Of a DNA stretch of 64,000 nt, positions 1 to 64,000 are shown one piece after another. Within the stretch, counting starts at the first letter, position 1. Each line of letters opens with the position of its first letter. The stretch is from Clostridium sp. CAG:678. Its GTDB lineage: Bacteria > Bacillota > Clostridia > Oscillospirales > Acutalibacteraceae. The position numbers and the translations under genes are program-made. The notes under the pieces were generated by a model that was given only the letters and a program-made list of their open reading frames with translations, had not been told where the DNA came from and did not search any database. The DNA is taken from assembly GCA_000431535.1 (NCBI GenBank), contig HF991825.1, forward strand, positions 210,126 through 274,125. The letters run 5' to 3'.

Positions 1-162
1 ATCGCGGTTGACGTTCTCGGCGGTCAGTCCGCGGCAACCTATCCTGTTGTTACGGTAGAGGATAGCTTTAAAGTGGTCAATACGGATGTTGCCTCACAGC
101 TCGGCATAACAATACCGGATTCCATGAGTGATGTTCAGAAAGTTACCACTTCAGTCGAATAA
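1..162 (+). CDS. ABC transporter substrate-binding protein, C-terminal end (partial)
   Basis: The window opens inside this reading frame, which ends at a TAA at 160-162 after 53 visible residues. The tail reads as the last strands of a type I periplasmic-binding fold, with the phrase LGITIPDSM that is typical of the TrpX-like/PF04392 substrate-binding proteins partnering the permease and ATPase encoded at 2615-4298. I infer that it is the extracellular lipoprotein receptor of that importer. The signal peptide and ligand pocket lie outside the window, so the ligand cannot be judged. A terminator follows at once, and an opposite-strand glycosyltransferase separates it from its presumed partner genes. 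Confidence 0.7.
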   Translation: MAVDVLGGQSAATYPVVTVEDSFKVVNTDVASQLGITIPDSMSDVQKVTTSVE

Positions 163-177
163 GATTATACATGAAAC

Positions 178-213
178 AAACCGCCTGCGTCTTAAACGCA
201 GGCGGTTTTTGTT
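178..213 (+). terminator. Rho-independent terminator after the substrate-binding protein gene
   Basis: A 10-11 bp GC-rich stem (181-190 with 196-205, five-base loop) is followed by a T-run. It lies 18 bases after the stop codon and separates this gene from the convergent glycosyltransferase. Confidence 0.85.
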
Positions 214-232
214 GTGCAAAATCTATGCGCCA

Positions 233-2263
233 TTATTTCTTTTTAAATAACCGTTTCACTTTTTTTAAAAGCGGGTAAACAGACCATTTTTCAAGCCTTT
301 TAATCTGCTTTGTTTTTTCTGATTTTTCTTTATATGTCTTTTGCAGTTTGGCGTTCAGCTCTGATTTTTCTTTGTAGGTCTGCTGCAGTTTAGCGTTGAT
401 TTCGGATTTGTCCCTGTATGCCTTGTTCAGTTTAAAATTGATGTTGCGGTATTCCGCAGTGGTGTATTTGCACATGGCAGAGCGTTCTCCGGCAGCGGCA
501 ATAAAACAGCAGAGGGATATAGTGTCGCGAATGCCGCTCTGTTCTTCCGGGCTGCATCCGCCGCTTTCTTTCGTCTCATATTCCCGCAGAGTCTTGCACA
601 GTGCAACAATGTGCTTAAAGATCGCGGTGGCAAAATCATACCGGTCTTTGTTTGCTTCGTATTCTTTGATCACTTCAAGAACGGTGTATGCAAGCGCCTG
701 AACTGTTTTCATATTCTTTTCTGCGGTCATTTCTGCATGTTCACGCACACGCTTTTGGTAGAAAGCGTCCGGCAAAACGGTGATTCTGCCCGCTCTTGTA
801 ATCAACTTATATGTGTACAGATTCTCTTCCATGATTTTCAACTGCGGAAAAGCAACATCGTTTTCAATCAGGTAATCCCGCCTTGCAAACTGCATGCCGG
901 GGTGCGTAATCATCCCAACGGAGCTTTGCAGCAGAATAAACAGTTGTTCGCCGGTGTAGATGTTTGGAAATACTTCCCGTCTTGCATAGCCTGTTTTGTA
1001 TTGCGGCGCCCTTTCCTCAAGTTCTTTTGATTCGTAAAATGCCTTTCCTTCAAAAAGTATGCAGTCCAAGTCTCCGTCTTCCGCACAGGTGTATAATTTT
1101 TTATAGCAGCCGGGATCCAGCAGGTCACCGCTGTTCAGAAAATGAATGTATTTGCCCTGCGCTTTGGTCACACCGTAATTTTTCTCGTATGCCGTGCCGC
1201 GGTTCTCTCCGAAATATGCTGAAATGTTTTCATATTTGTCAGCATATTCGCGAATCCTATCCGCTGTGGAATCCGTGGAGCCGTCATCAATCAAAATGAT
1301 TTCAAAATCTTTAAAGGTCTGGCGTAAAACGGAGTCGATCGTTTCTTTCAAATACTGCTCGGCATTATAGCACGGCATGATTACGGATATGCCGTATTTT
1401 TCTTTTCTTGGCGGTTGGCCGCTGCCGTAAAGGGAACGGTAATAATGGGTCCATTCATACGCAAGGGCAGCGTCCGGCTCTTTCCACGGCTTGTTTTTGG
1501 AAGCGTAATGCAGAATCGCCGTGTCCTGAAATACTTCCGTCTTGGTATTGAAATCGGTGCCGTAAAATTTATTTATATCCTCGGCATCCCATTTGTTTCC
1601 GGCCCGTTCAAGCCCCAGAGACTGAAAGTTGTATTTGATTGGCAGCAGTTTTGTTTTGCCGTCAAAAACAAGGTTGAAAACATTTTGATCCATAAGCGAG
1701 GAATCCGCAAGATTTCTTTTTGTTTCAATCAGGACTTCGCTTATGTGATCCTCACGCATCTTTTTCAGGTTAAGCAGCATAACGCCGCTGTTAAAATAGT
1801 TTTCAACGCAGGAATTAAAACTGCTTTTCCAGTACATCTTGCTGGTGTCCACTACCGCGGCTGCATAATTTTCCTCAAGTTCGGTAAAGTAAAGTTCCCG
1901 AAGATCGGTTTTTACAACCAGATCACCGTCCAGATACAGGATTCTGTCTAACTGGGGGAAAAGTTCCGGTATGATAAATTTCAGAAGGGCGGAAAGCGAC
2001 GCCACGCAGATGGAATCCGCACGGAAATTGTGCAAACCGTTAAATCTTTTCTCCGCATCCTCTCTGATTATATTTATGCAAACGCCGTTTTGTTCAAAAT
2101 CCTTGAATTTCTTCTCAGATTCTTCCGAAAGGTTTGAGGTGATGATATAAAAATTATATTGTTCCTCACCCTTATTCGTGATCATAGAATGGATCGCTAC
2201 GGAAGTCGGCATTATATAATTGTCGTCCGTTATCATACAGATGTTTACCGCTGAATTTTCCAT
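233..2263 (-). CDS. Two-domain glycosyltransferase (GT8 + GT2) with coiled C-terminus
   Basis: This 676-residue protein carries two glycosyltransferase domains. Residues 1-275 form a GT8 domain with the DGD metal/nucleotide-sugar motif at 112-114 and the C-terminal HYASKNKPW hallmark near 252-260. Residues 291 to about 520 form a GT2 domain starting ISVIMPCYNAEQYL, with IDDGSTD at 325-331. The last 75 residues are charged and repetitive: an approximately 14-residue unit containing AKLQxTYKEKSE occurs about three times, then a very basic tail (coiled coil or membrane/surface association, inferred). The start at 2263 is chosen because GGAGG lies six bases upstream; an ATG ten codons earlier lacks a site. 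It probably decorates a surface glycan or protein; donor and acceptor are unknown. Confidence 0.85.
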   Translation of the reverse strand: MENSAVNICMITDDNYIMPTSVAIHSMITNKGEEQYNFYIITSNLSEESEKKFKDFEQNGVCINIIREDAEKRFNGLHNFRADSICVASLSALLKFIIPELFPQLDRILYLDGDLVVKTDLRELYFTELEENYAAAVVDTSKMYWKSSFNSCVENYFNSGVMLLNLKKMREDHISEVLIETKRNLADSSLMDQNVFNLVFDGKTKLLPIKYNFQSLGLERAGNKWDAEDINKFYGTDFNTKTEVFQDTAILHYASKNKPWKEPDAALAYEWTHYYRSLYGSGQPPRKEKYGISVIMPCYNAEQYLKETIDSVLRQTFKDFEIILIDDGSTDSTADRIREYADKYENISAYFGENRGTAYEKNYGVTKAQGKYIHFLNSGDLLDPGCYKKLYTCAEDGDLDCILFEGKAFYESKELEERAPQYKTGYARREVFPNIYTGEQLFILLQSSVGMITHPGMQFARRDYLIENDVAFPQLKIMEENLYTYKLITRAGRITVLPDAFYQKRVREHAEMTAEKNMKTVQALAYTVLEVIKEYEANKDRYDFATAIFKHIVALCKTLREYETKESGGCSPEEQSGIRDTISLCCFIAAAGERSAMCKYTTAEYRNINFKLNKAYRDKSEINAKLQQTYKEKSELNAKLQKTYKEKSEKTKQIKRLEKWSVYPLLKKVKRLFKKK

Positions 2264-2334
2264 AATTCCTCCGTTTTTATCTATGTTGGTCAAAGCGCCG
2301 CTTATCCATGATGCGGCAAATTCTGTTACTCTTT

Positions 2335-2363
2335 ATACTACCATATGCCGGTTGGAATTTCAA
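2335..2363 (-). promoter_or_regulatory. Promoter of the GT8-GT2 glycosyltransferase
   Basis: On the minus strand, TTGAAA (2363-2358) is separated by 17 bases from TAGTAT (2340-2335). It lies about 70 bases upstream of the chosen start. Confidence 0.5.
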
Positions 2364-2524
2364 CTTTTACTGCGCGTATAGCGGTTTTTCGTATCGGTTT
2401 TTCACGGCGTATTTCCGTGAAGACTCGGATATCCGTCTGCCCAAGGCGGTTTGCCTGTGCCTTGCTTTATTAGGTTTTGCAGTTTTTCATCCACGGAAAA
2501 CAGGCAAATGCTTTTTATTTTCTA

Positions 2525-2553
2525 TTGAATATTGTTTCGCTTTTTGTTATAAT
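2525..2553 (+). promoter_or_regulatory. Promoter of the ABC permease/ATPase genes
   Basis: TTGAAT (2525-2530), a 17-base spacer and a perfect TATAAT (2548-2553), about 60 bases upstream of the permease start. Confidence 0.7.
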
Positions 2554-2614
2554 TTTTAAGTTAAAACCTATGCATACCCCTAATTAAAAATTTTTATTTT
2601 TCGGATGTGATGAA

Positions 2615-3532
2615 ATGGAAGCTGTCAATATCATAAAAGTTGTGCTGGAGGAGGGGTTTAAATACGCCATTTTAGCGCTTGGCGTATATCTGTCCTACAG
2701 CATATTGGATTTTCCCGATCTTTCTGTGGATGGCACAATGCCCCTTGGCGGTATTGTGTCCTCTATTCTGATCTTTCACGGCATAGATCCGTGGATCAGC
2801 CTGCTTGCCGCTTTTGCCTGCGGCCTTGCGGCAGGGTGTTTAACCGGAGTGCTGCACGTTAAGCTGAAACTTCAGCCGTTGCTGTCCGGTATACTGGTAT
2901 ATACCGTTTTGCTGTCCGTCAATTTGGTGCTGATCAAACTGGGCACGGGCGGTCAGTCCATCGTTTCCGTGTTCGGGAAAAAGACCGTGTTCAATACCGG
3001 CGCGGCAGATCTTCTTCCGCAAACGATCGGCGGCGTAACGGTTAGAAAACTGATCGTGCTGTTCCTGTTTGTGGTTGTTCTTAAAATCCTGATTGATCTT
3101 TATCTGAAAACAAAATCCGGTATGCTGCTGCGCGCCACCGGCTCCAACCAGCAGTATGTTGTGATGCTTGCAAAGAATCCGGGGCTCTCCAAGATCCTTG
3201 GTCTGGCGCTTGCAAACGGCCTAACCGCCGTGAGCGGCGCGATCATTGCCCAGAGTAATGAAACGGCAAACACGCAAATGGGTGTCGGCATGGTTGTATG
3301 CGGCCTTTCCAGCGTGATTATCGGCCTTTCCCTGTTTAAGAAAGTGGGCTTTATGAAAGCCACAACCATGGTGATCCTCGGCACCATCTGTTACAGAGCC
3401 TGCCTCCAGATTGCGGTGGAGATCGGTCTGCCGAGCGATTACAACAGACTTCTGATGGCAGTGTTGTTCGTTTTGGCGATCCTGTTCAGCCGAATGGGCA
3501 AAAAAGCGAAAAGGAGGGAAAAGCATGCTTGA
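2615..3532 (+). CDS. ABC transporter permease (TrpY-like, BPD_transp_2 family)
   Basis: This 305-residue integral membrane protein has about eight hydrophobic segments and ends in a basic cytoplasmic tail (GKKAKRREKHA). The opening YAILALGVYLSYSILDFPD and the phrase SVDGTMPLGG are characteristic of the branched-chain/TrpXYZ-type permeases that work with a substrate-binding lipoprotein and one ATPase. It presumably forms the membrane channel of the importer whose ATPase gene overlaps its last eight bases. It has its own promoter, so the transporter is expressed separately from the substrate-binding gene left of the glycosyltransferase. The substrate (amino acid, nucleoside or other) cannot be told from sequence. 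Confidence 0.85.
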   Translation: MEAVNIIKVVLEEGFKYAILALGVYLSYSILDFPDLSVDGTMPLGGIVSSILIFHGIDPWISLLAAFACGLAAGCLTGVLHVKLKLQPLLSGILVYTVLLSVNLVLIKLGTGGQSIVSVFGKKTVFNTGAADLLPQTIGGVTVRKLIVLFLFVVVLKILIDLYLKTKSGMLLRATGSNQQYVVMLAKNPGLSKILGLALANGLTAVSGAIIAQSNETANTQMGVGMVVCGLSSVIIGLSLFKKVGFMKATTMVILGTICYRACLQIAVEIGLPSDYNRLLMAVLFVLAILFSRMGKKAKRREKHA

Positions 3533-4298
3533 ACTCCGTAATATAACGAAGCGTTTTAATGCCGGCACGGTGGATGAAACCACTGTTTTTGACGGCTTTG
3601 ATTTTAAAGTGGAAGACGGCGATTTCGTTTCCGTTATCGGTTCTAACGGCAGCGGCAAAACCACGCTGCTCAACCTGATCTGCGGATCCCTGCACCCGGA
3701 CGAAGGTAAGATTATCTTTAATGACCGGGATATCACAAATGTTTCCGAATATAAACGCGCCAAGATCATAGGCCGTGTTTTTCAGGATCCTAAAATGGGC
3801 ACCTGCCCGGATCTGACTATACTGGAGAATATGGCGCTTGCAGACAACAAAAACAAGCCTTTCGGGCTTGGCAGGTGTGTGAATAAAAAGCGCATCGAGT
3901 ATTACCGCTCGCTGCTGGAGCAGTGCGACATGGGGCTGGAAAACCGGCTTGGCGTGCAGGTTGGCACACTGTCCGGCGGTCAGCGCCAGGCGCTGGCGCT
4001 TGTTATTGCCAATATGACAGATCTGGATATGCTGATTCTGGATGAGCACATTGCTGCGCTGGATCCCAAATCCTCGGAAAGAGTTATGGAACTGACAGAC
4101 CGCTTGGTGAAAAAGCATAAAATTACCACGCTGATGGTTACGCACAACCTTAGATTTGCCGTTGCGTACGGAAACCGCCTGGTCATGATGCATGAGGGCA
4201 ATACGGTTGTGGATATCCGCGGCGCAGAAAAAGAAAAAGCCCAAGTGGAAGACCTGCTTGCCGTGTTTGACAGGATCAGTATAGAAAAAGGCAATTAA
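3525..4298 (+). CDS. ABC transporter ATP-binding protein (TrpZ-like)
   Basis: This 257-residue cytoplasmic ATPase has Walker A GSNGSGKTT at 39-47, signature LSGGQ at 149-153 and Walker B MLILDE at 169-174. It energises the permease encoded immediately upstream; the genes overlap by eight bases and a GGAGG site lies inside the permease end, so translation is probably coupled. The Walker B context reads LILDEHIAALD where most relatives have LxLDEHTAALD, so this is a family-typical feature with I in place of T. The length is normal for the family. Confidence 0.9.
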   Translation: MLELRNITKRFNAGTVDETTVFDGFDFKVEDGDFVSVIGSNGSGKTTLLNLICGSLHPDEGKIIFNDRDITNVSEYKRAKIIGRVFQDPKMGTCPDLTILENMALADNKNKPFGLGRCVNKKRIEYYRSLLEQCDMGLENRLGVQVGTLSGGQRQALALVIANMTDLDMLILDEHIAALDPKSSERVMELTDRLVKKHKITTLMVTHNLRFAVAYGNRLVMMHEGNTVVDIRGAEKEKAQVEDLLAVFDRISIEKGN

Positions 4299-4318
4299 AC
4301 GGCAGAGGAACTGAAACG

Positions 4319-4945
4319 ATGGATGTGAATGAAAAACTGCATTCCGGTGCGCTCTATCTGCCGGATGATGGGGAAATCATGCAGCTGCAGGAGCAGTGCC
4401 TGGAAAAACTTTACGATTTTAATCAGACCCGCCCGTCAGAGGGCGAAAAACGGCAAAAGATGCTGAAAGATATGTTTGCCGAGATCGGTGAGGAGTGTTA
4501 TATTGAGCCGCCGTTTCACGCAAACTGGGGCGGGCATCACGTGCATTTCGGCAACCGGGTATACGCGAATTTTAACCTGACCCTTGTGGACGATACGCAT
4601 ATCTATGTGGGCGACTGCACAATGATCGGCCCGAATGTTACGGTTGCCACGGCAGGCCATCCGATTGCGCCATGCCTGCGTAAATACGGCGTTCAGTTCA
4701 ATGCGCCGGTTCATATCGGCAAAAACTGCTGGATCGGTGCAGGTGCGCTGATTATGCCCGGTATCACAATCGGCGACAATTCTGTGATCGGCGCGGGCAG
4801 CGTGGTTACAAAGGATGTTCCGGCAAATGTGGTTGCCGTCGGCAACCCGTGCCGTATTCTGCGTGCGATCAATGACGAAGATATGCAGACGTATTTTAGA
4901 GGCAGAAAGATAGATTGGAGCGCCTTTGAAGGCCTTGATCTCTGA
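4319..4945 (+). CDS. Sugar O-acetyltransferase (maltose/galactoside acetyltransferase family)
   Basis: This 208-residue protein has an N-terminal Mac domain (about 5-60) and a left-handed beta-helix built from hexapeptide repeats (about 65-190). The acceptor-site phrases PPFHANWGGHHVHFG and VATAGHPIAP include the catalytic-histidine region. It transfers acetyl from acetyl-CoA to sugar hydroxyls. It begins 20 bases after the ATPase stop with an AGAGGA site, so it is probably the third gene of the transporter transcript. That may hint that the imported solute or a detoxified side product is a sugar, but this is inference only; such enzymes are common orphan neighbours. Confidence 0.85.
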   Translation: MDVNEKLHSGALYLPDDGEIMQLQEQCLEKLYDFNQTRPSEGEKRQKMLKDMFAEIGEECYIEPPFHANWGGHHVHFGNRVYANFNLTLVDDTHIYVGDCTMIGPNVTVATAGHPIAPCLRKYGVQFNAPVHIGKNCWIGAGALIMPGITIGDNSVIGAGSVVTKDVPANVVAVGNPCRILRAINDEDMQTYFRGRKIDWSAFEGLDL

Positions 4946-5075
4946 GCAGCGGCTCACGATATTTTGAATTTTGTTTGGGCAGTTTGCACTCTGAGTAAAA
5001 ATTCACGCGCCGATATTTTGGTTATTTGCACAAAAAACGGCTTATAAAATTATAAATTATGCTTATAGATTCCGT

Positions 5076-5112
5076 CCCCCTTTTCCTATATAATGGTTAT
5101 TAGGAAAGGGGG
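5076..5112 (+). promoter_or_regulatory. gdhA promoter region with inverted repeat around the -10 box
   Basis: A perfect TATAAT (5089-5094) lies between inverted arms CCCCCTTTTCCT (5076-5087) and AGGAAAGGGGG (5102-5112), one base unequal. The right arm also supplies the gdhA ribosome site. No good -35 box is seen at 16-18 bases, consistent with (but not proof of) an activator- or repressor-controlled promoter. Confidence 0.5.
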
Positions 5113-5123
5113 CATTTCATTTT

Positions 5124-6479
5124 ATGAATGCTTATATTGAAAGTGTAATTCAAACAGTGGAAAGGCGGGATAATGCCAAGCCGGAATACATACAGTGTGT
5201 AAAGGAAGTATTCCGCTCGCTGGAAAAGGTGATCGAGGCGCATCCCGAATATGTGGAGGATGATCTGCTGACCCGTATGGTGGAGCCGGACAGACTGATC
5301 ACCTTCCGTATCGCCTGGGTGGATGATGCCGGTAAAACACGTGTAAACAGGGGTTACCGCGTGCAGTTTAACTCCTCCATCGGGCCGTATAAGGGCGGAC
5401 TGCGTTTTCATCCCAGCGTAAATTCCAGTATCATGTATTTCCTCGGCTTTGAGCAGACTTTCAAGAACTCCCTCACCGGTCTGCCTATGGGCGGCGCAAA
5501 GGGCGGTTCTGATTTTGACCCAAGAGGGAAGAGCAAAAATGAAGTGATGCGGTTTTGTCAGGCGTTTATGACGGAACTTTACCGCCATATCGGCCCCAAT
5601 ATAGATGTTCCTGCCGGAGATATTGGCGTCGGTGCAAGAGAGATTGGTTTTCTTTTCGGGCAGTATAAACGCATTACGGATGCTTTTGAAAACGGCGTTA
5701 TTACCGGAAAAGGCATGTCTTACGGCGGCTCCCTCGTCCGCCCGGAAGCAACGGGATTCGGCGCTGTATATTATCTTTGCGAAGTGCTCAAACATGAGCA
5801 CGATACCATAAAAGGCAAGCGCGTTGCCGTATCCGGCTTCGGAAATGTTGCGTGGGGCGCTATCAAAAAACTCAATGAACTCGGCGCCATTCCGCTTACC
5901 ATAAGCGGCCCGAGCGGTTATGTTTATGATAAAGACGGCATCTGCACACCGGAAAAGATCGATTATCTGCTGGAGATGCGTTCCAGCGGAAGAGACAGGG
6001 TGGAGGATTACAGCGATAGATTCCCGTCCGCCGTGTTTATCCCGAATGAGAGCCCGTGGCATATTCAGGATGTGGATATCATCATGCCGTGCGCCACACA
6101 AAATGAGGTGGATCTGGAAGACGCCAAAACGATAGCCGCAAACGGCGTAAAATATTATATTGAAGTTTCGAATATGCCAACAACGGCAGACGCGCTTGAT
6201 TTCCTTATGGAGCAGGAGAATATGATCGTGGCGCCGTCCAAAGCGGTAAACGCGGGCGGTGTTTGTGTCTCCGGCCTTGAAATGAGCCAGAACAGCCAGC
6301 GCCTTTCCTGGTCCTATGAGGAAGTGGACAGAAAACTGCACCAGGCAATGATTGATATTCACAATCATTCGGTAGCCGCGGCGGAAAAATACGGCCTCGG
6401 TTATAATCTGGTTGCCGGCGCCAATATTGCCGGTTTTGAAAAGGTGGCAGAGGCAATGCTTGCGCAGGGAATCTACTGA
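5124..6479 (+). CDS. gdhA: Glutamate dehydrogenase (hexameric, NADP-type)
   Basis: This 451-residue cytoplasmic enzyme interconverts 2-oxoglutarate plus ammonia and glutamate, and is a main ammonia-assimilation route in gut Clostridia. The glutamate-binding segment GPYKGGLRFHPSVN (about 89-102), the catalytic lysine region LPMGGAKGGSDFDP (about 121-134) and the nucleotide-binding GFGNVAWGA (about 238) are all present. Its length of about 450 matches the small hexameric class I family. It is monocistronic between the operator-like promoter and the rimP promoter. NADP rather than NAD use is inferred from overall resemblance to the bacterial biosynthetic enzymes. Confidence 0.95.
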   Translation: MNAYIESVIQTVERRDNAKPEYIQCVKEVFRSLEKVIEAHPEYVEDDLLTRMVEPDRLITFRIAWVDDAGKTRVNRGYRVQFNSSIGPYKGGLRFHPSVNSSIMYFLGFEQTFKNSLTGLPMGGAKGGSDFDPRGKSKNEVMRFCQAFMTELYRHIGPNIDVPAGDIGVGAREIGFLFGQYKRITDAFENGVITGKGMSYGGSLVRPEATGFGAVYYLCEVLKHEHDTIKGKRVAVSGFGNVAWGAIKKLNELGAIPLTISGPSGYVYDKDGICTPEKIDYLLEMRSSGRDRVEDYSDRFPSAVFIPNESPWHIQDVDIIMPCATQNEVDLEDAKTIAANGVKYYIEVSNMPTTADALDFLMEQENMIVAPSKAVNAGGVCVSGLEMSQNSQRLSWSYEEVDRKLHQAMIDIHNHSVAAAEKYGLGYNLVAGANIAGFEKVAEAMLAQGIY

Positions 6480-6504
6480 TCCTGCAATGCGCTAAAAATA
6501 GTGC

Positions 6505-6533
6505 TTGACAATTTCTAATTTATATATTATAGT
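6505..6533 (+). promoter_or_regulatory. Promoter of the rimP-nusA-infB operon
   Basis: TTGACA (6505-6510), 17-base spacer, TATAGT (6528-6533): near-consensus sigma-A promoter, about 90 bases upstream of rimP. It overlaps no gene. Confidence 0.85.
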
Positions 6534-6559
6534 ATTAGCGTAAGAATACAAACGAAAGG

Positions 6560-6618
6560 TGAGAGTGGCAGCAATGCCGCTCTCATATTCTTATAAAGAA
6601 CTTTTTTGAAAAGAGTGG
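6560..6618 (+). promoter_or_regulatory. rimP leader hairpin that could also pair with the ribosome-binding region
   Basis: A 10-bp stem (6560-6569 with 6576-6585, loop AGCAAT) forms in the 5' leader. Its left arm contains AGAGTGG, which recurs at 6612-6618 immediately before the rimP start, so the right arm (GCCGCTCTC) could pair with either copy. This suggests a translational switch; the idea rests on the complementarity alone. Confidence 0.4.
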
Positions 6619-6622
6619 TTTT

Positions 6623-7102
6623 ATGGCGCAAAGTGTTGCGGAAAGAGTCAGGCAGATCGTAGAGCCTTATGCCCGGCAGCTTTCTCTGGAGATTTGGGAT
6701 ATTGTTTATAAAAAAGAGGGCTCAGACTGGTATCTCAGGATCTTTATTGATAAGGACGGCGGTGTAGGCGTGGAGGACTGCGTGGATTTTACGCATCTCA
6801 TCACCAAACCGCTTGACGAAGCAGACCCCATTTCCCAGTCCTATACGCTGGAGGTGTCCTCGCCCGGTATTGAACGGGAACTGAAAGCAGAGTGGCATTT
6901 TAAAAAGTATATCGGTTCGCGTGTGATGCTCAGAACGATCCGCCCCGTAAACGGCGTGCGTGATTTTGCAGGTGTTCTTCAAAATTACGAAGATCAGCAG
7001 ATTACCCTTGCGGCGGACGGCGGCGAGAGCATGACGTTTCAAAAGAAAGAAACATCGTTTGTAAAACTGGATGATTTCGATATAAACGATTTTAATAAGT
7101 AA
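6623..7102 (+). CDS. rimP: Ribosome maturation factor RimP
   Basis: This 159-residue protein helps 30S subunit maturation. Features seen are the N-terminal domain with LEIWDIVYKKEGSDWYLRIF and the C-terminal SH3-like domain; the family phrase YTLEVSSPGIEREL is at about 76-89. First gene of the nusA-infB operon, as in most Firmicutes. There is no clear GGAGG; GAGTGG six bases upstream is a weak site and is the segment that may be sequestered by the leader hairpin. The length is typical. Confidence 0.95.
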   Translation: MAQSVAERVRQIVEPYARQLSLEIWDIVYKKEGSDWYLRIFIDKDGGVGVEDCVDFTHLITKPLDEADPISQSYTLEVSSPGIERELKAEWHFKKYIGSRVMLRTIRPVNGVRDFAGVLQNYEDQQITLAADGGESMTFQKKETSFVKLDDFDINDFNK

Positions 7103-7122
7103 ACAGAAAGGTTGATAGGAAA

Positions 7123-8193
7123 ATGAATAAGGATTTTTTTGAGGCAGTAAGGCTTCTTGTGGAGGAAAAGGATATCCCGGCGGATTACCTTTATGAAAAG
7201 ATCGCCGCGGCGATCGTGGTTGCCGCAAAGCACAATTACGGCGGCAAGGATATCGTGCACTGCGATATTGATCCGGAAAAAGAAAAGATCAAAGTATACG
7301 TAACAAAAAATGTGGTTGAGGAGATCGAAGATCCCGATACCGATATCCTGCTGGAGGACGCGCAGAAAATACGCAAATCCGCAAAAGTGGGCAAAACGAT
7401 CGATATTCCGCTCAAAACCAAGGAGTTCGGCAGAATCATTGCCCAAAACGCAAAGCATGTGATCCGCCAGGGCATCAAAGAGGCGGAAAGAAACAAGCAG
7501 CTTGAAGAGTTCCAGAGCAAGAATCAGGAACTCATCACCGCAAAGGTAAACCGGATCGATCCCGTAACGGGCAGCGCCTCTCTTGAGATCGGCAAGTCGG
7601 TTGCCATTTTGCCGAAAAACGAGCAGATTCCCGGCGAGGAACTGCATGAGGGAGAGAATATAAAAATCTTTGTTGTGGATGTCAAGGAGTCAAACAAAGG
7701 CCCCAAGATCATGATCTCCCGTACCCATCCGGGTCTGGTAAGAAGGCTGTTTGAAACGGAAGTTCCGGAGATCTATGACGGAACGATAGAAATCAAATCC
7801 GTTTCCCGTGAGGCAGGCTCCAGAACGAAGATTGCCGTTTACAGTAAGGATGATGAGATTGATCCCGTCGGCGCGTGCATCGGCCCCAAGGGGCAGAGAG
7901 TTTCCACGATCGTTGACGCGCTGGATGGCGAAAAGATCGATATCGTGAAATACAGCGAGGATATCAGCGAATTTATTTCGGCGGCGCTTGCCCCGGCGGA
8001 TGTCTGCTCTGTGGAGATCCTGGACGAACAGGCAAAATCCTGCCGCGCTACAGTGCCGGATGATCAGCTCAGCCTTGCGATCGGCAACAAGGGCCAGAAT
8101 GTCCGCCTTGCGGCAAAACTTACCGGCTGGAAGATCGATATCAGACCGGAATCCGGTTTCTATGAAGGCACAGGTTCGGGTGAAGACGAATGA
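7123..8193 (+). CDS. nusA: Transcription termination/antitermination factor NusA
   Basis: This 356-residue RNA-polymerase-binding factor modulates pausing, termination and antitermination. The order is an N-terminal polymerase-binding domain (1-130), an S1 domain (about 135-200, with ELHEGENIKIFVVDV), KH1 (PVGACIGPKGQRV) and KH2 (LAIGNKGQNVRLA). It ends after KH2 like other Firmicute NusA proteins and lacks the acidic repeats of Escherichia coli. It follows rimP by 20 bases, and its last four bases (ATGA) overlap ylxR. Confidence 0.95.
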   Translation: MNKDFFEAVRLLVEEKDIPADYLYEKIAAAIVVAAKHNYGGKDIVHCDIDPEKEKIKVYVTKNVVEEIEDPDTDILLEDAQKIRKSAKVGKTIDIPLKTKEFGRIIAQNAKHVIRQGIKEAERNKQLEEFQSKNQELITAKVNRIDPVTGSASLEIGKSVAILPKNEQIPGEELHEGENIKIFVVDVKESNKGPKIMISRTHPGLVRRLFETEVPEIYDGTIEIKSVSREAGSRTKIAVYSKDDEIDPVGACIGPKGQRVSTIVDALDGEKIDIVKYSEDISEFISAALAPADVCSVEILDEQAKSCRATVPDDQLSLAIGNKGQNVRLAAKLTGWKIDIRPESGFYEGTGSGEDE

Positions 8194-8462
8194 AAGCCAA
8201 ACGAGAGATAAAAAGAATGTGCGTCGGCTGCGGGCAAATGTTTGATAAGCGTGAACTGATCCGGGTCGTAAAAAGCCCGGAGGGTGAGATCGGCATCGAT
8301 CTTACCGGCAAAAAAAACGGCCGCGGCGCGTATATCTGTAATAACCCCGAATGCCTGAAAAAGGCAAAGAAAAAGAAATCGCTCGAAAGGGCGTTTTCCG
8401 TAAAGATAGAGGATGAACTTTATGCAAAAATGGAAGAGGAAATCCTGAATGCAAAAGAATAA
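8190..8462 (+). CDS. ylxR: YlxR/RnpM family RNA-binding protein (DUF448)
   Basis: This 90-residue basic protein has the family signature KRMCVGC near the start, then RELIRVVKSPEG and GRGAYICNNPECL. YlxR homologues bind RNA, and in Bacillus the protein (RnpM) modulates RNase P. It sits at its canonical place between nusA and ylxQ, overlapping both neighbours, which points to strong translational coupling. No unusual features seen. Confidence 0.92.
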   Translation: MKAKREIKRMCVGCGQMFDKRELIRVVKSPEGEIGIDLTGKKNGRGAYICNNPECLKKAKKKKSLERAFSVKIEDELYAKMEEEILNAKE

Positions 8463-8760
8463 ACTGCTTTCCATGCTCGGTATTGCCAAGCGCGCGGGCG
8501 CGCTTTCCATGGGGCACGATGCGGCTGTGAATTCACTTTTTTCCAAAAAAGCCGAGGCGATCGTGCTTGCCTGTGATGTTTCCCAAAGAGCAGAACGGGA
8601 TATGCGTATTCTTGCTGAAAAGCACGGCAGCGGCGTTTGTGTTTTCAGAGCGGATATTACTATGGAGGAGATCTTCCTTGCCTGCGGTTATAAGGCGGGC
8701 ATATTGGCGGTCTGCAATCCCGAGTTCAGTAAAAAGATCATCTCTCTTATTAACGAATAA
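8449..8760 (+). CDS. ylxQ: YlxQ, L7Ae-family RNA-binding protein
   Basis: This 103-residue protein has the L7Ae/L30e fold, showing LGIAKRAGALSMGHDAAV near the start and AIVLACDVSQRAERDM in the middle. Homologues bind kink-turn RNA. It starts inside ylxR (14-base overlap) with GAGG nine bases before the ATG, and infB follows 28 bases after its stop. Small and conserved in this operon throughout Firmicutes; its exact cellular target is not known. Confidence 0.9.
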   Translation: MQKNKLLSMLGIAKRAGALSMGHDAAVNSLFSKKAEAIVLACDVSQRAERDMRILAEKHGSGVCVFRADITMEEIFLACGYKAGILAVCNPEFSKKIISLINE

Positions 8761-8788
8761 GAAACGCATTCAAGGAGGAATTCGATAT

Positions 8789-11194
8789 ATGGTAATTAAG
8801 GTAAAGGTGTCCGATGTAGCCAAGGATTTCGGCAAATCCAATAAGGAGATCATTGATCTTCTTGGTGATTATTGCGGCGGACCTGCCAAAAAAGCGTCAA
8901 CCGTCCTCGAAGAGAACGAACTTAACATTCTGTTTGATAAAATTACGCAGCAAAACAGCGTGAAAAGCCTGAAAGAATATTTTGAGGCAGGCGAAGCCAA
9001 AAGAAAACAGACCAAGCAAAACGAAACGCAGGATAAAGCGCCGGGCGAACAGAAAAAGCAGACTGAAAAGCAGCAGAAAAAGCCCGTTACGGCAAAGGAT
9101 AAAAAGCGCCAGAGCCAGGCGGCGATCCTGCAGATGGCGCAGCAGGCGGCCAAGCGCGCGGAGGAAAAAGCCAAGAAAAAGGCCGCGCAGCAGCCCCAGG
9201 CAAGAACCAAAGGCGAAACGCGCCATGTAGATACGCGTGTAAACAGCGTAGATCTTGAAAAATACAATCAGAAGTATGAGGATATTGCGCCTGCGTCCTC
9301 CATGGGCGATTATCAGAAAAAACAGAAACTGAATCAGAAGTCCAAGCAATACAGAAAGAAAAAACCGCAGGGCATCCATGCGCATTCCAAAAAGGAAACG
9401 GAGCAGCAGCGCCTGGCTCGTATCAGGGAACAGCGTAAAAAGCAGCAGATCAAGGTGCAGATACCGGAAGAGATCACCGTTGGCGATCTTGCCGCCCTGC
9501 TGCGTATGACAGCCACCGAAGTCATCAAAAAGCTGATGGCGCTCGGCGTTATGGCCACGGTGAATGAAGTTATCGATTATGATACGGCTGCAATCGTTGC
9601 CACGGAACTCGGCGCAAAAGTAGAAAAGAAAGTGGAAGTTTCCATTGAAGAGCAGATCATTGAGGAAGAGATCGAGGATGATGAAAACGCGGTTACACGT
9701 CCGCCGGTTGTCTGCGTTATGGGCCATGTAGATCACGGTAAAACGTCTATTCTGGACGCGATCCGGCATACGGATGTTACTTCCACCGAAGCAGGCGGCA
9801 TCACACAGGCGATCGGTGCTTATCAGGTGGATGTAAACGGGGAGAAAATCACGTTTCTGGATACACCCGGCCATGCCGCATTTACCGCTATGCGTGCGCG
9901 CGGCGCAATGGCAACGGATATTGCCGTGCTTGTTGTTGCCGCGGATGACGGAATTATGCCGCAGACCATTGAGGCAATCAACCATGCAAAGGCTGCCCAG
10001 ATACCGATCATCGTTGCAATCAATAAAATGGATAAAGAGGGCGCCAACCCCGAAAGAGTGATGGAACAGCTTACAGAGCAGGAACTCGTGCCGGAAGAGT
10101 GGGGCGGTGATGTGATCTGTGTTCCCGTTTCCGCAAAAACAGGCACGGGCATTGATAAACTGCTGGAAACCATCCTCCTTGTTGCTGAGATGAGCGAACT
10201 TAAGGCGAATCCAAACAGAACCGCAAAAGGTGTTGTTATAGAGGCTAAATTGGATAAGGGCAGGGGCCCGATCGCAACGTTCCTTGTTCAGAACGGTACG
10301 CTGCATGCAGGGGATTACGTGGTTGCCGGCACGGCTGTCGGCAGGATCCGCGCCATGGTGGATTATAACGGCAAAAAGCTAAACAGCGCCGGCCCGTCCG
10401 TTCCCGTTGAGATCATGGGTCTGGATGAGGCGCCGATGAGCGGTGATGAATTCAACGCCGTTTCGGATGAAAAACTTGCAAGGCAGCTTGTTGAGCAGAG
10501 AAAGGAAAAAGCCAAGGAAGAGGAATTCAAGCAGTATCATAAAGTTACGCTGGATAATCTCTTCTCCACACTGGAAGAGGGTATGCTCAAGGAACTGAAT
10601 ATCATCATTAAGGCAGATGTTCAGGGCTCTGTTGAAGCAGTGAAACAGTCTCTTCTTAAGATCGAAAACGATGAAGTCAGAGTCAGAATCATCCATGGCG
10701 CGGTTGGTGCCGTAAATGATTCCGATGTGATGCTTGCCAATGCCTCAAACGCCATCATCGTTGCGTTTGCAACGGGTGTTGAGCCGGATGCCGCGGAAAA
10801 CGCCGCAAGGGACGGCATTGAGATCAAGCAGTATAACATTATCTATGATCTGATCGAGGATATTGAATCCGCAATGCGCGGCATGCGTTCTGTGAAATAC
10901 CGTGATGTGGATACCGGCACGGCGGAAGTCAGAGAGATCTATACCGTTTCCAGCGTCGGTTCCATTGCCGGATCTATCGTAACAAGCGGCACGGTACGCC
11001 GCAACGGCAAAGTCCGCGTGATGAGAAACGGCAAGCAGATCGCCGATACGCCGATTAAAAATCTTAAGCGTTTCAAGGATGATGTTAAGGAAGTTTCTTC
11101 CGGTTACGAATGCGGTATCTCGCTGGAAGACTGGAATGATCTGAAACCCGGCGACGTCTTTGAATGCTATGTTGTTGAAGAATACAGGGATTGA
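8789..11194 (+). CDS. infB: Translation initiation factor IF-2
   Basis: This 801-residue GTPase brings formyl-Met-tRNA to the 30S subunit. The N-terminal IF2_N helix bundle (1-60) is followed by a Lys/Gln/Ala-rich linker (about 65-235) and a second IF2_N motif (about 225-275). The G domain has G1 GHVDHGKT (312-319), DTPGH and NKMD. Domains II, III and IV follow. The start at 8789 is set by AGGAGG eight bases upstream; an in-frame ATG 222 bases earlier runs through ylxQ in another frame and has no site. The linker is shorter than in proteobacteria but normal for Clostridia. Confidence 0.96.
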
Positions 11195-11196
11195 TT

Positions 11197-11547
11197 ATGG
11201 CAGGTTATCGTATAGACAGGATTTCAGAGGATATCCGCCGCGAACTGATTTCTCTGATGCGTGAACTCAAAGATCCGCGCGTGCAGGGGAAATTGCTGAC
11301 GGTCGTAAATGTCAAAGTCTCAAACGATCTTGGTTATGCCAAGGTCTATGTGAGTTCTATGGACGGGTTGGACGATGCAAAAGAGGCGTGCAAAGGCTTA
11401 AAAAGCGCCGCCGGCTTTCTGCGCCGTGAGCTCGGCAATCATCTTCATTTAAGAAAAGCTCCGGAATTAACGTTCACAGCGGATGATTCCATTCAAAAGG
11501 GAATGGAGATTTTTGAAAAGTTAAAGGATACTTCAAATGAAAATTGA
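11197..11547 (+). CDS. rbfA: 30S ribosome-binding factor RbfA
   Basis: This 116-residue KH-like protein matures the 16S rRNA 5' end. Recognised by YRIDRISEDIRRELI at the start, LKDPRV near residue 25 and a C-terminal HLRKAPELTF...DDSI. A TTG two codons upstream is also open, but the ATG at 11197, two bases after the infB stop, is preferred. It is translationally coupled to infB and overlaps the next gene by 11 bases. Confidence 0.93.
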   Translation: MAGYRIDRISEDIRRELISLMRELKDPRVQGKLLTVVNVKVSNDLGYAKVYVSSMDGLDDAKEACKGLKSAAGFLRRELGNHLHLRKAPELTFTADDSIQKGMEIFEKLKDTSNEN

Positions 11548-12481
11548 TGTTAAGGCTTGTGCCGGACTGTTAAAAGAGCACGATAATATTCTGATCTTAA
11601 CCCATGCGCACCCGGACGGGGATACGCTGGGCAGCGGCTTTGCGCTTTTGCGTGCGCTGCTTAAACTCGGCAAGACTGCTCGGGTCATTAATGATGATGA
11701 GATCCCGGCAAAATACAGTTATCTCTATGAAGATCTGCATTGTAAGCCGTTTCAGGAAGAATATATCGTTGCCGTGGATGTTGCAACGGAAAATCTGCTC
11801 GGCAATCTTCAAAACAAGTATTCCGGCAGGGTGGATCTTTGCATAGATCATCATTTAACCAATACCGAGTATGCCGGCAATCTGCTCCTGCGGGATGCGC
11901 CTGCCGCGTGCGAGATCATTTATGATGTGATCAACGAACTCGGTGTGCCGATCGATGAAAAGATCGCAAACTGCCTTTATACAGGCATTTCCACGGATAC
12001 CGGCTGTTTCAGGTATGCGTCAACAACGGCGCATTCCTACCGTATTGCCGCAAAACTGATCGATGCCGGTGCAAATAACGGCCTGATCAACCGTAAAATG
12101 TTTGAAACAAAGTCCAAAACCTATGTGAATCTGGAGCGCCTTGCTCTAAACGGACTTCAGCTTTTCTGTCAAGATAGAGTTGCCGTGATTACCGTTACAC
12201 AGGAGATGTACGCCAAGACCGGTTCCAATGAGCAGGAAACGGAGGCGCTCGCGCCGCTCACCCGGCAGATCGAGGGCGTTGAGATCGGCATCACCATTCG
12301 GGAAAAGAAAGATAAAACGTGCAAGGCTTCTCTGCGCACCTATGAAAGCGTCAACGCGGCGGATCTTGCTAAATATTTTGGCGGCGGCGGCCACGCGCAG
12401 GCGGCGGCGTGCCGTTTTGACTGCTCTGTAGAAGAAGCGAAAAAACGTATTATTGCAAAATGCGCGGAGATTCTCGGATGA
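11537..12481 (+). CDS. nrnA: DHH-family nanoRNase / pAp phosphatase (NrnA-like)
   Basis: This 314-residue manganese phosphoesterase degrades short oligoribonucleotides and/or dephosphorylates pAp. The DHH domain has THAHPDGDT (22-30), the D at about 81, and IDHH (103-106). The C-terminal DHHA1 domain has the substrate loop FGGGGHAQAA near 281-290. In Firmicutes it commonly lies between rbfA and truB, as here; overlaps of 11 bases upstream and four bases (ATGA) downstream indicate one message. Confidence 0.92.
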   Translation: MKIDVKACAGLLKEHDNILILTHAHPDGDTLGSGFALLRALLKLGKTARVINDDEIPAKYSYLYEDLHCKPFQEEYIVAVDVATENLLGNLQNKYSGRVDLCIDHHLTNTEYAGNLLLRDAPAACEIIYDVINELGVPIDEKIANCLYTGISTDTGCFRYASTTAHSYRIAAKLIDAGANNGLINRKMFETKSKTYVNLERLALNGLQLFCQDRVAVITVTQEMYAKTGSNEQETEALAPLTRQIEGVEIGITIREKKDKTCKASLRTYESVNAADLAKYFGGGGHAQAAACRFDCSVEEAKKRIIAKCAEILG

Positions 12482-13371
12482 CCGGTATACTCTGCATCAA
12501 CAAGGATCCGGGCAGAACTTCCTTTTCTGTCTGTTCTGAGGTCAGAAAGATCACCGGGCAGAAAAAATGCGGCCATATGGGCACACTGGATCCTCTTGCA
12601 ACGGGCGTGCTGCCCGTCATGCTCGGCGGCGCCACAAGATTTCTGGCGTATTATCCGGAAAGTGATAAAGGTTACCGCGCCCGCTTTGTGTTGGGAAAAA
12701 CAACAGATACGCTGGATATTACCGGCACGGTTACCGGCGAATTTCCGGTCTGCTGTACGGCGGCGGATGTGGAAAACGCATTGAATTCGTTTCGGGGCGT
12801 CATCACGCAGATCCCGCCCATGTATTCTGCTGTATCGGTCGGCGGAAAGCGGCTTTACGAATTGGCAAGGCAGGGCAAGGAGATTGAACGGCAGCCCAGG
12901 CAGGCGGAGATCAAACGGCTGGAAATGATCTCGTTCGATGAAGAACGAAAGGAATATGAGATCGATGTGCTCTGTTCTAAGGGCACGTATATTCGCACAC
13001 TGATCGATGATCTGGGTGAAAAACTTGGCTGCGGCGCTGTGATGACAGCACTTGAGCGCACGTTTGCTTACGGATTTACGCAAAAGGACTGCGTAACGCT
13101 TGCGCAGCTTAAAGACGCGGCAAAACAGGAAAACGGTGTTGAAAAGTATTTGGTTCCCGTGGAGGCAGCGCTCAGCTCCTATCCCAAAATTACAGTCAGC
13201 CCCGCGCAGAGCGTCCGGTTCAAAAACGGCGGTGCGCTTGAACTTGCCCGGCTGAGAAAAAGACCGGAATGCGGCGCGCTGGTGCGTGTTTTTTCACCGC
13301 AAAATGCGTTTCTCGGGCTTGGGGAAACACAGGAAAACGAACTCGCAGTCAAGCGGGTCTATGTAGAATAA
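12478..13371 (+). CDS. truB: tRNA pseudouridine-55 synthase TruB
   Basis: This 297-residue enzyme isomerises U55 in the T-loop of tRNAs. The catalytic aspartate is D38 in KCGHMGTLDPLATGVL, and motif FSGVITQIPPMYSA appears here as FRGVITQIPPMYSAV (about 105-119). RNA-binding thumb and a C-terminal PUA-like tail follow. The start is the ATG overlapping the nrnA stop; an upstream in-frame ATG six codons earlier lies in the nrnA end and is less likely. The last base overlaps the ribF start (TAATG). Confidence 0.94.
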   Translation: MTGILCINKDPGRTSFSVCSEVRKITGQKKCGHMGTLDPLATGVLPVMLGGATRFLAYYPESDKGYRARFVLGKTTDTLDITGTVTGEFPVCCTAADVENALNSFRGVITQIPPMYSAVSVGGKRLYELARQGKEIERQPRQAEIKRLEMISFDEERKEYEIDVLCSKGTYIRTLIDDLGEKLGCGAVMTALERTFAYGFTQKDCVTLAQLKDAAKQENGVEKYLVPVEAALSSYPKITVSPAQSVRFKNGGALELARLRKRPECGALVRVFSPQNAFLGLGETQENELAVKRVYVE

Positions 13372-14192
13372 TGATGAGTGATTATGAGAAGTTAAAAAGC
13401 GAAGCGGCAGTTGCTTTGGGCGATTTTGACGGTATGCATCTTGCGCATAAAACCGTTGTAACAGGCGCGCAGAATGTTGTGATCTACTGTGTAAACAATA
13501 AGTTTTCCCTTTTGCAAAAAAGCCTGTTTCAGAAACGCTGGCCGAATGCCGTGTTTGCGGATTTTGATAAAATTAAAAATATGACCGGCGAGGAATTCAT
13601 CAACGAGATCATTCTTGGCAGGTTCGGCGCAAAAATCGTGCTCTGCGGTTTTAATTTTCGCTTTGGAAAAAACGCGTCTTGGTCTGCGCTCGATATGCGG
13701 GAATACCTTGAAAAACGCGGCGTATGGGTGCGCATTCTTGAAGCGCAGGATTTTGAAGGCAAGCCCATTAGCTCCACGCGTATACGTAAAGCAGTTACTG
13801 AGGGCAGGATTGACGCCGCAAATGAAATGCTCGGTTATAATTTTACCTTTGAGGCGCCTGTGATCTCAGGTGATCAGCGCGGCAGAACCATTGGGTTTCC
13901 AACCATAAATCAGCATCTGCCGAACGGGCTGATTGTTCCGCGTTTTGGTGTGTATGAAAGCCGTGTGCTGATCGGTAAAAGATCCTATAAAGCCTTTACC
14001 AATATAGGCGAGCGGCCTACCTGGCATGTGGATGTTCCGCTTGCGGAAACACATATTTTTGATTTTCATGAAGATCTTTACGGCAGGGAAATCACGGTGG
14101 AACTCGTGCATTACCTGCGCCCGGAAAAATTATTTAAAAATGTGGATGAGTTAAAAGAACAGCTGGATTATGATAAAAGCAGTATTATTTGA
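13371..14192 (+). CDS. ribF: Bifunctional riboflavin kinase / FAD synthetase (RibF)
   Basis: This 273-residue protein makes FMN and FAD from riboflavin. The N-terminal adenylyltransferase domain (about 10-150) has LGDFDGMHLAH and SSTRIR (134-139). The C-terminal kinase domain has GRTIGFPTIN (171-180), a canonical motif. It is about 35-40 residues shorter than usual, with the loss in the N-terminal domain. Its HxGH nucleotidyl-transfer motif reads HLAH (23-26), the glycine being replaced by alanine. Two adjacent ATGs overlap the truB stop; either may start. Kinase function is secure; FAD synthetase activity is uncertain. Confidence 0.88.
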   Translation: MMSDYEKLKSEAAVALGDFDGMHLAHKTVVTGAQNVVIYCVNNKFSLLQKSLFQKRWPNAVFADFDKIKNMTGEEFINEIILGRFGAKIVLCGFNFRFGKNASWSALDMREYLEKRGVWVRILEAQDFEGKPISSTRIRKAVTEGRIDAANEMLGYNFTFEAPVISGDQRGRTIGFPTINQHLPNGLIVPRFGVYESRVLIGKRSYKAFTNIGERPTWHVDVPLAETHIFDFHEDLYGREITVELVHYLRPEKLFKNVDELKEQLDYDKSSII

Positions 14193-14835
14193 TTTTGATG
14201 AGACCCTGCAGGACAGAACTTTGGCGTTTGACCATTATGCAGACGCTTTTTTGCAGGCGTTTTTTCCCGGCATCTCCAAAGAGGATGCGCAAAAGAAAAA
14301 ACAGGATATGATTGATACCGGAAACGGCGGCTATGTAAATCGCGTTGCGTGGTTTTCAGAACTGATCACGATGTGGCACTGGGTTGATTCGCCGGGTGCG
14401 GAATCCCTTGCGCGCCACTATGATGAAAAATTCGGTTTCTTCAACGTGATTTTTGACGATGCGGTTCCGCTCCTTACCGAACTCAGAAAACGCGGTATAA
14501 AAACCGGTGTGATTACCAACGGCCCCTCTGTGCTTCAGCATACAAAAATGGAAAACAGCGGGTTGATGCCTTATATGGATATACTTGTAGTCTCGGGCGA
14601 TCTCGAATTTGCTAAGCCCCAGCCTGAAATTTTTGAATATACCGCCGCAAAACTCGGCCTTAAAACGGATGATTGCATCTATGTCGGGGATCATCCCGTA
14701 AACGATATCCAGGGTGCGCTCTCTGCGGGTATGCATGCGCTACGCATGAACTGGGGCTGGTTCAAAAATCAGGATCTGCGCCCCGATGTTCCGGTGATTG
14801 CCAGTTTAAGCGAGGTTATAAACTATGTTTCGTGA
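14170..14835 (+). CDS. HAD-family hydrolase (YjjG/nucleotidase-like)
   Basis: This 221-residue haloacid-dehalogenase-type phosphatase has motif I DFDET (8-12), motif II VITNG (about 115), motif III lysine in AKPQPEIF (about 148) and motif IV GDHPVND (about 172). All four motifs are intact, so it should be an active phosphatase; resemblance is to YjjG-type 5'-nucleotidases and phosphoglycolate phosphatases, and the substrate is not determinable. It overlaps ribF by 23 bases, so it is probably co-expressed, possibly acting on flavin or nucleotide phosphates (speculative). Confidence 0.85.
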   Translation: MIKAVLFDFDETLQDRTLAFDHYADAFLQAFFPGISKEDAQKKKQDMIDTGNGGYVNRVAWFSELITMWHWVDSPGAESLARHYDEKFGFFNVIFDDAVPLLTELRKRGIKTGVITNGPSVLQHTKMENSGLMPYMDILVVSGDLEFAKPQPEIFEYTAAKLGLKTDDCIYVGDHPVNDIQGALSAGMHALRMNWGWFKNQDLRPDVPVIASLSEVINYVS

Positions 14836-15304
14836 TACTTCTCTTTTTGAAAGTGTTGTTTCAAAGCTGATCCGAAACGGCATGCATATCTCTTTTGCTG
14901 AAAGCTGCACGGGCGGCCTTTGCAGCGGCGCGCTTGTCAGCGTTGCGGATGCATCAAAAGTGCTGGATGTGTCCTTTGTAACCTACGCGAATGAGGCAAA
15001 AATGCGCTTTCTCGGTGTAAAAGCGGCAACCATCCGTGAATACGGCGTTGTGTCTGAAAAAGTTGCCCGCGAGATGGCTGCCGGCGTGGCGCAAACTGCG
15101 CAAAGCGAGGTCGGCGTAGGCGTAACGGGAATCGCAGGCCCGAGCGGCGGCACAGCGAAAAAGCCCGTGGGGATGGTTTGTTTTGGAATTTCGGTCAACG
15201 GCTCTGTTAAAACGTTTACCACTTATTTTGGTGAGATCGGCAGAAATCAGGTCAGGCAGAAAAGTGTGGAATTTGTGTTTGAAAAACTTGATGAACTTCT
15301 TTAA
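14825..15304 (+). CDS. CinA-family nicotinamide-nucleotide amidohydrolase (PncC-like)
   Basis: This 159-residue stand-alone C-terminal CinA domain deamidates nicotinamide mononucleotide to nicotinate mononucleotide in the family. Family phrases FAESCTGGLCSG (about 23-34), FVTYANEAK and VGVTGIAGPSGGT are all present. The N-terminal CinA pyrophosphatase domain is absent, as in E. coli PncC. Last gene of the rimP-to-cinA gene string, overlapping the HAD gene by 11 bases. The tRNA promoter begins seven bases after its stop. Confidence 0.9.
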   Translation: MFRDTSLFESVVSKLIRNGMHISFAESCTGGLCSGALVSVADASKVLDVSFVTYANEAKMRFLGVKAATIREYGVVSEKVAREMAAGVAQTAQSEVGVGVTGIAGPSGGTAKKPVGMVCFGISVNGSVKTFTTYFGEIGRNQVRQKSVEFVFEKLDELL

Positions 15305-15310
15305 AAATGC

Positions 15311-15339
15311 TTGACCTCATCTCGTTTTTATTGTATAAT
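15311..15339 (+). promoter_or_regulatory. Promoter of the tRNA-Thr/tRNA-Val unit
   Basis: TTGACC (15311-15316), 17-base spacer, perfect TATAAT (15334-15339). The full tRNA-Thr begins about 410 bases downstream, an unusually long leader that results from the duplication described below. Confidence 0.8.
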
Positions 15340-15536
15340 GGCAAATGCAGGTCAATGCGGATTCGTGGGTGATCCTATCATCCGCTCAGTGTTTCCGTTT
15401 TACCTGAAAAGAAATAACGAGCAATGCGAAGCGAGAGCAAGCAGAGCGACTATATTTCTGACCGTATATGCGCAGGTCAACAGTCGCAGTCAGGAAACGG
15501 TTTTGAAACCAAACAGAGTAAAATAAAATCAAATAT
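15340..15536 (+). other. Leader of the tRNA transcript (non-coding)
   Basis: No gene is seen. It contains a possible hairpin (GCGGAT near 15356 with ATCCGC near 15380) and, from 15411, the first copy of a duplicated segment containing a GCGAAGCGAGAGCAAGC tract. Confidence 0.5.
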
Positions 15537-15563
15537 GCTACTGTGGCTCAGTTGGTAGAGCAG
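15411..15563 (+). repeat. Tandem duplication, copy 1 (leader plus tRNA 5' half)
   Basis: It matches 15622-15776. About 113 bases from 15411 are identical, followed by a slightly different AT-rich spacer and 27 identical bases of tRNA-Thr 5' sequence. The repeat period is 211-213 bases. Confidence 0.9.
15537..15563 (+). pseudogene. Truncated tRNA-Thr (5' 27 nt only)
   Basis: The bases are identical to the acceptor 5' strand and D-arm of the intact tRNA-Thr at 15750, then the sequence departs at the anticodon stem and no matching 3' half follows. It cannot fold as a tRNA and is a remnant of the tandem duplication. Confidence 0.9.
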
Positions 15564-15621
15564 ACATTTGCCGGGGAAACGACCGCTGCCGGTGGCAGGT
15601 AAAGGGAGTTTCGCCGGGGAA

Positions 15622-15776
15622 GAAATAACGAGCAATGCGAAGCGAGAGCAAGCAGAGCGACTATATTTCTGACCGTATATGCGCAGGTCAACAGTCGCAG
15701 TCAGGAAACGGTTTTGAAACCAAACAGAGTAAAAGAAAAAATTAAATATGCTACTGTGGCTCAGTTGGTAGAGCAG
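15622..15776 (+). repeat. Tandem duplication, copy 2 (leads into the intact tRNA-Thr)
   Basis: Second copy of the segment at 15411-15563. The 58-base stretch between the copies (15564-15621) is unique and contains a GCCGGGGA direct repeat at its two ends. Confidence 0.9.
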
Positions 15777-15825
15777 CGCATTCGTAATGCGCAGGCCGTC
15801 GGTTCGAGTCCGACCAGTAGCTCCA
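15750..15825 (+). tRNA. tRNA-Thr (anticodon CGT)
   Basis: A 76-nt cloverleaf with a 7-bp acceptor stem (GCTACTG with CAGTAGC), D-arm GCTC/GAGC, anticodon stem GCGCA/TGCGC with loop TTCGTAA, T-arm GTCGG/CCGAC with TTCGAGT, and an encoded CCA end. The CGT anticodon reads ACG codons. Confidence 0.97.
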
Positions 15826-15898
15826 TTCGCCGTGAGCCATTCGCTCGCGGCGACATTTTTCACCAACTGCCGGAGAAACACGCAGTTTAATATTTTTT

Positions 15899-15975
15899 GG
15901 AGGCGTAGCTCAGCTGGTTAGAGTACCTGCTTCACATGCAGGGGGTCGGTGGTTCAAGCCCACTCGCCTTCACCA
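15899..15975 (+). tRNA. tRNA-Val (anticodon CAC)
   Basis: A 77-nt cloverleaf with acceptor GGAGGCG/CGCCTTC (one G-T wobble), D-arm GCTC/GAGT, anticodon stem CCTGC/GCAGG with loop TTCACAT, T-arm GGTGG/CCACT, discriminator A and encoded CCA. The anticodon CAC reads GTG codons. It lies 73 bases after tRNA-Thr and is probably on the same transcript. Confidence 0.97.
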
Positions 15976-15977
15976 AA

Positions 15978-16012
15978 AAAAGAGGTTATCGTAAAGATAA
16001 CCTCTTTTTTTA
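15978..16012 (+). terminator. Rho-independent terminator of the tRNA unit
   Basis: A stem of about 11 bp (AAGAGGTTATC with GATAACCTCTT, loop GTAAA) runs into a T7 tract immediately after tRNA-Val. Confidence 0.9.
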
Positions 16013-16018
16013 TTGTAA

Positions 16019-16058
16019 GCAAAGCGGCAAGATCCAAAAAATGATCTTACCGCTTTGC
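16019..16058. repeat. Second hairpin downstream of the tRNAs
   Basis: A 16-position stem (16019-16034 with 16043-16058, one C-A mismatch) with loop CAAAAAAT. It has no strong T-run, so it may be an RNA-processing structure or a palindromic repeat unit. Confidence 0.6.
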
Positions 16059-16079
16059 AGATTTTCTCTTTTCGCGTTT

Positions 16080-16117
16080 ATCAAAAAAGACGAAGTGTAC
16101 ACTTCGTCTTTTTTGAT
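16080..16117. terminator. Perfect 38-bp palindrome, bidirectional terminator
   Basis: The sequence is fully self-complementary (centre between 16098 and 16099) with A6/T6 tracts at both edges, so transcripts from either side meet a stem followed by U-rich sequence. It lies between the rightward tRNAs and the leftward kinase gene. Confidence 0.75.
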
Positions 16118-16208
16118 CCCCTGAAATCATAGCGTTAATTTTTACGGATTATAAAATTTTGCTGTTGCTGAGCTTATGAGATTTGCGTTTAAAATTATGC
16201 TTAGAAGT

Positions 16209-17597
16209 CTATAAAACCGCGTGGTTAAGCCAAATTTCTGGTGGGGGTGGGGTACTGTCGGATAACTTCAGGTTTTTGAGTTCGGTCTTAGAACAAAATA
16301 ATCCGTTTTCTTTTTGATCCGTATAGATTCCGCCGTATTTTCCGGCGATATCTTTTATAATGCTTATGCCGTGCCCGTGGTCGCCTTTGCGCTTTCGCTT
16401 TTTGCTGCTTTGTGCGCAGGAATTTTTGCATTCCAGGGCAAAGGCATCCTCATCAATCTTTACGGTTAAGTGCACCTGTTTTGCATCGGTTTCGGCTGCG
16501 GCGTATAAAGCGTTGTCCAGTATATTGTGCATGATCCTGCAAACGGAATAATCGTCCACAAGCAGCGCGCTCGTCTGCTCCACTTCAATATTCATGTCAA
16601 CGCCCAGTTCGTGCGCCAGTTGCTGTTTGATGTAAAATACCGTGTTTACGGTTTCGTTTGCGCAGATCGGGATTCCGGCAAGTTCGTTTATATCCTTTTC
16701 CGTGCTTTTTAAGATTTCTAAAGCCTTTTCCGGCTTTCCGATCTCTATAAAGCCCTGCGCGGTCGTCAGCAAATTGGCAAGGTCATGTTTCAGTTTTCTG
16801 AATTCGTTTTTTTCGTCCGCCAGCATTTTGGTCTGCTGGTAATCCATCTGATTTTTAAGCAGCTGCCGCTCATATCTGCTGTTTTCGTTTTCTGTTTTAG
16901 ATTGCCTGTCCACCATAAAGATGATCAAAAAATCAGCCAGCACACAGATTGCCGCACACAGGGAAAAAACGGTTTCAAATGCCGGATATTCGGAGATAAA
17001 ATGATGATATGTGTTATCGTCAAAAGCCTGCAGGATCACAACAATCAGCATTGTGTACATCATATGCGTTACCGGAAAGATAAAATAGATCACATATTTC
17101 TTTTCATATTTCATCTTTTTGCTGATCTTTGCTTTTATTATTTTGAACAGGAACGCCACAATAAACGAAAATGCAAACATAAATACGATATACATCATGA
17201 AATCCACAAGCGGAATATTATATGATATACCGGATTGAACAGTATCTTTTCCCGTCGATTGCGTTGCCGCGCTAAACAGCAGGGCAGCGCCGGTCCAGGA
17301 CAAAAGCGCGCTGACGGAGGAAAATGCCTTTGCAAAAAAACCGCCTTCCGATGTGAAGATCAGTATCACCGTTAAAAGAATATAATAACCCGCCATTTGC
17401 AGCATTTCCGTTCGGTAATCCAGAAATGTATAGGTTAAAAAAGAATAGAGCAGTGAAAACGCAAGAATGCTGCCGCAGGAAACAAACGCATTGTATTTGT
17501 CTTTCAGTATCGCATGAGTAATATTAAAACATATTGCCCCGCGCAGCAGATTCATAATCAGTCCCCACGGGAAAAATTCTGTAAGCTGGATTATCAT
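16209..17597 (-). CDS. Sensor histidine kinase, GHKL/AgrC type
   Basis: This 462-residue membrane kinase has six to seven hydrophobic segments in residues 1-230, a dimerisation helix with the phospho-acceptor in KLKHDLANLL (about 268) and a C-terminal ATPase domain with ILDNALYAA (N box) and HGHGISIIKDIAGKYGG (G box). It pairs with the LytTR regulator encoded 19 bases upstream. This is the architecture of peptide-sensing AgrC-like kinases. No ribosome site precedes the first ATG; an internal ATG at residue 15 has GGGGA seven bases upstream and may be the true start. The final 20 residues (Pro-rich STPPPPEIWL then a short tail) look unlike the usual end. Confidence 0.88.
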   Translation of the reverse strand: MIIQLTEFFPWGLIMNLLRGAICFNITHAILKDKYNAFVSCGSILAFSLLYSFLTYTFLDYRTEMLQMAGYYILLTVILIFTSEGGFFAKAFSSVSALLSWTGAALLFSAATQSTGKDTVQSGISYNIPLVDFMMYIVFMFAFSFIVAFLFKIIKAKISKKMKYEKKYVIYFIFPVTHMMYTMLIVVILQAFDDNTYHHFISEYPAFETVFSLCAAICVLADFLIIFMVDRQSKTENENSRYERQLLKNQMDYQQTKMLADEKNEFRKLKHDLANLLTTAQGFIEIGKPEKALEILKSTEKDINELAGIPICANETVNTVFYIKQQLAHELGVDMNIEVEQTSALLVDDYSVCRIMHNILDNALYAAAETDAKQVHLTVKIDEDAFALECKNSCAQSSKKRKRKGDHGHGISIIKDIAGKYGGIYTDQKENGLFCSKTELKNLKLSDSTPPPPEIWLNHAVL

Positions 17598-17615
17598 CTA
17601 TTAACGGTCACACCC

Positions 17616-18326
17616 TTAAATGTTGTTTATATAATCCGTGTATTTTTGAATTACATATTTGTATTTCTTAACCGGGATCGGTACGGTGCCGCCGGTGAAA
17701 AGCGTAAATTTATGCGGTTCGTAACTGGTGATATGATTCATGTTTACCATAAAACTCTTGTGGCACTGCAAAAAATACGGCGGCAGGTTTTCTGAAAACC
17801 GGGATAGCGGCATATAGATCTTCAGCACCTGCGCATTGATCATGTGTATGGAGATATTGTTGTTGAATGTTTCTATGTAAACGATATTTTGCAGGTTTAC
17901 CGTGTAACTTTTGCTGCCGAAACGGATGATCTTAAGATTCGGGTCTTTTTTGGATAGTTTCTGAAGCGCTTTTACGATCGCGCTTTTCAGTATATCAGGG
18001 GTGAGGTGGTTTTTGATGATGTAATATGTGTGCTCTGTTTCAGAGATTGAATATGCCTCTTCCGGGTAAGAAGTCATATAAATGATCTGCACATTTGTGC
18101 TTTTTTGAAAGGCGGATACCCAGTCTGCCGAATTGCGGCCGTTTATCATAAGGTCCAAAAACAGAATATCCGTTTGGTTCTTCTTGATTCCTTCCTCCAA
18201 ACCGTTCAGGTCATTAAAGTAGGAAAGGGTATATTCCATGTCCAGATCACGCATGCATGTTCTGATCTTGTGTTCCAGTATTTCGCCGTATGCGGGTGAG
18301 TCGTCACATATCGTAATATTTACCAT
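17616..18326 (-). CDS. LytTR-type response regulator (AgrA/LytR family)
   Basis: This 236-residue two-domain regulator has a receiver domain (1-120) with acidic pair DD (8-9), phospho-acceptor D58 in ILFLDLMING, T in YMTSYP and K in YIIKNHL. The LytTR DNA-binding domain (about 135-232) has VNLQNIVYIETFNN and FLQCHKSFMVNMNHI. It transduces the signal of the adjacent GHKL kinase. The ATG at 18326 is chosen, with AGGAGA 12 bases upstream; a TTG three codons earlier is only three bases from that site. The target genes are not evident. Confidence 0.9.
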   Translation of the reverse strand: MVNITICDDSPAYGEILEHKIRTCMRDLDMEYTLSYFNDLNGLEEGIKKNQTDILFLDLMINGRNSADWVSAFQKSTNVQIIYMTSYPEEAYSISETEHTYYIIKNHLTPDILKSAIVKALQKLSKKDPNLKIIRFGSKSYTVNLQNIVYIETFNNNISIHMINAQVLKIYMPLSRFSENLPPYFLQCHKSFMVNMNHITSYEPHKFTLFTGGTVPIPVKKYKYVIQKYTDYINNI

Positions 18327-18502
18327 AAATTTCAAAAATCTCCTAAAAAGAACAATATATATTATTATACTATAAAATATATGTTATTAATTAGTATTTC
18401 ACCACGCGAAAACGGCTTTTCGCCATAAACCCTCTTCTTTCATTATAGCAACCCTTGGGGCAATTACAATATGCCGGCAGAATACACAATTAAATTTTGT
18501 TA
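18327..18502. other. AT-rich upstream region of the two-component operon
   Basis: A minus-strand TATAAT at 18369-18364 lies about 38 bases before the regulator start, but no clear -35 box is seen, as expected for an activator-dependent promoter. No small peptide gene resembling an autoinducer precursor was found here. Confidence 0.4.
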
Positions 18503-18535
18503 CAAAAAACAGCACACGGAACACCGTGTGCTGTC
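18503..18535 (-). terminator. Rho-independent terminator of the DUF5054 gene
   Basis: An 11-bp stem (18509-18519 with 18524-18534, loop of four) followed on the minus strand by a T-run (18509-18504), 27 bases after the stop codon. Confidence 0.85.
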
Positions 18536-18561
18536 AGCATTTTATAAGATTTTTAGATAAA

Positions 18562-20595
18562 TCATTCCTCCGTTATGCAGAAGGTAAAGCGGGCGTTTTC
18601 TTCGTACCAAAGCGGAAAATTCGTGCCCCAAACATTGTTTTGCAAAATATATGTGATTCCGTTTTCGGCAATGCTATCCACCTTATTGTCATAGTGCAGG
18701 ATCTTGCCTTTACCCGGTGAAAGCAGCGGCGCATGGCAGTTTTTGAAGATGTAACTGCCTTTGTCCGTCTTAAGCCGCGCACACTGCACAGCGTGTATGT
18801 TTTTGCCGCCGTTATCTACAATATCATACGGATCAATCCATTCACCGATTTTCTTTAGTTCAAATGTTCCGTTTGCCGGCATCAGGTGATAATAGATCGC
18901 CTCCGTAAGGCGGTTTGCGTCTTTTCCAAACCAGGAGAGTTCCGAGGTCAGTCCGTTTTCTTTCAGGGTATACAGGATCTGTATCCGTCTCGGCGCGCCA
19001 AGCTCCTCGCAAACAGACTGGTCGCATTGCAGATCCGCCAGAACCTGATCCGCACCGGTCTGATAAGCGCCGTTCAGCCTGTAAGGAAATCTGCCGCTCG
19101 GGTATTTGCCTTTTACATATTTGAGCAGCGGTCTGGAAAAGTCGGAAACAGCCCAATGCGCGTTCTTTTCAATATCCCTGCTGTAATGATTCAGCCAGAA
19201 ATCGTAATCATCGTCATTAAAACCGATATACTCTGCGGCGCACACTGTGTTTTCCCGGATCACTTCGTCTCCGCCGCAGGTGAGTTTTTCAATTGAGCCG
19301 GTGCCGCTGATTTTGAGCCGCCATTTGCCTGCCGTAAGCACGTTTGCAATATCAAACTTTTTGGCGCAGGTTTCAGGCGTTTCGGGAATCAGCTTTTTCA
19401 ACGCGTTTTCCGCCTGCTTTTTTCTTGTGCCCTTTAAGCAGCAAACGGCGTTTTTAATGTATTCGCGCTGTTCTTCCCAGCTTTTCTCTATTGTTCTGTA
19501 ATTTGCCGGCTTGTTGCAGCCGGCGATCCTGCCGAGCGCAATGATCATGTTTTGCGGATAATCGCGGAAAGGATGGCGTATTGCGGAAACGCCCTTTTTT
19601 CTCGCCTTTTCAAAATCTTTTTTCAGGTAGTTTTCGTAATCGCCCAAATAGGTTTTCATATCCATGCCGCATGTGTGCTCGGCAACACACATCAGATTAT
19701 CCGTAAACCCGATATATTCTTTGGAACTCCTTACCATTTCACCGCTTTGCAGCCATTCGTTTTTCAGCGCTGTCAGTTCGCGCAGCGCCGCGGCTTTATA
19801 TGGGTCTGCCGCTGCGCCGTGGATCCATGTGTCGCCGAGTTCACTTGTTACAACGGGCAATTCATGCCGCTTTTCCCAAATGACGTCTGCAAATTCATCC
19901 AGCGTGCCTGCCTCCACCGTATAGCCGGGAAATTCTGCTTCTATCTTTTCAAGTTTGCCGATAATTTTGGACGGCGCCGGCGTACCGCGGTTATCAAGCG
20001 TGTGGTCAAAATACAGCACTTCGTCCACAAGATCGCTTTGAAACGCGCCGCCGTAGTCTCCGGAATAGACCACAACCACTTCAGCGCCCCCGCATCTCCA
20101 AAGGAAACACGGCGGCACCTTGCAAAGCGCGGACGCGCCGTTTACGCCAATGTGCAGAAGTTTAATGCCGTGTTTTGCAAGCAGGGGAACCAGCGCTTTG
20201 GTGTGCCCCGGCACATCGGTCATTTTCGCCGCCGTTGTTTTTCTGCCGCGCAGTTTGTCCAGATCGTCCGCTATGGAAAGTCCGTAGTCAAGCGTGTCCT
20301 CGTCCAGCAGTTCCGTGTGCGTTGTAAACGGCATGGCATGCGGCACAATGTTTCCCTGCGCAATAGCTTTTTTCAGGCGTTCCCGCTGCATACGGTCTCC
20401 CTTTAAAAGCGCCTCTTTCAGAATCCATGAGCCTGTGGTCCATATAAATTTTTTGCTGCCGTTTTGGTTCAACTGTTCAGCAAGGCTAATCGCGCCCGGT
20501 ATGTATTCTTCAATGTATTTCCGTTTGATTCTGGATGCGAAATCAGTAAAACCCAGATCCAGATGTGTTTTTGAAACTACGATCACTTTTTTCAT
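18562..20595 (-). CDS. DUF5054 / GH38-like glycoside hydrolase-type protein
   Basis: This 677-residue protein has a GH38-like N-terminal beta/alpha domain. The opening VSKTHLDLGFTDF supplies the H-x-D metal pair (H11, D13) seen at the start of alpha-mannosidase-type enzymes. DVPGHTKALVP and SELGDTWIHGAAADP are further conserved-looking segments, and a beta-rich C-terminal half follows. No signal peptide is present. I believe it belongs to the family annotated DUF5054, whose substrate is unknown; alpha-mannoside cleavage is only suggested by the fold. The start at 20595 is set by GGTGA six bases upstream; an earlier ATG 75 bases upstream is not supported. Monocistronic, with its own promoter and terminator. 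Confidence 0.75.
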   Translation of the reverse strand: MKKVIVVSKTHLDLGFTDFASRIKRKYIEEYIPGAISLAEQLNQNGSKKFIWTTGSWILKEALLKGDRMQRERLKKAIAQGNIVPHAMPFTTHTELLDEDTLDYGLSIADDLDKLRGRKTTAAKMTDVPGHTKALVPLLAKHGIKLLHIGVNGASALCKVPPCFLWRCGGAEVVVVYSGDYGGAFQSDLVDEVLYFDHTLDNRGTPAPSKIIGKLEKIEAEFPGYTVEAGTLDEFADVIWEKRHELPVVTSELGDTWIHGAAADPYKAAALRELTALKNEWLQSGEMVRSSKEYIGFTDNLMCVAEHTCGMDMKTYLGDYENYLKKDFEKARKKGVSAIRHPFRDYPQNMIIALGRIAGCNKPANYRTIEKSWEEQREYIKNAVCCLKGTRKKQAENALKKLIPETPETCAKKFDIANVLTAGKWRLKISGTGSIEKLTCGGDEVIRENTVCAAEYIGFNDDDYDFWLNHYSRDIEKNAHWAVSDFSRPLLKYVKGKYPSGRFPYRLNGAYQTGADQVLADLQCDQSVCEELGAPRRIQILYTLKENGLTSELSWFGKDANRLTEAIYYHLMPANGTFELKKIGEWIDPYDIVDNGGKNIHAVQCARLKTDKGSYIFKNCHAPLLSPGKGKILHYDNKVDSIAENGITYILQNNVWGTNFPLWYEENARFTFCITEE

Positions 20596-20640
20596 TTCTA
20601 TCACCGTATAAAATAAATATTGCCGTATTCGGCTTTCCTC

Positions 20641-20670
20641 ATTATACTGCATAATCCCGTATCTTATCAA
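20641..20670 (-). promoter_or_regulatory. Promoter of the DUF5054 gene
   Basis: Minus strand TTGATA (20670-20665), 18-base spacer, TATAAT (20646-20641), about 45 bases upstream of the start codon. Confidence 0.7.
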
Positions 20671-20717
20671 CCAGTAATATTGAATAATTTAATGCGCTGT
20701 TTTTGTGCAATAAGACG

Positions 20718-20750
20718 AAACGGGGCGGATCGCATGTATCCGCCCCGTTT
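20718..20750 (-). terminator. Terminator-like hairpin after the HAAS-domain membrane protein
   Basis: A 13-bp stem, 20718-20730 with 20738-20750, very GC-rich core. The T-tract in the minus direction is interrupted (GTTTCGTCTT), so strength is uncertain. Confidence 0.65.
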
Positions 20751-20762
20751 GCTTGTGCCGCT

Positions 20763-22892
20763 TTATTCGTATGCATTCACATCAACCAAGTTGCCGTTTT
20801 CGTCCCAGCTCGTTTTAAATACCGCGGTAAATACTTCACCGGCGGAATTTTTATATGTGCCGTCTGTGCTTTCTTTTATTGCGCCCTGTTTGTCTATTAC
20901 CAGCCATCCATTTTGGTCTATAAAGCATTTATCGCTCGGATATGTTTCGCCGTCCATGTTTTGCAGATAGTAACGTTTTCTTGTTTCAGGGTCAGGGTTT
21001 TCATTATCAACTGTTGAATAATAGCGGTAAGTTTCACCGCCTTCAGTGTAATATCGAATTTTTTCCGTATCGCCGTAGCAAAGCCCCTGTTTATCAAAGA
21101 AACAGCCGTCAAACGAATATTTAATAAATCCGTTATTATCGGTATAAATTTCAAACGGGCGCTTGCCGTTTAAATCCGTTTCTTTAACATATATATCAAG
21201 CGGCACAGCAAAAGTATCCATTATCGGAACACCGTTTTCAAATATTGCAATATCAAAATCGCTGTATCTTAAAACTGTAAACTGCCAGTCGCCGGATATT
21301 TTATATGAAGTCAGTTCACCGTGAGCATCTTTAAGTTTGTCTTTGTAATAGTACGCCAGGGAATTCTTGTTTATCCAGTTACATATCAAGTTTATCCGCG
21401 CGGCATATCCCTCCGGGGTGTATATGCTTTTAACGGCGGTTGTTTCTGTAAGTCGGGCGATTTCAGCGCTGTTGTCCAGATTTGCGGTTTTCAGGATCTC
21501 GGTTATTTCGGATTCCTTTTCTTTAAAATCAAGCAGTTCCTGCGATTCTCTGCTGATTTCAAAATAGTGCATATCGCTGAACGCGCCCGAATCTTCAAGA
21601 TATTGATATGTTATTCGGCTTGTTGCAAGCCCTTGCTTATATTTGATGAATTTATATGTTACGGGCGTGTACTGCGTATAGTATTCTATCTCTTCTTGTG
21701 TTGTGTGCTCATATGGTATAAAACTGTATAATTCCTTAATCTCGTCTTCGTCAGATTTTAAATCCCGCAGAGTAATTGAATCGTATCCGTTTTCAAACGG
21801 CGTGTCATCAATCGCCAAAGTTACCGAATATACATAACTTGCCGCCTTCGCGTCGTTTTGATCCTGGAGTAAATCAAGATATATTCCTGGTATTCCGCCG
21901 ACTTCTTCATACTGAATTTTATCTTCCTCATGGTAAAATTCAACGGTAATATAAAATAGATTACTGCCGAAACCGTAACCCTCAATCTTTCCGTTTTCTT
22001 CGTTGCGGTAAAAATCATATTCCGAATTTTCAATAAATTCCGCAGCCTCTTCCTGCGTGCGGCAGTTCTTCTCAAGTTGTGTCAGTAATTCAAAAGCGCT
22101 GTTGTATTCACTTCGCAGCGCCTGCACCCGGCTTACCGTGCTGATTCCGAAATATGCGGAAATTACAGCGGATACCGCAAACAGTATAACGAAAACTGCT
22201 GTAAAGAATTTAGTAATAATAATGTCTGCTTTCGACTGCCGATCAAGTTCTTTCTTTATCGCAAGAACGAGAGCAATAATGGCTGTAACGCCAAATAATA
22301 TTCCGAAAATCAAAACGGCTGTGTTTGCCATTGAATTGCCTTTAATACTTTCTGAAAAATCAATACTGCCGCTAAATATATATGTTTTAAGATTTTCAAT
22401 ACTGCCGCCTGTCAGCCCACTGATTTGCGCCGCAAGTTCTCTGATAAGAGCAATGCACATTCCACCACTGAATAGATAGCAGGCGGCAAACACATTTTTT
22501 CTTGAAACAGTGTATGCCGCAAATAAAAAATATACGGCGCTTGCAAAAAATATTCCGCATATAAGAAGAGAGATTACACCCGGGTCGCCGAATGCGTAGC
22601 CGTTCAGCAGGTAGTGCGCTGCGCAAATAACCGCCAAAGTTATAAGAAGAGCCAGCAAATCAATCCAGTTAAATCTTGATCTGTGCAGTTCGGCAAGCGC
22701 TTTGGCAATCTCCTCTGCATCGCCCATATTGTCCACGGCTTTTTCCTCTGCCTGTTCTTCGGTGTAACCCGCATCTTCAAATCTTTTCTTTTTTAACTGG
22801 ATATGATCATGAAGTTCGTTTGCAATGATCTGCTTTTTGCGGAAACTGTATATTTTAGAAGTTGCCTGCTGCAGAAATTCTTTTTCGTTCAT
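20763..22892 (-). CDS. Membrane protein with N-terminal HAAS-type (DUF1700-like) domain, PadR partner
   Basis: This 709-residue protein has an N-terminal four-helix segment (1-70; EFLQQATSKIYSFRKK, then GYTEEQAEEKAVDNMGD), typical of the HAAS/permease-prefix domains of PadR-linked membrane proteins. Five hydrophobic segments follow (between about 74 and 250), then a roughly 460-residue hydrophilic, aromatic-rich region of unknown fold that is predicted to be extracellular. The start ATG overlaps the PadR stop as TAATG, so the two are translated together. By analogy, the regulator controls its own operon and the membrane protein senses or adjusts something at the envelope; the function is unknown. 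Confidence 0.75.
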   Translation of the reverse strand: MNEKEFLQQATSKIYSFRKKQIIANELHDHIQLKKKRFEDAGYTEEQAEEKAVDNMGDAEEIAKALAELHRSRFNWIDLLALLITLAVICAAHYLLNGYAFGDPGVISLLICGIFFASAVYFLFAAYTVSRKNVFAACYLFSGGMCIALIRELAAQISGLTGGSIENLKTYIFSGSIDFSESIKGNSMANTAVLIFGILFGVTAIIALVLAIKKELDRQSKADIIITKFFTAVFVILFAVSAVISAYFGISTVSRVQALRSEYNSAFELLTQLEKNCRTQEEAAEFIENSEYDFYRNEENGKIEGYGFGSNLFYITVEFYHEEDKIQYEEVGGIPGIYLDLLQDQNDAKAASYVYSVTLAIDDTPFENGYDSITLRDLKSDEDEIKELYSFIPYEHTTQEEIEYYTQYTPVTYKFIKYKQGLATSRITYQYLEDSGAFSDMHYFEISRESQELLDFKEKESEITEILKTANLDNSAEIARLTETTAVKSIYTPEGYAARINLICNWINKNSLAYYYKDKLKDAHGELTSYKISGDWQFTVLRYSDFDIAIFENGVPIMDTFAVPLDIYVKETDLNGKRPFEIYTDNNGFIKYSFDGCFFDKQGLCYGDTEKIRYYTEGGETYRYYSTVDNENPDPETRKRYYLQNMDGETYPSDKCFIDQNGWLVIDKQGAIKESTDGTYKNSAGEVFTAVFKTSWDENGNLVDVNAYE

Positions 22893-23218
22893 TACGCATA
22901 GTTAAGTACCTTGGAAACGGAAATGCTGAACTCTTCAAATTCCTTTTTCTTTTCCGCAAGGCGCTTTGCTCCTTTCTTGGTGATGTGGTAGTATTTTCTT
23001 TTTCTGCCATCCGCCGTTACCCAGTAACTTTCTACCAGTTTTTCCTTTTCCAGCGCGTGCAGGATGGGATAGAGCGTGCCCTCTTTCAGTGAAAAGGCAT
23101 TTTCGCTCCTTGTTTCCAGTTCCCGAATGATCCGGTAACCGTACATATCTTCACTTTTTATAACCGAAAGCACCATCATAGGCGTACTTCCGCTTATAAG
23201 TTCTCTACTGATTTTCAA
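22892..23218 (-). CDS. PadR-family transcriptional regulator
   Basis: This 108-residue winged-helix protein has PMMVLSVIKSEDMYGYRIIREL (helices 1-2, shown in part) and SLKEGTLYPILHALEKEKLV as the classic PadR recognition segment, and the wing TADGRKRKYYHITKKG. It is a short (subfamily 2) PadR with a brief C-terminal dimerisation helix. The start is TTG at 23218: AAGGAGG stands exactly seven bases upstream and there is no ATG alternative. It is coupled to the HAAS membrane protein and is likely autoregulatory at the repeats in 23233-23285. Confidence 0.93.
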   Translation of the reverse strand: MKISRELISGSTPMMVLSVIKSEDMYGYRIIRELETRSENAFSLKEGTLYPILHALEKEKLVESYWVTADGRKRKYYHITKKGAKRLAEKKKEFEEFSISVSKVLNYA

Positions 23219-23232
23219 AGCAAAACCTCCTT

Positions 23233-23312
23233 GCTATATAGATTTAAATAGATTGGAACCTTATGCATAGATTCCCTATGTATAGCGTACCACCTTGCCG
23301 GAATCATGTCAA
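23233..23312 (-). promoter_or_regulatory. PadR operon promoter with candidate operator repeats
   Basis: Minus strand TTGACA (23312-23307) is followed after 17 bases by a poor -10 (TACGCT). Three ATAGATT heptamers (23238-23244, 23248-23254, 23267-23273) and a near-palindromic pair CTATACATAG/CTATGCATAA lie between it and the TTG start. They are the best candidates for the PadR-binding site. Confidence 0.45.
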
Positions 23313-23350
23313 TAAACCTGCAAAAAATTGCATTATTTTGTAAAACTATA

Positions 23351-23385
23351 AAAAAAGAGCCGTGCGCAATGCACGGCTTTTCTTA
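23351..23385 (-). terminator. Rho-independent terminator of the cysteine synthase gene
   Basis: A 7-9 bp stem (GCCGTGC/GCACGGC core, 23359-23365 with 23371-23377) with an A-run on the plus strand, hence a U-run in the minus transcript, 35 bases past the stop codon. Confidence 0.8.
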
Positions 23386-23419
23386 TAAAAATTGTTAAAT
23401 TTACTAAAAAACGCTGAAA

Positions 23420-24349
23420 TCAGTCGTCAAACAAAACGGTGCTGAAATACCGTTCGCCCGTGTCCGGCAGAACGGTTACTACCGTTTTGCCTTTTCCAAG
23501 CCTGCGTGCAAGTTTAATCGCTGCGGCAACATTTGATCCGCTGGATATGCCGCACATGATGCCTTCTTCCGATGCCAGGCGTTTTGCTGTTTCTATGGCT
23601 TGGGCATCAGATATAACGCAGATATGCTCGTAGATCGTTGTATTCAGGTTTTCAGGGATCAGTCCGTCGCCGATACCCATCTGCAAGTGGGTGCCCACGG
23701 AACCGCCGCTCAGGATCGCGGCGTTTTCAGGCTCCACAGCCCAGATCTTTATTGAGGGATTCTGCCTTTTCAGCACTTCGCCGATCCCGCTGATCGTGCC
23801 GCCGGTGCCCACGCCGCTGCAAAAGCCGTCAATCTCGCCGCCCACCTGTTCCAGAATTTCAACGGCGGTGTGGTAGATATGCGCTTTCGGGTTATCCGGG
23901 TTTTCAAACTGGCCGGGTATGTAAACATTCGGATCCTCTGCCGCCATGCGCTTGGCGGTCTCCATGCATTCCTCAATGCATTTTCCAATATTTCCGTCGT
24001 CATGGATCAAAATCACTTCCGCCCCGTAATTTCGAACCAGTTTTCTGCGCTCTTCGGAAACGGAATCCGGCATGATGATCTTGATCTTGTAGCCTTTCAC
24101 GGCGCCAACAAGCGCAAGACCGATTCCCTGATTGCCGCTGGTCGGTTCAACGATAATGGTGTTTTCGTTGATCAGTCCTTTTTCCTCGGCGCGTTTTAGC
24201 ATGTTGTACGCCGTTCTTGTTTTGATGGATCCGCCAACGTTCACCCCTTCGTATTTTACAAGGATCTGCGCGGAATCCGGCTCGCAGAGCCGGTTCAGCC
24301 TGATCATCGGGGTGTGGCCGATGGCGTCCAGAATTGTATCGTATACCAT
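23420..24349 (-). CDS. cysK: Cysteine synthase family PLP enzyme
   Basis: This 309-residue fold-type II PLP enzyme probably makes cysteine from O-acetylserine and sulfide. The PLP lysine is K43 in GGSIKTRTA, the substrate loop is PTSGNQGIG (69-77) and the phosphate-binding loop is GVGTGGTISGIG. Two positions differ from textbook CysK: KDR is KTR and SGNTG is SGNQG, so a related beta-replacement activity is possible. The start at 24349 is supported by AGAGGAAG; an in-frame ATG 14 codons earlier has no site. Monocistronic, no T-box or S-box leader seen. Confidence 0.85.
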   Translation of the reverse strand: MVYDTILDAIGHTPMIRLNRLCEPDSAQILVKYEGVNVGGSIKTRTAYNMLKRAEEKGLINENTIIVEPTSGNQGIGLALVGAVKGYKIKIIMPDSVSEERRKLVRNYGAEVILIHDDGNIGKCIEECMETAKRMAAEDPNVYIPGQFENPDNPKAHIYHTAVEILEQVGGEIDGFCSGVGTGGTISGIGEVLKRQNPSIKIWAVEPENAAILSGGSVGTHLQMGIGDGLIPENLNTTIYEHICVISDAQAIETAKRLASEEGIMCGISSGSNVAAAIKLARRLGKGKTVVTVLPDTGERYFSTVLFDD

Positions 24350-24394
24350 AAATATCTTCCTCTTTTCAGCAGGTTTGTGATTTGTTGCCAAAAT

Positions 24395-24423
24395 ATTATA
24401 TCACCGCCGCGGCGCGTTTTCAA
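24395..24423 (-). promoter_or_regulatory. Promoter of the cysteine synthase gene
   Basis: Minus strand TTGAAA (24423-24418), 17-base GC-rich spacer, TATAAT (24400-24395), about 46 bases before the start. Confidence 0.8.
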
Positions 24424-24504
24424 GAAATTCATTTCACTGTGGTATTTTCTGCGGGATTGTGTTAAAATCTGTTTAAAAGAATACACGTTTGGAATGGTTG
24501 GGCT

Positions 24505-25233
24505 ATGGACATTTTTGAAAGGACGGCGCTTTTGGCAGGCAAAGGCGCTGTGGAAAAACTGAAAAACAGCCGTATTGCCGTGTTCGGCATCGGCGGCGTG
24601 GGCGGATATGTTGTAGAGGCGCTCGTCAGAAGCGGCGTCGGCGCGCTGGATCTGATTGATGCGGACACCGTCAGCGAAAGCAACCTCAACCGGCAGATCA
24701 TTGCCGTGCAAAATACGGTCGGGATGCGGAAAGTGGATGCCGCAAAGGCTCGCGCTTTAAGCATCAATCCGGATGCCGAGATCCGTACCCATGCTTTATT
24801 TTATTCGCCGGAAACAAGCGATATGTTTGATTTTTCGCACTTTGATTATGTTGTGGATGCCGTGGATACCGTCACTGCCAAGGCGGAGATCATCAAAAGG
24901 GCAAAATCCGCCGGTGTTCCCGTGATCAGCTCCATGGGCACGGGCAATAAATTCCGCCCGGATCTTTTGGAAGTGGATGATATTTACCGCACTTCCGTCT
25001 GCCCGCTTGCGCGCGTGATGCGCTCGGTGCTCCGAAAAGCAGGTGTGGATTCGCTTAAAGTGGTCTATTCAAAGGAAAAGCCGGTGCGGATCGATCCTGA
25101 CCGGATCCGGGGCGAACTGCCTCCCGGCAAGCATACCGTTCCGGGCAGTACGGCGTTCGTTCCCGCCGCGGCAGGGCTGATCATAGCCGCTGAAGTGTTT
25201 TCCGATCTGACCGGTATAAAAGGAACTGTTTGA
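24505..25233 (+). CDS. tcdA: tRNA threonylcarbamoyladenosine dehydratase (TcdA/CsdL)
   Basis: This 242-residue E1-like enzyme cyclises t6A37 of tRNA to ct6A, using ATP. It has an adenylation-domain GIGGVGG at 28-34, the family-typical opening ERTALLAGKGAVEKL, and DAVDTVTAKAEI in the middle. C-terminal GSTAFVPAAAGLIIA closes the fold. The length is usual. The ribosome site is weak. Its stop codon directly abuts the stop of the convergent metallophosphoesterase gene, leaving no room for a terminator between them. Confidence 0.92.
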   Translation: MDIFERTALLAGKGAVEKLKNSRIAVFGIGGVGGYVVEALVRSGVGALDLIDADTVSESNLNRQIIAVQNTVGMRKVDAAKARALSINPDAEIRTHALFYSPETSDMFDFSHFDYVVDAVDTVTAKAEIIKRAKSAGVPVISSMGTGNKFRPDLLEVDDIYRTSVCPLARVMRSVLRKAGVDSLKVVYSKEKPVRIDPDRIRGELPPGKHTVPGSTAFVPAAAGLIIAAEVFSDLTGIKGTV

Positions 25234-25704
25234 TCAGATCTTTGCGTTAAAGCAAACGATCCCTGCTTTTGTAACGTCCACGATCCCGTAAACGCCGTCT
25301 CTGACCGCGCCGGGATTAAAATAATAAATACCGTTCTTATATTCAACACAGGGGGTGTGGGTGTGCCCGTACAGGGCAATATCCGCGCCTTCTTTTTCTG
25401 CCTTGCTCTGGTAATCGTAGAGGCCGAATTTTACCCGGTACGTATGCCCGTGGCAGAGCAGCACTTTTTTGCCGGCAAAACGGATGCTCTGCTCGTCCGG
25501 CGCGTTCCCGGAAAAATCGCAGTTTCCGCTGACGCAGATCAGATTCAGCCTGCTCTCAAAATACAGTTTTGCGTTTTCCAGATCCCTGCCGGAATTGCAG
25601 TCCCCAAGATTTACAAATAAAGACGCGTCGTCTATATGTTTTTCGATTATATCAAACAGGCCGCCGCTGTTTCCGTGGCTGTCTGAAGTTACGATCATTT
25701 TCAT
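25234..25704 (-). CDS. YfcE/MJ0936-type metallophosphoesterase
   Basis: This 156-residue single-domain phosphodiesterase has metal ligands in SDSHGN (7-12), NLGDC (about 32-36), GNCD (about 60-63), CHGHTYRV and GHTHTP. It hydrolyses phosphodiesters in vitro in its family; the physiological substrate is unknown. GGAGA lies seven bases before the ATG. Divergent from the small-protein genes at 25764 and convergent with tcdA. Confidence 0.9.
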   Translation of the reverse strand: MKMIVTSDSHGNSGGLFDIIEKHIDDASLFVNLGDCNSGRDLENAKLYFESRLNLICVSGNCDFSGNAPDEQSIRFAGKKVLLCHGHTYRVKFGLYDYQSKAEKEGADIALYGHTHTPCVEYKNGIYYFNPGAVRDGVYGIVDVTKAGIVCFNAKI

Positions 25705-25735
25705 TCATAACTCTCCTTTGGCGTTCATAAATATT

Positions 25736-25764
25736 ATTATACTTTGTTTAACGGGGGATTACAA
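25736..25764 (-). promoter_or_regulatory. Promoter of the metallophosphoesterase gene
   Basis: Minus strand TTGTAA (25764-25759), 17-base spacer, TATAAT (25741-25736), about 32 bases from the start. It overlaps the start of the rightward small gene. Confidence 0.55.
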
Positions 25765-26015
25765 TGAATGATAACAGATTGAATGAAAAAGATCTTGATA
25801 AAATGCTTAAAAATTCCAAAAGCGGGGCAAAAATAGACGCGTCCGGGCTGAAATCCGCTGCGCAGAGCGGCCACTTGAACGATTACCTCAGCAAAAATCT
25901 TCCGCCGGACGCGCAGAAAAAGATAAACAGCGTTCTGTCAGACAAAGAAGCGCTGAAAAAACTGCTTTCCGGCAAGGAGGCGCAGGAACTGCTGAAAAAA
26001 TTCGGAAAGGAATAG
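25764..26015 (+). CDS. Small hypothetical protein (83 aa)
   Basis: I do not recognise a named family. The protein is hydrophilic, lysine-rich and probably all helical, without signal peptide or membrane segment; it begins NDNRLNEKDLDKMLKNS and ends KEAQELLKKFGKE. GGGGGA lies eight bases before the ATG and the next gene begins seven bases after its stop, so it appears to be the first of a two- or three-gene unit. Function unknown. Confidence 0.65.
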   Translation: MNDNRLNEKDLDKMLKNSKSGAKIDASGLKSAAQSGHLNDYLSKNLPPDAQKKINSVLSDKEALKKLLSGKEAQELLKKFGKE

Positions 26016-26022
26016 AAAGAAT

Positions 26023-26382
26023 ATGGATAATTTAAACGATATTATCGCAAATCTGACCCCGTCAGATATCAATATGCTCAAAGGCGTGGCGCAGTCCATA
26101 CTCGGCGGGGAAAATGCAGACGGCGCCGAGCCGAAAGAAGAAGTCCGCCCGGCGGCTGCCCCGCCCAATGCAAATCCGCTCGGACTCGGACCGGAGGATT
26201 TTAAAATGATGATGAAAGCCAAAACCATTTTTGATAAAATGAATTCCGCCTCCAATAAAAACACAGATCTGATCCTTGCCCTTAAGCCGCATCTTTCGCC
26301 GGAAAACCGAAATAAGGCGGATACCGCAGTAAAGATACTGAAACTGTTTGATATCCTGCCGCTGCTGAAGGATCTGTTTTAA
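26023..26382 (+). CDS. Small hypothetical protein (119 aa)
   Basis: The family is not recognised. A helical N-terminus (MDNLNDIIANLTPSDINML) is followed by an Ala/Pro-rich linker (about 45-55) and a compact C-terminal helical part with LILALKPHLSPENRNKAD and ILKLFDILPLL. This C-terminal pattern is reminiscent of small proteins found in many Clostridia. No membrane span is obvious. It is in the same reading frame as the next small gene, separated only by its TAA stop and 18 sense codons. Confidence 0.65.
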   Translation: MDNLNDIIANLTPSDINMLKGVAQSILGGENADGAEPKEEVRPAAAPPNANPLGLGPEDFKMMMKAKTIFDKMNSASNKNTDLILALKPHLSPENRNKADTAVKILKLFDILPLLKDLF

Positions 26383-26436
26383 ACGCCGGAATTTACCCGC
26401 GGTGATATTGAGGAGGCAAAAAAGAGGGTCAGGGAA

Positions 26437-26691
26437 ATGCATCAAAAAGCGTCGTCTTATATCGGGCACGGCGCGGAGAAACAAAATGAGGAACGAAACC
26501 GTGAGCCGGATGCGCCGCGCGGCGGCAACAGCGGCGCTGCGCAGGACAGCAGAAAACAGGAACCAGAAGAGAATCCGGCGTTGGAAAAAAGTCAGGATTC
26601 CACCTTTATCCTGCTGATCCTGCTGATCCTGCTCTCTCAGGGGGAAACGGATGATAAACTTCTGCTCGCTTTGCTGTATCTGCTTTTTTAG
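26437..26691 (+). CDS. Small protein with a C-terminal hydrophobic hairpin (84 aa)
   Basis: The N-terminal two thirds are very hydrophilic (Glu/Arg/Gln/Asn-rich). The last 30 residues form two leucine/isoleucine-rich segments, FILLILLILLS and LLLALLYLLF, joined by the polar turn QGETDDK, suggesting a membrane hairpin. GAGGG lies eight bases before the ATG. The frame stays open for 18 codons upstream to the TAA of the preceding gene, encoding a helix-like DIEEAKKRVREM, so the two may once have been, or may still be read as, one protein. Function unknown. Confidence 0.55.
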   Translation: MHQKASSYIGHGAEKQNEERNREPDAPRGGNSGAAQDSRKQEPEENPALEKSQDSTFILLILLILLSQGETDDKLLLALLYLLF

Positions 26692-26744
26692 CGGGCAGTT
26701 TTTTTCTGCTTTCTGCGTTCAAAAATTGTTAAATAAATAAGTTA

Positions 26745-26773
26745 TGGAAATAATTGTAATATTATGCTATGAT
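26745..26773 (+). promoter_or_regulatory. Possible promoter of the M16 peptidase pair
   Basis: TGGAAA (26745-26750), 17-base spacer, TATGAT (26768-26773), about 33 bases before the start; both boxes deviate from consensus. Confidence 0.4.
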
Positions 26774-26806
26774 ATATAAGTTAAAACAAAGATACGGAGG
26801 TCAAAA

Positions 26807-28093
26807 ATGGCTGATTATAAAATTTATGATGTTTCAAACGGCGCACAGGTGATCGCCGTTTCAGCGGATCGTTTTAAAACGAATGAAATCTCCATTTCTT
26901 TTATAACGCCGCTCACGCAGCAGAATGCTGCCGCAAATGCCGTGGTTCCGTTCATCCTTGCCAGAACCTGCGCGCAGTATCCGTCTATCCTTGCGTTAAA
27001 CCGCAAACTGGCTTCGCTTTACGGCGCGCAGATCGCGCCTGCTGTTCTGAAAACGGGGGAGATACAGCAGCTTAAGATCGGTTTAACCTGCTTGGACGAC
27101 CGATTTTCTCTGGACGGGGAAAAGATTACGGCGCAATGTGTTAAACTGCTTCTTTCCATGGCGTTTGAGCCGTTGCTGGATGAAAACGGCAATTTTCTTG
27201 CCGATAATACGGAACGGGAAAAACGCGTGCTCATTCAAAAGATCGAGAGTGAGGAAAATGAAAAACGGATCTATGCGCTTCATCGGGCGGAAGAGATCAT
27301 GTTTGCCGGCGAGCCTTACGCCGTGAACCGATACGGCACAAGGGAAAGCGTTTCAGCGGTTACGCCGCAGTCCGCCTCCGAGGCATGGAAGAAACTGCTG
27401 GAGACCTCCAAGATCGTGATCACGGCGGTCGGCAGTGCGAATGCGCAGGAGATTGCCGCTATGCTGGCGGACAGGCTTTCGGCTATAAACAGAAATTATG
27501 CGCCGCTGCCCGAAGCGGTTTTAAACAGCGGTGCGGGCACGGTGCAAAGAGTTACCGAAAGGCAGCAGGTGCGCCAGGGAAAACTCGTTATGGGATTCAG
27601 AGTGGAGTGCGATCCGCATGATAAGGCAAAAGCGGCCGCCATGCGCTCTTTCTGCGATGTTTTCGGCGGCGGGCCTTATTCCAAACTGTTTGCCAATGTA
27701 AGAGAGAAAATGAGCCTTTGCTATTACTGCTCGGCAAGGTTCACCCGCCAGAAGGCTTTTATCATGGTGCAGAGCGGCTGTGAGGAAGAAAATATGCAAA
27801 AGGCTGAAAATGAAATACTCAATCAACTTGAGGAAATCAAAAAAGGCAATTTTGATTATGAGTTCAATTCCTCAAAAGCGGCGCTGACGGACGCTCTGGA
27901 TTCGGTTTATGATTCGCCGGAATCCATAGAGGCGTGGTACGGTATCCAGAGTGCGGAAAACGGTTATGATTCCCCGCAGGAGAGTGCCAAGCGCAACGAT
28001 GCTGTTACCAAGGAGCAGATCATGGCATGTGCCGCCGGCGTAAAACTTGATACGGTGTATAAACTCGTTTGTGAAAAGGAGGATGCGCAATGA
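26807..28093 (+). CDS. ymfF: M16-family peptidase homologue lacking the zinc motif (YmfF-like)
   Basis: This 428-residue protein has the M16 (insulinase-type) fold, with the non-catalytic features: no HxxEH is present where the active partner has it (here VVPFILARTCAQ, about 46-57). Later motifs such as FGGGPYSKLFANVREKMSLCYYC are conserved. It is paired with the catalytic subunit encoded next, overlapping by ATGA. In Bacillus the ymfF/ymfH pair lies in a similar tandem; database names link it to EF-P modification, which I cannot verify here. GGAGG precedes the ATG. Confidence 0.85.
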   Translation: MADYKIYDVSNGAQVIAVSADRFKTNEISISFITPLTQQNAAANAVVPFILARTCAQYPSILALNRKLASLYGAQIAPAVLKTGEIQQLKIGLTCLDDRFSLDGEKITAQCVKLLLSMAFEPLLDENGNFLADNTEREKRVLIQKIESEENEKRIYALHRAEEIMFAGEPYAVNRYGTRESVSAVTPQSASEAWKKLLETSKIVITAVGSANAQEIAAMLADRLSAINRNYAPLPEAVLNSGAGTVQRVTERQQVRQGKLVMGFRVECDPHDKAKAAAMRSFCDVFGGGPYSKLFANVREKMSLCYYCSARFTRQKAFIMVQSGCEEENMQKAENEILNQLEEIKKGNFDYEFNSSKAALTDALDSVYDSPESIEAWYGIQSAENGYDSPQESAKRNDAVTKEQIMACAAGVKLDTVYKLVCEKEDAQ

Positions 28094-29358
28094 TCCATGA
28101 ATCCAAAGAACTCAGAGAACGCCTTTATGAAATAGACCACAGTTCCGGGCTTAAGATCTTTGTAATGCCCAAAGCAAATTATAAATCCACATATGCCGTG
28201 TTCGGCACAAAATACGGCTCCATTGATACGTGCTTTAAACGCAGCGATCAAAAGGAATATACCCGTGTGCCGGAAGGCATTGCCCATTTTTTGGAACACA
28301 AACTGTTTGAAAGCGAAGAGCTGGACGCGTTTACGAGATATGCAGAGACCGGCGCCTCTGCAAATGCTTTTACTTCCTTTGATAAAACGTGTTATCTTTT
28401 CCAGTGTTCAGACCGGTTTGCAGACAGCCTTAAGATCCTCCTTGATTTTGTGACCCACCCGTATTTTACAAAAGAAACGGTGGAAAAAGAGCAGGGTATC
28501 ATCGGGCAGGAGATTACCATGTATTATGACGTGCCCGGCTGGATGTCCACTTTCAATCTGCTGCGCTGCCTTTATAAAAATCATCCCGTAAGGATAGATA
28601 TTGCGGGTACTGTTGAATCTATCTCTCAAATAACCGATAAACTGCTTTACGATTGCTACCATACTTTCTATAACCTCAATAATATGGCGCTTGCCGTTGT
28701 CGGCAACGTTACGCCGGAAGAGGTCATAAAAGTGTGTGATGAAATGCTTAAAAAGTCCGAAGACGTTACGATTGAGCGCGTGTTTGACGAAGAACCGCGC
28801 GATATAGTAAAATCATATGAAGAATACCACATTGCCGTGAGCATGCCGGTCTTTTCTTTCGGTTATAAAGAGGCGTGCAAAACGCCGCAGCGCACCGTGC
28901 AGGAAACGGTGGAGATGGAGATTTTGCTGGAGATCCTTGCCGGTGAAACGTCCAATCTTTACAGTTCGCTGTTTGAAAAAGGGCTGATCAATTCCACGTT
29001 TTCTAAGGAATATTTTACAGGAAACGGGTATGAGGCGGTTATTTTTGAGGGCGAAAGCACGGATGCAAAAGCCGTTGCGCAGGCAATCAAAGAAGAAGTG
29101 GCCCGGCTCAGAAAAGAGGGCATTTCCGATCAGGCGTTTGAATCCGCGCGCCGCAGTCTTTACGGGCGTGAGATCATGTCCTATAATGTAACAGATGATG
29201 TTGCCAACGCTGTTATCGGTTGCTATTTTGCCGGATACAGTATTTTTGATCCGCTTGAAGTTTATAAAAACGTAAAAAAAGAGGATGTTGAAAAACTGCT
29301 TTCGGAAAAGCTGGATGAAAAGTACAGCGCGCTTTCGGTAGTGAGATCAGAAAAGTAA
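28090..29358 (+). CDS. ymfH: M16-family zinc metallopeptidase (YmfH-like)
   Basis: This 422-residue active-type M16 peptidase has HFLEH at 66-70 (HxxEH), with the third ligand expected in the following helix region around residue 145 (EQGIIGQEITMY). It presumably forms a heterodimeric clam shell with the upstream protein and cleaves a peptide substrate in the cytoplasm; there is no signal sequence. Preceded by AGGAGG within the upstream gene and followed after 12 bases by lgt. Confidence 0.88.
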   Translation: MIHESKELRERLYEIDHSSGLKIFVMPKANYKSTYAVFGTKYGSIDTCFKRSDQKEYTRVPEGIAHFLEHKLFESEELDAFTRYAETGASANAFTSFDKTCYLFQCSDRFADSLKILLDFVTHPYFTKETVEKEQGIIGQEITMYYDVPGWMSTFNLLRCLYKNHPVRIDIAGTVESISQITDKLLYDCYHTFYNLNNMALAVVGNVTPEEVIKVCDEMLKKSEDVTIERVFDEEPRDIVKSYEEYHIAVSMPVFSFGYKEACKTPQRTVQETVEMEILLEILAGETSNLYSSLFEKGLINSTFSKEYFTGNGYEAVIFEGESTDAKAVAQAIKEEVARLRKEGISDQAFESARRSLYGREIMSYNVTDDVANAVIGCYFAGYSIFDPLEVYKNVKKEDVEKLLSEKLDEKYSALSVVRSEK

Positions 29359-29370
29359 CGGAGAAGTTTT

Positions 29371-30360
29371 ATGAGTAATTATACAGAGGTGTTTTTTGAC
29401 GGGCTTGGCGTCAGTTTCAATATTCCGTCCGTCGCGTTTACCATAGGCGGGTACGAGGTGCACTGGTATGGCATCATCATCGCTTTCGGTTTTGCGCTTG
29501 CCGTGCTTTACGGCGGCCGCACGGCGTATAAATGGAAAATGAGCCTGGACGGTATGACGGATGTTTTGATCTGGGGCACGCTGTTTGGCATCGTGTGCGC
29601 CAGACTATATTATGTTGTGTTTGAGTGGGATTATTTTTCGCAGAATCCCGGGGAGATCATTGCCATTTGGCACGGCGGTATCGCCATTTACGGGGGAATT
29701 ATCGGCGCGCTGATCGGCGGCTATATCGGTGCCAAGATCGGCAAAATCGATTTTGCAAACCTGCTGGATGTGGGCGCTTTGGGTCTGCTCATCGGGCAGG
29801 GCATCGGCCGCTGGGGCAATTTCTTTAATCAGGAAGCGTTCGGCACAAATACCGAAACCGCCCTGTTTCGGATGTGGTCCACAAAAATACGGGATGAACT
29901 TGCCGCAAATCAGTATGATCTTCTGCAAAAGGGCATGGAGGTTGACCCGAATATGCCGGTTCACCCCACATTCCTTTATGAAAGCGTGTGGTGCATCGCG
30001 CTGTTTTTGATCCTGCATTTCTTTATTAAGAAAAGAAGAAAGTTCAAGGGCGAGATCTTTTTGCTTTACGGCATCGGATACGGTCTGGAAAGAATGGTGG
30101 TAGAGGGCCTCAGGACGGACAGCCTTTATATCGACTCTACAACGATTCGTGTCAGCCAGCTTCTTTCCGCGGTTGTTGTGGTGGTGTTCACGATCTGGCT
30201 GATTGTATTTTTCAGAAAACTCAAAAAGGGCACGCTTGCCAGAAAATATATGATCAATCCTCCGCCGCTCCCGCCGGTTTACTGCCCGGTGGCGCAGGAT
30301 TATAAGTATTCAGACTGCAAAACGACCGCTGAAAACAATTTCTTTTTCAGCGTGAAATAA
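29371..30360 (+). CDS. lgt: Prolipoprotein diacylglyceryl transferase
   Basis: This 329-residue polytopic membrane enzyme attaches diacylglycerol from phosphatidylglycerol to the lipobox cysteine of lipoprotein precursors. The signature region IGQGIGRWGNFFNQEAFG (about 137-154) and the earlier WYGIIIAFGFAL are both conserved; about seven membrane segments. The tail beyond the last helix (about 290-329) is longer than usual and Pro/Tyr/Cys-containing (NPPPLPPVYCPVAQD), with unknown role. GGAGA site. A weak 6-bp hairpin lies between it and folD. Confidence 0.93.
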   Translation: MSNYTEVFFDGLGVSFNIPSVAFTIGGYEVHWYGIIIAFGFALAVLYGGRTAYKWKMSLDGMTDVLIWGTLFGIVCARLYYVVFEWDYFSQNPGEIIAIWHGGIAIYGGIIGALIGGYIGAKIGKIDFANLLDVGALGLLIGQGIGRWGNFFNQEAFGTNTETALFRMWSTKIRDELAANQYDLLQKGMEVDPNMPVHPTFLYESVWCIALFLILHFFIKKRRKFKGEIFLLYGIGYGLERMVVEGLRTDSLYIDSTTIRVSQLLSAVVVVVFTIWLIVFFRKLKKGTLARKYMINPPPLPPVYCPVAQDYKYSDCKTTAENNFFFSVK

Positions 30361-30405
30361 AAATGCCGCGCTTTGCGGCAAAAATTTTGAAAAAGGGGAT
30401 ACGGT

Positions 30406-31257
30406 ATGCAATTAATAGACGGAAAAGCCGTTTCCGCATCTGTGCGCGCGCGCGTTAAGCAGGAAACGGAAGAACTGAAAAAGCAGGGCGTAACACCGGG
30501 TCTTGCCGTGATTATCGTGGGCGATGATCCCGCGTCACAGGTGTATGTAAGAAATAAGGAAAAAGCGTGCGCCGAAGTCGGCTTTTACAGCGAAAAATAC
30601 GCGCTGCCGTCCAGCACAACGCAGCAGGAACTCAATAATCTGGTGCAGGAACTCAATTCCAGAAAGGAAATAAACGGCATACTTTGCCAACTCCCGCTGC
30701 CCGGGCATCTCAATGATAAAGAGGTAATAGAACTGATAGACCCTGTTAAAGATGTGGATGCGTTTCACCCGGTAAACGTAGGCAGAATCATGATAGGCGA
30801 TTATGATCTGCTGCCTTGCACGCCAGCCGGAATCATGGAACTGATCCGCACCACCGGCATTGAGACCAAAGGTAAAAAGGCGGTCGTAATCGGCAGAAGC
30901 AATATCGTGGGCAAGCCGATGGCAATGCTGCTTTTGCATGCGGACTGCACCGTTGAGATCACCCATTCAAAAACCCAAAACTTAAAAGAGGTAACAAAAA
31001 CGGCGGATATTCTTGTTGCCGCTATCGGCAAAGCCAAGTTTGTCACGGCGGATATGGTAAAGGACGGCGCCGTTGTAATAGATGTTGGTATGAACAGGGA
31101 TGAAAACGGCAAACTCTGCGGCGATGTGGATTTTGATTCCGTTGCCCCCAAGTGTTCGTTCATCACGCCCGTTCCCGGCGGCGTAGGGCCGATGACGATC
31201 TCTATGCTGATGCAAAATACGCTGACTGCCGCAAAACTTCAGAATCATATTGAATAA
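30406..31257 (+). CDS. folD: Methylene-tetrahydrofolate dehydrogenase / cyclohydrolase
   Basis: This 283-residue bifunctional enzyme interconverts methylene-, methenyl- and formyl-THF. The catalytic region is YVRNKEKAC (K about 54), and signatures are QLPLPGHL and PVPGGVGPMTISMLMQNT at the C-terminus; the nucleotide loop is VIGRSNIVGKP (about 162-172). Together with glyA, thyA and folA in this window it supplies one-carbon units. Only 45 bases separate it from lgt. Confidence 0.95.
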   Translation: MQLIDGKAVSASVRARVKQETEELKKQGVTPGLAVIIVGDDPASQVYVRNKEKACAEVGFYSEKYALPSSTTQQELNNLVQELNSRKEINGILCQLPLPGHLNDKEVIELIDPVKDVDAFHPVNVGRIMIGDYDLLPCTPAGIMELIRTTGIETKGKKAVVIGRSNIVGKPMAMLLLHADCTVEITHSKTQNLKEVTKTADILVAAIGKAKFVTADMVKDGAVVIDVGMNRDENGKLCGDVDFDSVAPKCSFITPVPGGVGPMTISMLMQNTLTAAKLQNHIE

Positions 31258-31398
31258 TTTTAATATTCAGCGTATTTTTTACATAGAATTTACGGAACTT
31301 AAATTTTTCGGCAATATACTTTTCTAACAGTAAAAGTTTTTCTTTGTGCCGGCATTTCTTTCCGGTATTTGTCCGGCAAAATATAAAGGTATGGTCTT

Positions 31399-32229
31399 AT
31401 GGATATAATAGAAATCATAAAAGCGCTTGTTCTCGGCATTGTAGAGGGCATAACGGAATGGCTGCCCATCAGTTCCACCGGGCATATGATCCTTGTGGAT
31501 GAGTTTTTGAAACTGAATGTGTCAGAGGAATTTAAAAGTATGTTCCTCGTTGTTATACAACTCGGCGCGATCCTTGCCGTTGTTGTGCTCTATTTCAAAA
31601 AACTTATCCCGCTCGATGTGCAAAATAAAAAACTGCACTGGAAAAAAGATACCCTTGTAATGTGGCTCAAGATCATCGTTTCCTGCATTCCCGCGGCAAT
31701 CGTGGGCGTGTTCTTTGATGATGAACTGGAGGCGGTCTTTTATAACTGGCAGACCGTTTCCGCCGCTCTCATCCTTTTCGGTATCCTGTTTATAATTATC
31801 GAAAAGCGCAACCGCGGCAGGGAGCCGAAGATCAATTCCATAAATGATATTTCTTATAAAACGGCAGTCATAATCGGTATATTCCAACTTATAGCCGCCG
31901 TTTTCCCCGGCACTTCAAGAAGCGGCGCAACAATAGTGGGCGCGCTTTTGATCGGCGTTTCCAGGTCTGTTGCCGCGGAATATACTTTCTTTCTCGCCGT
32001 GCCTGTCATGTTCGGCGCAAGCGCGCTGAAACTTGTTAAATTCGGCTTTGATTTCACTTCTCAGGAACTTGTTATCCTGTTTGTCGGCTTGGTATCCGCG
32101 TTCGTGGTATCCATTTTGGCTATCAAATTCCTGATGAGTTATATCAAAAAGCACGATTTCACCGCCTTCGGCTGGTATCGTATCGTCCTCGGCGCGGCGG
32201 TTATCCTCTATTTCGCGCTTGCCAGCTGA
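31399..32229 (+). CDS. uppP: Undecaprenyl-diphosphatase (UppP/BacA)
   Basis: This 276-residue membrane phosphatase recycles undecaprenyl pyrophosphate for wall synthesis and confers bacitracin tolerance. Active-site motif 1 is GIVEGITEWLPISSTGHM (13-30, with E16 and E20), and motif 2 is FPGTSRSGATI (about 174). Eight hydrophobic segments are visible. It has a 141-base upstream gap with no clear promoter, and a strong terminator downstream. Confidence 0.95.
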   Translation: MDIIEIIKALVLGIVEGITEWLPISSTGHMILVDEFLKLNVSEEFKSMFLVVIQLGAILAVVVLYFKKLIPLDVQNKKLHWKKDTLVMWLKIIVSCIPAAIVGVFFDDELEAVFYNWQTVSAALILFGILFIIIEKRNRGREPKINSINDISYKTAVIIGIFQLIAAVFPGTSRSGATIVGALLIGVSRSVAAEYTFFLAVPVMFGASALKLVKFGFDFTSQELVILFVGLVSAFVVSILAIKFLMSYIKKHDFTAFGWYRIVLGAAVILYFALAS

Positions 32230-32257
32230 TTTAGATCCAAAAAAGAGTTCTTAGTTC

Positions 32258-32299
32258 ATTAACCGCAGTCCATAATTATGGCGTGCGGTTAATTTTTTT
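32258..32299 (+). terminator. Rho-independent terminator after uppP
   Basis: A 10-bp outer stem (32258-32267 with 32284-32293) plus an inner palindrome CCATAATTATGG, followed by T7. Confidence 0.85.
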
Positions 32300-32312
32300 A
32301 ACAAAATCGTTG

Positions 32313-32354
32313 TTGTATATTTATACTGATTATGTTATTATATCAGTGTATAAT
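32313..32354 (+). promoter_or_regulatory. glyA promoter region
   Basis: Two overlapping options are seen: TTGTAT (32313-32318) with TATTAT (32336-32341) at 17 bases, or a perfect TATAAT (32349-32354) with a weak -35 box. No riboswitch-like fold fits in the short leader. Confidence 0.5.
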
Positions 32355-32378
32355 TTTTACCAAAGGAGAAACTAAATT

Positions 32379-33632
32379 ATGTATTCCGATTACTATGATT
32401 CCATAGCCAAGGTGGCGGAGACCGATCCGGAAGTTGCAAACGCCATGCAGCTTGAACTGCAGCGCCAAAGGGAAAATATTGAACTGATCGCCTCTGAAAA
32501 CCTTGTTTCGCCGCAGGTCATGGCGGCAATGGGCAGCGTGCTCACCAATAAGTATGCCGAGGGTCTGCCCGGCAAGCGTTATTACGGCGGCTGCCAGTAT
32601 GTTGATATCGTTGAAAATATCGCGATCAAAAGAGCGTGCGAACTTTTCGGCGCGGGTTACGCCAATGTGCAGGCGCATTCGGGCGCGCAGGCAAACACGG
32701 CCGTTTATCTTGCCCTGCTTAAGCCCGGCGATACCGTTATGGGTATGAGCCTTGACAACGGCGGCCATCTTACCCATGGTTCACCTGCAAATATCAGCGG
32801 AAAATATTTTAATTTCGTTCCTTACGGCGTAAATGACGAGGGTTATATTGACCTTGACGCTTTCGCAAAGCAGGTAAATAAAGTAAAGCCCAAACTTATC
32901 GTTGCGGGCGCGTCCGCTTATCCGAGAGCGATCGATTTTAAAACCATGGGTGAGATCGCCCACGCGAACGGCGCGATGTTTATGGTGGATATGGCGCATA
33001 TCGCGGGTCTTGTTGCGGCAGGGCTTCACCAAAACCCCGTTCCTTACGCCGATGTTGTTACAACAACCACGCATAAAACGTTAAGAGGGCCGAGAGGCGG
33101 ACTCATCCTCTGCAACAATCCTTATCTTATCAAAAAACTCAATTCCGCAGTTTTCCCGGGCACGCAGGGCGGCCCGCTCATGCACGTGATCGCAGGCAAG
33201 GCGGTCTGCTTCGGCGAGGCGCTGAAACCGGAATTCAAGGAATACCAGCAAAGAATCATCGATAACGCGAAAACGCTCGCGGACGCGCTTACTGCAAAAG
33301 GTTTGAATCTTGTTTCCGGCGGCACGGATAATCATCTTATCCTGCTCTCCCTGATCGGCACCGGCGTTACGGGCAAGGAGCTTGAGGCAAGGCTGGATGA
33401 AGTGCATATCACGCTCAATAAAAACACCGTGCCGAATGAGCCGCTCTCACCGTTCGTTACCTCAGGCGTGCGCATAGGCACTCCCGCAGCAACAACAAGA
33501 GGCCTTCAGAAAGAAGATTTTGAAAAGATCGCAGAGTATATCTATCTTGCGATCACGGATTATGATAATAAAAAGGACTATATCAGAAGCGGCGTTGCCG
33601 ATATATGCGCAAAATATCCGCTTTATGAGTAA
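32379..33632 (+). CDS. glyA: Serine hydroxymethyltransferase
   Basis: This 417-residue PLP enzyme converts serine plus THF to glycine plus methylene-THF. The PLP lysine lies in [13 protein letters not shown] (about 230), and earlier signatures [14 protein letters not shown] and [13 protein letters not shown] are intact. Length and C-terminus are normal. Preceded by AAAGGAG; no terminator is seen before the next gene 30 bases downstream, so read-through into the glycerophosphotransferase genes is possible. Confidence 0.96.
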
Positions 33633-33662
33633 TAATAAATTTTAATTTCGGGAAGTGTAAAA

Positions 33663-34985
33663 GTGATCGGTGTTTTTGCAAAGATCTTCGGCGCTGTTAT
33701 GGGATTTTTCTATTCATTTTACAAGCGCCGCAAAACGGAAGATAAGATCGCGTTCATATCGCGCCAGAGCGAAACGCCGTCAACGGATTTCCGCTATCTT
33801 ATAAATGAGATAAAAACAAATTATCCGCAGTATAAAGTTACGGTGCTGTGCAAAATGATACCGTCCTCTTTCGGCGGAAAAATAAAGTATCTGGGGGAGA
33901 TGTTCCGCCAGATGAAAGCCTTTGCCACTTCAAAGGTGGTCGTGCTGGACGGATATTGTGTTCTTGCCTCTATGCTCAGGCATAAAAAGGATCTGAAGAT
34001 CATTCAGATCTGGCACGCCCTTGGCGCGTTCAAAAAATTCGGCAGATCCGTGCTGGATAAGGAGGGCGGCAAATCTTCCAAAACGGCAAAGGCGTTTAAG
34101 ATGCACAAGAATTACAGCCTTATCTCCGCAAGCGGAGACGCATGCGTGCCTTTCTTTTCCGAGGCGTTCGGCCAGCCTGAAAGCAGGTTTATACCTATCG
34201 GTATTCCGCGTATGGATTATCTTACGGATAAGGAAGAAAACGCAAGAGTGCGCGGCAATATCCTGCTGAAATATCCGCAGCTGGATAACGGGCGGAAAAA
34301 TATCCTTTACGCTCCCACGTTTCGTGATACGGATGAGGACAGGGCTGCCCTTGCCGCCGCAACAAAGGAACTTATTAATAAGGCAAACTATTCTGATTTT
34401 AACCTTATAGTAAAACACCATGTTGTGGATTCAAACAAAGAGCAGATTTATACCGATTCGCGTATGAATATGGCGGAGGGTGAAAACTTTACCGCCATGG
34501 ATTTCATGTGTGTTGCGGATTATGTTGTAACGGATTACAGTTCCGTTATCTATGAGGCGCTTTTAAAAGACCTGCCGATCTATATCTATTGTTTTGACAG
34601 CGATAAATATATAGACGAGCGCGGCTTTTATATTGATTTCTGGACGGATCTGCCCGCCCTGTATTCCAAAAACGCCAAGGGGATATGCGATTTTATCGCT
34701 TCCGGCATGCGGGCAAACAGCGAAAAGGAAGAAAAATTTAAAAAAGCGTATGTCAATAAGCGCTTTGATTCCATCACCGCCGAATACGGTAAACTTATAG
34801 ATGAACTTGCCCGCGGCGTTTATGACGGGCGTTACAATTACGGCGTTATTTCCGATGACGTTCAGCCTCAGGAGGAGCAGGAGAGCGCTGCTGATGATCA
34901 TAACGCGCAGGAGTCTCCTGACGATCCTGCTGTTAATACGGAAACTGCCGTAAACGAAGAAGAAACTGAGAATGAGCAAGATTAA
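33663..34985 (+). CDS. CDP-glycerol glycerophosphotransferase family protein (TagF/TagB-like) with acidic tail
   Basis: This 440-residue protein has a PF04464-type domain over about 55-380. Recognised by IQIWHALGAFKKFG (about 115-128), LYAPTFRDTDE and the nucleotide-binding-like DYVVTDYSSVIYEALL. Such enzymes polymerise glycerol phosphate on teichoic-type chains at the inner membrane face. An N-terminal hydrophobic segment (3-19) may anchor it. The last 40 residues are strongly acidic (Glu/Asp-rich, EEQESAADDHNAQE and onward) and unusual for the family. The start is GTG with GGGA upstream. Overlaps the next paralogue by 14 bases. Confidence 0.85.
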   Translation: MIGVFAKIFGAVMGFFYSFYKRRKTEDKIAFISRQSETPSTDFRYLINEIKTNYPQYKVTVLCKMIPSSFGGKIKYLGEMFRQMKAFATSKVVVLDGYCVLASMLRHKKDLKIIQIWHALGAFKKFGRSVLDKEGGKSSKTAKAFKMHKNYSLISASGDACVPFFSEAFGQPESRFIPIGIPRMDYLTDKEENARVRGNILLKYPQLDNGRKNILYAPTFRDTDEDRAALAAATKELINKANYSDFNLIVKHHVVDSNKEQIYTDSRMNMAEGENFTAMDFMCVADYVVTDYSSVIYEALLKDLPIYIYCFDSDKYIDERGFYIDFWTDLPALYSKNAKGICDFIASGMRANSEKEEKFKKAYVNKRFDSITAEYGKLIDELARGVYDGRYNYGVISDDVQPQEEQESAADDHNAQESPDDPAVNTETAVNEEETENEQD

Positions 34986-36090
34986 GTCGTTTTTATACCC
35001 TGCTCTGCAAAGAGCAAGATACGCGGGTTTCGCCGCCGAATTTGAAAAGGCTAAAAAACTTCCCATGAACGGTAAAAAAATACTGATGTATTCATCGTCA
35101 AAGGGAAAACTCGGCGGAAACCTGCTTGCCATAAAAAATTATATAGAGAATAACGGGCTTGATTATGAGATAAAAGCCGTAACTTCCGTTGAACCTTTGC
35201 CGCAAAGCGAACTTGCCGCCGAAATGGCGCAAAGCAAATTCATTCTGGTGGATGATTATGAGCCGCTTGTGTATGTTCTGCGCCTCAGACCGGGGCAGAA
35301 ACTGGTTCAGGTGTGGCACGCCATGGGCGCGTTCAAGCGTTTTGGTTACGGCAGAGCGTCGGCGGAAAAAAATTCAATCACCCATAAAAATTATACGGAT
35401 GCGATTGTCTCCTCGCCGGAGATCGTGCCGGTTTACGCCGAGGCATTCGGGATAGATGAAAGCCGTGTTAAGGCAACGGGCGCTCCGCGAACCGATTGCT
35501 TTTTTGACAGCGCTTACGTATCTTCCGCAAAGGCAAGGCTGTATGAAAAAGAGCCGCGCCTTCAGGGCAAAAAAATATGCCTGTTTGCCCCTACTTTCCG
35601 GGGAGAAAATGTGCATAACGCCTATTACCCCGCAGTCTTTTTTAATGCGGAAAGATTTATGGGCGCATTGCCGGCAGATTGGGCGCTGATCATTAAAATG
35701 CATCCGTTTATTAAAGAAAAAATATCCGTTCCCGCGGCGCTTTCGGAGCGTGTTTTTGATTTTTCGGATGAGCGGGAGATCAATGATATTCTTTTTATTA
35801 CGGATGTGCTCGTTACGGATTATTCATCCGTTATTTTTGAAAATGCCGTTATCGGCAACCCCGCCGTGCTTTACGCGCCGGATCTCAGCGAGTATGACGG
35901 CGGCAGGGGCTTTTATTATGATTATTCCGATTATTCGTGCGGAGAGGTCGTCTCGGATTTTGAGAGTCTTGCCCCCGCTGTTTTACGGGCAAAGCGCGGC
36001 AATGAAAAGCTTGCGGCTTTCAGAAAACGGTTTGTTCCTCTTTGTGACGGAAAATCGTGTGCAAGATTTGTTAATGAAATTTTGAAGTGA
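34972..36090 (+). CDS. CDP-glycerol glycerophosphotransferase family protein, second paralogue
   Basis: This 372-residue protein has the same fold as the preceding gene, with VQVWHAMGAFKRFGYG (about 111-126), LFAPTFRGENVH and LVTDYSSVIFENAV (about 282-295). It lacks both the N-terminal hydrophobic segment and the acidic tail. Two consecutive, diverged copies suggest a primer (TagB-like) and a polymerase (TagF-like) division of labour, or a heteromeric enzyme; the order cannot be assigned. No CDP-glycerol synthase (tarD) or tarI/tarJ gene is in the window. Confidence 0.85.
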   Translation: MSKIKSFLYPALQRARYAGFAAEFEKAKKLPMNGKKILMYSSSKGKLGGNLLAIKNYIENNGLDYEIKAVTSVEPLPQSELAAEMAQSKFILVDDYEPLVYVLRLRPGQKLVQVWHAMGAFKRFGYGRASAEKNSITHKNYTDAIVSSPEIVPVYAEAFGIDESRVKATGAPRTDCFFDSAYVSSAKARLYEKEPRLQGKKICLFAPTFRGENVHNAYYPAVFFNAERFMGALPADWALIIKMHPFIKEKISVPAALSERVFDFSDEREINDILFITDVLVTDYSSVIFENAVIGNPAVLYAPDLSEYDGGRGFYYDYSDYSCGEVVSDFESLAPAVLRAKRGNEKLAAFRKRFVPLCDGKSCARFVNEILK

Positions 36091-36095
36091 GGAAA

Positions 36096-37286
36096 ATGAG
36101 TTACAGTTTATCAGCGAAATTCGCAAATTTAAAACCTTCCGCGGTCAGGGAGATCCTTAAAGTCACCAATGAGCCGGGCATGATCGCATTTGCCGGCGGC
36201 TCGCCGGATACCGCGGCTTTTCCCTGTGAAGAAGTTAAAAAGATATCGGCGGAAATACTTGGCGAAGATCCTGTTTCCGCGCTTGTTTACGGCGTTTCAG
36301 AGGGCTATGAGCCGCTTCGTGAAACCGTAAGAAAATGGCTGAAACGGCGCGGCAACATCGGCACGGATGAAGATGTTGTTATCATAACCGCCGGCGGCAC
36401 GCAGGTCATGGATATTACCACACGTGTGCTCACGTCAGAGGGCGATACCGTTATCTGCGAGGAACCGTCTTTTATTGGTTCCTTAAACTGTTTCCGCTCC
36501 CACGGCTGCAAACTCGCCGGCGTTCCTATTGATGCAGACGGCATGAATATGCAGGCGCTGGAAAGGGTTATAAAAGAAAATCCCAACGCCAAATTTATTT
36601 ATACGATTCCGAATTTCCAGAACCCCGGCGGCACAACGATGAGCCTGGAAAAGCGCAAAAGAATGTATGAACTGGCGCTCCAAAACGATCTGGTGATCTT
36701 AGAGGATGATCCTTACGGCAACCTGCGTGTGGCAGGGGAGGATGTGCCTGCAATCAAAAGCATGGATACCGAAGGCATCGTTTTTTATGCCGGTTCGTTT
36801 TCCAAGATCCTTGCGCCCGGCATCAGGGTTGCCTATGCCGTTATCCCCAAAAAAGCGGCAGGCGCTTTTACGATCGGCAAGCAGGTGTCGGACGTGCATA
36901 CGGGCGTGCTTAATCAGATGATCGTTTCCCGCTGGTTTGATGAATATGACGTGGACCGGCATATTCTGGATATCCGCAAAATCTATAAGCGCAAACTGGA
37001 TTTGATGTGCGATTGTCTGGATCGGTACTGCGCCGGTTTTATAACCTATGTTCGCCCGCAGGGCGGTCTCTTTATCTGGGCAAAACTGCCGGATGATGTG
37101 GATATGCTGCAATATGTAAACGCCCTGCTGGAACGGAAAGTGGCAGTGGTTCCCGGCAGTGCGTTTATGACGGATGATACGGCGCCTTGCAGTTATATCC
37201 GCCTGAATTTCTCCACCCCCAGCGATGCGGATATCGTTAAGGGCGTTCAGATCATGGGCGAAGTTGCGGAAAAATTCAGAAAATAA
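36096..37286 (+). CDS. PLP-dependent aminotransferase, LysN/2-aminoadipate type
   Basis: This 396-residue fold-type I aminotransferase resembles the MocR-related class I group (2-aminoadipate/aromatic/branched-chain). Features: FAGGSPDTAAFP (about 32), TIPNFQNPGG (substrate/cofactor Asn), ILEDDPYGNLR and the PLP lysine in AGSFSKILAPGIRVAY (about 235). The ATG at 36096 sits close behind GAGG; a GTG three codons upstream, overlapping the previous stop, is the alternative. The real amino-acid substrate cannot be read from sequence. Short distance to both neighbours suggests co-transcription. Confidence 0.88.
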   Translation: MSYSLSAKFANLKPSAVREILKVTNEPGMIAFAGGSPDTAAFPCEEVKKISAEILGEDPVSALVYGVSEGYEPLRETVRKWLKRRGNIGTDEDVVIITAGGTQVMDITTRVLTSEGDTVICEEPSFIGSLNCFRSHGCKLAGVPIDADGMNMQALERVIKENPNAKFIYTIPNFQNPGGTTMSLEKRKRMYELALQNDLVILEDDPYGNLRVAGEDVPAIKSMDTEGIVFYAGSFSKILAPGIRVAYAVIPKKAAGAFTIGKQVSDVHTGVLNQMIVSRWFDEYDVDRHILDIRKIYKRKLDLMCDCLDRYCAGFITYVRPQGGLFIWAKLPDDVDMLQYVNALLERKVAVVPGSAFMTDDTAPCSYIRLNFSTPSDADIVKGVQIMGEVAEKFRK

Positions 37287-37328
37287 ATACAAGATTTATA
37301 ATTTATAGGATAAAGGACGGATTTCATT

Positions 37329-38342
37329 ATGGCAGAACAACAAGTTGCGGAAAAAAGAAAAAGAAGTTTATCGCTGATACAGCCCACCTCCGTGCCTACT
37401 TTGGGCAATTATCTGGGCGCAATGCGCGGCTGGGCGGCTTTTCAGCAGGAATTTGACACGGTTTACGGCGTTGCGGATCTGCATTCCATCACCGTGCGCC
37501 AGGATCCGCAGAAACTCAGAAAACAGACCAATGAGCTTTTTGCCATGCTCCTCGCTTTGGGACTTGACCCGGATCAGGGAATCGTTTTCATTCAGTCGCA
37601 AGTGCCCACGCACACGCAGCTCGGCTGGATTCTGAATTGTTTTACGCAGTTCGGCGAACTTTCCAGAATGACCCAGTTTAAGGATAAGGCGGCGCAGCAT
37701 AAGGATAACGTAAACGCCGGTTTGTTTACATATCCGTGCCTGATGGCGGCGGATATCCTGCTCTATCAGGCGGATATTGTGCCGGTCGGCGCAGATCAGA
37801 AACAGCATCTGGAGATCACCCGCGATATCGCGGCGCGTTTTAACGGTATCTACGGCAATGTGTTTACCGTGCCGGATGCCTATATTCCCAAAACGGGCGC
37901 GGCAAGGGTCATGAGTTTGCAGGATCCCTCCCGCAAGATGAGCAAATCCGATCCCAACCCCAAGGGCACGATCTATCTTACTGACGCGCCGGAGACGATC
38001 ATGAAAAAATTCAAATCTGCGGTGACGGATAGTGAGATGTGTGTCCGCTATGCAGAGGGCAAGGACGGTATCAATAATCTGATGACGATTTATTCCGCCG
38101 TTACGGGAGACAGTTTGGAAAAGATCGAATCCGATTTTGCCGGCAAAGGTTACGGCGATTTCAAAAATGCCGTGGGCGAGGCAGTTGTTGCCGAACTGGA
38201 GCCGTTCCAGAAAAAGTATAACGAGATCATTGCCGATAAGCAGTATCTTAAGGAATGTCAGCAGAAAGGCGCGGAAAAAGCGCTTCGTGTTTCTTCACGC
38301 ACGCTTGGCAAAGTCATGAAAAAAGTGGGATTTCTGATCTGA
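37329..38342 (+). CDS. trpS: Tryptophanyl-tRNA synthetase
   Basis: This 337-residue class I synthetase charges tRNA-Trp. The HIGH-equivalent is TLGNYLG (24-30) after SLIQPTSVP, and KMSKS is at about 204. The family specificity segments GADQKQHLEITRD and FTQFGELSRMTQFKDK are intact. It carries a 12-residue basic extension before the usual start (AEQQVAEKRKR). No T-box leader is visible in the 42 bases upstream, so it depends on an operon promoter or an unseen one. Confidence 0.95.
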   Translation: MAEQQVAEKRKRSLSLIQPTSVPTLGNYLGAMRGWAAFQQEFDTVYGVADLHSITVRQDPQKLRKQTNELFAMLLALGLDPDQGIVFIQSQVPTHTQLGWILNCFTQFGELSRMTQFKDKAAQHKDNVNAGLFTYPCLMAADILLYQADIVPVGADQKQHLEITRDIAARFNGIYGNVFTVPDAYIPKTGAARVMSLQDPSRKMSKSDPNPKGTIYLTDAPETIMKKFKSAVTDSEMCVRYAEGKDGINNLMTIYSAVTGDSLEKIESDFAGKGYGDFKNAVGEAVVAELEPFQKKYNEIIADKQYLKECQQKGAEKALRVSSRTLGKVMKKVGFLI

Positions 38343-38384
38343 CGGTTCCGTTTTTCGGCATAGTTTATTTTCAGACTACTCAAT

Positions 38385-38416
38385 GGGGAGCAGGCTTTTT
38401 TGCCGCTCCCTTTTTG
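38385..38416 (+). terminator. Rho-independent terminator after trpS
   Basis: Stem GGGAGC/GCTCCC extended inward by GGC/GCC with one bulged A, then T5GT3. Confidence 0.8.
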
Positions 38417-38422
38417 TTTCGG

Positions 38423-38451
38423 TTGCTATAGGGTTCGGTTTGCTTTATAAT
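38423..38451 (+). promoter_or_regulatory. Promoter of the Gfo/Idh/MocA oxidoreductase gene
   Basis: TTGCTA (38423-38428), 17-base spacer, TATAAT (38446-38451), about 35 bases before the start. Confidence 0.7.
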
Positions 38452-38485
38452 GTGTTTATAACGAATCCGGGAAAGGTGGTCTTTT

Positions 38486-39454
38486 ATGAATAACTTCAGA
38501 TGGGCATATATCGGCAGCGGCAATATCGCCGAATCCACGGCGCGCGATATCCTGCACGGTGCGCACAGTATTGTTTCTGTTTACGGCAGAAACGAGGAAA
38601 AGGTGCGGGCATTTGCCCAAAAATACGGCGCGCAGAGTTTTACGGATTTTGAAAGCGCTGTCAGCCGGGCGGATGTGGACGGCGTGTATATCGCAACGCC
38701 CCACACTTCACATGTGGACTATGCCGTTCGCGCCATGCGCCTCGGCAAACCCGTTTTGTGTGAAAAACCTGTGGGCGTAAGCGTTCAGGATGTTGACACC
38801 CTTATAAATACTGCAAAAGAAGAAAACATATATTTTTGTGAGGCAATGTGGACCTGGTTTTCCGATGTTGCCCTAACGGTGAAAAATTGGGTGCAGAGCG
38901 GCGAGATCGGCAGCGTTAAGGAAGTGGTGATCAATTATGCCTTTCCCGGCGTTCTGATGCCGAAAAATTCCCGTGTGTTAATGCCGGAAACCGCCGGCGG
39001 CGCTCTGCTGGATATCGGCATTTATCCCATTACCTACTGCTATAATCTGTTTGGGTATCCCAAAGATATCCGCTGCCGCGGCAGGCTTAAAAACGGAATC
39101 GATATCAGTGAGACCGTCACGCTGCAATATGACGGCTTTGACTGCACACTGCATATGTCTTTATGCACGCTCAAGGAAAACTGCATCATCAAAGGCACAA
39201 AAGGCACGGTCAGCCTGCCGGCTTTTTTCCATATGGCGTCCAAAGCCGTTCTGAAACATGAAAACGGCAGGCAGGTGTTTAAGGGAAAAACGGATTATTT
39301 AACGGAATTTACCCGCGCAGCGCAGGAGATTCGTGCAGGCAGAAAGGAATCGGCATATATTCCGTTTGCGGCAACAAGAAATTGTATGCTTATCCTGGAT
39401 GAATGCCGCCGTCAGCTTGGTCTTGTTTATCCTTTTGAAAAACAGGGTGTTTAA
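38486..39454 (+). CDS. Gfo/Idh/MocA-family NAD(P)-dependent oxidoreductase
   Basis: This 322-residue protein has a Rossmann domain opening WAYIGSGNIAEST (6-18), then IATPHTSHVDYAVRAMRLGKPVLCEKPVG with the conserved EKP (about 92-96; given in part) and a C-terminal alpha/beta sheet domain with GGALLDIGIYPITYCYNLFG. Family members oxidise or reduce sugars, inositols and dihydrodiols. Substrate unknown. GGTGG ribosome site. It is monocistronic and ends about 94 bases before the promoter of the aminotransferase-transketolase unit, to which it might be functionally but not transcriptionally linked. Confidence 0.9.
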   Translation: MNNFRWAYIGSGNIAESTARDILHGAHSIVSVYGRNEEKVRAFAQKYGAQSFTDFESAVSRADVDGVYIATPHTSHVDYAVRAMRLGKPVLCEKPVGVSVQDVDTLINTAKEENIYFCEAMWTWFSDVALTVKNWVQSGEIGSVKEVVINYAFPGVLMPKNSRVLMPETAGGALLDIGIYPITYCYNLFGYPKDIRCRGRLKNGIDISETVTLQYDGFDCTLHMSLCTLKENCIIKGTKGTVSLPAFFHMASKAVLKHENGRQVFKGKTDYLTEFTRAAQEIRAGRKESAYIPFAATRNCMLILDECRRQLGLVYPFEKQGV

Positions 39455-39547
39455 GATGCGGCGCGGCAACGAAAAAAATTATACTGTCTGTTATTGCTGT
39501 TATTAAATATAACTAAAAGATATTGTTAATTTTGTAACTCTTTGTAA

Positions 39548-39577
39548 TTGACCCCGCTGATTGCAGTGTGGTATAAT
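39548..39577 (+). promoter_or_regulatory. Promoter of the SCP2/aminotransferase/transketolase operon
   Basis: TTGACC (39548-39553), 18-base spacer, perfect TATAAT (39572-39577). An approximately 85-base leader follows, with a 7-bp stem GAAATCC/GGATTTC (39607-39613 with 39633-39639). Confidence 0.8.
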
Positions 39578-39667
39578 AATTTGTGTATTTTGGCAAAGTA
39601 TTGCGGGAAATCCTCTCATTTCGAACGGATCCGGATTTCTCATGCTTGCTTTAAAGGAGGAATTGTT

Positions 39668-40432
39668 TTGACTGAAGCAAAAGCAATGGCATATGTGAAT
39701 ATGTACGGCGTTTTGGCTACGCTTGAAAACTTGTGTGAAATTGACGCAGAGGCAAAGGATATCCTTGCAGCCATGAAATCTCCCGTTTCGCTCTGTTTTG
39801 ACGTGGCAAACGGCCCGTGCGGCACATTCCATTTTACAAAAGGCGGCTGTAAATTCAGGGAGGGCTCGGCAGGCTGCACCTGCAAGATGAATTTTTCCTC
39901 TCCTGAAAAATTTAACGCGCTGATAGACAGCGCCAAGCCCGGTATTCCCACAAAAGGTGTTGTTCAGGTTCTGTCTTTCCTGCTCGGCACATTTACCAAA
40001 CTTACCGACCGGCTTACCAAGCTTTTAAGACCCAGTGAGGAGGATCTGAAAAACAAGGCGTTTTTTGAAGAATCCACCATCCTCACGTTTTATACCATCG
40101 CCGGCGCCATCTCTGCGCTTGCCAATTCGGATTCCATTTCTATGTTCACCGCAAAAAGCACGGTGGACGGTGTGGTTTCCATGGGTATCAAAGATAAATG
40201 CTATGCGGCGATCCAGGTCAAAAACCATCATTTTACAACAATAAAAGAAAAACCGTCCAACCCGAGAGCGGTTATGGAATTTGCGGATATAGAACTTGCG
40301 CACGGTCTGTTCACGGGCACGGCGTCCACCATTGCGGAACTCTGCGAGGGCAATATCTATATGGCGGGCATGATCTCCATGGTAGATAATCTCAACCGCA
40401 TACTGGACAGAGTTGCCGTTTATCTCGGCTGA
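39668..40432 (+). CDS. Tandem SCP2-like (lipid-carrier type) protein A
   Basis: This 254-residue soluble protein has no signal peptide. Two modules of similar layout are visible: about 25-100, with CKMNFSSPEKFNALI at 72-86, and about 150-250, with AVMEFADIELAHGLF then CEGNIYMAGMISMVDNL. Both resemble SCP2 sterol-carrier folds, which bind acyl chains. The segment FSSxEKxNA is shared with the last gene of this operon, so the two are paralogues. Cysteine-rich in module 1 (C43, C51, C61, C70, C72). The start is TTG at 39668 with AAAGGAGG seven bases upstream; longer in-frame starts overlap the promoter. The family call is by pattern only. Confidence 0.6.
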   Translation: MTEAKAMAYVNMYGVLATLENLCEIDAEAKDILAAMKSPVSLCFDVANGPCGTFHFTKGGCKFREGSAGCTCKMNFSSPEKFNALIDSAKPGIPTKGVVQVLSFLLGTFTKLTDRLTKLLRPSEEDLKNKAFFEESTILTFYTIAGAISALANSDSISMFTAKSTVDGVVSMGIKDKCYAAIQVKNHHFTTIKEKPSNPRAVMEFADIELAHGLFTGTASTIAELCEGNIYMAGMISMVDNLNRILDRVAVYLG

Positions 40433-40451
40433 TAAGGAGGATGTTGCAGAT

Positions 40452-41726
40452 ATGAGTAAATTTCCCGAATATAAACATGAAAAGAGCCAGGAGTGGTTTA
40501 AAAGAGCGCTTGCGGCGATTCCCTCCGGCGTATACGGCCATCTCGGCCCCAGTGAGGGCCTGTTTCTTCCCATCACAAAATGGCCCCTTATGAGCGATCA
40601 TGCAAAGGGTACATATTTCTGGGATGTGGACGGCAATAAATATCTTGATTTTATGTGCGCTTACGGCCCCAATGTGCTCGGCTACTGCGATGATGATGTA
40701 GACGCTGCTGCTATAGAGCAGTTAAGGCGCGGCAACTGCACCACTTCTCCATCCTACAAAATGGTGGAGTGCGCCGAGCTTCTGAAAGACACCGTTGCGT
40801 GCGCGGACTGGGCTTTCTTTATGAAAAACGGCTCAGACGCAACCACGTTTTCCGTTATGTGCGCAAGGGCGCATACCGGCAAGAAAAAGATGTTCTTCCT
40901 TCAGGGGTATTACCACGGCGATTTCCAGTGGGCGCAGAAAGTGGATTATCCCGGTATCCTGCCGGAGGAAGTTGCAAACAATGTTGTAATCCCGTGGTTT
41001 GATCTGGAGGCATTGCAGCAGGCTTATGACGAATGCGGCGGGGACGTTGCCGGCCTGATTGCCCAGCCGTATGATCACGGCAATTTCAAGGATAACGAAT
41101 GCGCAACCAAGGATTACTGGCAGGCCGTGCGCAAGTTCTGTGATGAGCACGGTATGGTTCTGATCTTTGATGACGTGCGCACGGGATTCAGGCTCGATCT
41201 TGCAGGTTCAGACCATTATTACGGCATAAAAGCGGATCTGATCTGCTTCTGCAAAGCGCTTGCAAACGGCTATAATATGTCTGCTGTCTGCGGCGGGGAG
41301 CATATGAAATCCACTGCTTCTTCCGTTACCTACACAGGTTCTTACTGGATGAGCGCGGAGCCGTTTGCGGCATGTCTTGCCTGCATAGATAAAATGAAAA
41401 AACTGGATGTGCCCAATCTTTTCAGAAAACTCGGCACAGAACTGACCCAGGGCTTTACCAAAGCGGCAGAGGAACACGGATTTAATCTTGTTGTATCCGG
41501 CGAGCCGGCGCTGTTCTATCTCAGGATCGCGAATGACGACAGCTTGATGCTGCACCAGGAATGGATCGCGGAATGCGTTTCAAGAGGTCTGTTCCTCGCT
41601 TCCCACCACAACCATTTTATAAATGCGGCGGTAACGCAGGATGATATCAAACTTGCCGTGGATATTGCAGAGGATGCTTTCGGCGTAGTGGCGAAACGGC
41701 ATCCGGAGATCGAAGGACTCAAATAA
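40452..41726 (+). CDS. Class III aminotransferase, glutamate-1-semialdehyde-mutase-like
   Basis: This 424-residue PLP enzyme has FMKNGSDATTFSVMCAR (phosphate-binding), LIFDDVRTGFR (cofactor Asp in a DxxxxGFR context) and the PLP lysine in CFCKALANGYNMSAVCG (about 268). It resembles HemL but lies far from any haem gene and has a DDVRTGFR in place of the usual DEVMTGFR. I infer amino transfer to or within a ketone/aldehyde made by the neighbouring transketolase. AAGGAGG lies 11 bases before the ATG; an ATG right at the end of that site is less likely. The length is normal. Confidence 0.85.
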   Translation: MSKFPEYKHEKSQEWFKRALAAIPSGVYGHLGPSEGLFLPITKWPLMSDHAKGTYFWDVDGNKYLDFMCAYGPNVLGYCDDDVDAAAIEQLRRGNCTTSPSYKMVECAELLKDTVACADWAFFMKNGSDATTFSVMCARAHTGKKKMFFLQGYYHGDFQWAQKVDYPGILPEEVANNVVIPWFDLEALQQAYDECGGDVAGLIAQPYDHGNFKDNECATKDYWQAVRKFCDEHGMVLIFDDVRTGFRLDLAGSDHYYGIKADLICFCKALANGYNMSAVCGGEHMKSTASSVTYTGSYWMSAEPFAACLACIDKMKKLDVPNLFRKLGTELTQGFTKAAEEHGFNLVVSGEPALFYLRIANDDSLMLHQEWIAECVSRGLFLASHHNHFINAAVTQDDIKLAVDIAEDAFGVVAKRHPEIEGLK

Positions 41727-41768
41727 TCGTTTACATAGATCCGATTATTTATTTAAGGAGGAAAATTT

Positions 41769-42662
41769 ATGCCAGCAAATTACAAGCCATTTGATAAAGA
41801 AGAATGGCTCCGCCTGGAAAAAAAGGCGGATGAACTCAGGCGTCTTACCGTTCAGACCACGGTCTGGGGCGGCTCGGGCCACATCGGCGGCGCGATGAGC
41901 GCAATGGACGCGATGACGATTCTTTATCACCGCTTTATGAAACTTGACGTCAATAACCCGGATCTGGAGGATCGGGACAGATTTGTTCTCTCAAAAGGTC
42001 ATGCCGCAGTTGGTTATGGCCCGGTCATCTGCGATTACGGCTTTATGGACGTGGAAGGTCTTCATAACTTTAACCTTACCGGCTCGCTCTTCGGTATGCA
42101 TCTGGATTGCAATAAGATCAAAGGTGTAGACTGCTCCAGCGGTTCGCTCGGTCACGGGCTGTCCCTTGCCTGCGGTTTTGCGCTTGCGGGCAGAGTGAAG
42201 GGTATCGACTATATGAACTATGTTCTTACGGGTGACGGCGAGCTCAATGAAGGCTCCAACTGGGAGGCGGCAATGACTGCCGCGCAGTTCAAGCTCTCCA
42301 ATGTCGTTGTGCTTGTGGATAACAATAAGTGCATGATCGACGGCAGAGTGGACGACGAAATGAAAGTTGAGCCGCTCGACAAGAAGTTTGAGGCTTTCGG
42401 CTTCCTTGTTGAAAGGGTGGACGGCCAGAATATGAAAGAACTCAACGGCGCCATCGAAAACGCCATCAATAACCATAAGAACGGCGGCGACAAGCCTTAT
42501 GCCATTATTATGGATACCGTGAAAGGCGCGGGCATTGATTTTATGGAAGATGATTATCACTGGCATTACGGCGCGCTGGACGACGAAAAAACAAAGAAAT
42601 GCTATGACAGTCTTGATCAATATTACGCGGCTCGTGTGGCGCGCGCGGAAAAGGAGGCGTAA
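41769..42662 (+). CDS. Transketolase, N-terminal (TPP-binding) subunit
   Basis: This 297-residue half-transketolase carries the pyrophosphate end of the TPP site: GGSGHIGGAMSAMDAM (about 36-51), RFVLSKGHAAVGYG and the metal/TPP motif LTGDGELNEGSNWEAA (about 155-170) through VLVDNNK. It combines with the next gene product to form an active split transketolase, moving two-carbon ketol units between sugar phosphates or other aldehydes. AAGGAGG at seven bases. The two halves are three bases apart. Specialised rather than housekeeping use is inferred from the cluster. Confidence 0.92.
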   Translation: MPANYKPFDKEEWLRLEKKADELRRLTVQTTVWGGSGHIGGAMSAMDAMTILYHRFMKLDVNNPDLEDRDRFVLSKGHAAVGYGPVICDYGFMDVEGLHNFNLTGSLFGMHLDCNKIKGVDCSSGSLGHGLSLACGFALAGRVKGIDYMNYVLTGDGELNEGSNWEAAMTAAQFKLSNVVVLVDNNKCMIDGRVDDEMKVEPLDKKFEAFGFLVERVDGQNMKELNGAIENAINNHKNGGDKPYAIIMDTVKGAGIDFMEDDYHWHYGALDDEKTKKCYDSLDQYYAARVARAEKEA

Positions 42663-42665
42663 GCT

Positions 42666-43679
42666 ATGGCAAGCGGAATGACTTATACCATGACGGAAAC
42701 CACCCAGCTTTCCACGGCTGAGTATTACGGAAAGGCGCTTTGCGAACTCGGCGAGGAGCATAAGGAAGTCGTTGCTCTTACCGCAGACCTTGCGAAGTCT
42801 ACCAAGATCGGTATGTTCGGAGAAAAATTTCCGGAAAGATTTTTCAATGTGGGTATTGCAGAGCAGAACATGTTCGGTGTTGCCGCGGGTATGGCGAAAA
42901 ACGGTCTGATCCCGTTTGCGTCCACATTCGCAATCTTTACGGCTGCCCGTTCGCTGGATCAGATCCATACGGATATCTGCTATCAGAACGTACCGGTTAA
43001 GATCATAGCAACCCACGCCGGAACTTCTTTCGGCCAGGCGGGTTCCACCCACCATTCTCTTATTGATATGGCGTGTATGCGCAGCCTTCCGCATATGACG
43101 GTTATCTGCCCGTGCGACGGCGTAGAAACTTACCACGCCGTTAAAAAAGCGTATGCATATCCCGGCCCGGTCTATATCAGGATCAACCGCGGATTTGACC
43201 AGATCATTTACAAAAATATCGAGGACTGTGATTTTGAAGTCGGCAAGGCAAAGGTGATGAACGAGGGTACGGATATCACGGTTATTGCGTGCGGTTCCTG
43301 CGTATATCAGGCTTTGCAGGCGGCGCAGATGGCAAATGCGGATGCCGGCATCAAAGTGCGCGTTCTCAATATGCACACCATTAAGCCGATCGATGAAGAG
43401 GCAATTCTGTCCGCCGTTATGGATACAAGAAGAATCATAACGGTGGAGGATCACACCGTGATGGGCGGCCTCGGCTCCGCGGTTGCGGATGTAGTTGCGA
43501 AAAGCGGCAAGGCGTGTGCGTTCAAGATGCTCGGTCATCAGGATGCATTCTCCACCATCGGTCTGCACGAGGATCTTATGTCCATCGCCAAGATAGACGC
43601 AAACGGTATTGCAGAAGCAATTGCCGAAGTAATGCATCAGGATTTTGAAGAGGATGACGCTTGGGACGATGAGTTCTAA
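42666..43679 (+). CDS. Transketolase, C-terminal (pyrimidine-binding) subunit
   Basis: This 337-residue second half of the split transketolase has the pyrimidine-binding domain with FFNVGIAEQNMFGVAAGMAKNG (shown in part; catalytic Glu of the IAEQ motif near 62), FASTFAIFTAARSLDQIH, then the C-terminal regulatory domain. It ends with an acidic DFEEDDAWDDEF tail. The ribosome site GGAGG lies within the end of the preceding gene, so the two chains are probably made in equal amount. Confidence 0.92.
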   Translation: MASGMTYTMTETTQLSTAEYYGKALCELGEEHKEVVALTADLAKSTKIGMFGEKFPERFFNVGIAEQNMFGVAAGMAKNGLIPFASTFAIFTAARSLDQIHTDICYQNVPVKIIATHAGTSFGQAGSTHHSLIDMACMRSLPHMTVICPCDGVETYHAVKKAYAYPGPVYIRINRGFDQIIYKNIEDCDFEVGKAKVMNEGTDITVIACGSCVYQALQAAQMANADAGIKVRVLNMHTIKPIDEEAILSAVMDTRRIITVEDHTVMGGLGSAVADVVAKSGKACAFKMLGHQDAFSTIGLHEDLMSIAKIDANGIAEAIAEVMHQDFEEDDAWDDEF

Positions 43680-43724
43680 ACTGCTGTTCTTTTTAAAATC
43701 TGATTAGGAAAGGAATGTGTTATT

Positions 43725-44519
43725 ATGGCAAGCGATGTAACCCGTTACACAAATAAAGTCTTTATGGCGGCGGCGCTTCCGCTGATGAAAACGATTGCCA
43801 CAGACGTGCCCGAACTTGCCAAAAAGTTTGAGGGCGTGGATGCTGTTTATCAGGTTTCCGCTATGGCAAACGCGCAGGATAAGGAAGCCGTTCACTTTAT
43901 CGTTGAAAACGGCGAATGGTCCTGCAAACTCGGCGAGTATTTCGGCCAGAAGAAGATAGACGCCGAACTTCAGTTTTCTTCTATGGAAAAGATGAACGCC
44001 TTTATGAAAGGCGATATGTCCAAACTGCCGAAGATGAAGATCAAGTCTTTCTCCAAATTTATAAAATTTATGGCGGTTCTGCTTAAAATGAGCAGTCTGC
44101 TTGGCATAAAAGAGCCGCCGGAGGATGAAACCCTTGCGCTTCTTCTGTGTAAACTGTATTTTTATCTGCTTTCAAGCGGTATCAGCCAGCTCAATAAAAT
44201 GGGCCATCCGGAGATTCATGACTGGACTGCGAAAAGCCCGGACAGAGTGTATCAGTGGGCGATCGAGGGTCACCCGGAATGCACGGCATATCTTCGTATC
44301 AAAGCGGGCAAATCCCGCGCCGGCAGGGGCGAATACAAACGCTCCAAACCGTTCTTCTGCATGAAGTTTGATACCGCGCAGCATGCGCTGATGATTCTGC
44401 TTGGCACAGGCGATATGCTGCAGATGGTAAAGGATAAGCAGCTGATTATGGAGGGCGCGCCCGAATTCGGCGCCATGATCGGTGATTATATGATGATCGT
44501 CGGCGATCTTGCAAAATAA
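43725..44519 (+). CDS. Tandem SCP2-like (lipid-carrier type) protein B
   Basis: This 264-residue protein is paralogous to the first gene of the operon. LQFSSMEKMNAFM (82-94) matches MNFSSPEKFNALI there, and the second module (about 172-264) carries KFDTAQHALMILLGTGDML and IMEGAPEF in the same relative place. A hydrophobic stretch between modules (about 107-152) could be a core helix pair or a membrane-facing segment. No signal peptide. AGGAAAGGA ribosome site. Ligand unknown; lipid or acyl binding is inferred from the SCP2-like pattern only. The operon terminator follows 16 bases later. Confidence 0.6.
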   Translation: MASDVTRYTNKVFMAAALPLMKTIATDVPELAKKFEGVDAVYQVSAMANAQDKEAVHFIVENGEWSCKLGEYFGQKKIDAELQFSSMEKMNAFMKGDMSKLPKMKIKSFSKFIKFMAVLLKMSSLLGIKEPPEDETLALLLCKLYFYLLSSGISQLNKMGHPEIHDWTAKSPDRVYQWAIEGHPECTAYLRIKAGKSRAGRGEYKRSKPFFCMKFDTAQHALMILLGTGDMLQMVKDKQLIMEGAPEFGAMIGDYMMIVGDLAK

Positions 44520-44535
44520 GAAAATGTCATAATTT

Positions 44536-44566
44536 AACGGGGCTGAACTTTTGTTCGGCCCCGTTT
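44536..44566 (+). terminator. Terminator hairpin after SCP2-like gene B (copy 1)
   Basis: A 13-bp stem with TTTT loop (44536-44548 with 44553-44565); the T-run is short. One base differs from the second copy at 44954. Confidence 0.75.
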
Positions 44567-44619
44567 CAGCGTGTAGAAAAAGGTGTTCATTTAGAAAAAA
44601 ATGCAGTTCTACACGCTGA
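44566..44619. repeat. 13-bp inverted repeat next to terminator copy 1
   Basis: Arms 44566-44578 and 44607-44619 are perfectly complementary, 28 bases apart. Possibly the end of a miniature repeat element. Confidence 0.55.
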
Positions 44620-44693
44620 GGAGACTGCGAGAAAGCGAGCAGGATTTTGCATTTTGCGAGGGAGGACGTACATGGGTACCCCCTTATCGGGGT

Positions 44694-44721
44694 CCCCAAA
44701 AAGTTTTACAACTTTTTGGGG
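44694..44721. repeat. Perfect 12-bp stem-loop in the non-coding segment
   Basis: CCCCAAAAAGTT / AACTTTTTGGGG around a TTAC loop; not followed by a T-run. Confidence 0.65.
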
Positions 44722-44807
44722 AGAGGAGGCACAGTGGAATGAATAAGACCTGCCGCTTGGGGCAGGGCGAATGATATGCAACTTGTGCCGACGAGGCAGA
44801 AAGTGCA

Positions 44808-44834
44808 AAAAACCGCACAACTGTGCGGTTTTTA
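44808..44834 (+). terminator. Terminator-like hairpin inside the non-coding segment
   Basis: 11-bp stem AAAAACCGCAC-type (44808-44818 with 44823-44833), loop AACT, T-rich after; the A-rich left side would also work on the minus strand. Confidence 0.6.
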
Positions 44835-44953
44835 TTCTTTTCTAAATTCTGTCTTATGGAAACGATTTTATGATTGCCATTAATGTGCAAGAAAACAAAA
44901 TCTATTTTTAAATTCCGATTTGCACGTTCCTGCCGACTTTATCGACAGTCTGT

Positions 44954-44986
44954 AACGGGGCTGAACTTTTGTTCAGCCCCGTTTTT
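44954..44986. terminator. Terminator hairpin copy 2 (convergent with the GNAT gene)
   Basis: The same 13-bp stem and TTTT loop as at 44536, here perfectly paired and with T5. It lies 30 bases beyond the end of the leftward acetyltransferase gene and could serve the rightward side too. Confidence 0.8.
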
Positions 44987-45015
44987 GCTATCCGGCAGCG
45001 TGTTTTCAAATCGTG

Positions 45016-45525
45016 TCAGATACCGAATTCTTTTGCATATACAAGTTTTCCGTTAAGCATCGGCGCGTCTTTGCGCAGCTTGACCGCCATAAAATTCTGC
45101 GCGGGAATTCCGTCCGGCGTCTCAGCGCCGTATTTTTCTGCCGGAATGAAACCGAATCGGGGATAATAGTTTTCACTGCCCAAAACAAAAATGTATTCCC
45201 ACCCGATTTCTTTTGCCCTTTGCATGGATTCGGTTATCAGTTTCGTGCCCACTCCCTGCCGCTGATACTGGGGCGCAACGGAAAGCGGCGCCAAAACCAA
45301 AACGGTCTTTTTGCCGATTTTTGCTTTTGAATACATAATATGGCCTGCGATATCGCCGTCTATTTCGGCAACAAGAGATAATTCTTCAACGAAAGAACTG
45401 CCTTTTCTCAGCGCCTCTGCCAGATTCTGCTCGTTGCCGTCTTTGTGTTCGGCAGTTTCAAATGCTTTTTTGATCAGCTGATAGATCTTTTTGTAATCAT
45501 TTTCGTTTTCGTTACGTATGATCAT
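45016..45525 (-). CDS. GNAT-family N-acetyltransferase (YhbS-like)
   Basis: This 169-residue acetyl-CoA-dependent transferase has motif A LAPLSVAPQYQRQGVGTKLI (about 80-99) including the Q/RxxGxG/A pyrophosphate loop QRQGVG, then FVLGSENYYPRFGFIPA, typical of YhbS-type members. Cytoplasmic; substrate unknown. GGAGG eight bases before ATG. It faces the aminotransferase-transketolase operon tail-to-tail across the structured segment. A minus-strand TATAAT lies about 60 bases upstream of the start without a good -35. Confidence 0.88.
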   Translation of the reverse strand: MIIRNENENDYKKIYQLIKKAFETAEHKDGNEQNLAEALRKGSSFVEELSLVAEIDGDIAGHIMYSKAKIGKKTVLVLAPLSVAPQYQRQGVGTKLITESMQRAKEIGWEYIFVLGSENYYPRFGFIPAEKYGAETPDGIPAQNFMAVKLRKDAPMLNGKLVYAKEFGI

Positions 45526-45665
45526 TTTTTACCCTCCGTGTTTGAAACAGATCCTTTGATTTTAGTGAATTCAATATGCTTATTATAGCACAGATTTGGG
45601 GGAAATAAAGAATAGAATACTGTAGCGGAAATTGATATTTTACGTAATTTTAACACGGAATCATA

Positions 45666-45693
45666 TTGATTTTCTTTGATTTGCTGATATAAT
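45666..45693 (+). promoter_or_regulatory. Promoter of pyk
   Basis: TTGATT (45666-45671), 16-base spacer, TATAAT (45688-45693), about 42 bases before the start. Confidence 0.6.
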
Positions 45694-45734
45694 ATCATTG
45701 AATAACAAACTATAGATCAAAGAGGCTTGTAATT

Positions 45735-47171
45735 ATGAGTGAATACAGAAGAAAAACCAAAATTATCTGCACGATCGGCCCGGCTTCGTGCGAGAAAGAT
45801 GTGCTGAAAAAACTGATGCTTGCCGGCATGGATGTTGCAAGATTCAATTTTTCACACGGCGATTATGACGCGTTTGAAAAATGGTTTTCAAATGTTGTGG
45901 AGGTCAGAAAACAACTCGGTATTCCGGTAGCGACCCTGCTGGATACAAAAGGTCCGGAGATCCGCATCGGCGCTTTTGAGAACGAAAGCGGCGTCGTTCT
46001 CAAAAGAGGGCAGACTTTTATACTGACTACCGATGAGATTCAGGGCACCAATGAAAGATGCTCGGTCTCGTTCAAGGGTCTCCCCAAAGAAGTAAAGAAA
46101 GGCACAACCATTTTGATTGACGATGGCCTGATCGCCATGGAAGTGGAAGAGATCCGGAATAACGATATTATCTGCAAGGTTGTAGACGGCGGCGTTGTAA
46201 CGGATCATAAGGGCGTAAACGTGCCCAATGTTTCGCTCTCCCTGCCGTATATCTCGGATAAGGATATGCAGGATCTGAATTTCGGCGCGCAGATGGGGTT
46301 CGATTTTATCGCGGCGTCCTTCTGCCGCACCGGTGCGGATATTGCCTATCTGCGCAACTACTGCCATGCGCTCGGCTGGAATGATGTGCGCATCATTGCC
46401 AAAATCGAAAACAGCGAAGGCGTTGAGAATATAGACGATATTATCCGCGAGGCGGACGGCATTATGGTTGCCCGCGGCGATATGGGTGTGGAGATTCCGT
46501 TTGAGAAGATCCCGTCCATTCAGAAAATGATCATTGAAAAGGTGTTTGCGGCAGGCAAGATCGTGGTTACGGCAACGCAGATGCTGGAATCCATGATCAA
46601 AAATCCGCGCCCCACAAGAGCGGAGATCACAGATGTGGCGAACGCGATTTATGACGGCACTTCCGCACTGATGCTCTCCGGCGAGACGGCTATGGGCGCG
46701 CACCCCGTAGAGGCGGTGAAAACGATGGCGCTTATTGCCCGCACAACGGAGCAGGATATAAATTATATTGAACGCTTTGAAAAAGAGGCGCAAAAGCATC
46801 TTTCCGGCAACATTACTTCCGCCATTTCACATGCAACGGTTACAACCGCTCATGATCTGAACGCGGCGGCAATTATAACCGTTACCAAGAGCGGCAATAC
46901 GGCAAGGCAGATCTCAAAATACAGGCCCAACTGCCTGATCATTTCCGCCACAACCAGCGAAAAGGTGCGCCGCCAAAACAATCTTTCCTGGGGCGTTCTC
47001 CCCGTGATGTGCGAGGAAAAGTCAAATACAGATGAATTGTTCAAGCACGCGGTGGATGTTGCCCGGAAAACCGATTATATCAAAAAAGGAGATATTGTGG
47101 TTATCACTGCCGGCATACCGCTCGGGCAGAGCGGCACCACGAATATGCTTAAGGTGGATGTTGTGGAATAA
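45735..47171 (+). CDS. pyk: Pyruvate kinase
   Basis: This 478-residue glycolytic enzyme makes pyruvate and ATP from phosphoenolpyruvate. KIICTIGPAS (9-18), the catalytic-lysine/metal region RIIAKIENSEGVENID (about 218-233) and the ATQMLESMIKNPRPTRAE signature are intact. It lacks the extra C-terminal PEP-utiliser-like domain found in Bacillus, so it is the short form. AGAGG ribosome site; mltG follows after 12 bases, an unusual but common type of chance operon partner. Confidence 0.96.
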   Translation: MSEYRRKTKIICTIGPASCEKDVLKKLMLAGMDVARFNFSHGDYDAFEKWFSNVVEVRKQLGIPVATLLDTKGPEIRIGAFENESGVVLKRGQTFILTTDEIQGTNERCSVSFKGLPKEVKKGTTILIDDGLIAMEVEEIRNNDIICKVVDGGVVTDHKGVNVPNVSLSLPYISDKDMQDLNFGAQMGFDFIAASFCRTGADIAYLRNYCHALGWNDVRIIAKIENSEGVENIDDIIREADGIMVARGDMGVEIPFEKIPSIQKMIIEKVFAAGKIVVTATQMLESMIKNPRPTRAEITDVANAIYDGTSALMLSGETAMGAHPVEAVKTMALIARTTEQDINYIERFEKEAQKHLSGNITSAISHATVTTAHDLNAAAIITVTKSGNTARQISKYRPNCLIISATTSEKVRRQNNLSWGVLPVMCEEKSNTDELFKHAVDVARKTDYIKKGDIVVITAGIPLGQSGTTNMLKVDVVE

Positions 47172-47183
47172 AGAGGTTTAAGA

Positions 47184-48218
47184 ATGAATAAAAAGATCGT
47201 AAAGCTGATCCTTGCGTGTGTGGTTGTGATCGCGCTGATCGCAGCAGGGGCGTTTGTCTACGCCCGCATCTCAAAAGATATAAACGGCACGGAATCGGGC
47301 GAGGCAAAGGAATATACCCTGGTGATCGAGCCGCAGGATTTTCAGTATGAAATCTCCAAAATGCTCAGCGATAACGATATCGTTGTGGACGATTCGGTCT
47401 GGTCCATGTGGATGGACAGCCATTACCCCGATTTCACCTATATCAACGGCGAGTATTATCTGAATTCGCATATGAGTTATGAAGAGATCGCGCAAAAGCT
47501 TCAAAACCCGGATATCAGCCATCAGGTTGTTTCCGTTGCCATCCCGGAAGGGTATACTGTTTTTGATATTGCCGAAACGCTTGAAGAAAACGGCATCTGC
47601 TCTAAGGATGATTTTTATGCCGCCGTTTCCACAACGGACGGCTATGATTACGACTGGCTTGCGGATTTTCCGCAAAACAGGGAGCATATCGGCTTTATCC
47701 TGGAGGGATTCCTGTTTCCGGCAACATATGACCTGGGTATGAATACGGATGCCAAAGTGGTAGTGGATAAAATGCTTGCCGCCTTTGACGACCGCCTTTC
47801 AGACGATATGCTGAACTATTGCAGGCAGAATGATATGACGCTTTACGAATTTATCACGCTTTGTTCGATCGTGCAGGAGGAGGCGCTCACCGAAAGCAGT
47901 GCGCAGAATATCGCCTCTGTGCTGATCAACCGGCTGAACAGCGGCACGCGCCTGCAGTGTGACGTAACTTATTATTATGCAAAAAATCTGCTGGATTACG
48001 GCGTTTCGCGTGATACGTATGATTCCTATTACACATACCGCTGCCCGGCGCTGCCGAGCGGCCCCATCGCCAATTCCGGCATGAATATCATTAACGCAGT
48101 CATAAACCACCCCGATACGGATTATATGTATTTCTTTTCCGATCTGAACGGGGAGTTCCATTTTGCTGTTACGGGCGAGGAGTTTGAGCGTTTAAAAGAG
48201 CAGTACCCGTGGCAGTAA
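47184..48218 (+). CDS. mltG: Endolytic murein transglycosylase MltG (YceG)
   Basis: This 344-residue protein has one N-terminal membrane span (about 5-27) and an extracytoplasmic domain. It cleaves nascent glycan strands near the synthases. LysM-like subdomain about 50-125; catalytic region FITLCSIVQEEALTES (Glu near 231) and NVLINRL-type ASVLINRLNSGTRLQCD are conserved, followed by YDSYYTYRCPALPSGPIANSG with the family proline-glycine pattern. The length is typical. It is embedded between pyk and thyA with short spacers. Confidence 0.92.
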   Translation: MNKKIVKLILACVVVIALIAAGAFVYARISKDINGTESGEAKEYTLVIEPQDFQYEISKMLSDNDIVVDDSVWSMWMDSHYPDFTYINGEYYLNSHMSYEEIAQKLQNPDISHQVVSVAIPEGYTVFDIAETLEENGICSKDDFYAAVSTTDGYDYDWLADFPQNREHIGFILEGFLFPATYDLGMNTDAKVVVDKMLAAFDDRLSDDMLNYCRQNDMTLYEFITLCSIVQEEALTESSAQNIASVLINRLNSGTRLQCDVTYYYAKNLLDYGVSRDTYDSYYTYRCPALPSGPIANSGMNIINAVINHPDTDYMYFFSDLNGEFHFAVTGEEFERLKEQYPWQ

Positions 48219-48239
48219 CCGTTTTTTGGAGGAATGTAA

Positions 48240-49142
48240 ATGTCTAAATGGGATAAAGATTACCTTGCCCTGTGCAGCAGGATTCTGACAGAGGGCACGG
48301 AAGTTGTAAACAGAACGGGCGTGAATTCCATCAAAGTACCGTCTCACCACTTTCGTTTTGATCTGGAACAGGAATTTCCTATCCTGACCACAAAACAGCT
48401 TTTCATCCGGCAGGCGGTGCTGGAGATGCTGTGGATCTATCAGGCGCAGTCCAATGATGTAAGGTGGCTTCAGGAACGCGATGTTAAGATCTGGGATCAG
48501 TGGGAGATCGATGAAAACGGCTACTGGAATGCCACGCAGCTTCTTCCCGATGAAAACGGCAATCTTGTAAAGCAGCAGGTACATAAATTTTTCGGCAAGG
48601 AATTTGCCCATACGATCGGCACGGCTTACGGCTATATTGTTAAAAAATTCCGTATGACGCAGGAACTGATCGATAAGATCCAGCATCATCCCGAGGACCG
48701 CCGTATGGTCATGACGCTTTGGCAGAATGATTATCTGGATACGGCCGTTCTGCCCAGCTGCGTGTGGAGCAGTGAATGGGATGTTACAAACGGCAAACTT
48801 AATTGCTGGGTGCATCAGCGCTCGTGCGACGTGCCCCTCGGTCTGCCGTTCAATGTTACGCAGTATGCCGTTTTGCTCTGCATGCTTGCCCATGTTTCCG
48901 GGCTGAAACCCGGCACGATAGACTGGAGCATTAAAGACGCGCATATTTATGTAAATCAGGCGGACGGTATCCGGGAACAGCTTCGCCGGTTCAAAGAAAA
49001 CGGCGATCTTCCTGCGCCCGAATTGTGGCTCAATCCTCAAGTGAAAGACTTTTTTGCTTTTGATAACAGCCGTGATATCAAAGATATAAAACTTGTCAAT
49101 TACCAGCATATGGGAAAGATCACTTTCCCGCTGTCCCAGTAA
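48240..49142 (+). CDS. thyA: Thymidylate synthase (ThyA)
   Basis: This 300-residue enzyme methylates dUMP to dTMP with methylene-THF. The nucleophilic cysteine is in LPSCVWSSEWD (about 174), where most relatives have PPCH. The dUMP-phosphate region RSCDVPLGLPFNVTQYA is canonical, and DAHIYVNQADGIREQL supplies the pyrimidine-contacting Asn/His/Tyr. The length is somewhat above the E. coli enzyme because of an insert around 75-115 (QWEIDENGYWNATQLLPDE). GGAGG site; followed after 14 bases by folA, the usual pair. Confidence 0.93.
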   Translation: MSKWDKDYLALCSRILTEGTEVVNRTGVNSIKVPSHHFRFDLEQEFPILTTKQLFIRQAVLEMLWIYQAQSNDVRWLQERDVKIWDQWEIDENGYWNATQLLPDENGNLVKQQVHKFFGKEFAHTIGTAYGYIVKKFRMTQELIDKIQHHPEDRRMVMTLWQNDYLDTAVLPSCVWSSEWDVTNGKLNCWVHQRSCDVPLGLPFNVTQYAVLLCMLAHVSGLKPGTIDWSIKDAHIYVNQADGIREQLRRFKENGDLPAPELWLNPQVKDFFAFDNSRDIKDIKLVNYQHMGKITFPLSQ

Positions 49143-49156
49143 AAAACGGAGAGATT

Positions 49157-49633
49157 ATGAGTATATCGCTTATCCTTTCAGTAGGCAGAAACAATGAGAT
49201 CGGCAAAGGAAACGACCTGATCTGGCATTTCCACGCGGATATGAAGTTTTTTCGGGAGACCACAACGGGAAACACCGTAATCATGGGCAGAAAAACATTT
49301 GAATCCCTGCCGAAAGTTTTGCCAAACAGACGGAATATCGTTATTTCAACAGATCGGAATCTTAAGATCGACGGCGCCGAAGTTGTTCACAGTGTAGACG
49401 AGGCGCTGGAGAGCGCAAAAAACGAGAATATTTTCGTTATCGGCGGCGGGCGCATTTATGCGCAGTTTCTGCCTTTGGCGGAGCAGATCTATCTGACGGA
49501 GATTGACGCGGATTGCCCCGATGCGGATACCTTTTTTCCGCAGTTTGACAAATCACAGTATACACGAACCGTCCTTGGGGAAAATGAGGAAAACGGCATC
49601 CGTTTTTCCCATGTGCTTTACACAAAAAAATAA
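49157..49633 (+). CDS. folA: Dihydrofolate reductase
   Basis: This 158-residue enzyme regenerates tetrahydrofolate from the dihydrofolate released by ThyA. N-terminal LILSVGRNNEIGKGNDLIWH, the M-GRKTFES motif (VIMGRKTFESLP, about 41-52) and VIGGGRIYAQFL (about 95-106) are typical; the usual IWxxP at the pterin site reads IWHFHADMKFF. GGAGA ribosome site. The infC promoter begins ten bases after its stop. Confidence 0.94.
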   Translation: MSISLILSVGRNNEIGKGNDLIWHFHADMKFFRETTTGNTVIMGRKTFESLPKVLPNRRNIVISTDRNLKIDGAEVVHSVDEALESAKNENIFVIGGGRIYAQFLPLAEQIYLTEIDADCPDADTFFPQFDKSQYTRTVLGENEENGIRFSHVLYTKK

Positions 49634-49642
49634 TTTTTTATG

Positions 49643-49671
49643 TTGACAAAGCCGTTTTACTGTGTTAATAT
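49643..49671 (+). promoter_or_regulatory. Promoter of infC
   Basis: TTGACA (49643-49648), 17-base spacer, TAATAT (49666-49671); leader of about 160 bases follows. Confidence 0.75.
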
Positions 49672-49677
49672 AGTTCC

Positions 49678-49836
49678 ACAACAAAGAAGAACATTTATCC
49701 CGTTCTCCCCTTCAGCGCAGGCAAAAAGGGCAATATCCTTTCTTTTTGATGTAGGTTTATTGAAGCGCGGGCATATCTGTTCGCGCTTTTAATTATTTCA
49801 TGCAGGTGTTTACCAAAATTTAAAGGAGTGTTATTT
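49678..49836 (+). promoter_or_regulatory. infC-rpmI-rplT leader, attenuator-like (L20-leader candidate)
   Basis: The leader contains a 7-bp GC-rich hairpin (49763-49769 with 49782-49788) followed by TTTTAATT, which has the form of an intrinsic terminator about 45 bases before infC. The position matches the ribosomal protein L20 leader of other Firmicutes, where L20 binding promotes premature termination. The upstream part shows an AGCGC segment (49714-49718) that could compete for pairing. Family match not verified. Confidence 0.5.
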
Positions 49837-50355
49837 ATCAGCAGAGATATTCCGCAGCTCAACGGAGAGATCAGAGATAAGGAATTGCGTGTCATCACTG
49901 CAGACGGCCAGCAGCTTGGCATCATGAGTGCAAAAGATGCGCTGCATGAGGCTGAGATCAGAGGGCAGGATCTTGTTAAGATCGCGCCGCAGGCAAAGCC
50001 GCCTGTTGTTAAAATCATGGATTACAGCAAATTCCGATATGAGCAGGCTAAACGCGAAAAGGAAAACCGCAAAAAGCAGAAAACGATTGATACCAAGGAG
50101 ATCCGCCTGTCGCTCAACATCGATATCGGCGATTTCAACACAAAGGTAAATCAGGCCAAAAAGTTCCTGGATAAAGGTGATAAACTTAAGGTCTCACTGC
50201 GCCTTCGCGGCAGAGAAATGGCTCATTCAGATCTCGGCGTTGCAAATATGCAAAGATTTGCGCAGGCGCTCGGCGAAGAGATCAATGTTGATAAAGCCCC
50301 TAAACTGGAGGGCAGGCAGATTCTTATGTTCCTGTCTAAAAAGCCGGCTAAATAA
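49837..50355 (+). CDS. infC: Translation initiation factor IF-3
   Basis: This 172-residue factor prevents premature 50S joining and proofreads start codons. N-terminal ISRDIPQLNGEIRDKELRVI, linker KREKENRKKQKTIDTKEIR and C-terminal ERRMVLFLSKKP-type tail (here EGRQILMFLSKKPAK) identify it. The start is taken as ATC at 49837: AAAGGAG ends eight bases upstream at 49828. The only other candidate, GTG at 49828, lies within that site. A rare start codon fits the well-known infC autoregulation by IF-3 discrimination. Confidence 0.9.
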   Translation: MSRDIPQLNGEIRDKELRVITADGQQLGIMSAKDALHEAEIRGQDLVKIAPQAKPPVVKIMDYSKFRYEQAKREKENRKKQKTIDTKEIRLSLNIDIGDFNTKVNQAKKFLDKGDKLKVSLRLRGREMAHSDLGVANMQRFAQALGEEINVDKAPKLEGRQILMFLSKKPAK

Positions 50356-50624
50356 TTAAATAGTAATTTGAATATTAGTAAATTATGACCTCCCAACAGA
50401 GGTTACAGTGTTTTAATAAAATCCTCCAAAAACCTTGAAAATAGAGGATTTATCGCAACGTGTTCGCCTTATCTCTTTATAGGGTTACACACATCTTCAC
50501 TCTTTTCCAGAGTGCTTATAAGGGTAAAATCAAGGGCAAAAAAACCACAACAAGATATAACAAAAGTGTAGCAATCAGAAAGCTGCGATGTATGTGCGTA
50601 TACTTATCAAAAAGGAGAATCTAA
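50356..50624. other. AT-rich segment between infC and the inserted HAD gene
   Basis: No gene seen. It contains an 8-bp stem (50419-50426 with 50444-50451) around CCTTGAAAATAG, and a TAAGGGTAAAATCAAGGG motif at 50519. Similar motifs recur on the other side of the HAD gene (51506 and 51561), suggesting the remains of mobile-element ends. Confidence 0.5.
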
Positions 50625-51362
50625 ATGAAATACCCTAAAATGATACTATTTGATTACGGACATACTCTTTTGTATGAACCTGGTTGGGATTCCGTTAGAG
50701 GAAATGAGGAACTTTTGAAATATGTTACAAAGAATCCGAATAACTGCACTCTTGAGGATGTCAGAAAAGGTGCGGAACTAATTTTCGGAAAACATATCGA
50801 AAATGTCCGTAAAATAGGTTATGATATTTCCGGTCAGGTTGGCGATAAAGTATTGTATGAATATCTTGGAATCGAGTTTTCCCTGACGCCGCTTGAAATG
50901 GAAACCGTTTTTTGGAACGGTGCTTCTATGGGTGCTATTATGCCAAATGCTGATAAAATGCTCGATTATATAAATAAAAATGGCATAAGAAGCGCCGTTA
51001 TCAGCAATCTTCTGTGGTCAGGAGATGCCTTAACTGAAAGACTAAACAGATTGCTGCCAAACAATCAATTTGAGTTTGTTATGACTTCAAGTGACTATTT
51101 TATGCGAAAGCCCAATCGGATTTTGTTTGATATTGCCATACGAAAATCCGGAGTTACTTCCGGTGAAATATGGTATTGCGGTGATAATCCGCAAGCAGAT
51201 ATTGAAGGAGCGTCACAAGTTGGTATTTATCCTGTTTGGTACGATAATGACACAGATAAAGACTACAAAGACCGTAGCAATGAACACTTACCACAGTGTG
51301 AGCATTTGCACATTCATGAATGGAATGAAATGATAGACTTGTTAGAAAGAATAAAAACATGA
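50625..51362 (+). CDS. HAD-like hydrolase with DYGHT motif, apparently acquired
   Basis: This 245-residue HAD-fold protein has motif I FDYGHTLL (9-16), where the second catalytic Asp is Gly, motif II ISNLL, motif III RKPNRILFD and motif IV CGDNPQADIEGA. Loss of the D+2 acid/base may mean altered or absent phosphatase activity, though natural HADs with this pattern exist. It is visibly richer in AT and uses A/T-ending codons, unlike its neighbours, and it breaks the otherwise universal infC-rpmI-rplT order. AAAGGAG ribosome site. Acquisition by transfer is inferred. Confidence 0.8.
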   Translation: MKYPKMILFDYGHTLLYEPGWDSVRGNEELLKYVTKNPNNCTLEDVRKGAELIFGKHIENVRKIGYDISGQVGDKVLYEYLGIEFSLTPLEMETVFWNGASMGAIMPNADKMLDYINKNGIRSAVISNLLWSGDALTERLNRLLPNNQFEFVMTSSDYFMRKPNRILFDIAIRKSGVTSGEIWYCGDNPQADIEGASQVGIYPVWYDNDTDKDYKDRSNEHLPQCEHLHIHEWNEMIDLLERIKT

Positions 51363-51624
51363 TTTTCACTGATGGTAGCGAAATTTTCCTCGCACAAAAT
51401 TTAGATTTGTGCGAAGGGCGTATTTCGCTCTCAAACGTCAAGGCTCACGTTACCTGCCGAAAAAACCGTTTGGTGTCGGTGAATCAATTCCCTTATTTCA
51501 GCTCGTAAGGGCAAAAGCAAGGGAAAATACATAAAGTTTGAGTTTTTAATGGGCGAAGTTCCTTGAAAATATAGGGCTTTCAGAGGATTACTAAAATAAA
51601 TATAAATTTATGGAGGAATAAATT
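51363..51624. other. Segment between the HAD gene and rpmI
   Basis: No gene seen. A CGCACAAA/TTTGTGCG inverted repeat (about 51393-51413), a CCCTTA/TAAGGG hairpin (about 51490-51511) and the CCTTGAAAATATAGGG motif (51561-51576) resemble sequences on the left side of the insert. Confidence 0.45.
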
Positions 51625-51822
51625 ATGCCAAAGATCAAAACACACAGCGGCGCAAAAAAGCGTTTCAAAACAACGAAAAGCGGCAAGGTAAAGCGCGCTC
51701 ATGCTTATACCTCTCATATTCTTACAAAGAAAACAACAAAACGTAAAAGAAATCTTCGCAAAACCACTGTCGGTGATGTAACGAACCAGAAGCAGATGAA
51801 GAGGCTCGTTCCCTATAAATAA
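51625..51822 (+). CDS. rpmI: 50S ribosomal protein L35
   Basis: This 65-residue, strongly basic protein has the family opening [15 protein letters not shown] and the ending [14 protein letters not shown]. Normally directly behind infC; here 1.27 kb away. GGAGG site eight bases before ATG. Part of the large subunit. Confidence 0.97.
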
Positions 51823-51897
51823 TTTCGGCAGCGCATGTTGCGCAGAATCGTTTAAATATTAACCTAATTTCGTTAATTCTATCGGAGGTAATAAGTT

Positions 51898-52251
51898 ATG
51901 GCAAGAATCAAAGGCGCTATGGCCACTCGTAAAAGAAGAAAGAAAGTATTAAAAGCCGCAAAGGGCTATTATGGCAGCAAACATCGTCTTTTCAGAACGG
52001 CAAAACAGGCTGTTATGAAGAGCGGTCAGTATGCCTATATCGGCAGAAAGCAGAAGAAGAGAGAATTCCGCAGAATGTGGATCGCCAGAATTTCCGCTGC
52101 CTGCAAGGCAAACGGCACAAATTACTCAACCTTTATGAACGGCCTGAAAAAGGCAGGCATTGATCTTAACAGAAAGATGCTTGCTGAGATCGCTGTTTCA
52201 GATGCGGCTGCGTTCACTTCTCTTGTGGAGTCCGCAAAGGCTGCTCTTTAA
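51898..52251 (+). CDS. rplT: 50S ribosomal protein L20
   Basis: This 117-residue 23S rRNA-binding assembly protein has [19 protein letters not shown] and [16 protein letters not shown], both diagnostic. It is the likely feedback regulator acting on the infC leader. GGAGG site; strong terminator follows. Confidence 0.97.
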
Positions 52252-52276
52252 TCTCAATTAAAGTTTATAAAATGCT

Positions 52277-52311
52277 TTGCCCCGCCGAAATAGTTTCGGC
52301 GGGGCAATTTT
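52277..52311 (+). terminator. Rho-independent terminator after rplT
   Basis: 14-bp stem (52277-52290 with 52294-52307), three-base loop, then ATTTTG; very stable. Confidence 0.85.
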
Positions 52312-52360
52312 GTGCAAAGTTACGAATTTATAAAAAATTTTTGTATTTTATATTTTTGTG

Positions 52361-52389
52361 TTGCACTTTTTTGCATAATAATGTATTAT
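52361..52389 (+). promoter_or_regulatory. Promoter of the rRNA methyltransferase/dprA/topA string
   Basis: TTGCAC (52361-52366), 17-base spacer, TATTAT (52384-52389), about 85 bases before the methyltransferase start. Confidence 0.65.
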
Positions 52390-52474
52390 AATTTATAACT
52401 TAAAATATAGTTATTAACAGCTTAAAGTGGTTTTGTTTAAACTTAAATTTTTAGGAGCCGTGGAGCAAATCGGT

Positions 52475-53251
52475 ATGGAAAAAATCACAAGCAGATCCAA
52501 TAATTTAATAAAACATACCAAAAAGCTTTTCACTTCTCATAAAGAACGCGCGCTGTCCTCTCAGTTCGCGCTGGAGGGTGCAAGGCTTTGTTTTGATGCC
52601 CTTCATTCCGAATGCGGCGCGGATCTTCTGCTGCTTACCGAAGATGCCGCACGTAAATATCCGGAGAAATGCACGCAGCTGATAGACGGCTTTGAAAAAA
52701 CGGTTTGGATCACCGGAGAGCTCGCGTCCTATTTAAGCGAAACCAAAAATCCGCAGGGTGTTTTTGCCGTGTGTTTTCCGCGTAAAAATGTGTTTTATCC
52801 GGAAAAAGGAAAAAAATATATTGCGCTGGATCAGATACAGGATCCGTCCAACCTCGGCGCCGTGATCAGAACGGCGGAGGCGCTGGGGATCGACGGCGCT
52901 TTGCTCAGCGGCTGCTGCGATCTTTATAATCCAAAAGTGCTGCGCGCCTCCATGGGCGGCGCCATGCGCCTGCCGGTGCTGCTTTGCGAAGATCTTGCTT
53001 TGGAGATTACAAATTTAAGGGCACAAGGCTTTCATGCGTATGCCTCTGTGCCGGATCGTTCGGCAGAGAATATCAAACATATTGCGTTTAACGGTTCCGA
53101 TATCTGTGTGATCGGAAACGAGGGAAACGGCGTTTCGCAGGCAGTAAAACAAGCGTGCACCGGTTTGCTTACCATTCATATGCTCGGCAGGGCGGAAAGC
53201 TTGAACGCCTCTGTTGCCGCCGCCATTATTATGTGGGAGATGCTCAGTTGA
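52475..53251 (+). CDS. SpoU/TrmH-family RNA 2'-O-methyltransferase
   Basis: This 258-residue knotted (SPOUT) methyltransferase probably modifies 23S rRNA. N-terminal SpoU_sub_bind part (about 25-95), then motif 1 DPSNLGAVIRTAEALGIDG (about 127-145), motif 2 IGNEGNGVS (about 208-216) and motif 3 ESLNASVAAAIIMWEM. The start at 52475 is preferred because GGAG lies nine bases upstream and it matches typical N-termini; an ATG-equivalent 16 codons earlier is weaker. Overlaps dprA by four bases. Confidence 0.88.
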   Translation: MEKITSRSNNLIKHTKKLFTSHKERALSSQFALEGARLCFDALHSECGADLLLLTEDAARKYPEKCTQLIDGFEKTVWITGELASYLSETKNPQGVFAVCFPRKNVFYPEKGKKYIALDQIQDPSNLGAVIRTAEALGIDGALLSGCCDLYNPKVLRASMGGAMRLPVLLCEDLALEITNLRAQGFHAYASVPDRSAENIKHIAFNGSDICVIGNEGNGVSQAVKQACTGLLTIHMLGRAESLNASVAAAIIMWEMLS

Positions 53252-54450
53252 ATAAGAATACACCCTATTGGGTATGGCTCCAGAGCGCCCTCGGCGCGGG
53301 AGCAAGAATCAAAGAGATCATAGAATATTTCGGCGGTGCAAAAGCAGTGTACGACGCCGGCGAAACAGAATGGAAAATGAGCCCCGTGTTCGTTCCCCGG
53401 CAGGTGGAACACCTGAAAAATACGCCGCTTGATGTTGCCGAAGATATTTTAACCGTCTGCCGCCTGAACAGCTGGCAGATCCTTACACCTGAGGATGCGG
53501 CATACCCTCGACGGGTTTATGAAATTGAGAATCCCCCGGCAGCGCTTTATGTTTCGGGCACACTTCCCGATATTGATTCCAGTGTGGTTATCGGCATAGT
53601 CGGCACAAGAAAGGCAAGCGACTACGCCGTAAAAGCCGCGGATGTGATGAGCCGGGGCATTTCCCGGCTGGGCGCTGTGGTCGTTTCCGGCGGCGCGCTC
53701 GGTGTGGATACCGCCGCACACAATGCCGCGCTTTTAAGCGGCGGCAAAACGGTTGCCGTGCTCGGCTGCGGTCTCGGCACAAATTATCTTATGGAAAATA
53801 AACCGCTGCGGGATGCGATTGCCGCAAACGGCGCGCTTGTAACCGAGTTTCCGCCGTTTACCAAGGCGTCCAGATATACTTTCCCAATCAGAAATCGGAT
53901 CATCAGCGCGCTATCCCTTGGGGTGCTTGTTGTGGAAGCCGGTGTAAAGAGCGGAAGCCTGATCACGGCAAATTACGCTGTAGAGCAGGGCAGGGACGTG
54001 TATGCCGTTCCCTGTTCTATACTGGAGCCGGAATACGCCGGCACAAATAAACTGATAGACGAGGGCGCTGTGGTTGCCACAAAACCGCTGGATCTTGTGT
54101 TCCCGTATGCGGAGCGTTTCGGGCTGGATCTCAGCGGCGCAAAAGATGTGCGCACCATTATGAAAGAAACAGCTCCAAAAACCGTGAATGCAAAAGAAAA
54201 CAGCGGCAGCATTTCGTTTGAAAACCTTGGCAAAAGCAGAGCAAAGCGTGTTGAGCGGCAAAACGCGGCCGCCGGGCTGAGCGGCGATACGCTCACGGTA
54301 TACCGCGCGCTCGGAAACGTGTATATGCATGTGGACGAGATCTGCGCCAAAACCTCTTTGAATCCCGGCAGCGTGCTAACGGCGCTTACCGCGCTGGAAA
54401 TAGCGGATCTGGTGCAGAGCGCCGGCGGAAAAAGATACAAATTATCCTGA
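53248..54450 (+). CDS. dprA: DNA-processing protein DprA
   Basis: This 400-residue single-strand DNA-binding protein loads RecA during transformation. An N-terminal SAM-like part (1-80) precedes the Rossmann core with IVGTRKASDYA, VVSGGALGVDTAAHNAAL and PIRNRIISALSLGVLVVEAG. A C-terminal winged helix (about 340-400) ends the protein. The start is TTG overlapping the previous stop as TTGA, with GGGAG eight bases upstream; there is no suitable ATG. Usual dprA-topA-trmFO neighbourhood. Confidence 0.93.
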   Translation: MNKNTPYWVWLQSALGAGARIKEIIEYFGGAKAVYDAGETEWKMSPVFVPRQVEHLKNTPLDVAEDILTVCRLNSWQILTPEDAAYPRRVYEIENPPAALYVSGTLPDIDSSVVIGIVGTRKASDYAVKAADVMSRGISRLGAVVVSGGALGVDTAAHNAALLSGGKTVAVLGCGLGTNYLMENKPLRDAIAANGALVTEFPPFTKASRYTFPIRNRIISALSLGVLVVEAGVKSGSLITANYAVEQGRDVYAVPCSILEPEYAGTNKLIDEGAVVATKPLDLVFPYAERFGLDLSGAKDVRTIMKETAPKTVNAKENSGSISFENLGKSRAKRVERQNAAAGLSGDTLTVYRALGNVYMHVDEICAKTSLNPGSVLTALTALEIADLVQSAGGKRYKLS

Positions 54451-54466
54451 AAGGAATTCAATATAT

Positions 54467-56569
54467 ATGTCAAAACTCGTAATCGTTGAGTCGCCTGCAA
54501 AGGCAAAGAATATAAAAGGTTATCTCGGAAAGGGGTATGATGTGGTGGCGTCCATGGGTCATGTGCGGGATCTTCCATCCGCGCGGCTGTCCGTGGATAT
54601 AGAGCATGATTTTACCCCCAAATACGCCATTATCAAAGGCAAGGAAAATTTTGTAAAGGAACTTCAGAAAAAAGCGGATAAATCGGATTACGTTTATCTT
54701 GCAACCGACCCCGATCGTGAAGGGGAGGCAATCAGCTGGCACCTTGCAACGATCCTTGGCCTGGATATGAACGATAAAAACAGAGTTACGTTTAACGAGA
54801 TCACAAAACACGGCGTGGAACAGGGCATGGAACACCCCAGAAGCATCGATATTGATCTTGTGGACGCGCAGCAGGCGCGCCGTATATTGGACAGACTGAT
54901 CGGCTATAAACTTTCTCCGTTCATCAGCCAAAAGATCCGCCGCGGTCTTTCCGCCGGCAGAGTGCAGTCCGTTGCCCTGCGCCTGGTTGTGGACAGGGAA
55001 GAGGAGATCCGCGCGTTTAAGCCGGAAGAATACTGGTCTATAGACGCAAAATTTACGAATCCCCCCGGAAAGAAAAACTTTGCCGCCGCGCTCAACAGCA
55101 AAAACGGGAAAAAGGTAAAGATCACCTGTAAAGAGGAGAGCGATCAGATCTTGAGCGATCTGGAGGGCGCTGAATATGTTGTAACCGCCGTTAAAAAAGG
55201 CACGCGCAAGAAAAGCCCCACGCCGCCGTTTATCACTTCAACCCTCCAGCAGGAGGCGTCAAGACGGCTCTCTTTTCAGGCAAGAAGAACGATGAAAGCC
55301 GCTCAGGAACTGTATGAAGGCGTGGATGTAGAGGAGCTCGGCACAGTCGGTCTGATCACCTATATGCGTACCGATTCGCTGCGTATATCGGAGGAGGCGC
55401 GCGCCGCCGGCAATCAGTTCATCCTTGATCAGTACGGCGAAAAATACCTGCCGAAAAAGCCCAGATATTTTAAATCCAAAGGCAATGTGCAGGATGGGCA
55501 TGAGGCAATCCGCCCGTCTATGCCCGGCGTAACGCCCGCACAGGTAAAATCTTCGCTTACAAGCGATCAGTATAAGATCTATAAACTGGTTTGGGAGCGC
55601 TTTATTGCCTCTCTTATGGAAAACTGCCTTCAGGAAACCGTCCGCGCGGAGATCACAGCCGGCGATTACACCTTTAACGCTTCCGGCTACACTGTTAAAT
55701 TTGACGGTTTTACCGCGCTTTACGAGGAATCCAAGGACGATTCATCCGGCGATACTTCCGCACCGCTGCCGGAGATCAAAACAGGCGATACGCTCCGCCT
55801 GAAGTCCCTGCTCGGAAACCAGCATTTCACCCAGCCGCCGGCAAGGTATACAGAGGCAAGCCTTACCAAAGCACTGGAGGAAAACGGCGTCGGCAGGCCG
55901 TCCACCTACGTTACGATCACTTCAACGATCGTTGCGCGCGAATATGTAAAGCGCGAGGGCAAACAGTTCGTGCCCACCGAACTCGGCGAGGCGGTCATCA
56001 AACTGCTGAAGGATAAAATGCCGAATATCGTAAATGTAAAATACACTTCCAAAATGGAAGAGGATCTGGATAAGATCGACAGCGGCGAAAAGGATTATAA
56101 AGACATGATCCGCCATTATTACGATGATTTTGAAAAGCCGCTGGAAAAAGCAAAGAAAGAAATGCAGGGCGTTAAGATCAAGTTAAAGGAAGAGGAAACG
56201 GACGAAATCTGCGAAAAATGCGGCAGGCATATGGTTGTAAAGGTTGGCAGATTCGGAAAGTTTCTTGCGTGCCCCGGTTATCCGGAATGTAAAAACACCA
56301 AGCCGCTTATCTTGAAAACAAAAGCAAAATGCCCCCGTTGCGGCGGCGATGTTATAGAAAAGAAAACAAGAAAGGGCGCGTCGTTTTACGGCTGCTCCAA
56401 TTACCCGGAATGTAATTTTATGACCTGGGATGTGCCCAGCGACGAGGTTTGCCCCCGCTGCGGAAAGTCGCTGTTTAAACGAAAGGGCAATGTGCTCTAC
56501 TGCCCCGATACGGAAGGCTGCGGTTTTACCAAACCCGCAACCCGGAAAAAGAAAAGCGAAGAATCATGA
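54467..56569 (+). CDS. topA: DNA topoisomerase I
   Basis: This 700-residue type IA topoisomerase relaxes negative supercoils. Toprim domain opens KLVIVESPAKAKNIKGYLG with ATDPDREGEAISWHL; the catalytic tyrosine is in GLITYMRTDSLR (about 299). Three C-terminal zinc-ribbon-like modules follow: CEKCGRHMVVKVGRFGKFL (about 583), CPRCGGDVIEKKTRKG and CPRCGKSLFKRKG, each with a second Cys pair except that the last has CPDTEGC. Normal for Firmicutes. Confidence 0.96.
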   Translation: MSKLVIVESPAKAKNIKGYLGKGYDVVASMGHVRDLPSARLSVDIEHDFTPKYAIIKGKENFVKELQKKADKSDYVYLATDPDREGEAISWHLATILGLDMNDKNRVTFNEITKHGVEQGMEHPRSIDIDLVDAQQARRILDRLIGYKLSPFISQKIRRGLSAGRVQSVALRLVVDREEEIRAFKPEEYWSIDAKFTNPPGKKNFAAALNSKNGKKVKITCKEESDQILSDLEGAEYVVTAVKKGTRKKSPTPPFITSTLQQEASRRLSFQARRTMKAAQELYEGVDVEELGTVGLITYMRTDSLRISEEARAAGNQFILDQYGEKYLPKKPRYFKSKGNVQDGHEAIRPSMPGVTPAQVKSSLTSDQYKIYKLVWERFIASLMENCLQETVRAEITAGDYTFNASGYTVKFDGFTALYEESKDDSSGDTSAPLPEIKTGDTLRLKSLLGNQHFTQPPARYTEASLTKALEENGVGRPSTYVTITSTIVAREYVKREGKQFVPTELGEAVIKLLKDKMPNIVNVKYTSKMEEDLDKIDSGEKDYKDMIRHYYDDFEKPLEKAKKEMQGVKIKLKEEETDEICEKCGRHMVVKVGRFGKFLACPGYPECKNTKPLILKTKAKCPRCGGDVIEKKTRKGASFYGCSNYPECNFMTWDVPSDEVCPRCGKSLFKRKGNVLYCPDTEGCGFTKPATRKKKSEES

Positions 56570-57876
56570 AGAAGTTTAATGTGATAGGCGCAGGTCTTGC
56601 AGGCACGGAGGCTGCGTGGCAGATCGCAAACGCCGGAGAAAAGGTAACGCTTTTTGAGCAGAAACCGTTGAAAAAATCCGCCGCTCATCGGTCGGACGAT
56701 TTTGCAGAACTCGTGTGTTCCAATTCTCTGAAAGCCGCAAGGCTGGATTCCGCCGCGGGTCTGCTGAAAGAAGAAATGGCGCGTCTCGGCTCGCTTACCG
56801 TTCCCGTTGCCAGAAACTGCGCGGTTGCCGCCGGCGGCGCCCTTGCGGTGGACAGAAATGTGTTTTCCGCCGCTGTAACGCAAAAGATACGTTCCCACCC
56901 GAATATTACCGTGGTCAGCCAGGAGGTCACGGACATTCCGCTCGGTGAGGGGGAAATCACCATCATTGCAACCGGCCCCCTGACGGACGGCGCCATGAGC
57001 GAGAGCATAAAAAAACTCTGCGGCGATTACCTTTCCTTTTACGATGCCGCCGCGCCCATCATTACGGCGGAAAGTATTGATACGGATATCGTTTTCGGCG
57101 CGTCCCGCTACGGCAGGGGCGGCAACAGTGATTATCTGAACTGCCCGTTCAATAAAGAGCAGTACGAAAATTTTATACATGAACTTGTAAATGCGCAGGG
57201 CGCCGTGCTCCATGATTTTGATGTGTATGAAGGCTGTATGCCGATTGAAAAACTCGCCAAGCGCGGCGCGGACGCACCGCGTTTCGGGCCCATGAAACCC
57301 GTGGGGCTGACGGATCCAAAAACCGGGCACCGTCCGTGGGCGGCAGTGCAGCTGCGGCGTGAAAACGCCGCCGGCACGATGTTTAATCTGGTAGGTTTTC
57401 AGACCAATCTGAAATTTGGCGAACAGAAACGTGTATTCTCCATGATCCCTGGCCTTGCGCATGCGGAATTTGTAAGGTACGGCGTAATGCACAGAAATTC
57501 TTTTCTGGATTCGCCGCGCCTGCTCAGTTCCGGCTTTCAGCTCAGAAAACAGAAAAACGTTTTCTTTGCCGGGCAGATCACCGGCGTTGAGGGTTATATG
57601 GAATCCGCAGCGTCCGGCATCATGGCTGGGAAAAACGCGGTTCGCCTTGCGCGCGGCAAGGCTCCGCTCTCTTTGCCGGATGTTACCATGATCGGCGCGT
57701 TAAGCGCGTATATAAGTGATGAAACGGTTCGGGATTTTCAGCCCATGGGCGCAAATTTCGGTATTTTGCCGCCCATAGAGCCAAAGATCCGGGATAAAAA
57801 GCAGCGCTATGCCGCGTTCTCTGAAAGAGCGCTGCGCGCGCTGGAAAGGATTAGAAACGATGAGGATTATTGTTGA
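56566..57876 (+). CDS. trmFO: Folate-dependent tRNA (uracil-54-C5)-methyltransferase TrmFO
   Basis: This 436-residue flavoprotein uses methylene-THF and FADH2 to make T54 in tRNA. FAD-binding VIGAGLAGTEAAWQIA (4-19), VCSNSLKAARLDSAAGLLK (cofactor region) and C-terminal FFAGQITGVEGYMESAASG are diagnostic. Overlaps topA by ATGA and plsX by 17 bases. With truB in this window, both T-loop modifications are represented. Confidence 0.95.
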   Translation: MKKFNVIGAGLAGTEAAWQIANAGEKVTLFEQKPLKKSAAHRSDDFAELVCSNSLKAARLDSAAGLLKEEMARLGSLTVPVARNCAVAAGGALAVDRNVFSAAVTQKIRSHPNITVVSQEVTDIPLGEGEITIIATGPLTDGAMSESIKKLCGDYLSFYDAAAPIITAESIDTDIVFGASRYGRGGNSDYLNCPFNKEQYENFIHELVNAQGAVLHDFDVYEGCMPIEKLAKRGADAPRFGPMKPVGLTDPKTGHRPWAAVQLRRENAAGTMFNLVGFQTNLKFGEQKRVFSMIPGLAHAEFVRYGVMHRNSFLDSPRLLSSGFQLRKQKNVFFAGQITGVEGYMESAASGIMAGKNAVRLARGKAPLSLPDVTMIGALSAYISDETVRDFQPMGANFGILPPIEPKIRDKKQRYAAFSERALRALERIRNDEDYC

Positions 57877-58855
57877 CGCGTTCGGAGGAGATAACGCGCC
57901 GCTTGAGATCATCAAAGGCTCGCAGATGGCCGTTGATGCGTTCGGCACGGATATACTTCTTGTCGGCAATGAAAACAGGATCGCACAATGCGTAAAAGAG
58001 AATCATATTCAACTCAGAAACACGGAGATTGCGCATGCGCCCGGTGAAGATATTCTGATGACGGATGACGCGAAATGTGTGCTCCGGCAGAAAGCGGATT
58101 CCAGCATGGGCACCGGTTTCCGGCTTCTGAATGAAGGCGCCGGAGACGCGTTTGTTTCTGCGGGAAACACAGGCGCGATCACCGTGGGCGCAACGCTGAT
58201 CACCAAAAGGATCAAAGGCGTTAAGCGGCCGTGTATTGCGTCCGTTATGCCAAGCGCCAAAAAGCCGTTTATGCTGCTGGACTGCGGCGCAAACGCCGAA
58301 TGCAGGGCGGAGTTTCTGTATGAGTTCGGCAAACTCGGCAGCCTTTATATGAAACATATTATGGGTTATGAAAATCCGCGCGTTGCCCTTGCAAATAACG
58401 GCACGGAAGAAACCAAAGGCACACCCGTGGTTAAAGAGGCGTATGCCCTTATGAAAAACGCTGATTATCATTTTGTGGGCAATATTGAAGCGCGGCAGAT
58501 CCCGTTCGGCGATGCCGATGTTGTTGTGGCGGACGGCTTTTCCGGAAACCTAATCTTAAAAATGTACGAAGGTGTTGCAAAGGTGCTCATGAACGGTATG
58601 AAATCCGTGTTTAAGCAGAACATTTTTACAATGCTTTCGGCAATCGGCGTGCTTGGCGGCATCGGAAAAATGAAAAAGCAGTTCGATTACAAGGAATACG
58701 GCGGCGCTGTGTTGCTCGGCGTGAAAAAACCGGTCATCAAGGCACACGGCGGTTCGGATGCGCGCACGTTTAAAAACGCCATCAAACAGGCGGTGTGGTT
58801 CCTTGAAAATGATTTTATAAACGAAACGGAAAAGGCATTTGATAAAGATGAATAA
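57860..58855 (+). CDS. plsX: Phosphate acyltransferase PlsX
   Basis: This 331-residue peripheral membrane enzyme converts acyl-ACP to acyl-phosphate for phospholipid synthesis. MRIIVDAFGGDNAPLEIIKG start, FVSAGNTGAITVGATLI, GANAECRAEFLYEF and DGFSGNLILKMYEG are typical. The start at 57860 is supported by AAAGGA ten bases upstream and by the usual N-terminus; a longer in-frame start lies within trmFO. Downstream acpP, often found before rnc, is absent here. Confidence 0.94.
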   Translation: MRIIVDAFGGDNAPLEIIKGSQMAVDAFGTDILLVGNENRIAQCVKENHIQLRNTEIAHAPGEDILMTDDAKCVLRQKADSSMGTGFRLLNEGAGDAFVSAGNTGAITVGATLITKRIKGVKRPCIASVMPSAKKPFMLLDCGANAECRAEFLYEFGKLGSLYMKHIMGYENPRVALANNGTEETKGTPVVKEAYALMKNADYHFVGNIEARQIPFGDADVVVADGFSGNLILKMYEGVAKVLMNGMKSVFKQNIFTMLSAIGVLGGIGKMKKQFDYKEYGGAVLLGVKKPVIKAHGGSDARTFKNAIKQAVWFLENDFINETEKAFDKDE

Positions 58856-59531
58856 AGATCTGAATTCTCTTGAAAAGGAAATAGGTTATGTTTTTAAGAA
58901 ACGATCGCTCTTAAAGCAGGCGGTGACACACAGAAGTTATGCCAATGAAAACCGGGGGTCGGGCCCTTTTAACGAAAGGCTTGAATTTCTGGGCGACGCG
59001 GTGCTTTCCCTGATCTCGGCGGATTTTCTGTATAAAAAATTCCCGTCCATGGCAGAGGGGGATCTCACAAAGCTACGCTCCAGCCTGGTCTGCACGGCAT
59101 CGCTTTCGGAATACGCCAGGCGAATCAAACTGGGCGATTATCTTCTGCTTGGCAAAGGCGAACTTGCCACGGGCGGAAATGAGCGGGATTCCAATCTGGA
59201 AAACGCTTTTGAGGCGCTCATTGCCGCTGTTTATCTGGACGGCGGTATAGATAAAGCCAGAAGATTTGTGCTTCGGTTTCTGGATGATTCCGTTGAAACA
59301 CATCACATCAGTTTTAAGGATTATAAAACAAAACTGCAGGAGATTGTGCAGGAAAGCCACGAGGAAACGCTCAATTACGTGATCACAAAGGAAAGCGGCC
59401 CGGATCACGATAAACGGTATGAAGTGGAAGTGCACCTGAATTCAAACGTGATCGGAAAAGGAAAGGGAAGAAGTAAAAAACAGGCGGAACAGGAGGCTGC
59501 AAAGCAGGCTTTGCAATTAATGGGTTTATGA
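58848..59531 (+). CDS. rnc: Ribonuclease III
   Basis: This 227-residue double-strand RNA endonuclease processes rRNA and mRNA. The signature is ERLEFLGDAVLSL (43-55) holding catalytic Glu/Asp; the second acidic cluster is in NAFEALIAAVYLDGG; a dsRNA-binding domain (about 155-225) ends GRSKKQAEQEAAKQAL. The ATG at 58848 overlaps the plsX stop by eight bases; a TTG three codons earlier is the alternative. Length normal. Confidence 0.95.
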   Translation: MNKDLNSLEKEIGYVFKKRSLLKQAVTHRSYANENRGSGPFNERLEFLGDAVLSLISADFLYKKFPSMAEGDLTKLRSSLVCTASLSEYARRIKLGDYLLLGKGELATGGNERDSNLENAFEALIAAVYLDGGIDKARRFVLRFLDDSVETHHISFKDYKTKLQEIVQESHEETLNYVITKESGPDHDKRYEVEVHLNSNVIGKGKGRSKKQAEQEAAKQALQLMGL

Positions 59532-60508
59532 AAAAAAGCAATATTTCAATTTTTGTGCCGCATATCGGCTGCCCGCATCAATGCTCTTTTTGCAATCAGA
59601 ACACTATAACGGGGCAGACCAAAGCACCCACCCCGCAGGATGTTGCCGATACGGTTGAAACGGCACTGCGTTCAAATAAAAACAATACTTTCGAATATGA
59701 GATCGCGTTTTTCGGCGGCTCTTTTACCGCAATAGACAGGGCGTATATGCTCTCTCTGCTGGAGGCTGCTTATCCTTATGTGAAAAGCGGAAAGGCAACC
59801 GGCATCCGGATCTCCACAAGACCGGATTTCATTGATGAGGAGGTTCTTGCGCTGCTCAAAAAATACGGCGTAACCTCCATTGAACTCGGCGCGCAGAATA
59901 TGAACGATAAAGTTCTTGCCGCCAATATGCGCGGCCACACGGCGGAAGACGTCAGAAACGCATCTGCCCTGATCAAGAAAAAAGGCTTTGATCTCGGCTT
60001 GCAGATGATGACGGATCTGTATACGTCTACCAGAGGGCTGGATTTCGCAACGGCAAGGGAATTTGCCAAACTGAAACCGAAAACGGTTCGGATCTATCCC
60101 ACCGTTGTGCTGAAAGATACATATCTTGCAAAACTTTATGAAAGCGGCAAGTATAAGCCATGCCCGCTTAAAAAAACCATTGCGCTCTGCGCGGATCTGG
60201 TGGAGTTTTTTGAGAGCCATGATATAGAAGTTATCCGCGTGGGTCTGCACGCAAGCAAGGAGATCAAAAACAATATGCTTGCCGGCGGCTATCACGAGTG
60301 CCTGGGCGAACTGGTCATATCCAAAATGATGTTCAACCGTATCACGCAGCTGCCGCCCGGCGAACATCAGGTATTTATCAACGAAAGATCAATTTCAAAA
60401 CTTTTGGGCAATAAAAAATCCAATCTTGCCGCACTGGAAGAGGCTGGCTATAAACTGGATATCCGGTATAACAACGCGTTAAAGCCCAATGAGCTGAGGA
60501 TAGTATAA
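59528..60508 (+). CDS. Elp3-like radical SAM protein
   Basis: This 326-residue protein has a cluster-binding motif C15-x3-C19-x2-C22 in IGCPHQCSFCNQN, GGSFTAID as the SAM-binding glycine motif and ISTRPDFIDEE as in the Elp3/Elongator subgroup. It lacks the C-terminal acetyltransferase domain of true Elp3. Stand-alone versions between rnc and smc are common in Clostridia, but their role (possibly tRNA modification) is not established. Overlaps rnc by ATGA and is followed by smc without a gap. Confidence 0.87.
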   Translation: MKKSNISIFVPHIGCPHQCSFCNQNTITGQTKAPTPQDVADTVETALRSNKNNTFEYEIAFFGGSFTAIDRAYMLSLLEAAYPYVKSGKATGIRISTRPDFIDEEVLALLKKYGVTSIELGAQNMNDKVLAANMRGHTAEDVRNASALIKKKGFDLGLQMMTDLYTSTRGLDFATAREFAKLKPKTVRIYPTVVLKDTYLAKLYESGKYKPCPLKKTIALCADLVEFFESHDIEVIRVGLHASKEIKNNMLAGGYHECLGELVISKMMFNRITQLPPGEHQVFINERSISKLLGNKKSNLAALEEAGYKLDIRYNNALKPNELRIV

Positions 60509-63500
60509 ATGATATTAAAAACACTTGAAATGCAGGGATTCAAATCTTTTCCCGATAAGACCGTGCTCTCTTTCGGCAAAGGGATCACTGCCGTGGTGGG
60601 GCCGAACGGCTCCGGAAAAAGCAATATTTCCGATGCCGTGCGCTGGGTTCTGGGCGAAACCTCAACCAAAAACCTACGCGGCTCCAAGATGGAAGATGTT
60701 ATCTTCGGCGGCACATCGGCGCGTAAACCTGTTGGATTCGCGCAGGTGCGCCTGACGCTGGATAATTCGGATAAAACCCTGAAAGATAAGGGCGATACGG
60801 TCACCGTTTCCCGCTGCTATTACAGAAGCGGCGAAAGCGAATATAAAATTGACGGCGAAGTTGTAAGGCGCCGCGATGTGCACGAACTTTTCATGGATAC
60901 CGGTCTCGGCGCAGACGGCTATTCCATTGTTGGCCAGGGCAAGATTGATTCCATTATCTCCGCCAAGAATGAGGACAGGCGTGAACTTTTTGAAGAGGCG
61001 GCGGGTATATCCCGCTTCCGCCATAAAAGAACGGACGCGCAGCGCAGACTGGATCAGGCGCAGGAAAATCTGGTGCGCCTGCTGGATATACTCGGCGAAT
61101 TGGAAAGCCGTGTGGGGCCTTTGAAGGTGCAAAGCGAAAAAGCGGCACAGTTCATCAAACTCTCAGACGAAAAGAAAACGCTGGAGATCGGTGTTTGGAT
61201 CAATAAGATCAAAAAATTCACAAACGAACTGCGCGAGCAGGAGCATAAGATAGACGCCGCCAACGAATCCTATACTATCTGTGAAAACGAACTGAAAAGC
61301 ATTGAAAACGAGATTGAGTCCGCACTGGAAGAAACGGTAAAGATCAACGCCAAAATAGACGAGATTCGCAATACCGCTGCGGAATATGACGAGCAGGCGC
61401 TAAAAAAAGACGGTGAGGCGTCTGTTTTAGAGGCAACGCTCAGCCATAACGAGGAAACGGTTGGCAGGCTCAAAAACGATATCGATACCGTTGCAAAGGG
61501 CAATGACGCAATCGATGCCGGCATTGCCGAAAAACAGGCGCTGATCGAGCAGTGTGCGCAAAGGGCGCAGGAACGCAGAGCGCAGTTACAGGCTGTAACG
61601 GAGGAAACACAGAGAATCTTAAGTTCCAACGAGGAATTTTCAAAACGGTCTTCCGAACTCAACAGCCGTCTTGCGTCACTCACTATGCAGCTGTCCGATT
61701 ACCGGGTAAAACTGACGCAGGCGCAGTCCAGTATGGAGGAGATCGAATCCAGAAAAGACGAAGCGGATGCCGCAGCGCTTGAACTGCAAGAGGAGATCAA
61801 AGCAGAGCAGGAAAATCAGGCGCAAAGCGCGCGCACCCTTGCTGCATTAAATAGCAGAATAGAGGAAAATACAAACGCTTTAAACGGTTTTAATTTGAAA
61901 CTGAAAGGCAAAACGGATAAGGCACAGCAGCTCAAAACCCGGTTAGATCAAATCACATCCGCCCTTTCTGAAAAACGCTCGCGCGCCAAAATGCTTTCCG
62001 ATCTTGAAAAAAATATGGAGGGATATTCCGGCGCTGTCAAAGCCGTTGTGCGCCATGCACAGTCAGGTGCGCTGGGCGGAATACACGGCGTTTTATCCCA
62101 GTTGATTCAGGTGGAAAACGAGTATTCCACCGCGGTGGAAGTGGCGCTCGGCGCCGCCATGCAGAATATTGTTACTTCAACGGAGGCAGACGCCAAGCGG
62201 GCAATCAATTATTTGAAAGCCAATCACCTCGGCAGAGCCACATTTCTGCCGATCTCCAACATAAAGGGCAGAACGCTGGATGAAAAAGACCTGGCAGATC
62301 ACCTTGGTTTTGTTGCCGTTGCAAGCGATCTTGTGGATTGTGATGCAAACTATAAGCAGATCATCAGCAATCTGCTGTCTCGCGTTGTGATCGCGGATGA
62401 TATGGACAGTGCCATCGGCATTGCAAAGGAATACAAAAACCGGTTTAAGATCGTTACGCTGGACGGGCAGGTCATCAATCCCGGCGGCTCCATGACGGGC
62501 GGCAGCCGCGCGAAAGGGGCAGGTATCCTTTCCCGCGCAAATATGATAGAAGATCTGCTTTCCGAGGCAAAAAAACTGGAGGCGGAGCAGCAAAAGCTTT
62601 CCGCCGAATATAAGGCAGCGTTTGAGGATGCAAACCATGCCGCCGCAAGTATGCAGGCTGCGCAGGCGGATCTGATGACAGCCAAAGAAGATCTGATCCG
62701 CGCCGAGGGCGAGGAACAGCGCATCCGTGAAAAACTGGAAACCCTCGGCAACAGGCTGTCTGTGCTTCAGTCTGAGAAAGACAATGCCGGCGCAAGGATC
62801 GCGCAGTTTAAAAAAGAAAGCGAATCCGCGCAGCGGGGCGCAGACGAGGTGCAGGCAAAGATCAGTGAAACGGAAAGCGAGATCGCCCGTGTAACCGGAG
62901 ACGCGCAGGGCATACAGGAAAAACGCGAGGAACTGCGCAAAACGGCGGAGGAGATCAATCTGGAACTGGTTACGCTTGCCAAGGATTCTCAGGCGGCAAG
63001 CCTTTCCATTGAAGAATTGCAGTCCAGAAAATCCACACAGTCTGATCGTGTGGGCGAGATAGAAAAAGAGATCGCTTCCATCCGGGAAAAAAGCGATGTG
63101 CTGAAAACGCAGATCGAGCAGATCAAACAGCAAGCGCAGGCTTTGCGTGAACGATCCGGCAGTTCCGCCAATGAGATTGCCGAGCTGATCGAAAGCAGAA
63201 ACGATTTGGATAAGCGTTCTTCCGAACTGCGCACGCTGGAAAGAAATAAAAGCCAGGAAAGGGAAAAACTTTCGGCGGAGATCGTGCGTTTGGATGAGCG
63301 TAAGATCGCCATGCGCAAAGAGTATGACGAACTGAACGATATGCTGTTTGAGCAGTATGAACTCACACGCCGCGAGGCAGAGGCGCTGGACATTCAGATC
63401 GAAAATATGGATGCGGCAAAGAAACGCCTGCACGAGATCAAAGTTGCCATCAAGAAACTCGGTTCCATAAACGTGGGCGCGATCGAAGAGTATAAAGAGG

Positions 63501-64000
63501 TTTCGGAAAGATACGAATTTCTGAAAGAGCAGATCGACGATATTGAAAAGTCAAAATCCGAATTGGGCAAGATCATAGAGGATCTGACTTCTTCTATGAG
63601 CGAAAAGTTTATGACCCAGTTTAACAGAATAAACGAAGAATTTAAACAGTGCTTTGCGGATTTCTTCGGCGGCGGCAAGGGAGAAATCGTTTTGGAAGAA
63701 CCCGATAACTGCCTGGAAAGCCCGATCGAGATCAAAATTCAGCCGCCCGGAAAATCCGTTCAGAATGTCAATCTGTTTTCCGGCGGTGAAAAATCGCTCG
63801 CCGCGCTGGCGCTGCTGTTCAGCGTGCTGCGCGTAACGCCGTCTCCGTTTTGTATTTATGACGAGGTAGAGGCGGCGCTGGACGATGTAAACGTAGAGCG
63901 GTTTGCAAAATATATGCGCAAAATGACGGATAAAACGCAGTTTATCTCCATAACCCACAGGCGCGGCACAATGGAGGAGGCAGATGTTCTTTACGGCGTT
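60509..64000 (+). CDS. smc: Chromosome segregation protein SMC (3' end cut off)
   Basis: This gene has 1164 codons with no stop to the window edge; judging from family ends (ITHRRGTMEEADVLYGV is reached) only about 20 residues are missing. The head ATPase has Walker A GPNGSGKSN (31-39), signature LFSGGEKSL (about 1090) and Walker B FCIYDEVEAALDD (about 1115). Two long coiled coils flank a hinge (about 515-670) with GALGGIHGVLSQL and GGSMTGGS. Condensin that organises and segregates the chromosome. Starts at an ATG one base after the radical SAM stop, with GAGGA upstream. Confidence 0.95.
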   Translation, partial: MILKTLEMQGFKSFPDKTVLSFGKGITAVVGPNGSGKSNISDAVRWVLGETSTKNLRGSKMEDVIFGGTSARKPVGFAQVRLTLDNSDKTLKDKGDTVTVSRCYYRSGESEYKIDGEVVRRRDVHELFMDTGLGADGYSIVGQGKIDSIISAKNEDRRELFEEAAGISRFRHKRTDAQRRLDQAQENLVRLLDILGELESRVGPLKVQSEKAAQFIKLSDEKKTLEIGVWINKIKKFTNELREQEHKIDAANESYTICENELKSIENEIESALEETVKINAKIDEIRNTAAEYDEQALKKDGEASVLEATLSHNEETVGRLKNDIDTVAKGNDAIDAGIAEKQALIEQCAQRAQERRAQLQAVTEETQRILSSNEEFSKRSSELNSRLASLTMQLSDYRVKLTQAQSSMEEIESRKDEADAAALELQEEIKAEQENQAQSARTLAALNSRIEENTNALNGFNLKLKGKTDKAQQLKTRLDQITSALSEKRSRAKMLSDLEKNMEGYSGAVKAVVRHAQSGALGGIHGVLSQLIQVENEYSTAVEVALGAAMQNIVTSTEADAKRAINYLKANHLGRATFLPISNIKGRTLDEKDLADHLGFVAVASDLVDCDANYKQIISNLLSRVVIADDMDSAIGIAKEYKNRFKIVTLDGQVINPGGSMTGGSRAKGAGILSRANMIEDLLSEAKKLEAEQQKLSAEYKAAFEDANHAAASMQAAQADLMTAKEDLIRAEGEEQRIREKLETLGNRLSVLQSEKDNAGARIAQFKKESESAQRGADEVQAKISETESEIARVTGDAQGIQEKREELRKTAEEINLELVTLAKDSQAASLSIEELQSRKSTQSDRVGEIEKEIASIREKSDVLKTQIEQIKQQAQALRERSGSSANEIAELIESRNDLDKRSSELRTLERNKSQEREKLSAEIVRLDERKIAMRKEYDELNDMLFEQYELTRREAEALDIQIENMDAAKKRLHEIKVAIKKLGSINVGAIEEYKEVSERYEFLKEQIDDIEKSKSELGKIIEDLTSSMSEKFMTQFNRINEEFKQCFADFFGGGKGEIVLEEPDNCLESPIEIKIQPPGKSVQNVNLFSGGEKSLAALALLFSVLRVTPSPFCIYDEVEAALDDVNVERFAKYMRKMTDKTQFISITHRRGTMEEADVLYGV

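Follow-up and report, generated by a model that had tools for sequence, protein, structure and literature searches.

A conserved Clostridial gene unit combining a split transketolase, a class III aminotransferase and two predicted SCP2-fold proteins: a candidate enzyme-carrier system for hydrophobic amino-diols

Introduction

What do a split transketolase and an aminotransferase do in the company of two SCP2-like proteins? The question is raised by a locus of Clostridium sp. CAG:678 (contig HF991825.1), analysed here within a stretch of 64,000 nucleotides that we call the window. An initial annotation of the window had proposed that the SCP2-like proteins carry an acyl or lipid aldehyde, from which the transketolase would make a ketone and the aminotransferase an amino-alcohol. 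We could not find any description of such a five-gene unit in the open-access literature. The evidence presented below leaves us evenly divided as to whether the locus codes for a natural two-module enzyme-carrier system, in which a transketolase-transaminase pair would connect a 2-amino-1,3-diol, through a 1,3-dihydroxy-2-ketone, with a hydrophobic aldehyde.

Results

Reading of the open reading frames confirms five genes, all on the + strand, each preceded by a purine-rich ribosome site in the sequence: SCPa (39668..40432), which has a TTG start and codes for the SCP2-fold protein paired with the aminotransferase; AT (40452..41726), the class III aminotransferase; TKn (41769..42662) and TKc (42666..43679), the N- and C-terminal chains of the split transketolase; and SCPb (43725..44519), whose product has predicted SCP2 folds in tandem and is the partner of the transketolase. 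The initial annotation was right on this layout. Its strong promoter is a promoter-like site, called by consensus match alone (39548..39577, + strand; TTGACC-18-TATAAT, 11/12 positions, TG ahead of the second hexamer); it is the best of 8 such sites, although their number is at chance (shuffle mean 7.2). Its terminator corresponds to a hairpin (44536..44565, + strand) of -24.3 kcal/mol and z -5.9, likely a terminator, although the T tail is short and the hairpin is missing from the list of a consensus terminator scan.

The five genes travel together, in line with the co-occurrence that the initial annotation had suggested looking for in other genomes: all are present in fixed order in 93 of the 103 fetched loci, with variable flanks. 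The unit is common to many Clostridia, often from animal guts, and many genome-scan matches bear the titles of herbivore gut samples. It is also complete and in order in a genome of another class (L176), where identity to the nearest query is 28% for SCPa, 47% for AT and 41% for SCPb. Distant relatives reveal two modules, SCPa+AT (module A) and TKn+TKc+SCPb (module B), which are separated from each other in three genomes (G838, G307 and G1065), and SCPa and SCPb are jointly absent from nine congeners. Conservation of the unit, its splitting into two modules and the residue changes described below are established at the level of sequence comparison.

Three transketolase domains are spread over the two chains in domain searches, Transketolase_N in TKn (4.8e-43), Transket_pyr (2.2e-44) and Transketolase_C (1.5e-28) in TKc. 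The best PDB matches of TKn (6yak, 1.4e-57) and TKc (6yaj, 2.3e-79) belong to the split transketolase of Carboxydothermus hydrogenoformans, which shares the two-chain architecture. However, unlike TKn/TKc, that enzyme is described as having none of the known specificity substitutions (PMC7661550). Catalytic and cofactor residues (E. coli numbering) are retained, namely H26, H66, H100, D155 and H261 in 100/100 TKn, and E411 and H473 in 101/101 TKc. The acceptor residues of pentose-phosphate transketolases, R91, R358 and D469, are replaced in the window by N, A and A: the R91 position is Asn in 99 of 100 TKn, the remaining one being X (window Asn102, codon 42072-42074), the R358 position is Ala18 of the window TKc (codon 42717-42719), and the D469 position is Ala in 101/101 TKc (window Ala125, codon 43038-43040). 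In E. coli transketolase, a salt bridge is described between D469 and R91 (PMC5073344); several D469 mutants reportedly accepted linear aliphatic aldehydes, with D469A showing better activity only toward propionaldehyde, a non-hydroxylated aldehyde (PMC3657141). S385, H461 and R520 are retained in TKc, meaning that most of the phosphate-orienting set described in PMC11659671 remains.

The initial annotation had raised the possibility that this is the only housekeeping transketolase of the genome. This identity is ruled out by a second, canonical split copy with the usual substrate residues in the same genome. A sulfo-transketolase is ruled out as well. SqwGH of gut Clostridia is likewise split and recruited to a special ketose, from which it transfers C2 to glyceraldehyde 3-phosphate (PMC11659671); its partners are sulfo-sugar isomerases, whereas those of TKn/TKc are an aminotransferase and SCP2-fold proteins. 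Its motif RAFDR (PMC11659671), which by our own mapping corresponds to R358, S385, F434, H461 and R520, reads A-S-F-H-R in the window, in addition to D469A. Loss of D469 alone does not imply a lipid substrate, since this residue is also missing from a further split transketolase encoded in the genome (L003), located beside glycosyltransferase-like genes.

AT scores 129.9 bits against an Aminotran_3 cut-off of 30.5 (E 1.3e-37), in agreement with the enzyme class named in the initial annotation. K268 is invariant in 94 sequences, and from the family we take it to be the PLP lysine. AT falls below the cut-off of every NCBIfam model among the matches listed (25 of 68). Its closest solved relative by sequence is FumI (6hbs, 3.8e-79 in a PDB search, the next being at 1.7e-47), a class III aminotransferase acting in fumonisin breakdown by Sphingopyxis sp. 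MTA144. To our knowledge, that pathway includes neither a transketolase nor an SCP2-fold protein, and in four Proteobacterial plasmid regions we found no transketolase next to the FumI-like aminotransferases. FumI is described as transferring the C2 amine of hydrolysed fumonisin, a sphingoid-like compound, to pyruvate (PMC2933618), and by analogy AT may deaminate a long-chain C2 amine with pyruvate.

Concerning the two remaining proteins, neither has a Pfam match at E <= 1. None of 17 SCPb relatives matches any curated sequence model, and one of 17 SCPa relatives matches Alkyl_sulf_C at 0.16, the remaining matches being weak and unrelated; both sequence families are absent from Pfam and NCBIfam. 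Structure prediction, which the initial annotation had put forward as a check, finds an SCP2 fold in the models of both. Two SCP2-like modules had been announced for each protein. For SCPb, both are supported by the predicted model. For SCPa, the C-terminal one is clear, while the N-terminal one is deduced from secondary structure and from aligned rows spanning both halves. The predicted fold is that of SCP2 proteins, of the SCP2 domains of the alkylsulfatases SdsA1 and Pisa1, and of UbiJ; however, identity to these is 7-16% over SCP2 rows, and here the modules are in tandem. The motif FSSxEKxNA is indeed shared (FSSPEKFNA in SCPa, FSSMEKMNA in SCPb). The claim that the two are paralogues fared less evenly: it is favoured by BLASTP (1e-5) and by profile searches, in which SCPa recovers 94/94 SCPb proteins and SCPb 75/94 SCPa proteins (E <= 1e-3), but a profile-profile comparison of shallow alignments gives a probability of only 3.6% (E 0.012), which counts against it. 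SCPb also has a conserved basic loop (residues 191-206; 44295..44342, + strand), with R191, G195, R201, G202, Y204 and R206 invariant in 94 sequences and pLDDT under 50 for residues 196-206.

SCP2 proteins are typically lipid carriers, and SCPa and SCPb may likewise carry a hydrophobic ligand. However, the methyltransferases SpnK and MycE and the acetyltransferase Eis are also among the structure matches listed, and since these non-carriers share the fold, it is no proof of lipid binding.

Our genome scan confirmed 296 loci, of which 80 were kept, and neighbour counts refer to these 80 plus loci from other searches. We could not find any pathway family recurring widely in the flanks of the 80 loci; the most frequent flank family, presumably resembling secA, is present in 23 of them, mostly on the opposite strand. 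In the main group, we saw neither a transporter nor a regulator as part of the unit. The unit also exists in a second form, in which a polyol-type dehydrogenase and a regulator, plus a class 3 aldehyde dehydrogenase in one locus, replace the aminotransferase. A class 3 aldehyde dehydrogenase adjoins module B in two lineages (2/115 loci).

An alpha-oxoamine synthase of the serine palmitoyltransferase type was found in none of 22 carriers, the genome itself and 21 others (TIGR01825, E <= 1e-10; controls positive in 8/14), and an E. coli BioF query, run without a positive control of its own, also gave 0/22. In one locus (L086), the unit is preceded at a distance of 186 bp by a ceramidase-like gene (31.8 bits, cut-off 32.1), and 15 of 30 carrier genomes searched have ceramidase-like matches, 10 of them over the cut-off. 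However, none of 37 genomes from the genus has such a gene, and it is present in 6 of 23 relatives where SCPa was not found; we do not claim a link to the unit. Its absence from these 37 genomes weakens a dedicated role in ceramide breakdown.

Discussion

The reading that we consider in the first place assigns one reaction to each module. Module B would exchange a C2 ketol group between a sugar phosphate and an aldehyde that is both hydrophobic and non-hydroxylated, interconverting R-CHO and the 1,3-dihydroxy-2-ketone R-CH(OH)-CO-CH2OH; module A would interconvert that ketone and the 2-amino-1,3-diol R-CH(OH)-CH(NH2)-CH2OH, probably with pyruvate/alanine; and each enzyme would have its hydrophobic intermediate held by its SCP2-fold partner. 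If R is a long alkyl chain, the amino-diol would be a sphingoid base. In the direction of breakdown, the amine would yield the ketone and alanine, and the ketone a fatty aldehyde and xylulose 5-phosphate. Substrate, chain length, direction and carrier role are what we infer here, and the amino-lipid role imagined by the initial annotation is partly supported. Its sequence of ketol and amino transfer fits the substituted transketolase residues and the relationship of AT to FumI. As for its synthetic direction, the dehydrogenases and regulator of the second form make breakdown at least as likely. In our judgement breakdown is even slightly favoured, because five genes suffice for it, whereas for synthesis the unit would lack both a source of aldehyde and the tailoring genes.

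The same two reactions are combined in engineered transketolase-transaminase routes to amino-diols, with D469 as the main engineered site (PMC3657141, PMC10787763); these are laboratory cascades using short or aromatic aldehydes, whereas the window unit, with its dedicated carrier-like proteins, would be their natural counterpart. It would also provide a route for making or breaking sphingoid bases that is distinct from those of serine palmitoyltransferase and phosphate lyase. Moreover, the analysis defines two unnamed families of predicted SCP2-fold proteins. Each family is linked to a single enzyme, so that the idea of bacteria using dedicated soluble carriers for hydrophobic intermediates can be put directly to the test.

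The unit might instead run as a synthesis, from fatty aldehyde through dihydroxyketone and sphingoid base to a membrane amino lipid. The lack of ceramidase-like genes in the 37 genomes of the genus and of a transporter or inducible regulator in the main group would agree with this, as would the absence of a serine palmitoyltransferase-type gene from the 22 carriers, which leaves the product non-redundant; still, the surroundings of the unit in the 80 loci have no recurrent gene for an acyl reductase, an N-acyltransferase or a head group, and the second form has dehydrogenases of oxidising type, together with a regulator, making synthesis an unlikely though serious candidate. Only with an alkyl substrate and in the direction of synthesis would the product be of the same type as that of serine palmitoyltransferase. 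The broader proposition, that Clostridia without this enzyme have independently evolved a second route for making sphingoid bases, in which the transketolase adds C2 to a fatty aldehyde, the aminotransferase aminates the dihydroxyketone and two dedicated SCP2-fold carriers hand the intermediates over, appears to us improbable, if worth stating.

Other readings concern the substrate. The substitutions of D469, R91 and R358, which point away from hydroxylated, phosphorylated acceptors, speak against a polar route in which the transketolase would make or use an unusual ketose and the aminotransferase an amino-sugar alcohol, with the SCP2-fold proteins as non-lipid scaffolds or regulators. Two separate proteins of this fold would be hard to explain, and the flanks of the 80 loci do not widely share any family of sugar transporters, kinases or isomerases. 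Such a route is as doubtful as synthesis, but not without merit: most phosphate-orienting residues are retained, class III relatives of AT include C-6' aminotransferases, acting on sugars, some enzymes that are not carriers have SCP2-like domains too, and split transketolases serve special sugars such as sulfoquinovose (PMC11659671). We find it rather improbable that the same two reactions act on aromatic compounds, similar to arylglycerols or phenylserinols from plant phenylpropanoids, with the transketolase releasing or using a benzaldehyde. E. coli D469T variants are described to take benzaldehydes (PMC5073344), herbivore gut titles are frequent among the scan matches, and the neighbouring class 3 aldehyde dehydrogenases have their top NCBIfam score with the benzaldehyde dehydrogenase MdlD (459.7 and 457), although under the cut-off of 550. 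However, the aldehyde dehydrogenase is also close to a fatty aldehyde dehydrogenase (3.9e-122), the substrate of FumI is a long-chain amine, and lipids are the usual cargo of SCP2 proteins. Finally, a chance neighbourhood around a housekeeping transketolase deserves practically no weight, given the fixed order in 93/103 loci, the separate canonical transketolase and the joint absence of SCPa and SCPb from nine congeners.

A few neighbours are rare. An alanine racemase adjoins SCPa-AT in two of 115 loci (L181 and L182), and an alanine dehydrogenase lies near SCPa-AT in another (L183). These genes favour the first reading, as does the class 3 aldehyde dehydrogenase beside module B, but the low counts of the racemase and the aldehyde dehydrogenase speak against it. 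An epimerase-like gene is located 3' of SCPb in 8/115 loci, two of which are one place, and its copies are more than 91% alike, indicating that they represent one lineage.

Organisation and conservation of the gene unit

Five genes lie on one strand of the window (39668–44519) in the order SCPa, AT, TKn, TKc and SCPb, with a promoter-like site upstream; SCPb is followed by a strong hairpin whose T tail is short. Pfam domains identify AT as a class III aminotransferase and TKn plus TKc as the paired chains of a split transketolase, and SCPa and SCPb, both predicted to adopt an SCP2 fold, matched no family in Pfam or NCBIfam. A near-copy of the hairpin sequence at 44536 lies further downstream (~44955–44990), with more T behind it. 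The sole Rfam matches above gathering scores within the window are two tRNA genes (15750–15972).

The initial annotation called for a genome survey of whether the five genes co-occur, and they do: the unit is complete and in order in 93 of 103 fetched loci (80 of 296 scan loci, 20 from the genus and three others), 91 of them exact, one with TKc as two ORFs and one with an extra opposite-strand aminotransferase. L060/L124 and L061/L063 are duplicate fetches of the same places, and the count is 86/96 once loci whose TKc ends are identical are merged. Among the ten incomplete loci, six end at a contig edge at or within a gene, L062 and L066 extend 145 bp and 507 bp further upstream and then end, the next gene out of view, and L120 and L139 carry TKn-TKc-SCPb alone. 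The flanking genes differ between loci, and the unit travels as one. Pairwise distances correlate strongly among TKn, TKc, SCPa and SCPb (Spearman 0.80–0.93), those of AT less so (0.49–0.64). SCPa is found in 28 of 37 genomes of the genus and in none of the 23 genomes from other genera in the same sample, and SCPb is likewise unmatched in all nine congeners without SCPa. Wider samples, own genome included, gave 5/245 in the order, 5/391 in the class and 5/398 in the phylum.

Each enzyme family is already known. Searches of open-access literature yielded no description of the five-gene combination, of enzymes each paired with their own SCP2-fold protein, or of a substituted transketolase beside an aminotransferase, which is limited evidence of absence.

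Two modules and a second form

The genome G1057, from another class, has the five-gene order intact; identity to the nearest query is 28% for SCPa, 47% for AT, 54% for TKn, 63% for TKc and 41% for SCPb. In the genome G838, SCPa-AT and TKn-TKc-SCPb occupy two separate loci, and profile searches located SCPa elsewhere in the L120 and L139 genomes, and on a different contig in that of L062, each time adjoining AT. Four loci from two other families (L161–L164) present a second form, in which a polyol- or ketose-type dehydrogenase comes after TKn-TKc-SCPb and, contig permitting, so does a MerR-like regulator; L163 has a class 3 aldehyde dehydrogenase in addition. These loci hold neither aminotransferase nor SCPa; a search of the four genomes found no SCPa in three and matched only SCPb itself in the fourth. 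The separate loci and the second form therefore indicate that SCPa is the partner of the aminotransferase, that SCPb is the partner of the transketolase, and that a dehydrogenase can stand in for the aminotransferase; either of these two enzymes would supply a 2-ketone to the transketolase.

Enzyme features

Compared with E. coli TktA (whose numbering is used), the catalytic residues of the unit transketolase are intact and S385, H461 and R520 are retained. Including repeat fetches of the same places, position D469 is A in 101/101 TKc, R91 is N in 99/100 TKn, E468 is Q in 100/101, and R358 is replaced by A (89), S (11) or T (1). D469A and R91N are shared by distant members and the second form; G838 and the second form still have R358. 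Judged from these alignments, the enzyme is changed at the acceptor-binding site. In E. coli, D469 is reported to pair with R91 (PMC5073344), D469T and D469A are described as earlier found to raise activity toward propionaldehyde only, and several D469 mutants to accept linear aliphatic aldehydes (PMC3657141). The supposition that this is not the sole housekeeping copy is borne out by a second, housekeeping-like split transketolase in the same genome, which keeps R358, R91, E468 and D469. In a third (L003, contig C36, ~38564–39271), which adjoins glycosyltransferase- and aldo-keto-reductase-like genes, D469, R91 and H461 are replaced by L, Y and G and R358 is kept; it is another specialised transketolase, perhaps with a surface-sugar role. 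Since it too has lost D469, that loss alone is not diagnostic of a lipid substrate.

The best solved match of AT is FumI (3.8e-79; runner-up 1.7e-47), which is reported to take the amine at C2 from hydrolysed fumonisin, an analogue of sphingoid bases, and pass it to pyruvate (PMC2933618). Two related genomes have an alanine racemase 74–79 bp upstream of SCPa-AT, and a third has an alanine dehydrogenase close by, few loci that suit alanine/pyruvate as amine partner.

Proposed chemistry and direction

Transketolase, aminotransferase and neighbours together fit a two-step scheme, in which the transketolase would interconvert R-CHO plus a C2 unit with R-CH(OH)-CO-CH2OH, its retained phosphate residues serving the sugar-phosphate side, and the aminotransferase would interconvert this ketone with R-CH(OH)-CH(NH2)-CH2OH. 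With a long alkyl R the latter is a sphingoid base; R may also be aromatic, or the substrate a sugar. We somewhat favour breakdown, because of the FumI precedent, because the second form has a dehydrogenase, an aldehyde dehydrogenase and a regulator, and because the five genes suffice for it. Synthesis is a substantial, if lesser, possibility, to which point the lack of a ceramidase-like gene in any of the 37 genomes of the genus and of a serine-palmitoyltransferase-type gene in any of 22 carriers, and a unit with no transporter seen beside it.

A Ceramidase_alk-like gene at L086 (4254–5777), on the strand of SCPa and 186 bp upstream of it, scores 31.8 bits against a cut-off of 32.1. In one close lineage an epimerase-like gene starts 12–150 bp past SCPb (L060, 8002–9021, and seven further loci, one being a duplicate fetch). 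Cys23 and Cys61 of SCPa (39668–40432) are invariant across 45 aligned proteins, an invariance lost once distant members join the alignment, and SCPb carries a highly conserved basic loop (44295–44342) that is mostly disordered in the AlphaFold model.
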